Below are positions 1 to 24,695 of a DNA stretch of 24,695 nucleotides, piece after piece; within the stretch, counting starts at the first letter, position 1; every line of letters starts with the position of its first letter. The stretch comes from a virus. The notes beneath the pieces were generated by a model, which did no database searches, had not been told where the DNA came from, and saw nothing but the letters and a program-made list of their open reading frames with translations. The stretch is taken from the IMG/VR virus record IMGVR_UViG_3300005338_000030, positions 1-24,695 of that record; one strand, written 5' to 3'. The position numbers and the translations under genes are program-made.

Positions 1-2667
1 ACCTTCAAGATTGCTGTAGGGGAGATTCTCGATGTAGGGGATGCCGGAGAACTGACCCCACGTTCCGGTGGGGTTAATAATCATTACGGATGAACTCTCC
101 GGAATCGTCGGCTGATTCCAGTGGACGAACTGGCACGGGGACCCATCGAAAGTCGAACCACCGAATCCGCCGTTCCCAGGAATGCCTGGTTGCCAGGAGT
201 CCCCTTCGAAGACGTACTGCCCGGTCTGGAACCCGTACATCACGATGGGTGGAGCGTTGGAGGAGTTGGCCTGGATGATGTTGGACCGGCCTACCACCGA
301 GCCGTTGACCGAGAGGATGCCGATGATGGCTTGTTCGCGGAGGAACGCCCAGCCCTCAGCATCGTTGTCTGTGTCATCCAGGACGTAGAGCGACTGCTTG
401 CTAGTTCCCGGACCGAGGAGCGTGCAGATGAAGTTGGTGAAGTTCGGTTGGTTGTGGAGCTGATGGATGCGTCCACCGAACGGAACTTGAATCCCGATGG
501 GAGCACCGAGGACAAAGTTCCGGTAGGAATCTCCGAACCAGAGAATACCGATGTCCGAGGGAGCGAAGACGTTGCAATCCTGGATGGTGGAGTAGAACCC
601 GTTTCCATCGCTTCCCTGGAAGCCAGCACGGCAGCCGAAGGAAGCGGAGACTCGGGAGATGAGGCTCTGTGCGTTGGCCCAGCTGGAGAAGTTGGTGCAG
701 GCAGTCTGCGCGTGGATGTGCAGGTCCTGGAGCATCATGTAACTGAGCCCCGTGCCGCCCTTCATCCGGATGTAATGTGGAACGAGGTGCAACCCGTCGG
801 TCGGGTTGGAGGACGGACCGTTGTTGGCTCCCGGGACCTGGACCGCTGCTTGCGCCACGATGAAGGGAAGGTATTTGTACCCCGCCGGGTCCAGAGGGAA
901 GTTCGTCTGGTCCCAGTTGCAGAGCCATACTGTATTGGCACTGGCGGTGTACGGGCCAGGCGTCGGAGTGAAGCTTCCCGTTCCGGTGTGGAACGGGGTC
1001 TTCGCCATTTCGATGCAGCCCAACGAGGAGGCTGGGGGCATGTTCACCCCAACGTCATCCTGCTGAATCTCCATTCCCGGGTTGCCGATGGTGGCGCTCT
1101 CCCAAGGCTGGCGGAAGACCGGACCGGTGGTCCCGACGTGCATTTGGTGGACGCCGTTGATGTACAGCCAGACGTTGGTTCCGTCGTAGTTCAGCTCGAC
1201 GTTGGCAGTGACCCCAACCGTGAGGTTCCCGCTGTCCAGGACGGTTTGCTGACCCGTCGTGAGGTCCAGCGTTCCGGTGGTCCAGTCTGGACAGGTCGTG
1301 AAGTACGCCCGGAGGTGAGCGTTCACTCCATCGGAGACCAGCTTGAAACAGAGAGCGCGGTCGATGAAGGAGCTTGAATAGACACCGGTCGGACCTTCCG
1401 TCCCGAAAAGATGACGCTCACCGGAGGTGGGGATGGAAGGGAGCTTGTACTCGAACCGGACTCCAATCGCAGTCGTGTCAATCATCATCCCCAGGAACCA
1501 AGTCCAGGGGTATGAGTCATGAAGGGGCAACGTCAACATCGTAGGACTGAGGTGCAGCGAATGGGTCGAGGTCCCGTTCAGCGGTGGGTCGAAAGTCACG
1601 ACCGAGGCGACGTAGGCAGCCAGGTCGGCTGAGGCCACTTCGCCCGTGGCGTAGAACACCGGCCCAGAGAACTGCTCCACGTTCGCCGGAGTCGCGGACG
1701 TTGATGCTCCAGCGACGACGTTCGTGGCGTCGTTCCCATCCCCGTAGATGATGGTGTACCAGGGAGTGAGCAACGGCTTGCTGGTGTACCACCATCCGGT
1801 GGGAATATAGATGGCTGCGCCGGTCCTCCCGAAGTTCTGGTAGTTGAACAGCGGGGGAGGGAAGACCACCGTCTGGATGTACTGCACCGCCCGGTACCAG
1901 GCGACGGACATATCCTTGGTCGGGTCGTTGGGGACCAGGGTGTCATCGAACTGGCGGATGTCGAAAACGCTGACCACCGCTCCGTTGACGAAGATTTTCT
2001 GTCCAGCGTACTTCTGCTTGATGGTGGAGACCGAGCCACCGTGGGTGTCGTCGGCAGCCGTGGCGTGGAGGACATTACCGTCCACCCCATCCAAGAGCAG
2101 CCCTTCAGCGGTGGGCGTGTTGCTGAACGGTCCGAGGACGACGCCCCCGCCTCCGCCACCTCCGGCAAGCCAGGCAAGGTCAGTGGGGGAGGTGGCTCCC
2201 AGGAAGCGACCAGCGATGTATGGCTTGGGGAGAACATCCGCCCACTGCATCCCGCTCTCGTCTCCCTTGACCTGGAGGAACTTGAGCGCGTTCCCGATGA
2301 CGGACGGAATCGTAATCAGCGAGATGAGGTAGGCCAGCTCCTGCATGACGCAGACTGCCCGGTCGAAGTCGTACTCCACCGTCTGGGCCGGGAAGGGACC
2401 CTGAGGGGAGTAGACATCGGGCTGGGTGCGCGGGGTGTCGCGCTCCACCCGGACGATGGCCCCGTTGGCCGGGGCAACCAGGAAGCTGATGACCCCGCCC
2501 GGGATGGACTGGTCGTTGGAATTAAATACGGTGGTGAACGCGGTGGTCGGAACGTCGTCCACCTTCACCACCAACCAGTCTACCGACCGGCAGTAGAAGG
2601 TGAAGGAGAAGTCCGTCCCCCCTCCAGCCACGTACTGGTTGAAGACGTTGAGAGTCGAAACACTCAT
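1..2667 (-). CDS. Tail fibre/tailspike protein, T7 gp17-type N-terminus (partial, runs off left edge)
   Basis: This reading frame is open from an ATG at 2667 to the window edge (889 codons, no stop), so the C-terminus is missing. Residues 5-115 resemble the T7 tail-fibre N-terminal domain that anchors fibres to the tail: a short beta-rich domain with VKVDD, VRVERDTPRTQP and VEYDFDRAVCVMQE segments. A run of seven glycines (about 169-175) leads into a fibre module with ADDTHGGSV (about 205-213). Residues 395-545 look like a LamG/concanavalin-like fold (NYDGTNVWLYINGVHQ at 493-508). Residues 640-820 are compatible with a beta-helix tailspike, but no catalytic residues can be assigned. The start overlaps the stop of the upstream ejection-protein gene (ATGA), suggesting translational coupling. 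The likely role is host receptor binding, perhaps with polysaccharide degradation. The anchor assignment is fairly sure; enzyme activity is not shown. Confidence 0.85.
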   Translation of the reverse strand, partial: MSVSTLNVFNQYVAGGGTDFSFTFYCRSVDWLVVKVDDVPTTAFTTVFNSNDQSIPGGVISFLVAPANGAIVRVERDTPRTQPDVYSPQGPFPAQTVEYDFDRAVCVMQELAYLISLITIPSVIGNALKFLQVKGDESGMQWADVLPKPYIAGRFLGATSPTDLAWLAGGGGGGGVVLGPFSNTPTAEGLLLDGVDGNVLHATAADDTHGGSVSTIKQKYAGQKIFVNGAVVSVFDIRQFDDTLVPNDPTKDMSVAWYRAVQYIQTVVFPPPLFNYQNFGRTGAAIYIPTGWWYTSKPLLTPWYTIIYGDGNDATNVVAGASTSATPANVEQFSGPVFYATGEVASADLAAYVASVVTFDPPLNGTSTHSLHLSPTMLTLPLHDSYPWTWFLGMMIDTTAIGVRFEYKLPSIPTSGERHLFGTEGPTGVYSSSFIDRALCFKLVSDGVNAHLRAYFTTCPDWTTGTLDLTTGQQTVLDSGNLTVGVTANVELNYDGTNVWLYINGVHQMHVGTTGPVFRQPWESATIGNPGMEIQQDDVGVNMPPASSLGCIEMAKTPFHTGTGSFTPTPGPYTASANTVWLCNWDQTNFPLDPAGYKYLPFIVAQAAVQVPGANNGPSSNPTDGLHLVPHYIRMKGGTGLSYMMLQDLHIHAQTACTNFSSWANAQSLISRVSASFGCRAGFQGSDGNGFYSTIQDCNVFAPSDIGILWFGDSYRNFVLGAPIGIQVPFGGRIHQLHNQPNFTNFICTLLGPGTSKQSLYVLDDTDNDAEGWAFLREQAIIGILSVNGSVVGRSNIIQANSSNAPPIVMYGFQTGQYVFEGDSWQPGIPGNGGFGGSTFDGSPCQFVHWNQPTIPESSSVMIINPTGTWGQFSGIPYIENLPYSNLEG

Positions 2668-5600
2668 TTCTTCTTGCCCTTCCCGTAGGCCGAGTATGGC
2701 TGGCCAGGAGCAATCAGCTGCTTAAAGAATTCCGCGTCGTTCAACTTCAGCTCCCCCCGCTGGAGGCGCAGGTACATCTTGATTCCGCTGGACGGTCCCT
2801 GGAACGGAACCTGTCCCACACCGGGGACACCTACCTCTGCGCCTAGATTCCCTACAGTGTAGAACAATTTCTCCATCTCGTCACCATGGAGCTTGTCCTT
2901 GCTGTTCCGGGTCCAGTAGGTCCCGGCGAGGTCTCCGAAGCGCTCCAAGTCATCCACGATGGGAAGGCTCAGCGGGCGAGCACCGAAGAACTCCAGGTGG
3001 TCCTTCAGCGGAGTCTTATCCATGAAGTGCTTCGCCGCATCGAGACCGAGGTCCCCTACTCCCGGGAGGGAACGAAGCACGGTCTGAGCAACTGCGGTGC
3101 CCCCATTGGCCACCGCCCACTTGTAATCATCTTTGTCATCCCTGCCCTGAGTTGCCGCAGGGAACAGTCCGCGACCAAGGGCCGCCGTGGCGAGTGCTGG
3201 GGCAGCGACAACATACAGAAAATGAGCAACCATCTTGGGGTAGTCGCCACGTTTGAATTCGTACCCCATGTTGTGAAGATGGTTGTAGATGTTGTTCGAG
3301 TACCCGGCAGCCAGGTTGAGGAAGCTCCACACCCACTTGTTGTGACGGAAGAACTGGGGGAGGTCCTTGAAGCTGGAGCTGGAGTCGGCGGTCCGGACCA
3401 CCTGGTCCGCGAGGTGCTTCACCCGTGCTTCGTACTCCGGGGTGCCAGGCATGATGGGCTTCTGCCCAGCGGCGACGGCTTCCTCAGCTTCCTTGCCGAG
3501 AATTTGATATGCCTTCTGCTCGCCCGCGAGGTAGTTCACCATCGAGGACTGCTGAGTGAACCACTTCATCCAGAAGAACGCAGTTTGCTTGACGAACTTC
3601 TGGACATGCGCCTCTGAGCGACGAAGGAACTCCGGAGCAGTCTCCTCGAACACCTGGTCCAGCGCAGCCTGAGGCATCGCTGCGTCTTGCATGTGGAGCG
3701 CGGTCTTCACCTCACCGGAAGTCTCGAACACCCGCTTTCGCTCTGCCGGGTCGAACGCCTTGCCGAAGCCGATGGCGAAGTTCTTCCACCCCACGTCGTT
3801 GATGCCGGCGATGGCACCCGTGAGCTGGGGGATTGCAGTTGCAAACTTCCACCCGAAAAGTTTCAGGTTGGTTCCGTACTTCAAATACCCCATGAACTTG
3901 CTGACGCCGTTCAGTCCAGGGGGGACTTCCGAGCCTGCGCCTTTCGCCAGGTCCCGAAGCCAAGCGTCGAACTGCTGGTACACCGGCATGCTGTACTGCT
4001 CGATGATGGCGGTGGCAGTCTTGGGGTTCTCCAGCGCCACCTTCGCCTGGGTCAGCGAGTCATACATCTCGGTGTAGCGGATGACGTCTGCCAGGTGCCG
4101 AGCCACGTTCTGGAGGTCGTAATCCAGGGGGAGCGCGAGACCGCTCTCGGTGCGAGCCAGGGTGAAGGACTTGGGAAGCCCCGCCCTCTTCTGCTCCGGA
4201 GAGAACAGAGAGTTCACATCATCGGCAGGACGGGCAACCCGGGCCCGCTCGTAGTCGTAGACCGTGGGGACGTAACCACCCTTGAGAGTCTCCGTGCTCC
4301 CATCGGGCATAATAAATACTTCGGGCCTGGCATCCACCGGGTCAATCTTCTGCCCGGTCTCCTTGTACTTGGTCTCCCGGACCGCGTCCCAGTGGGAGCC
4401 GGTCAGCCCCACCAGGTCGTTGACGGTGTGGATGTCCTTGGCAGTGATGGTGCCTCGGCTGATGAGGTCCTGAAACCACTGCTTGTACTGCGCGTGGGTC
4501 ATCCCCTCGCCCCGGGCCATGACCTCCCAGTTGCGAGCGTCCCCGAAGTAGGCGAGCTGCATCAGCGTTTCGCGAAGGGAATACTCGCGACCCGCCCCGT
4601 GGTCCGCCATGGGGTTGTGGACCCGGGACTCCAGCCGTCCGTTCTCGGTGGCTGAGCCTCGGAGGATTTTCTCCAGCGCCGTCCGGGCCCGCTCTCCCTT
4701 TGCCTCCACCCGGTTCAGCGCTTCCTGAATCGGCTGGTTGATGACCCGGTCCACGTCCGAGCCGAACACCTTGAACATGAACTCCGGGCGAATCAGGGAA
4801 GCCATCGCTCCCTTGATTTTCTTGATGGTGCCCGGACGAACATCAGACTTGGAGAGGTCCTCCACCTTCTCCCAGGGAGCGGACTTCAAGATTTTATCGG
4901 AAAGGTAGTCGTCCATCTCCTCCCGAGCCACCCGCTTGCCGTTCCAGATGACCGCGTCCCGCTGCTTCGCCAGGTACTCCGCCGTCTCGATGGCAGCGAA
5001 GGCTTCCTTGAGCATCGGCAGTTCCATCCGCTGCCAAGGCTGCAGACCCCCGGGTTCGGCGAATTGATTATCGAGGGGGAAGGACTCCCCGCGCTCATGA
5101 ATTTTCTGGAGCGCCGCCCGGAGGGAAGCGTCGGAGGCGTCCTTCAGCCCAGCCGCTTGATTGATGTCCAGACCCGGCGGAGCTTCCTTGAAGCCCAGCC
5201 CAGTAAGCAGATGGTCAATGACCGCCAGGTACTCCGGGCCTGCACGTCCAATACGAGTACGTCGAGAATCGTTGTTCGCGAGGTCCTTGAGGTCCGAGAC
5301 AGCATCCGTAACTTCCGTCTTTGCTTCGGTGAGAGCAAGGAAGAGCTTCCTGTTCAAGAGAGCCAGGCGGGCCTGGTTGGATGCCTCGTCGAAGTTTCCT
5401 TTCCCGACTGCCCGCTTCATCTCCATCGTCGCCTTAGCTTCCGCCCGGAAGGCGACCGCTGGACTCAGCTCCTTCGCCTTCACGTCGCGCATGTAGTCGC
5501 GCACCGTGGCGTCCAGGGCAGAGTCGATGAAGCCGTCGCTCAGCTTCACCCCCAGGCGCTTGGCGAGAATTTTATACCTGTACTTCTGCAGTCGTTCGAA

Positions 5601-8600
5601 CGCCTTGCCCTGAGCGAGCAAGAGCCCCTGAGAGCGGGCCCAGTCCCGGGGGTCGTTGAACTCCGGGTGCCGCTCCTTGAAGATTTCCTGGGTGCGGTCC
5701 TCGATTTGAGTCTTCACGTCCTCGGCAGAGCGCATCCGCTCCAGCATCTCTCGACCGGTCCCCCCGGTTCCGAGGATGGCCGCCAGTTCCTCCGGGGCGT
5801 ACCCGATGAGCTTGTCGCTCTTGCTCTCCACTAGCCCTTCGAACTCCTTGGGGTCGAAGCCCTCTATCCGGACATCGTCATAATTCAACTTCATGTGGTC
5901 GATGCCGTACTCTCGACCGTCCAGGGTGTTGCCGGTACGCAGCCACTCCCGGAGATTGTTGATGTCGTTCATCGTGACTTCGGTAATTGCCCGAGCACGA
6001 TTGTCCACCAGCTCCGCTCGCGCAGTCCGGGCCTCGGCGGAGCCAGCTTTTGGAATTTTGGTATAGAGCTCCCGGCGAGCCTCATTCTCCGCCTCGCGGT
6101 AGCCGAGCATCTCCTCCTTGGTCTGGAGAACACCTTCGAAGGCATCGGCCATGTCGTAGCCAAGCACCTTGGAGACGTGGTCCGTCTCCTCCTGCATGGC
6201 GAACATCGGCTCCATCATCTTCCGGATTTCCGGGTCGAACTGCACGCCTTCCCGGGCCAGCCCTTCCATCGAGCCCTTCATCCACCGGGAGAGCGTGCTG
6301 AAGGTGTCGATGAGCCCTTCGTTGGGAGCGACGCCTTCCTGGAAATACTTCTCCATCCCGTCAACGAACTTCTCTGCCTGAGCAGAGGTGAGGTCGGTCC
6401 CTGGCTCATGGCCCAGCCACTTATCGATGGCCGCCATCCGCTCGGGGACCAGCTCGCCCCAACGGTAAGAGATGTAGTGCGCCATCTCATGGAGCAGGGT
6501 GGACTTGTCCGCCCACCCCGACTGGGTGATGAGCTTGTACTTCCCCAGCTCCTTGATGGTCCCGGCGATTCTCTTCTCGTTCTGCCCCTGCTTCCGAGCC
6601 TCGACTCCTTCTCCAGTGTGGAAGGTCTTGACCGCTTCCGGGTCCATGGCTACCGCTCGTTCGGCAGCCAGAGGCCCAGTATTGATTACTCCTCGGTCGG
6701 CTCCGGTGATTTCGCCGGGGCGGATGAAGACGGGGACGACGTCTTTTCCTTCCTTGGTAGCTTTGGCAAGAGCGGCTTCCGCTCGGAGGAAAGCTCGTCC
6801 TTCAGGAAGGTCGCCTCCCGGTCGCTCCTTCCCCTCAACTCGGAAAGCAAGGAACGTTTCACCAAGAGTTTTTTCCGCCGCTTCACGGAGTTTTTCGAGC
6901 GGCGCCTTGACGGGCCCCTGTGCTTCTTCCTTCTTGGCTTTCTCGGTCCCGGAGCCTTTCCGGATTTCTCTTCCCCGCGCCTCCGATACGATTGACTTGA
7001 GCTTCTTTTCGAACGCAAGCGCGGCATTGTCACGGCTCCCCGCCACCTCCACCGGACTCTTTGCGTAGTCCTCGAACACTGTGGGTTCGACACCCAGTGA
7101 CTTTGCTCGCTCCAGCGACGCGGTTCGCATCGACTGGGCGTACAGATTCGCAACTGTCTTGGCTTCCGAAGGCAGCTTCCCGCTAGCGGAAAACTTCGCC
7201 TCCAGGTCCTTCGCTATTTTCTTGGTGTCCTCTTCAACCGGGTCCTTCTCACTGGGCTCCCGCTGGAACTTGGACAGCTCCTTCTGCTCATCGAGAGTGA
7301 AGGTGTCCCCGAACCGCTCGTGCCCTACAAGGGACTCGGCACCAGGCTTGGTCTTGACCTCAGCCGCATAGTCGGCGGTAGGTAGGATTGCTTCCTGTCC
7401 GGTCTGCTCCGCCTTCTGGAGGCTGCGCTCGACGACAGGAGATGACACAGCACCGGGCACTGACTGCCGCAGTTCCGTCGGTGGGACTGCAACTGTTGCA
7501 TGAGTGTTTGGGTCGCCGTGGGCTTCCTGGACTGCATTCACCACTTCCCTGAGGCGTTCCGGATTTTGTTGGGCCGCTTCACCAGCGGATAACTCCCAGA
7601 GAATTGGAACGCCCTTGGTCCGGAAGTCGGTGGCGAGTACTCGCTTTTGTATAGCGAGCTTACCCTTCCCGAGCAGCGCGGAGCCACCGCCACCCGCTAC
7701 ACCCAGGAAGAAGCCGGGTAGAAGTGTACCCTCCAGCGAGGTGGCCTCCTTGTAGCCTTCCACCAGAGCGCTGTCTTCCCAGGGGGTGTCGGAGGTCTCC
7801 GCATACGGAACTTCCTTACCCAGGGCAGCCAGCACGTTCTGGGTGCCCATCTCTGCAATCTTGTTCAGGAGACTGAAGGCAGCATTGATGCGTGCGCCCT
7901 TGACTCCAGCGTCGGCAATCTTCAGGAAGTCGGAACGGAACTCAGGCTTCTTGAGTGCCCACCCTGCCAACCGCTCCAGGACCACCTGTCCCGGCACTCC
8001 CTCTCCAGCGAACTTCTGGAAGATGGGACCGAGGGCCTTGCCCATGTACTTGAAGCCCAGCTCGGCACCGAGCGTATTAATTACCCCAACCGAGATGGCG
8101 TAGCCTCGCGCGACTTGGGGGTCGATGGGGTCGCCGTTCACCGTCTTCATGGTCAGCGCCTTGTCGAACGCTGCCCCGGTAGCGTCGTAACCCATCCGGG
8201 CCGACATCGCGGTGTGGAAGGCGAGGCCAGCGCTAGGGACTGCAGCTTCCGGACCGGCTGCAGCAGTGAGCGCCGCAGTTCCTGCAGCCGCTACAGTCCC
8301 TGTCGCCAGTTGCCCTGCTAGAGCACCTCCCATCTCCACGGTGTTCTTGACCACCTCCGGGAGCTTCGACTTCTCGACGGTCTCTTCGTACTTCTTCTGG
8401 TACTTGTCGTATTCAAGCTGGGCGTCGGGGTCATCCCACTTGGTGATTCCAAGAGCCTGGTCCGCCCGGATGCTGGTCATCCGACTCCGGTACCAGGACC
8501 CCTTCATGATGTCCCAGAGCGAATTGATTACGTCGTCCTGCTGCTTGATAGCTGCTTCGGTGTTCTCCTTGACCTGGCGCTGTTCGTTGAAGTCACCCTT

Positions 8601-8963
8601 GAACGCCTCCTCCATGGAAGCCAGGGTGTCCAGCGTCTTGTTGTCCGAGGCGAAAGCTGCAGCGGTCCCCGGGGAGTCCGCCAGCTTCCGCGCGGTGACC
8701 GGTGCCCGCTTGATGAACGTCAGGGGGTTCGGCGGGTCTGCTGCCCCGTCCTCCGCGTTCAACCGAGCGGCGGGGGTGGAGTTCTTCGGCAACGCCGAGT
8801 CGAGTGCCCGCTTGGCAGCCAGAGGGTTCCGCCCACGCTCACGGACGGTGGACAGAGCCGTGCCCAGCCGCGACTGCAGCGGGTCAGGCTCCTGGACGTC
8901 GATACCCGTCGGAAGCGGGGGCGCCTCCGTGGGGTCGTCTACGTCCTCTTCATCGGCTGGCAA
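2664..8963 (-). CDS. Giant internal virion/DNA-ejection protein (T7 gp16 position) with HExxH metallopeptidase-like domain
   Basis: At 2099 aa this is far longer than T7 gp16 (about 1318 aa). By position, last of three ejection genes and just before the fibre gene, it should be an internal core protein ejected into the host envelope. The N-terminus is acidic and proline-rich (1-80), followed by an Ala/Gly-rich hydrophobic stretch at about 211-250. HEMAH lies at 825-829 in the context STLLHEMAHYISYRWGEL, with E864 (QAEKFVDGMEKY) a plausible third zinc ligand. This resembles the zincin-like domain of phage polyvalent proteins. Long helical regions follow, and a likely membrane segment occupies about 1911-1934. 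I see no lytic transglycosylase motif of the T7 gp16 type. The start is TTG: AAGGAG lies 7 bases upstream and no in-frame ATG occurs before residue 117. The gene overlaps the previous one by 14 bases. The positional role is firm; peptidase activity is inferred. Confidence 0.85.
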   Translation of the reverse strand: MPADEEDVDDPTEAPPLPTGIDVQEPDPLQSRLGTALSTVRERGRNPLAAKRALDSALPKNSTPAARLNAEDGAADPPNPLTFIKRAPVTARKLADSPGTAAAFASDNKTLDTLASMEEAFKGDFNEQRQVKENTEAAIKQQDDVINSLWDIMKGSWYRSRMTSIRADQALGITKWDDPDAQLEYDKYQKKYEETVEKSKLPEVVKNTVEMGGALAGQLATGTVAAAGTAALTAAAGPEAAVPSAGLAFHTAMSARMGYDATGAAFDKALTMKTVNGDPIDPQVARGYAISVGVINTLGAELGFKYMGKALGPIFQKFAGEGVPGQVVLERLAGWALKKPEFRSDFLKIADAGVKGARINAAFSLLNKIAEMGTQNVLAALGKEVPYAETSDTPWEDSALVEGYKEATSLEGTLLPGFFLGVAGGGGSALLGKGKLAIQKRVLATDFRTKGVPILWELSAGEAAQQNPERLREVVNAVQEAHGDPNTHATVAVPPTELRQSVPGAVSSPVVERSLQKAEQTGQEAILPTADYAAEVKTKPGAESLVGHERFGDTFTLDEQKELSKFQREPSEKDPVEEDTKKIAKDLEAKFSASGKLPSEAKTVANLYAQSMRTASLERAKSLGVEPTVFEDYAKSPVEVAGSRDNAALAFEKKLKSIVSEARGREIRKGSGTEKAKKEEAQGPVKAPLEKLREAAEKTLGETFLAFRVEGKERPGGDLPEGRAFLRAEAALAKATKEGKDVVPVFIRPGEITGADRGVINTGPLAAERAVAMDPEAVKTFHTGEGVEARKQGQNEKRIAGTIKELGKYKLITQSGWADKSTLLHEMAHYISYRWGELVPERMAAIDKWLGHEPGTDLTSAQAEKFVDGMEKYFQEGVAPNEGLIDTFSTLSRWMKGSMEGLAREGVQFDPEIRKMMEPMFAMQEETDHVSKVLGYDMADAFEGVLQTKEEMLGYREAENEARRELYTKIPKAGSAEARTARAELVDNRARAITEVTMNDINNLREWLRTGNTLDGREYGIDHMKLNYDDVRIEGFDPKEFEGLVESKSDKLIGYAPEELAAILGTGGTGREMLERMRSAEDVKTQIEDRTQEIFKERHPEFNDPRDWARSQGLLLAQGKAFERLQKYRYKILAKRLGVKLSDGFIDSALDATVRDYMRDVKAKELSPAVAFRAEAKATMEMKRAVGKGNFDEASNQARLALLNRKLFLALTEAKTEVTDAVSDLKDLANNDSRRTRIGRAGPEYLAVIDHLLTGLGFKEAPPGLDINQAAGLKDASDASLRAALQKIHERGESFPLDNQFAEPGGLQPWQRMELPMLKEAFAAIETAEYLAKQRDAVIWNGKRVAREEMDDYLSDKILKSAPWEKVEDLSKSDVRPGTIKKIKGAMASLIRPEFMFKVFGSDVDRVINQPIQEALNRVEAKGERARTALEKILRGSATENGRLESRVHNPMADHGAGREYSLRETLMQLAYFGDARNWEVMARGEGMTHAQYKQWFQDLISRGTITAKDIHTVNDLVGLTGSHWDAVRETKYKETGQKIDPVDARPEVFIMPDGSTETLKGGYVPTVYDYERARVARPADDVNSLFSPEQKRAGLPKSFTLARTESGLALPLDYDLQNVARHLADVIRYTEMYDSLTQAKVALENPKTATAIIEQYSMPVYQQFDAWLRDLAKGAGSEVPPGLNGVSKFMGYLKYGTNLKLFGWKFATAIPQLTGAIAGINDVGWKNFAIGFGKAFDPAERKRVFETSGEVKTALHMQDAAMPQAALDQVFEETAPEFLRRSEAHVQKFVKQTAFFWMKWFTQQSSMVNYLAGEQKAYQILGKEAEEAVAAGQKPIMPGTPEYEARVKHLADQVVRTADSSSSFKDLPQFFRHNKWVWSFLNLAAGYSNNIYNHLHNMGYEFKRGDYPKMVAHFLYVVAAPALATAALGRGLFPAATQGRDDKDDYKWAVANGGTAVAQTVLRSLPGVGDLGLDAAKHFMDKTPLKDHLEFFGARPLSLPIVDDLERFGDLAGTYWTRNSKDKLHGDEMEKLFYTVGNLGAEVGVPGVGQVPFQGPSSGIKMYLRLQRGELKLNDAEFFKQLIAPGQPYSAYGKGKKK

Positions 8964-10926
8964 ACGGGTTCTCCTTGAGCTTGTTCTGCTTCAGCCAGAC
9001 GGCTTGCAATAGCTCGGTGTCGGTCGGCTTCCGGTTGCGAAACTTCTGGGGGTACGTTGTCCGGAGCCAGCCCGCCAGCTCATCCCGATGGAGGTCCACG
9101 AAGGCCGAGGTCTCAATCTTCTCCTTGGCCGTGGGGACCTGTTCTGAATTCTTGGTCGCCTTCCAGGCGTCATCGAATACATCCACCACCGGCTTCAGGT
9201 GGTCGTCCCAGATGGCGTCCAGGTTGCCGGCAGTGAGTTGAGGGTACTTGGTCGCGTACTGACTCCGCACCCGCTGAATCTGGGGAATCCAGGACGGGGG
9301 AACATCGGAGAGTGGAGTGTGGCTCTCGGGCACCGTGTCCGAACTCAGCCCGCCCCAGGTGGAGACCGTCTTGCTGGTCTGCCGATTCGCTGCCCACTCG
9401 GTGGCGAACTCTCGAATCTCAGTCGACTTCAGCTTCCCACCATGCTGCTTCTCGTAGCTCCGGAGGTCCTGGAGAAAGGCGTTCTTGATGCTTGCCTTGA
9501 CCATGAGCGAATTAACGTTCTTGTCCGTGGGCTTGTACCCCAGGGTGTCGGTGACGTAGGCAGCCGCCTCTTTCACGTCCGCGCGAACGGGTTCAATCGG
9601 CTCCCCGTCTCGGTGAGCTTGCTGAATCTCCTTCCACTTCTTCACTTCGGCGATTGGGATGTGGAATTTCGTCGCGAAATCATTAATTGGAATGTCATCC
9701 GGATCCATGATTTCGCCAGTCCAAGGATTCTTGACTGACGGCGCTTCTCCACGCGCGGCTTCATCGAAAACATCCCGGAGAGTAGATACCGCCAGATTGG
9801 ACTCATCTTTTTCCGTCTGACTTTTGACCGGTCGGTTGGCGCTCTCCAGCATCCCGATGAGCTGCTTGCGGAGGCCAGGGTCGACCCCTGGCAACGGTTG
9901 AGTCACCAACCGCTTCGCAGTATTCATATCCCCGCGCGTGTAGGCATCGAGGAATTGAGATTCGTAGCTCCAGTTCCGTGCCTGCTGCTCCTTCTTCGCC
10001 TGCCGTTCATCCACGTTCTGCAGGACACGGAGGTTGCTGGACATCTCCTTGACCAGCCCCCTCCGCTCCTGCTCAGAAAGGTTTGTCACGTCAACGTTCT
10101 GCACTTCTCCCTTACCGTTGGTGTAGGCGAACTTGGGCTCATTCGACTTCAGCCCCTCGATGATGTTCGACATCCCCACCAGGTCCTGCTCGGTCTGCGG
10201 CTTGTTCACCTGGTAGAACGACTGCGCTCGGTCGTACTTCTGGAGCAGCTCCTCCCGCTTCGGCTCAGGGAGGTCCATCAGCTTGACGATGCCCTTGGCC
10301 GCATCGAAGTTCCCGCTGTTGGCGAGCTTGATTGCGGTGTTGTCGAGCTTGGCGTTCTTCCAGTCCGTCATCTCCTTCTGCGCCACCGCCACATGCTTCT
10401 GGTACTCGACTGCAACCTGCTTGGAGGCTTCACGAACGAAAGAGTCCTTCCACCCGGGAAGGGAGATTCTGTCACCCGCTTCCTTGACCGCCAGGTCCAT
10501 CTTCTTCTTGTACCGCTCCGGGTTGATGGCCCAGGCGGGAATGTCATTCCTCTCAACCTGGGTCATCTCCCCGGTTTCCGGTTCACCCTGCTGCCTGTAT
10601 AAACCTCCGACGCGCTGCTTCACGTCATCGGGAACACCTTCGGGGTAGAGGTCCTCCACCTCCTTGGTGGAGTACATGACCTTCTGCGCATTCTCCCGAG
10701 TGGCCTTGGCGTCCGCTTCAGCCAAGGTAGCCAGAGCTTCCGCGTGCTGAACCTGAGACTGTGACCGGGCCATCTCTAGGCCCCAGCTGCCCACGGTCGA
10801 CGCGACCTGGCCTCCGGCCTGCCAGGCACGCTCCTGGTTGTGGCCGAGCTGGATGAGCGCGTCCCGCGCCTCCTCGATGCCCCGAACCGACTGGGTCGGT
10901 CCGGTCTGGAACTCAGGTAGTTTCAC
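8950..10926 (-). CDS. Internal virion/ejection protein, T7 gp15-like
   Basis: This 658-aa soluble, charged, mainly helical protein lies between the gp14-like and gp16-like genes, exactly where T7 encodes gp15 (747 aa), which forms the periplasmic part of the ejection tunnel. Repeated helical segments such as NSGNFDAAKGIVKLMDLPEP (residues about 205-224) recall the tetratricopeptide-like helices of this family. There is no signal peptide, membrane segment or catalytic motif that I can see. The start is GTG at 10926, forming a GTGA overlap with the stop of the gp14-like gene, so translation is probably coupled. Sequence identity to T7 gp15 is not obvious by eye; the assignment rests on gene order, size and helical composition. 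Confidence 0.75.
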   Translation of the reverse strand: MKLPEFQTGPTQSVRGIEEARDALIQLGHNQERAWQAGGQVASTVGSWGLEMARSQSQVQHAEALATLAEADAKATRENAQKVMYSTKEVEDLYPEGVPDDVKQRVGGLYRQQGEPETGEMTQVERNDIPAWAINPERYKKKMDLAVKEAGDRISLPGWKDSFVREASKQVAVEYQKHVAVAQKEMTDWKNAKLDNTAIKLANSGNFDAAKGIVKLMDLPEPKREELLQKYDRAQSFYQVNKPQTEQDLVGMSNIIEGLKSNEPKFAYTNGKGEVQNVDVTNLSEQERRGLVKEMSSNLRVLQNVDERQAKKEQQARNWSYESQFLDAYTRGDMNTAKRLVTQPLPGVDPGLRKQLIGMLESANRPVKSQTEKDESNLAVSTLRDVFDEAARGEAPSVKNPWTGEIMDPDDIPINDFATKFHIPIAEVKKWKEIQQAHRDGEPIEPVRADVKEAAAYVTDTLGYKPTDKNVNSLMVKASIKNAFLQDLRSYEKQHGGKLKSTEIREFATEWAANRQTSKTVSTWGGLSSDTVPESHTPLSDVPPSWIPQIQRVRSQYATKYPQLTAGNLDAIWDDHLKPVVDVFDDAWKATKNSEQVPTAKEKIETSAFVDLHRDELAGWLRTTYPQKFRNRKPTDTELLQAVWLKQNKLKENPFASR

Positions 10927-11402
10927 GGTTTCCCAAAGGCAATGTTGCCCGCGTTTCCGAGACCACCGAGGAACCCGCTCACTCCGCTGAGCGCGTCACC
11001 CCAGAGACCCGCGTCCGCCGACTGCCGTTGCACGTCAGCCGCCTTGCGCTGGAACTCTGCGCTCATCAGACCGGAGCGGAGCATCCACGAAGACTCCTTC
11101 CCCAGCTCGCTGGAGAGGAAGTCCACGTACTTGTTCATCGACCCGGTGGTGTGACCCATCCCGTCGCCGGAAGCAAACCCAGAGGCGCCGACCGCTGCCC
11201 GAGCACCACCAATCTTCTGACCCGATTCCAGGTCAAAGCGACGGACCTGTTCCCGGGTCTGTAGCTCGGTCTCCTGTGCTTGCTCATCCGTCAGCTGAGC
11301 ACCAGCGTACATGGCATCCTTCTTGGCGCTCCCGCCGAAGATGCCACCGAACAGGGACCCGAGAGCCCCTGCCGCTGCTATCGCTCCGAAAACTACAGGC
11401 AT
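10923..11402 (-). CDS. Internal virion protein, T7 gp14-like
   Basis: This 159-aa protein has a hydrophobic glycine/alanine N-terminus (residues 3-25, AIAAAGALGSLFGGIFGG), a polar helical middle rich in Gln, Glu and Arg (35-65), and a Gly-rich C-terminus (GVSGFLGGLGNAG). That layout is typical of gp14-type ejection proteins, which insert into the outer membrane and start the channel; T7 gp14 is 196 aa. The start is the ATG at 11402. AGG lies 8 bases upstream, and the spacer is exactly TAATTAAT, a copy of the dispersed AT-rich motif. The gene lies 9 bases after the tail tubular B stop. Position before the gp15- and gp16-like genes supports the call. Confidence 0.8.
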   Translation of the reverse strand: MPVVFGAIAAAGALGSLFGGIFGGSAKKDAMYAGAQLTDEQAQETELQTREQVRRFDLESGQKIGGARAAVGASGFASGDGMGHTTGSMNKYVDFLSSELGKESSWMLRSGLMSAEFQRKAADVQRQSADAGLWGDALSGVSGFLGGLGNAGNIAFGKP

Positions 11403-11411
11403 ATTAATTAC

Positions 11412-13652
11412 CTAGTTCTGGACGACTTCCGCGCGCCCGAACACTGCAGCTACGTCGCATCGGAACGGAATGTTTTGGATGATGGTGACTCTACCGTAGT
11501 TGTCCCACCCGACGTTGGTCACTCGCTGGTCCCAGTCCTCATCGGGAATGGGAGCGTTGGTGTTCATCGGGGTGGATGGTAACCGGCTCGCTGGAATCTG
11601 CCCGTTCATAGACGGGATGACGCTCCCCGGGAGGAGTCGGAGGTAAATCTTGGTCCGACTCTTCTTGAGACCAGCGGAAGACCCGTACATCACTCCGCCG
11701 TCCAGCGGTAACGTTCGAATGGTCCCAGTGTAGACCAGACCCACCTGGGCCAGGGTCGCGGTCGAGCCACCGAACGGAATATCTACCAGGCCACCCGCGA
11801 CTGGGTACTGCCCGTAGTAGGAGCCGTCCACCACCACCCCTACCAGGAAGCCTTCCAGGTGGGAACCGGCAGGAATGGACAGCCGGTTAGTGGTCTCTCC
11901 CACGGGCGTGTAGACCGTCGGGACCGCCTCCACGTAGGAGTCGAGGTAGATGGGCGTCTGGACCGTGAAGGGGGGAATCTGCTCGATGAAGGTCGTTCCG
12001 TTCCGGTTCACCGCCAGCCAGATGGTGGTTCCGGTGGGGTCGATGGTGGCGCAGATAGCCTTCACCTGCCCCTGAGTACGCCAGCGGGACCAGGCAGTGA
12101 CCTCCGCCAAGCGGTCGTAGGTACACATCCGCATGGTGCCGTCCGTAATTAATACGAAGACGGTGTTGTCAGGGTCTCGGGCATACGCCACATCGGTGAT
12201 GCCAGGAAGAGTGATGCCCTGCGCGAAGTAGGAGATGTCGTGGGCCAACCAAGCCTGGGTGTCAAAATTGAAGTTCAAGCTGCGCAGCTTGATTTGGTCC
12301 CGGCTCACGAACAGGACTTGGTCTCCAATCTCCTGCGCTTGAATCGGAGCCGACCCGTACCCGCTCTGCCGAATGAGCTGCGCATCCTGCGACGAGACAA
12401 CCTGAGTAGCCGACACCACCACATCCTCGTGCAGCTCCGTACCAATAAGGAAACTTTGCTTGCCACGAATCCACTTGATGGAGCCCTTGGTCGCAAGAGT
12501 CAGCTCGATGGGGTCGTCCGGGTTGGTCCCAGCGGTGAAGACGACGTAGTTGTTCACCTTAGATGCCCACATCGTGGTGGGCTCATCCGGGGTGTTGGCC
12601 AACCAGAGGCGCGACTGCCAGATGTCCACGCAAGACGGGTAGTTGCCGGTAACCCAATCGGCAGGCGGGTCAGTGAAGACGATGGGGGCGATGCTGAAAC
12701 CCGCTCCGGTGTAAATGACCTTCTGGGGAGGCATCAGCGGGTGGACCAGGACCATCCCGTACTTGATGTCCTGAGCGTATTGAATTCCGGGGAGCATGTC
12801 CTCGGTCCAGGGCTGACCGGTGAGGACTGCATCACCCGTGGAAGCACTGCTGAGCCGAGGGAAGTTGACCGTCACCGCTTCGGCATAGGTGAGCGGACCG
12901 CCCGTCATTCCGAACTCGACGTACACATCCGAGCTGAGTCCCGGGACCGTGATGTTCACGTCCACCGAATCGTTGTAGTGACCAGCGCTGGTGTAGATGT
13001 CCGTTGCGTGCAGGGTGGTCCCCACGCGGATGGTCACCTGCTTCGGCGTGTAGAGCCCCAGCTGCGCCGTGGAGAGCGGAGGGAAGCTGACCTGGAGTCG
13101 GTAGCTCCCGCCAGCGACCGCCGTGAGCTTTTGCCAGATGCGCGGAGAGACGACCGGTGGAGGAAGCGGAGGCTTCGGAATCGGCCCTCCCCCATCTCCG
13201 CCACCCGAGTCCCATTCCGGGATGATGAGGGTGACCTGTGCCTGGCTCCCCATCCAGTCGTAGTAGGTGTAGCCGCCCTGAGTCGTCCAGTTCGCCGTGC
13301 CCCCGGTGAAGTCGTTGTTCAGGAGGAGCTGACCGCTGGCAGAGAGTTGAACGACACCCGAATCGTTCAGCAGTCTGGCTTCTCCAGCGGTCAACTCCAG
13401 GCAAAAGTCCGGAGTGGACTGACTCCCCGCCGGACCGATAACGTTGAACGGGATGAGCCTGATGTTCCCGTTCTGGGCTGCCGGGGTGAGGAAGGAAGAC
13501 CCAATCCGGTACCGTGCCGGACCCTGAGGAAGATGGAGGAAGTTCTCGGAGAACTCCACCCCGTTCTTGTACCAGGGCGAGCTGGTCTGCCCGTAGAGAC
13601 GAGACGAAATCTCTCCGCCAGCGAAGCTGCCTTGGTACGGGTAGAAGGGCAC
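11412..13652 (-). CDS. Tail tubular protein B / tail nozzle (T7 gp12-like)
   Basis: This 746-aa protein follows the gp11-like gene, and its size is close to T7 gp12 (794 aa), the hexameric nozzle of the short tail. The N-terminus (FAGGEISSRLYGQ, residues 10-22, then a KNGVEFSENFLHLPQGPARYR segment) is a pattern seen in this family. The rest is beta-rich, consistent with a propeller-like nozzle, with repeated IWLAVN and VFVLITDGT strands. A proline-rich loop (PIPKPPLPPP) lies near residue 160. The start is GTG at 13652, with GAGG 5 bases upstream and a one-base overlap with the previous stop (TAGTG). I see no enzymatic motif. The alternative name in some podoviruses is stabilisation protein. 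Confidence 0.85.
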   Translation of the reverse strand: MPFYPYQGSFAGGEISSRLYGQTSSPWYKNGVEFSENFLHLPQGPARYRIGSSFLTPAAQNGNIRLIPFNVIGPAGSQSTPDFCLELTAGEARLLNDSGVVQLSASGQLLLNNDFTGGTANWTTQGGYTYYDWMGSQAQVTLIIPEWDSGGGDGGGPIPKPPLPPPVVSPRIWQKLTAVAGGSYRLQVSFPPLSTAQLGLYTPKQVTIRVGTTLHATDIYTSAGHYNDSVDVNITVPGLSSDVYVEFGMTGGPLTYAEAVTVNFPRLSSASTGDAVLTGQPWTEDMLPGIQYAQDIKYGMVLVHPLMPPQKVIYTGAGFSIAPIVFTDPPADWVTGNYPSCVDIWQSRLWLANTPDEPTTMWASKVNNYVVFTAGTNPDDPIELTLATKGSIKWIRGKQSFLIGTELHEDVVVSATQVVSSQDAQLIRQSGYGSAPIQAQEIGDQVLFVSRDQIKLRSLNFNFDTQAWLAHDISYFAQGITLPGITDVAYARDPDNTVFVLITDGTMRMCTYDRLAEVTAWSRWRTQGQVKAICATIDPTGTTIWLAVNRNGTTFIEQIPPFTVQTPIYLDSYVEAVPTVYTPVGETTNRLSIPAGSHLEGFLVGVVVDGSYYGQYPVAGGLVDIPFGGSTATLAQVGLVYTGTIRTLPLDGGVMYGSSAGLKKSRTKIYLRLLPGSVIPSMNGQIPASRLPSTPMNTNAPIPDEDWDQRVTNVGWDNYGRVTIIQNIPFRCDVAAVFGRAEVVQN

Positions 13653-14284
13653 TAGTACCTCGACTGCGTGAGCTTCGAAGCCTGAAGAACCTGAGGCGTC
13701 CCCTGTCGGCCGTCACGAATGGACGCCGAGGTCAACTTGAGCTGGTACTCCTTCCACTTCTGTTCCTGAAGCTCGACCTTGTTGGTGATGGGCATCGCCA
13801 GCTCGAAAGCCAGACGGGTCGCCAGGCACTGGATGAACTGGGTGGTGAACTCCGCCGGGTTCTCGATGCGCTTCAGGTACCGGGCGTAGAGGGTGGAGGT
13901 GTTGCTGAAGATTTTGTCTTCGAACCGATTCCAGCTGGGTCGGGTGACGGCTTGCTCGCTGGTAGGGTCGATGTTGATGAGCGCTCCGTCGGGGAAGGCG
14001 GTGGCGCTGGGAATAAAGCAGTAAATGAGAACAAGACACTGGTCGGGCAGAGCGTAAACACGTCCGAACTCCGGAGGCATGACCACCGTGGTGGGGTCGA
14101 TAGCGACGAGCTGGACCTCCTTGGTGGCGAAGGTCCAGTCCCGGTCCTCCAGCACCGCGTCCCGGGCTAGAGGATAATTAATATTGCAGAGGTTCGCGTT
14201 GAGCGTCGGGTCGGTCAGGGAGGTGATGAAGTCGGCCCCAATCTGGCCCAGAGCCAGATTGCAGATGTCGACCTGAGAAGCCAT
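13652..14284 (-). CDS. Tail tubular protein A / head-tail adaptor (T7 gp11-like)
   Basis: This 210-aa protein matches the gp11 family in size (T7 196 aa) and motif order: an N-terminal segment CNLALGQIGADFITSLTDP (residues 8-26), then YPLARDAVLEDRDWTFAT (36-53), and a helical C-terminus with LATRLAFELA. In T7, twelve copies form the ring joining the portal to the nozzle. The start ATG at 14284 directly abuts the upstream stop (TAA then ATG), so translation likely re-initiates. The CNINYPL codons at 14173-14187 contain one of the dispersed AT-rich motifs. The call is strong from motif pattern and from the following gp12-like gene. Confidence 0.9.
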   Translation of the reverse strand: MASQVDICNLALGQIGADFITSLTDPTLNANLCNINYPLARDAVLEDRDWTFATKEVQLVAIDPTTVVMPPEFGRVYALPDQCLVLIYCFIPSATAFPDGALINIDPTSEQAVTRPSWNRFEDKIFSNTSTLYARYLKRIENPAEFTTQFIQCLATRLAFELAMPITNKVELQEQKWKEYQLKLTSASIRDGRQGTPQVLQASKLTQSRY

Positions 14285-15076
14285 TTAGACAATGCTCCAG
14301 GTCCCACCGTCGGCGATGGTTACGGTGTAGACAGTGCCGTCCGGAGACTTCAGCTTGATTGCAGTGGTGTCAGTGCCTCCACTCAAATCCAGAGTGGTTT
14401 TCCCGCCCTGCCGACCCAGGTCCAGAGTATTTCCACCAAATCCGTCAGAGATTTGGAGATGTCCCGCTGCCGCACCGTTGTAACCGAGATTAGTGTTTCC
14501 CCCGAACTCACCGATATAACAACCCGTGTTCAACGTGATGCCTCGACCCAGACCGGCGAAGCCGAGAGCGTTCAACACAATTCCGGCGATGGTTCGGGTG
14601 AAGGTTCCGAAGTCCTGGTCAGCCGCTGCCACGCCACCAGGGTGCGTCGCGTCTGCCGCTGAAAGCGAAACGTCCGAACCAGTGACTGAGAGACCATCAG
14701 CGTTTGGGGTGGTGTCGAACGCCCCAACTCCCGCCAGGCCACCACCGCCACCGCCAGTCGTGAAGACCAGACCCGTCGCACCGACCGTCAGGACCTTGTC
14801 GACGTCCGCTCCGGTGTAGGACGGGTTAGGCTGCCCGGCGTTGCTGGGAAGCTCATCCTGGTAGGGGCCGTTAATCTGGTACCAGGACGCATCTCGGTCG
14901 ATAGGCGCATCGCCCGCGAGGGTCTCGATGTCCGTCTCAGCGTTGTCGATGAGAGTGGCCGCCGCTGCCTGGTCTCCGGGCAGAACGTAGTAGGCGAGAA
15001 CGAATGCCTTGGCATCTGCAAAGGCCATGCTGTTCCCGACGAGATTGGTAAGAACAGTCCACGCCAAGTTATTCAT
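14285..15076 (-). CDS. Probable head-fibre protein with shared N-terminal domain (P3)
   Basis: This 263-aa protein has two parts. Residues 1-75 are homologous to two small proteins encoded upstream (P1 at 16225-16461 and P2 at 15980-16225), sharing NL, AKA, DQ and DIETLA positions. A six-glycine linker (108-113) leads to a beta-rich fibre part. AADATHPGGVAAADQ (140-154) is typical of phage appendage proteins, and the C-terminal end (KSPDGTVYTVTIADGGTW) resembles fibre tips. The same Gly-linker/fibre module occurs in the tail fibre at the left edge. I chose the ATG at 15076 because GGAG lies 5 bases upstream; an in-frame GTG at 15109 would add 11 residues inside the previous gene. The likely role is a capsid-attached fibre, but tail attachment is not excluded. 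Confidence 0.6.
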   Translation of the reverse strand: MNNLAWTVLTNLVGNSMAFADAKAFVLAYYVLPGDQAAAATLIDNAETDIETLAGDAPIDRDASWYQINGPYQDELPSNAGQPNPSYTGADVDKVLTVGATGLVFTTGGGGGGLAGVGAFDTTPNADGLSVTGSDVSLSAADATHPGGVAAADQDFGTFTRTIAGIVLNALGFAGLGRGITLNTGCYIGEFGGNTNLGYNGAAAGHLQISDGFGGNTLDLGRQGGKTTLDLSGGTDTTAIKLKSPDGTVYTVTIADGGTWSIV

Positions 15077-15084
15077 TACGTCTC

Positions 15085-15381
15085 CTACGGAGGGTTGTGG
15101 CCTCCACACCAGTATTCACGTCGCAGGTCCATCAGCGTTTCCCCATCCCGGTCAGCCACCAGGATGACGCTCAAATAGTAAGCGAGTTCATCATCGGAGC
15201 GGTCACCGGTGGTGAACCCCTGGGCAGCGAGGAACTCCTCCCAGGCGTCTCCGAGCTGGTTGGACGTGGCCCCGTTGTTCTGGAGCCACGCCAGCTCCAT
15301 GTCCTGCAGAGACCCGGTGTACCCCGCCGTGCGGAGCGCATCGAACTCGCAGTCGGTCTTGGTACCCGGGGTTGAAGCCAT
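15085..15381 (-). CDS. Hypothetical virion-associated protein, 98 aa
   Basis: I do not recognise this family with confidence. The 98-aa product is acidic, with a central helical segment (SLQDMELAWLQNNG, residues 24-37; LGDAWEEFL, 43-51) and a C-terminal tail with two Trp/Cys-containing segments. The start ATG at 15381 overlaps the previous stop by one base (TAATG), and GAGG lies 8 bases upstream. The following head-fibre-like gene begins 8 bases after its stop. Its place within the capsid-to-tail gene block suggests a structural or assembly role, perhaps linked to the fibre, but nothing in the sequence proves this. Confidence 0.6.
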   Translation of the reverse strand: MASTPGTKTDCEFDALRTAGYTGSLQDMELAWLQNNGATSNQLGDAWEEFLAAQGFTTGDRSDDELAYYLSVILVADRDGETLMDLRREYWCGGHNPP

Positions 15382-15776
15382 TACTTCTTCCTCACCTCGG
15401 CGGTCATCAACCGACCGGCGTCAGGGGGAGGAGCAGGAACGTCGTCCTTGGACTTCTCCTTGATTTCCTCACGGTAGATGGTGCCGTCGGCATTCCGGTA
15501 GACGCCCCAGATTTTCCCGTTCTCGGCGACGACACTCATCGGGGCAGGCTTCACCACCCGATTGGTAATCATGTCATCCGGAACAGGAATGCCGGTGTCC
15601 TTCCACTTGAGGATGAGTTCCTTGTTCTTCTCGTACCAGTCATCGTTCACGACCATGAACGACTCATGGTGCTTGGCCGTGTCCCAGACCATCCCATCGT
15701 TCAGGTTCTTGATGACCCGCTGAACGTCATCCATGTTGCCTTCCGTCTTCTGACGGTTGTTTACCAACGGTCTCAT
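15381..15776 (-). CDS. Hypothetical protein, 131 aa (Q2), paralogue of the upstream 68-aa protein
   Basis: Residues 10-55 align with almost the whole of the 68-aa product encoded just before it. Shared positions include TEG, D[IV]xxV[VI]xxL, GMxW[ED]xxA and W[FY]ExNxxxI. The C-terminal half is a beta-hairpin-like stretch (KIWGVYRNADGTIYREEI), then a charged, proline-rich tail ending in a cluster of lysines. I chose the ATG at 15776 because a strong GGAGGAGGAG lies just upstream; an in-frame TTG at 15791 lies at that purine run and is unlikely. ATGA overlaps the previous stop. The function is unknown; context points to a virion or head-assembly protein. Confidence 0.6.
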   Translation of the reverse strand: MRPLVNNRQKTEGNMDDVQRVIKNLNDGMVWDTAKHHESFMVVNDDWYEKNKELILKWKDTGIPVPDDMITNRVVKPAPMSVVAENGKIWGVYRNADGTIYREEIKEKSKDDVPAPPPDAGRLMTAEVRKK

Positions 15777-15979
15777 GCTCTCCTCCTCCAACGGTCTGTT
15801 GCGACTTGCTCAACAATGTACTTCCGATTGTGCTCGAACCAGTACGGGTCGATTGGGGGGAAAGCCCCGAGAACCGCCTTCTCCCAGGGCATCCCTTGCC
15901 GTAGCCTCAGAACCACGTAGCGGATGTCGTTGTCCGAGCCTTCGGTTCTGACAGGCGCCGCGAAGTTCTTGAGTTCCAT
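15773..15979 (-). CDS. Hypothetical protein, 68 aa (Q1), paralogue of the downstream 131-aa protein
   Basis: This is a small basic protein. Its core (residues 12-60) matches the N-terminus of the next gene product, with RTEG, IRYVVLRLRQGMPWEKA and YWFEHNRKYI segments. The C-terminus is arginine-rich (RWRRRA). The ATG at 15979 directly abuts the previous stop (TAA then ATG) with little Shine-Dalgarno complementarity, so expression probably depends on coupling to the upstream gene. No known domain is recognised. A duplication followed by gain of a C-terminal extension in the 131-aa copy is the simplest reading. Confidence 0.55.
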   Translation of the reverse strand: MELKNFAAPVRTEGSDNDIRYVVLRLRQGMPWEKAVLGAFPPIDPYWFEHNRKYIVEQVATDRWRRRA

Positions 15980-16225
15980 TTAGATGTCTGCGTAGGTCTG
16001 TCCCGGGCTGTTGGCGCAGTACCCGATGCTATCCGCTACGTTCCCTGCCCGTGCTCCGTAGGCAAGCGCCGCAAGCGTCTCGATGTCGGCCTTGGCCGCC
16101 TCACAGGCCAGCCCTGCCACCGTCTGGTCGGTTGCCACCCCGGTGAGGACAGTCGCCTTGGCGGTCGCCCAGACGATGCCCGCTGCCCGAAGATTGCACA
16201 GCCAGGACAGATTCCAGGAATTCAT
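15980..16225 (-). CDS. Small head-accessory-like protein, 81 aa (P2)
   Basis: This is the second of three paralogues. NLRAAGIVWATAKATV (residues 11-26) closely matches NLRANGIAAATARTTI in P1, and DIETLA matches P3 exactly. The protein is alanine-rich and helical with no fibre part. The start ATG at 16225 forms TAATG with the P1 stop; a longer in-frame start at 16270 would lie deep inside P1 and is rejected. Ribosome-site complementarity is weak, suggesting coupled translation. It may form mixed oligomers with P1 or with the fibre-bearing P3, but this is inference from shared domains only. Confidence 0.55.
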   Translation of the reverse strand: MNSWNLSWLCNLRAAGIVWATAKATVLTGVATDQTVAGLACEAAKADIETLAALAYGARAGNVADSIGYCANSPGQTYADI

Positions 16226-16461
16226 TACAGGTGATTCCCGAGCTGACCGTAGCTGTTCGGGATGTACCAAGAAGCCCGAGAGCCCACTGCCAGCCCTGCT
16301 TGAGTAGTCATCGCTGCATCCAGCGCCGTCATTCGGGCGATGGCTGCCGACTGGTCAGCAGAGTCCTGCTGAACCATGGTGGCGATGGTGGTCCGCGCCG
16401 TAGCAGCCGCAATGCCATTGGCACGGAGGTTGACGAATGCACTCCAGAGAAGTGTGTTCAT
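16225..16461 (-). CDS. Small head-accessory-like protein, 78 aa (P1)
   Basis: This is the first of three paralogues. It is alanine-rich and helical, with a C-terminal ASWYIPNSYGQ that corresponds to ASWYQINGPYQ in P3. P3 therefore looks like a P1-type domain with a fibre attached. The start ATG at 16461 overlaps the previous stop (ATGA). No family is recognised. The location shortly after the capsid gene favours a capsid decoration or fibre-base role. Confidence 0.55.
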   Translation of the reverse strand: MNTLLWSAFVNLRANGIAAATARTTIATMVQQDSADQSAAIARMTALDAAMTTQAGLAVGSRASWYIPNSYGQLGNHL

Positions 16462-16943
16462 GAGGATGCCTGGTCGGATTGGATGTAATACTGCTTCATC
16501 TCTTCGAACGCCCGGTCGAAACCACCGGAGCCCATCTTCGCCACGTCGTTCACGTCGAGCCCCGCCGTCCCGACCGAGTACCCCCAGTAGACCGAGTTCT
16601 CGTCGGTGATGGGGTTCGAGGTGAGGTCGGTGTCGGTGACGAGCGTGAACGTGTACTTCTGCCCGAACGAGGTTGCGATGAGCGAGGTGCGGAAGAGGGT
16701 AGCTCCTCCGTTTGCCCCGTAGGCAGGGCGAGGAAATGCAGCGGTCTCCATCTGGGCGGAGGCTTCATTCTTGAGCCATTCGATGGTGTCGAGGATTTCG
16801 TCCTGGCGATACTTCAGGACGTTGTCTCCCACCGCCATCAGGTACTGGTTCTCGTTCACCGTGAGGCCAGAGGCTGGTGTGGCCGTGGAGTAGTCCACGT
16901 TGTCGGAGGTGATGTTGTCGCCCGGAAGTTGCCAGAGGCGCAT
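16458..16943 (-). CDS. Hypothetical structural protein, 161 aa, first gene after the capsid terminator
   Basis: The product begins with a beta-rich, Asn/Asp/Thr-rich region (NITSDNVDYSTATPASGL), has a central helix (RQDEILDTIEWLKNEAS, about 46-62), a YTFTLVTDTDLTSNPIT strand region, and a helical C-terminus. I do not recognise it. In BPP-1-like podoviruses a jelly-roll cement protein is encoded next to the capsid gene, so this is a positional candidate for a cement or decoration protein; that is inference only. The ATG at 16943 has GGAG about 9 bases upstream with an AT-rich spacer (AATTAAAT). The gene lies 14 bases beyond the U-tract of the capsid terminator, so it depends on read-through or on an unseen promoter. 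Confidence 0.6.
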   Translation of the reverse strand: MRLWQLPGDNITSDNVDYSTATPASGLTVNENQYLMAVGDNVLKYRQDEILDTIEWLKNEASAQMETAAFPRPAYGANGGATLFRTSLIATSFGQKYTFTLVTDTDLTSNPITDENSVYWGYSVGTAGLDVNDVAKMGSGGFDRAFEEMKQYYIQSDQASS

Positions 16944-16957
16944 ATTTAATTCTCCAT

Positions 16958-17008
16958 AAAAAAACCTGGGGACCGGCCGCTGGAGGAGGTAAGCAGGCCG
17001 GTCCCCAG
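16958..17008 (-). terminator. Intrinsic terminator after the major capsid gene
   Basis: On the minus strand a perfect 13-bp GC-rich stem (arms 16966-16978 and 16996-17008, CTGGGGACCGGCC) with a 17-base loop is followed, after one base, by seven consecutive T residues (16958-16964). It starts 6 bases past the capsid stop. It is the only strong rho-independent terminator I see in the leftward block. It should cap a short capsid transcript while partial read-through feeds the downstream genes. Confidence 0.92.
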
Positions 17009-17014
17009 TGCGGA

Positions 17015-17884
17015 CTAGAGGCTATCCGCGAGGTAGCACTGGACGATTTGCTCGTCCTCAACCCGCATCGCACCCATGGTGAGAGCGGAGTAGATACGCC
17101 ACGCGAAGCTGATGGAGGGGTCCTCCGCCACGCGCGTCCAGATGTCCTTCGCCACGTGCAGACCCAAGGCCCGCTGCGTGAAGAAGAGGCACCTGATGTC
17201 GGTCCCTGGAGTGGGCTTGGTGAGCAGGGTGGACACGACCCAGTCGTACCCCATCCAGTTCTCGACGTACCCCGTGTTCGCCAGTGCCTTGGCGTTCACG
17301 TAGTCGTCCGAGGTCGCCTCCGTCAGCTGGAGGAGCTTCCTCATCTGCGTCGGCCCGATGGCCGCGCACTTCCGCACAGTCGGGTCGATGTTGTTGTTCA
17401 GGAACTTCTCGGTCACCGCAGTCACGACGTCGAAGCTGAACTTCTCAGCACCAGTGCCGATGGTCTGCCCCGCCGGGAAGGCGATGGTGCCGCCGGTCCC
17501 GTCCACCGCGTTGCCCGTCGCAGCCGCGATGAGCAGCGAGTCGATGGTGCGCTTCATCGCCGCAGCCTGGCTGTAGGCGATAGAGCTGTTCGGGTCGATG
17601 AGCATCTGAACGATGTCCTCAGGCTCGACCGAGTCACCGGTGTTCCACGTGGTGACCGTGCTCATACGCCGGGTCCACGCTCCACCCTGGTTGTTCGGAG
17701 TTGCCTGAGCAGCAGTCGTCTTCTGCGCAGCGGTACCAGCCGAGAGGCGGTCCCAGTTGTGGTTCTCAGACTGCCGATTGACTTCCATCACGAACGGACG
17801 GAGGCGAGCAATCAGCTGCTGAGCGAGGAACCGGACGTTGCTTTCGTACGTCCGGATATGTGCATTTGAAATCGTAGTTGCCAT
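17015..17884 (-). CDS. Major capsid protein (major capsid protein 13-like, HK97-type fold expected)
   Basis: This 289-aa product directly follows the scaffold gene. It fits the major capsid protein 13-like family: an N-terminal helix with AQQLIARLRPFV (21-32), a central polar linker with TRRMSTVTTW (71-80), then DSVEPEDIVQMLIDPNS (84-100) and KRTIDSLLIAAATGNA (111-126), a pattern seen in this family. T7 gp10 is longer (345 aa) and not obviously similar. TTGGAG lies 10 bases before the ATG at 17884. The upstream gap carries a possible promoter and a hairpin, and a strong terminator follows, both consistent with high, separate expression. The call is strong from position and pattern; the HK97 fold is family knowledge. 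Confidence 0.88.
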   Translation of the reverse strand: MATTISNAHIRTYESNVRFLAQQLIARLRPFVMEVNRQSENHNWDRLSAGTAAQKTTAAQATPNNQGGAWTRRMSTVTTWNTGDSVEPEDIVQMLIDPNSSIAYSQAAAMKRTIDSLLIAAATGNAVDGTGGTIAFPAGQTIGTGAEKFSFDVVTAVTEKFLNNNIDPTVRKCAAIGPTQMRKLLQLTEATSDDYVNAKALANTGYVENWMGYDWVVSTLLTKPTPGTDIRCLFFTQRALGLHVAKDIWTRVAEDPSISFAWRIYSALTMGAMRVEDEQIVQCYLADSL

Positions 17885-17966
17885 ACGTGCGGAACTCCAA
17901 GAAACGGGTTGTGAGTCCGTCTTTGGGTTGTCTGCCCAACGCAGGCCCTACGACTTATGGACTGGA

Positions 17967-18004
17967 TGAAGCTGGGAGGTCATATTGATTATCTCCCAGC
18001 TTCA
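17967..18004. other. 12-bp hairpin in the scaffold-capsid gap, AT-rich motif in its loop
   Basis: Perfect inverted repeat TGAAGCTGGGAG (17967-17978) and CTCCCAGCTTCA (17993-18004), loop 14 bases. The loop contains ATTGATTA, a member of the dispersed motif family. No T-run follows on either strand, so it is not a classical terminator. It could be a processing site, an mRNA-stabilising element in the capsid leader, or an attenuator. Confidence 0.7.
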
Positions 18005-18016
18005 CCCTGAGTCATG

Positions 18017-18045
18017 ACGCTATCGGACGACGGGTGCAGTGTCAA
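18017..18045 (-). promoter_or_regulatory. Possible promoter for the capsid gene
   Basis: On the minus strand a perfect TTGACA (-35, 18040-18045) lies immediately after the scaffold stop codon. The best -10 at 17-bp spacing is TAGCGT (18017-18022), a poor match. The downstream hairpin would then be in the capsid leader. Suggestive only. Confidence 0.35.
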
Positions 18046-18852
18046 CTAGTCTTCAGGAAGCATGCCCGCCAGTTTGAGCATCTCCTGCTTCAGATGGGAA
18101 TGCAGGACGGTGTCCACCGACGCCTTGAAGTACGCGGGATTCTTCTGGATTTCCGCCATCCGGGTCCGAATCTCCAGGGGGGTCAGGGCAGGTGTTCCGG
18201 TGTTGGAGCCAGAGGCTGCGATGTTGTTTCCTGGTCGGTCCAGACCGAGGGCCTTGGCCGTATTGTAGAAAGCTCGCATCTCGGCAGCGGAGCCCCGTCC
18301 AGACTTGATGACTTCCAAGGCACTGGACGGGAACCCCATCTTCTCTGCTGCCGCTGCCGCGAGCCTGGTGCGCTCCTCCAGTGCCGCACCCCACTCTGTC
18401 TTCAATTCTGTCCTGGCCTTTTCTACCAGGGTATTCTGATTGGCGTACAGCTCGAATTGCTTCTTCAGCGCGGCAGCAGCCTGCTTCTTGGTGAGCTTGA
18501 GTTCCGCTGCCTGCTCCTGCCATCCCTTGACCAGCTCAGAAGGAAGCTCACCCAGCTCAGTAGGCGGAGAATACTCCTCTGGCTTCGCTGGGGCCCCAAG
18601 AGCACCGAGTAGAGCATTTTCGTCCTTGCTGTTGACCAGCTCCGGAACCTTCTCCTTGAGCTTGGTGAAGAACTCCGTCCTCGCCTCCGGAGGAGCATCG
18701 GGACCGGGAGGACGAATAGAATTCCCCAGGGTCTTCTCCAGCTCCACGTACGACTTGGCCAGCGCCGCCGGGTCCTGGAACTTCAGGATGGACGGTGACG
18801 CCTTCAGTTCATCGGGCAGACCAGATGCCCACTCCGGGACTTCATCCGCCAT
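18046..18852 (-). CDS. Capsid scaffolding/assembly protein (T7 gp9-like)
   Basis: The 268-aa product is acidic and strongly helical, located directly before the capsid gene. The N-terminal region (ILKFQDPAALAKSYVELEK, residues 22-40) is characteristic of podovirus scaffold proteins, followed by Glu/Lys/Ala-rich coiled-coil segments (about 105-170). The C-terminus is basic-amphipathic (LHSHLKQEMLKLAG), as expected for a capsid-binding end. T7 gp9 is 307 aa. GGAGGAGG precedes the ATG at 18852, and the gene overlaps the Bbp19-like gene by 11 bases. No protease motif is seen. Confidence 0.88.
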   Translation of the reverse strand: MADEVPEWASGLPDELKASPSILKFQDPAALAKSYVELEKTLGNSIRPPGPDAPPEARTEFFTKLKEKVPELVNSKDENALLGALGAPAKPEEYSPPTELGELPSELVKGWQEQAAELKLTKKQAAAALKKQFELYANQNTLVEKARTELKTEWGAALEERTRLAAAAAEKMGFPSSALEVIKSGRGSAAEMRAFYNTAKALGLDRPGNNIAASGSNTGTPALTPLEIRTRMAEIQKNPAYFKASVDTVLHSHLKQEMLKLAGMLPED

Positions 18853-19102
18853 TCGAATCCTCCTCCGTCAGACCACGTTGAATGCGTTCCAACATATCAT
18901 AGACGAACAACACGCCCAGGTTGAACTGAGTCTGGTCGGAGTCCGGAACATAGATTCCACCACCTGGCGGATTGAACGCGGTGAAGCGCAGCTCCTCCAG
19001 AAGCTGCTTCCCGCCAGGCGTATTTAATACTTCGTGAGCCAGTCTGACACGCTGATAGAACTTCTTCCGCGTTTCCCTGATGACATCCTGTCTGTGGTTC
19101 AT
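18842..19102 (-). CDS. Bbp19-like phage protein
   Basis: This 86-aa protein carries the pattern of the Bbp19-like family: VLNTPGGKQLLEELR (residues 25-39), a short Gly/Pro loop, then DQTQFNLGVLFVYDMLERI (56-74). In BPP-1-like podoviruses this gene also sits between portal and scaffold. Its function is not established; a role in head assembly is assumed from position. The ATG overlaps the portal stop (ATGA) with weak Shine-Dalgarno complementarity, implying translational coupling. An AT-rich motif (GTATTTAATAC, 19020-19030) is embedded in the codons for VLNT. Confidence 0.75.
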   Translation of the reverse strand: MNHRQDVIRETRKKFYQRVRLAHEVLNTPGGKQLLEELRFTAFNPPGGGIYVPDSDQTQFNLGVLFVYDMLERIQRGLTEEDSNGG

Positions 19103-20820
19103 GACTCAAGCTGTTGGGCTCCAGTGGCGAGCCCCTGCGCCTCCATCGCAGTGGATGCTGCGTCCGCGTGATTCTTCTGCACCTCGCTGGCCACCTGGGC
19201 CCGCTGCAGGTTCTTGTCCGCTTCCGCCTGCTTCTCCTTCGCCTCGATGGTCCGGTCATCGGCCAGCACAGTCACCGGGACACTCAAGCGGTCTGCTGCC
19301 TCCTTCATGAACTTCACCGCGTCGAAGACGTAAGTGACTTCTGGGAAGACCTTCACCAGATTCATGGCGATGCCCGCCCAGCGCTCCATTTGAGCGACCT
19401 CCTGTGCGCGTTGTGCCTTCATCAGCGGTCCCTGGTACTCGATGTCGTACCCCAGGGGGTTCTCCAGCACCTGTCGCGGGGGTGGCTTAAACTGGTTGTA
19501 CCTCGCCATCATATGGAAGAGGTTCTTGATGGCCGGAGAAAGAAGGTCATTCTGAATCCGAACGGCAGGCGGTCCAAGGACCCGGGTCATCATTTCGTAC
19601 CGGACTTGCACTTCCATCGCAGTCATCGCGGGGGATTCCTTGAGCTTCAGGTCCTCCACCTTGAAGACTTCGTTCACCATCTGCCTGAGTTCAGTAATGG
19701 AGCCGTACGCTGCCTGGAAGTTGGCCTTGTTCTCAAACGCTTTCATGTCATCCATCGTTCGGACGACGTTCATTCCCCCAGGAGTCAGGTCTGGAGGGCT
19801 GATGAGGCCCCGCTCGGTAGCAAGGATTGGGGGGTCGACTGCCTTCTCTGCTGCCAGCTTCTCCGTCTCCATCCATGCATTCAGGTACTTGACGGTCGGG
19901 AGAGCTACGTTGCCTGGGCCCAGACCCCACTGGCTCCCGGCGAGCTTCTCCCAGCGGGCAATCATGGCCGGCATACGGTAGTAGCCGCCTTCCTTCCCTA
20001 GCTCCCCGCCTTCCCATCCCTTCTTCTCCGACTCCCCGGACGTTCCCCGGAGCACGTACTTGCAGCCCCAGGGACGCAGCTCTGGTGGCAGAGTCGTTTG
20101 GTCGCCAGGCTCCTTGATGGGCTTGCCGTCTGGCTTCAGCCGCCGGTAGACGCAGTAGATGAGGTCAATCTTCTGCCCTGACGCTTCGGCGCTTCCCGCG
20201 CGAGTCTTGATGTACTCGGGGATGGAATCCCGCCACTCCTTGTCGTTCTCCCCGCGGGAGACAATCTGTACCGGGGTCCACTGGAGGAACTTGTAGAAGG
20301 TCTTCGGCTTCCCCCGGTAGTCCATCTCGAAATAGACGTCACGCAACGGAACCGAGGTCCAGTCCGCCCCCATCCACTCCAGCTCCGACTCCGTCTCCAG
20401 GGTGAGGCAGCTGTTCCCGTACGCCCCCAGGTCCATGAAGCAAGAGGCCATCTCCAGGTTGAAAGCGGAGTCCTGCAGAGAGTCGTAGAGGATGTCGGTG
20501 CACTCGTCCAGCCAGGCCCGAGCATCCTTGTCGATGTCCAGCTTGGGGTCCTTGAAGACGAAGTTGAACCAGCGGATGGCCGGTGAGATGAGGGACGACT
20601 GCATGCTGGCAGTCAGAATCGAGAGTCCCTTAATCGCTGTCAGGTCCCAGATTTCAGGTCTCCGAGAGCGTACTTCATTTTCCGAGGTGAGGGGGTTGTA
20701 GAACCCGCCGGAGCGCATGGGAGAGATGTACTGCTCAATCTCATTCCAGGTCCCTTCAATCGAGCCTTTCCGGAGAGAGAACAGCGACTCGAATCGGGCC
20801 AGAATGTCCTTACCATTCAT
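19099..20820 (-). CDS. Portal protein / head-tail connector (T7 gp8-like)
   Basis: This product of about 573 aa matches the head-tail connector family in size (T7 gp8 536 aa) and early motifs: a helical start, EIEQYISPMR, then IWDLTAIKGLSILTASMQSS and a PAIRWFNF segment. The C-terminal 60 residues form a charged, Gln/Ala/Glu-rich helix typical of the portal barrel. Twelve copies would form the DNA entry ring at the capsid vertex. I prefer the ATG at 20820, with GAGG 8 bases upstream; an in-frame ATG at 20826 would add two residues but leaves only 2 bases of spacing. The gene overlaps the terminase gene by 11 bases. The call is strong. Confidence 0.92.
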   Translation of the reverse strand: MNGKDILARFESLFSLRKGSIEGTWNEIEQYISPMRSGGFYNPLTSENEVRSRRPEIWDLTAIKGLSILTASMQSSLISPAIRWFNFVFKDPKLDIDKDARAWLDECTDILYDSLQDSAFNLEMASCFMDLGAYGNSCLTLETESELEWMGADWTSVPLRDVYFEMDYRGKPKTFYKFLQWTPVQIVSRGENDKEWRDSIPEYIKTRAGSAEASGQKIDLIYCVYRRLKPDGKPIKEPGDQTTLPPELRPWGCKYVLRGTSGESEKKGWEGGELGKEGGYYRMPAMIARWEKLAGSQWGLGPGNVALPTVKYLNAWMETEKLAAEKAVDPPILATERGLISPPDLTPGGMNVVRTMDDMKAFENKANFQAAYGSITELRQMVNEVFKVEDLKLKESPAMTAMEVQVRYEMMTRVLGPPAVRIQNDLLSPAIKNLFHMMARYNQFKPPPRQVLENPLGYDIEYQGPLMKAQRAQEVAQMERWAGIAMNLVKVFPEVTYVFDAVKFMKEAADRLSVPVTVLADDRTIEAKEKQAEADKNLQRAQVASEVQKNHADAASTAMEAQGLATGAQQLES

Positions 20821-22249
20821 CGTCATGACCTCTGTAGTTGTGGACTGAGGAGAAGGAACGTTTCACTTTCGGAGGCTCAACCATACGCTTGGCGCCCAGC
20901 ACTTCCTCCGCACGTCCTTCTCCGACCATCAGGTAGCCAAGAGCCTCGGCCACGTGCGAGAACTTATTCTTTACGGGTTGGTCCTGGAACCGTTCTTCCC
21001 CGGTGACCTGTACCCGCTTGAAACAATACCCGCCTGTGAGGGCTTTGACTAGGGTCTTGGCGTTTGGATGAACGACAAGAGCTGGCCGTCCTCGCATGGT
21101 AAGTCGTGTAAGGGCGGAGGCGATTGCCTCTCGTCGGAGGAGGAAGTCATTAGTGTACGCAGGGTCTGCATGGATTCCGGAGGCAGACAGCACATCAAAT
21201 GGCGTTCGCTCGTCAACTTGAGAACGCTGCATTCCAGCTGGGTCTCCCGTCCCTCGGGACTTATGACCAGCAAAAGGGGCGGAATTGAGCTTACGTCGTA
21301 GGGCCTCGGCAAAACGCACAGCTCCCATGTCTTCTGTAACGATTTCGTCGAGAATCTGAATTTGACCATCGGAGTCCTCCTGTCCAATAGCGGCTGCCGG
21401 AGTGAGGCCAAAGTCGAGGCCGTAAAGAACAACGTTAGACTTAGTAGGATACCAACGAAGATTGCGGTCAACATGAACGCTCTCGATGAACTCTGGGATG
21501 ACTGGCTTCCCATCGGAGACGTACCCGAACTCCCCGTCGACGTGGATGCGAATCCACTCCGGGGTCTTCCCCACAATCATCCGCTCATAATAATTAAGCG
21601 GTAGGTTCTCTATGTTCTCCGCGTCTGGCCCTCGGCCGCCCGGTTGCCGGAAGAGTTGCCAGGTGGAGTGCTCCTCGGCCTTCTCGATAAAGCAGTTGTA
21701 AATCCAATGGTCAACATCAGGAGGGTTAGTATCCATCCAGATGCCTGACCAGGTACATCCCCCAAGTAGTGGACCAGGGTAACGACCAACACGGCCAGTA
21801 AGTACATCAAGAATACCCTTCGCAATCTCCTTCGCTTCATTTATCCACGCCCAGGTGATTTCGAGTGAGAGCAGCTTCCCGACATCCTGCGGCCGGTCGA
21901 GAGCACGGAAGAGAATCTCCATCTCCACATCGTTGAACCGGATGGTCACCGAGTTGGAGGCTTCGTGCCATTTGGCCTCCAACCCTCGGGGTATCCAGTC
22001 TTCGAACGTCCGCCGGGTAGTATCCTCAAGCTCTCGGTAGGTGTTTCGGATGATGACGCCACGGGTTCGGCGGACCCCGTCAGGACCTGGAGCTTGCTTC
22101 TGGGCCCTCGCGAACGCCTCCACTGAGCAAGCAGAAGACTTCCCAGAGCCGTAAGGCCCAATGCAACAGCGTACAAAAGCATCAGACTTATGAAACCGAG
22201 CCAGAGTCCGCGTAGCACGGTACCTAATCTCGCTTGATGGGTTCGGCAT
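20810..22249 (-). CDS. terL: Terminase large subunit (packaging ATPase-nuclease)
   Basis: The 479-aa product has the ATPase and nuclease halves of a packaging motor. Walker A is GPYGSGKS (31-38), Walker B with its catalytic Glu is ITWAWINEA (131-139, E138), and motif III is WMDTNPP (171-177). In the RNase H-like nuclease, acidic residues are D279 (YGLDFG), D336 (GTGDPAG) and probably E435 (SHVAEALGY, where many relatives have Asp). It is shorter than T7 gp19 (586 aa), fitting the general terminase family rather than the T7 subgroup. The start ATG at 22249 has GGAG 10 bases upstream; the gene overlaps terS by 26 bases. The motor cuts genome ends and pumps DNA through the portal. Confidence 0.96.
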   Translation of the reverse strand: MPNPSSEIRYRATRTLARFHKSDAFVRCCIGPYGSGKSSACSVEAFARAQKQAPGPDGVRRTRGVIIRNTYRELEDTTRRTFEDWIPRGLEAKWHEASNSVTIRFNDVEMEILFRALDRPQDVGKLLSLEITWAWINEAKEIAKGILDVLTGRVGRYPGPLLGGCTWSGIWMDTNPPDVDHWIYNCFIEKAEEHSTWQLFRQPGGRGPDAENIENLPLNYYERMIVGKTPEWIRIHVDGEFGYVSDGKPVIPEFIESVHVDRNLRWYPTKSNVVLYGLDFGLTPAAAIGQEDSDGQIQILDEIVTEDMGAVRFAEALRRKLNSAPFAGHKSRGTGDPAGMQRSQVDERTPFDVLSASGIHADPAYTNDFLLRREAIASALTRLTMRGRPALVVHPNAKTLVKALTGGYCFKRVQVTGEERFQDQPVKNKFSHVAEALGYLMVGEGRAEEVLGAKRMVEPPKVKRSFSSVHNYRGHDDEW

Positions 22250-22550
22250 CTACGGTGGTCTCCTCCTCGTCGGCAGAGAGGTCGATGTTGAAGACCACCT
22301 GCGTTGACGTGACGTTGGCCTGTACCTCCATAGCACGCAGCTTGGGAGCCACATACTGGGCCACCTCACTGAGGCATCTAGCGGCTGTAGCGATGTCCTC
22401 CTCTCGCTCGGCCTTGTCGGCCAGGTCCAGCAGCTTGAGTCTGGGGTCCCCATACAGCTCGATAGCAGTATTGAATTCCTGTTCGAGCCGGGACCGCATC
22501 AACTCGGTGGAGTCAGGCGTAGCGGGAGCGGGAAGTTTGCGTCGAGGCAT
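22224..22550 (-). CDS. terS: Probable terminase small subunit
   Basis: This 108-aa helical, charged protein is first in the leftward block, directly before the large terminase. LMRSRLEQEFNTAIELYGDP (17-36) and EREEDIATAARCLSEVAQYV (48-67) are likely helices, followed by an acidic tail (SADEEETTVD). No clear helix-turn-helix can be assigned by eye. Small terminases bind the packaging site and feed it to the large subunit. The start ATG at 22550 has AGGA 4 bases upstream. The identification rests mainly on position and size. Confidence 0.72.
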   Translation of the reverse strand: MPRRKLPAPATPDSTELMRSRLEQEFNTAIELYGDPRLKLLDLADKAEREEDIATAARCLSEVAQYVAPKLRAMEVQANVTSTQVVFNIDLSADEEETTVDAEPIKRD

Positions 22551-22594
22551 GTGGTCCTATGTGGGATAGAACTTCTACTCGGAACATTTTGCGC

Positions 22595-22621
22595 ATAGTA
22601 CACCCACACCCCATATTTCAA
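22595..22621 (-). promoter_or_regulatory. Possible leftward promoter upstream of the terminase genes
   Basis: On the minus strand TTGAAA (22616-22621) and TACTAT (22595-22600) resemble -35 and -10 boxes, but the 15-bp spacing is short. An alternative -10, TATGCG, gives 18 bp. The location, about 45-70 bases before terS, is right for the leftward block. Weak evidence. Confidence 0.3.
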
Positions 22622-22750
22622 AATTCACTTCGGGGGGTCCCACCCCTCTTCGCACGTTCCTGCGCATGGGGGGTGGGTGTTCCCCGAGCCCTCAGGTGGC
22701 CAGCAACCCCATTCCGAATTGATTAATGGGCTCAGGTATTAGGCTAGACG

Positions 22751-22957
22751 TGTTACACGTGTTACGCCACCTGTTACGTCTAAGCCCTTGTTATCATTGG
22801 GATAGTAACAGGTGTAACAGGTGTAACAGGTGTAAAGGTCAGTCCTGTGCTTGGAAAATCCTAGCGACTTTAAACAGGGGTCGCACCTGTTACACCTGTT
22901 ACTCTCTCAATGATTACGGGACCTTGGCTGTAACGGGCCCGAGCCCTGACCTGTTAC
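22751..22957. repeat. TGTTAC/GTAACA iteron-like repeat cluster
   Basis: TGTTAC occurs at 22751, 22760, 22772, 22888, 22897 and 22952; its complement GTAACA occurs at 22805, 22814 and 22823, with a degenerate unit at 22832. Spacing is exactly 9 bp within each tandem run. The runs form a 19-bp perfect inverted repeat: GTAACAGGTGTAACAGGTG (22805-22823) and CACCTGTTACACCTGTTAC (22884-22902). Such phased, inverted iterons fit a replication-initiator or cooperative repressor binding array. Confidence 0.88.
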
Positions 22958-22985
22958 AGTTCGATGCCCGTCGAACACACTCAGA

Positions 22986-23100
22986 GTGTGCGTAATAAGT
23001 TACGCTAATGTCGAAATGAATTACGCACACTGCAAGTGAATTTACGCACACAATTAGTATCAATCTCATATTTAATTCGGTGTTTATGATTTACGCACAC
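22986..23100. repeat. TTACGCACAC operator- or promoter-like repeats (4 copies)
   Basis: Direct copies lie at 23021-23030, 23042-23051 and 23091-23100; an inverted copy (GTGTGCGTAA) lies at 22986-22995, next to a partial TTACGC at 23000-23005. The first two direct copies start 21 bp apart, about two helical turns. The last copy immediately follows TATGAT (23085-23090), a good -10 match, so a repressor bound there could block a rightward promoter. No good -35 is visible. A phage-specific promoter element is the alternative. Confidence 0.8.
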
Positions 23101-23170
23101 TGAGAGTCCGAGAATTGATTATTGCTCGGGAATTTCGGTTGGCACCGAGTCTGCAGCTGGTCGCGGCGTC

Positions 23171-23188
23171 GGCGACCCGTCGGTCGCC
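23171..23188 (+). other. Hairpin before the first rightward gene
   Basis: Perfect 7-bp stem GGCGACC/GGTCGCC with loop CGTC, ending 4 bases before the GGAGG ribosome site. It is the first of four hairpins with a GAC...GTC stem placed upstream of successive small genes. Confidence 0.7.
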
Positions 23189-23204
23189 CCTCGGAGGCTT
23201 GCCC

Positions 23205-23348
23205 ATGAAGCTCGTGACCCTGCACCTGACCCACACCCCTTACGCTCACATTCGCCGCTACATCCCCGTGTTCACCCTGGACCGTAAGGGCCGCGGCATC
23301 ATCGTGCGCGTCTGCCGTTGGCTGGTCTGCCTGTCCATCCCCCGCTAG
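23205..23348 (+). CDS. Hypothetical protein, 47 aa
   Basis: This small basic protein (several Arg, His and Lys) has a C-terminal hydrophobic stretch (GIIVRVCRWLVCLSIPR). The family is not recognised. The ATG at 23205 is chosen because GGAGG lies 7 bases upstream; an in-frame TTG at 23115 has no ribosome site and would cover the hairpin. It is the first gene of the rightward cluster. A membrane-interacting or nucleic-acid-binding role is possible, but neither is shown. Confidence 0.55.
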   Translation: MKLVTLHLTHTPYAHIRRYIPVFTLDRKGRGIIVRVCRWLVCLSIPR

Positions 23349-23354
23349 CCCGCT

Positions 23355-23374
23355 GACCAGGCCGGAGCCTGGTC
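23355..23374 (+). other. Intercistronic hairpin 2
   Basis: Perfect 8-bp stem GACCAGGC/GCCTGGTC with tetraloop CGGA, starting 6 bases after the previous stop. It is followed by CCCAGCCC and, about 20 bases on, the CACAGGAG ribosome site. No U-tract follows, so it is not a standard terminator. Confidence 0.75.
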
Positions 23375-23407
23375 CCAGCCCAATCCCGGGCACACAGGAG
23401 CACCCAC

Positions 23408-23689
23408 ATGGACGCTGAGACCTACGGCAACACCGTTCTCCCCATCCGCAGCAAGGCGCGCAAGGCGTATGACCAGGCCATTGCGGCCAAGGCGCCGGCC
23501 GCTGTCCTCAAGGCCCTGCTGGCTGCCAAGACCTCGGCCGAGTCCTGGGCCGAGCGTGTCAATCCGTACCGCGACGAGAGCAGCGCGGACACCAGCGACA
23601 GTGACACCGATACCGGCGCCCATGCGGAAGTCGAGGCGATTCCCCCCAAGGTCCGCAAGCCCGCTGTGACCGTGGTCAACGCTCGGTAG
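23408..23689 (+). CDS. Hypothetical protein, 93 aa
   Basis: The ribosome site AGGAG lies 7 bases upstream of the ATG. The N-terminal half is an Ala/Lys-rich helix (RKAYDQAIAAKAPAAVLKALL, about 17-37), followed by an acidic Ser/Asp/Thr linker (SSADTSDSDTDTG, 58-70) and a basic tail (KVRKPAVTVVNAR). No family is recognised. The helix-acidic linker-basic tail layout could suit a small adaptor or inhibitor protein, but this is speculation. Confidence 0.65.
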   Translation: MDAETYGNTVLPIRSKARKAYDQAIAAKAPAAVLKALLAAKTSAESWAERVNPYRDESSADTSDSDTDTGAHAEVEAIPPKVRKPAVTVVNAR

Positions 23690-23697
23690 CACGCTCT

Positions 23698-23720
23698 GAC
23701 GGGTGAGCGCATCGCCCGTC
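23698..23720 (+). other. Intercistronic hairpin 3
   Basis: A 9-bp stem in RNA, GACGGGTGA/TCGCCCGTC with one G-U pair, loop GCGCA, starting 8 bases after the previous stop. It is followed by CCATGCC and then CACAGGAG, matching the layout of the neighbouring hairpins. Confidence 0.72.
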
Positions 23721-23745
23721 CCATGCCACACCCACAGGAGAGCCC

Positions 23746-23937
23746 ATGCTGACCGACAACGAAACGCTGTACGCCGTGACCGAGCTGCGCGACATCATCG
23801 ACATGCTCTACCGCACTGACCCCTCGTGGAAGGTCGAAGCGCGCGAGAAGGTCAAGGCACTGCGCGACTTCATGCACGAGCGTCAGGCGAACGCGCCCCA
23901 CGCTCACATGTGCGATTGCAACCGCTGCGCTGGCTGA
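23746..23937 (+). CDS. Hypothetical small protein with C-terminal Cys/His cluster, 63 aa
   Basis: AGGAG lies 5 bases upstream of the ATG. The helical body (LYAVTELRDIIDMLYRTD, residues 8-25; KVEAREKVKALRDFMHE) ends in HAHMCDCNRCAG, where three cysteines (CxCxxC) and two histidines could bind a metal ion. No family is recognised. It is too short for a classical zinc finger, so a small metal-binding regulator is one possibility only. Confidence 0.62.
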   Translation: MLTDNETLYAVTELRDIIDMLYRTDPSWKVEAREKVKALRDFMHERQANAPHAHMCDCNRCAG

Positions 23938-23946
23938 CCACGGCTT

Positions 23947-23963
23947 GACCGGCCCAACCGGTC
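23947..23963 (+). other. Intercistronic hairpin 4
   Basis: A 6-bp stem GACCGG/CCGGTC with loop CCCAA, starting 9 bases after the previous stop. It is followed by CCCAGGCC and then CACAGGAG. A second short stem, GGCC-ATTT-GGCC, lies at 23967-23978. Confidence 0.7.
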
Positions 23964-23996
23964 CCAGGCCATTTGGCCATCACAGGAGAACACACC

Positions 23997-24188
23997 ATGA
24001 AGCGCAAGACCCCAGTCCCGATGACCACGCCGTTCGATGGTTACACCGAGTTCAACGTCCCTCGCCTCCCACGTCAGACCGCTCGACTCTTCACCTTGCG
24101 GCCCAACCCGTTGAACGCGCACGAGGTGAACCGGATTATCGACTCCCTCGACGCCGCGATTGACGAGGCTTACTCCAATGCGCGCTAG
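23997..24188 (+). CDS. Hypothetical protein, 63 aa
   Basis: I chose the ATG at 23997, with CACAGGAG about 9 bases upstream, over an in-frame ATG at 23973 that precedes this ribosome site. The N-terminus is basic (MKRKTPVPMTTP), the middle Pro/Arg-rich, and the C-terminus helical (NAHEVNRIIDSLDAAIDEAY). No family is recognised. The last 11 bases overlap the next gene, so the two are probably translated together. Confidence 0.6.
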   Translation: MKRKTPVPMTTPFDGYTEFNVPRLPRQTARLFTLRPNPLNAHEVNRIIDSLDAAIDEAYSNAR

Positions 24189-24396
24189 CCTCCTGGCTGC
24201 CTTGCTGCACGTCATTCCCGTGCCTGCACCGGACGTAAATGCTCTCCCGCCCGTCACCATCGAGGATGCCCGCGAGTATTGCGAGGCTTACGGTGGCCAG
24301 TGGAACGAATACAGCAACGAGGATGACACCGCTCGATGGTACGAGTGTGACGAGCCCACGGGAGAGTCGAGCGATGACCCCGAAGACGACCAATAG
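24178..24396 (+). CDS. Hypothetical small, possibly exported protein, 72 aa
   Basis: The ATG at 24178 overlaps the previous gene by 11 bases and has GAGG about 9 bases upstream; an in-frame ATG at 24160 lacks that support. The N-terminus (MRASLLAALLHVIPVPAP) could be a signal peptide: one Arg, a hydrophobic core and small residues. The rest is acidic with two Cys (C35 in REYCEAYGGQW, C57 in RWYECDEP) that could form a disulfide outside the cytoplasm. The YC-x3-GG...C spacing faintly recalls DUF333-type proteins. The function is unknown; export is inferred. Confidence 0.5.
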   Translation: MRASLLAALLHVIPVPAPDVNALPPVTIEDAREYCEAYGGQWNEYSNEDDTARWYECDEPTGESSDDPEDDQ

Positions 24397-24679
24397 GCGC
24401 AGAGCGCGGCTGCGCGCTATCCGTCTCGGCTTGAAGCACCTACTCGGCGGCCGGTGCGCTCTGTGTGGCATCCGACGCTTTGCTTCACTCGAAGTCGACC
24501 ACGTGAACGGCTGCACGTGGGTGCAGAAAACCTACAACACCGAAACGCGCTGGTACCGATACCTCAGGGAATACCGCACGGGAGTGAAGCTCCGGCTCCT
24601 GTGCCGCAGCTGCAATGGCAGTGAGAATCAGTGGAAGCACGGCACCCGCGCCGAGCGGACCCTGCGCATCGTCGCGTAA
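24374..24679 (+). CDS. HNH endonuclease, 101 aa
   Basis: The basic N-terminus is followed by the HNH/zinc layout: C28-x2-C31, E40-V-D42-H43-V-N-G, and C77-x2-C80-N81. The two CxxC pairs form the structural zinc knuckle; D42/H43 are the catalytic start, with N81 in the place of the final His/Asn. I chose the ATG at 24374 (GGGAG about 9 bases upstream, 23-bp overlap with the previous gene); an in-frame ATG at 24239 would lie within the preceding gene. Small phage HNH proteins can nick DNA in packaging or act as free-standing homing enzymes. This copy is not beside the terminase, so its role is unclear. Family call strong. Confidence 0.88.
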   Translation: MTPKTTNRRRARLRAIRLGLKHLLGGRCALCGIRRFASLEVDHVNGCTWVQKTYNTETRWYRYLREYRTGVKLRLLCRSCNGSENQWKHGTRAERTLRIVA

Positions 24680-24695
24680 CCTACAGCGAGCACAT

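Follow-up and report, generated by a model that had tools for sequence, protein, structure and literature searches.

A divergent, probable polyvalent protein in the gp16 position of a short-tailed phage carries a conserved zincin-type metallopeptidase motif

The 2099-residue protein encoded at 2664..8963 (minus strand) of the DNA analyzed here, a 24.7-kb virus record of 24,695 nucleotides that we call the window, is most probably a divergent addition to the already described class of polyvalent proteins (Iyer et al. 2017). In the middle of its chain lies a predicted metallopeptidase domain whose HExxH motif and downstream glutamate are retained across highly diverged relatives. What would a phage do with a peptidase in this position? 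We favor, at a probability of about one half, a role in metal-dependent processing of the protein's own chain or of its ejection partners, a reading that draws on sequence conservation and structural models. A very divergent member is thus added to the class, together with ~390 relatives recovered in one IMG/VR search, and since some members of this family are phages of laboratory strains, self-cutting of polyvalent proteins would be open to direct test.

The gene begins with a TTG codon and is placed among late virion genes, with tail tubular and internal virion genes on one side and a tail fiber gene on the other. The order reads tail tubular A/B, gp14-like, gp15-like, the 2099-residue gene and tail fiber, and it bears out the T7 gp16-like gene position assigned in a preliminary description of this DNA. 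In the gp14 position, a 159-residue internal virion protein (10923..11402, minus strand) matches PHROG 418, "internal virion protein", with an E-value of 1.4e-5, and the gp15 position is occupied by a 658-residue ejection protein (8950..10926, minus strand) to which a profile of the relatives' upstream genes was matched. The tail fiber gene (1..2667, minus strand), with a weak T7-type fiber N-terminus, runs off the window; the remainder of its frame is found in a sister contig of 42.6 kb (L102) that is over 99.9% identical to the window across the shared DNA. The ends of this contig overlap by ~130 bases, so the map is close to a complete circle. Because of the gene order, the 2099-residue protein is probably an ejection protein of a short-tailed phage, injected ahead of the DNA; in the literature searched, virion proteomics of a closely related phage did not turn up. 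Two further frames lie outside the virion genes described here: a weak HNH/endonuclease VII match in the window (24239-24679, plus strand) and a SNF2/helicase-like frame, recognized by eye, on the phage's early side (L102:2-1039, plus strand).

How well is the putative active site conserved? The HEMAH motif occupies residues 825-829 (H825, E826 and H829; 6477..6491, minus strand), and shuffled versions of the protein contain on average 0.036 HExxH motifs. E864, the predicted third metal ligand, is encoded at 6372..6374 on the minus strand. Relatives of the protein, none of them reaching 60% identity, were detected by tblastn in 37 phage records, which include BPP-1 and other Rauchvirus-like podoviruses, Xanthomonas phages CP2 and SAC, Pseudomonas phage AF, Cobetia phage Carin1, Caulobacter phage Jess A, and Vibrio and cyanobacterial phages. 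The similarity spans from about residue 806 to near residue 1980, and H825, E826, H829, E864 and E871 are invariant in the window protein and 16 distinct phage relatives (17/17). Two sets of IMG/VR relatives extend this comparison. The first was collected with a search pattern covering E871-P880 only, without the HExxH motif. In the resulting alignment of 96 sequences, mostly from this search but also including the window protein and phage records, HExxH and E864 are kept without exception; 68 of the sequences are non-redundant at below 60% identity, the median pairwise identity is 35%, and the spacing between H829 and E864 ranges from 35 to 131 residues. The second set, 391 relatives, was fetched via the C-terminal region alone (residues 1520-1900, with the conserved GGY.P motif), and HExxH was scored in those 70 members whose upstream sequence extended for 1000 residues or more. 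It is kept in 69. The exception, L141 (IMGVR_UViG_2524023164_000002), has lost the HExxH helix and retains E864 and the downstream module; this reflects either a loss that occurred naturally or an error in the assembly. Inserts between HExxH and the glutamate helix reach ~470 residues in some members of this set, and nine of them (L130, L161, L129, L122, L134, L143, L165, L166 and L189, with inserts of ~225 to 470 residues) may have a domain nested inside the peptidase. HEMAH and E864, which the preliminary description had picked out from a single sequence, are by this measure of conservation not there by chance, and their retention among sequences that share a median of 35% pairwise identity points to a working metal site.

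The predicted structure agrees with this reading. Two AlphaFold models were built on alignments of IMG/VR relatives, one of residues 1-1010 and one of residues 690-945. We place the zincin-like metallopeptidase domain at residues 690-935 (6159..6896, minus strand), with a well-modeled core at approximately residues 800-935, over which block pLDDT values in the smaller model run from ~61 to 93. In the model, a beta-hairpin at residues 801-814 is followed by the HExxH helix (820-838) and then by helix 860-876, on which E864 is placed. The structure prediction called for in the preliminary description delivered the elements in order, an indirect sign that H825, H829 and E864 would come together. 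A Foldseek search of the PDB with the domain model gave no match with an E-value below 0.4, that is, nothing significant. Structural alignment with VIA-align returned leading rows that are mostly zincin metallopeptidases, among them anthrax lethal factor, C. difficile PPEP-1/Zmp1, ERAP2, PprI, CapP, SprT/Spartan and BlaR1, at low scores (Z 4.8 to 2.3). Z-scores this low can by themselves reflect a common arrangement of elements, and the weight of the comparison lies in the consistency of the matched family. Searching solved structures by sequence yielded chance-level matches alone, including a weak one to SprT/Spartan. In BFVD, the larger model matches other phage proteins of its class; its PDB matches were set aside as meaningless, given how poorly that model is resolved. 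Taking motif, conservation and predicted fold together, we infer that H825, H829 and E864 would hold a zinc-type metal while E826 would activate water.

What surrounds the peptidase is better seen in the relatives than in the window protein itself, for which Pfam, run on the whole chain and on seven pieces, reported nothing above its cut-offs. LPD22 was found in 32 of 38 relatives and, where positions could be placed, lies at approximately residues 41-140, with LPD23 or PBECR between it and the peptidase. Other domains vary from one relative to the next: ART-PolyVal, PBECR1, PBECR5, GNAT, GGDEF, LPD3, LPD23 and, once, SLT. A profile of the relatives' LPD22 region matches the N-terminus of the window protein with an E-value of 4e-4 (the best of 200 shuffles reached 0.32) and marks an LPD22-like segment at approximately residues 28-125, with approximate boundaries (8589..8882, minus strand). 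A variable payload region follows at about residues 640-790 (6594..7046, minus strand), defined by low alignment occupancy and containing no recognized domain; it has no clear phage relative beyond near-identical contigs, and gives a weak local match in one relative (L027). Downstream of the peptidase, a C-terminal module of ~1100 residues (approximately 940-1985; 3009..6146, minus strand) is constant and carries the GGY.P motif. It falls within the match of the protein to PHROG 9880, which extends over residues 792-1985 with an E-value of 2.3e-94. From the domain positions in the relatives, the LPD22-like N-terminus and the variability of residues 640-790, we therefore describe a four-part layout: an LPD22-like N-terminus, a changeable payload, a constant peptidase and a constant C-terminal module. 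One record among the relatives, that of Limnohabitans phage DC33 (PQ492659.1), is assigned to Inoviridae, yet its 39-kb genome contains this podovirus ejection module.

In polyvalent proteins the MPTase is the commonest domain, with HExxH in one helix and a glutamate in the next, and 12 MPTase clades have been published (PMC5512222). The window protein shares with them its character as a large, probably multidomain late-virion protein, its HExxH and glutamate on the following helix, and the variable inserts between the two, and its relatives carry LPD22, other LPD domains, ART-PolyVal and PBECR. It differs in being too divergent for any Pfam model and in the unrecognized payload region. Among characterized phages, Bbp10 of Bordetella phage BPP-1 and its counterparts (Rauchvirus, CP2, AF and Carin1) have the same gene position and catalytic residues, and their homology to the window protein begins with the peptidase domain and extends almost to the C-terminus; they are, however, only ~21-24% identical to the window protein, and in BPP-1 PBECR1 precedes the peptidase while an SLT domain is found in the upstream product, Bbp11. 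Coliphage N4 offers a more distant parallel. Its vRNAP, gp50, has an HExxH motif in the C1 domain and a large helical C-terminal part after it (PMC12633501). Like the window protein, it is the biggest member of an ejection trio whose genes are arranged in this order, but the window protein has no RNA polymerase module. An hhalign comparison of the window peptidase part with N4 aligned the two HExxH motifs, with single-pair E-values of 0.0024 and 0.0093 and a probability of only 4-12%. Profile comparison did not detect homology between the C-terminal module and N4 C2, nor was homology detected between the gp15-position protein and the N4 66 kDa protein.

We rank self- or partner processing first among the possible roles, ahead of host targeting and of a mainly structural role. 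Judging from its gene position, the 2099-residue protein would be packaged in the head and would leave the virion at infection with the gp14- and gp15-position proteins. Its peptidase would cut its own chain or these partners, either while the head is being assembled or once the host has been entered, and the cut would detach the payload at the N-terminus from the C-terminal module, which is conserved. Evidence for processing comes from the invariance of HExxH and the glutamate over very divergent relatives despite variable spacing, from the modeled hairpin, HExxH helix and E864 helix, and from the zincins that dominate the leading VIA-align rows; the low Z-scores and the Foldseek result count against it. 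Processing is favored because release of a payload best fits a constant peptidase standing behind a changeable one. A more specific version, which we put forward tentatively and hold less probable than processing in general, is that of a cargo-release device: the constant injected peptidase, shared by podoviruses whose hosts are unrelated and whose N-terminal payloads are exchangeable, would cut itself after ejection, and the enzyme released into the host cytoplasm would differ from phage to phage. To our knowledge, no phage peptidase of the polyvalent class has been shown to act. Iyer et al. proposed self-processing, post-injection processing or host targeting for the MPTase (PMC5512222), and precedents point both ways: DdrB of phage P1, in which these authors found a C-terminal MPTase, is processed before packaging, whereas the N4 virion RNA polymerase, another MPTase-bearing protein, enters the virion without being processed (PMC5512222).

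Could the zincin domain instead be an injected effector that cleaves an envelope, regulatory or defense protein of the host? Effector-like payloads (ART, PBECR nucleases, GGDEF and GNAT) stand beside the peptidase in relatives, and host targeting is among the options of Iyer et al. (PMC5512222). Yet the peptidase is constant across phages of hosts as different as Caulobacter, Vibrio, Xanthomonas, Cobetia and Nostoc while the payload varies, and one would expect a target that is specific to the host to differ between hosts; we regard this role as improbable. We consider it equally improbable that a metal-binding or zincin-folded domain serves in packaging or assembly and cuts proteins rarely or not at all. 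N4 speaks for such a role: its gp50 is packaged uncleaved and the MPTase-bearing region is required for encapsidation (PMC5512222), and the gene order of this phage is alike, as are its two smaller partners in size (16.5 kDa and 66 kDa, beside vRNAP). L141, too, keeps E864 and the rest of the protein without HExxH. Against this, retention of HExxH, including its general-base glutamate, in 69 of 70 independently found relatives exceeds what a purely structural role would require.

Where, then, is the transglycosylase? T7 gp16, which the window protein resembles by gene position and expected ejection role, has a transglycosylase at its N-terminus (PMC8954989), in contrast to the window protein, which has no detected transglycosylase and an HExxH domain in mid-chain instead. 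That the protein lacks a transglycosylase motif, as first noted by eye, was confirmed: neither Pfam, applied as above, nor a family-specific SLT profile run over all frames of the window found an SLT or lysozyme domain in it, which leaves room for a strongly diverged lysozyme in the poorly modeled parts. SLT (PF01464) occurs in the gene directly upstream, in the gp15 position, in six of seven named relatives and, among all IMG/VR and phage relatives whose upstream frame is complete, in 25 of 72. Frames with SLT are longer (median 739 residues, versus 595 without it), and in the window the upstream-protein profile matches the gp15-position protein in two halves with no SLT between them, as in two thirds of relatives. 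A single relative, L077, has both domains in one 2214-residue frame, where SLT covers residues 36-112 and the HExxH of the peptidase is found near residue 977, an arrangement like that of T7 gp16. Transglycosylase activity is known to move between gp15- and gp16-type proteins, as in K1E gp35 (PMC8954989). The preliminary description is thus supported in proposing a zincin-type metallopeptidase domain as in polyvalent proteins, but the domain does not stand "in place of" a transglycosylase, because it occurs with or without SLT. It is accordingly very improbable that the peptidase has taken over from the transglycosylase the task of getting through peptidoglycan: SLT is indeed missing from both the 2099-residue protein and its gp15-position neighbor, but relatives with SLT in the upstream protein have the peptidase just as well, it shares a chain with SLT in L077, and no similarity of the domain to any peptidoglycan peptidase family was found.

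These results also bear on annotation. Homologs in four public records (L007, L013, L018 and L010) are labeled "lysis protein", "lysin" or "crystallin beta/gamma motif", which are probably propagated errors; the conserved enzyme-like part of these proteins is of the peptidase type, and any transglycosylase is in most cases encoded by the neighboring gene. The sole SLT detected in the sister contig belongs to a 151-residue protein encoded just downstream of the tail fiber, a probable endolysin, and the adjoining small protein with a hydrophobic stretch looks like a holin. Both lie in a minus-strand stretch (L102:1982-3752) that contains the gene for the probable SLT endolysin at 3297-3752, the holin-like gene, and a gene for a collagen-like protein with Gly-X-Y repeats at 1982-2878.
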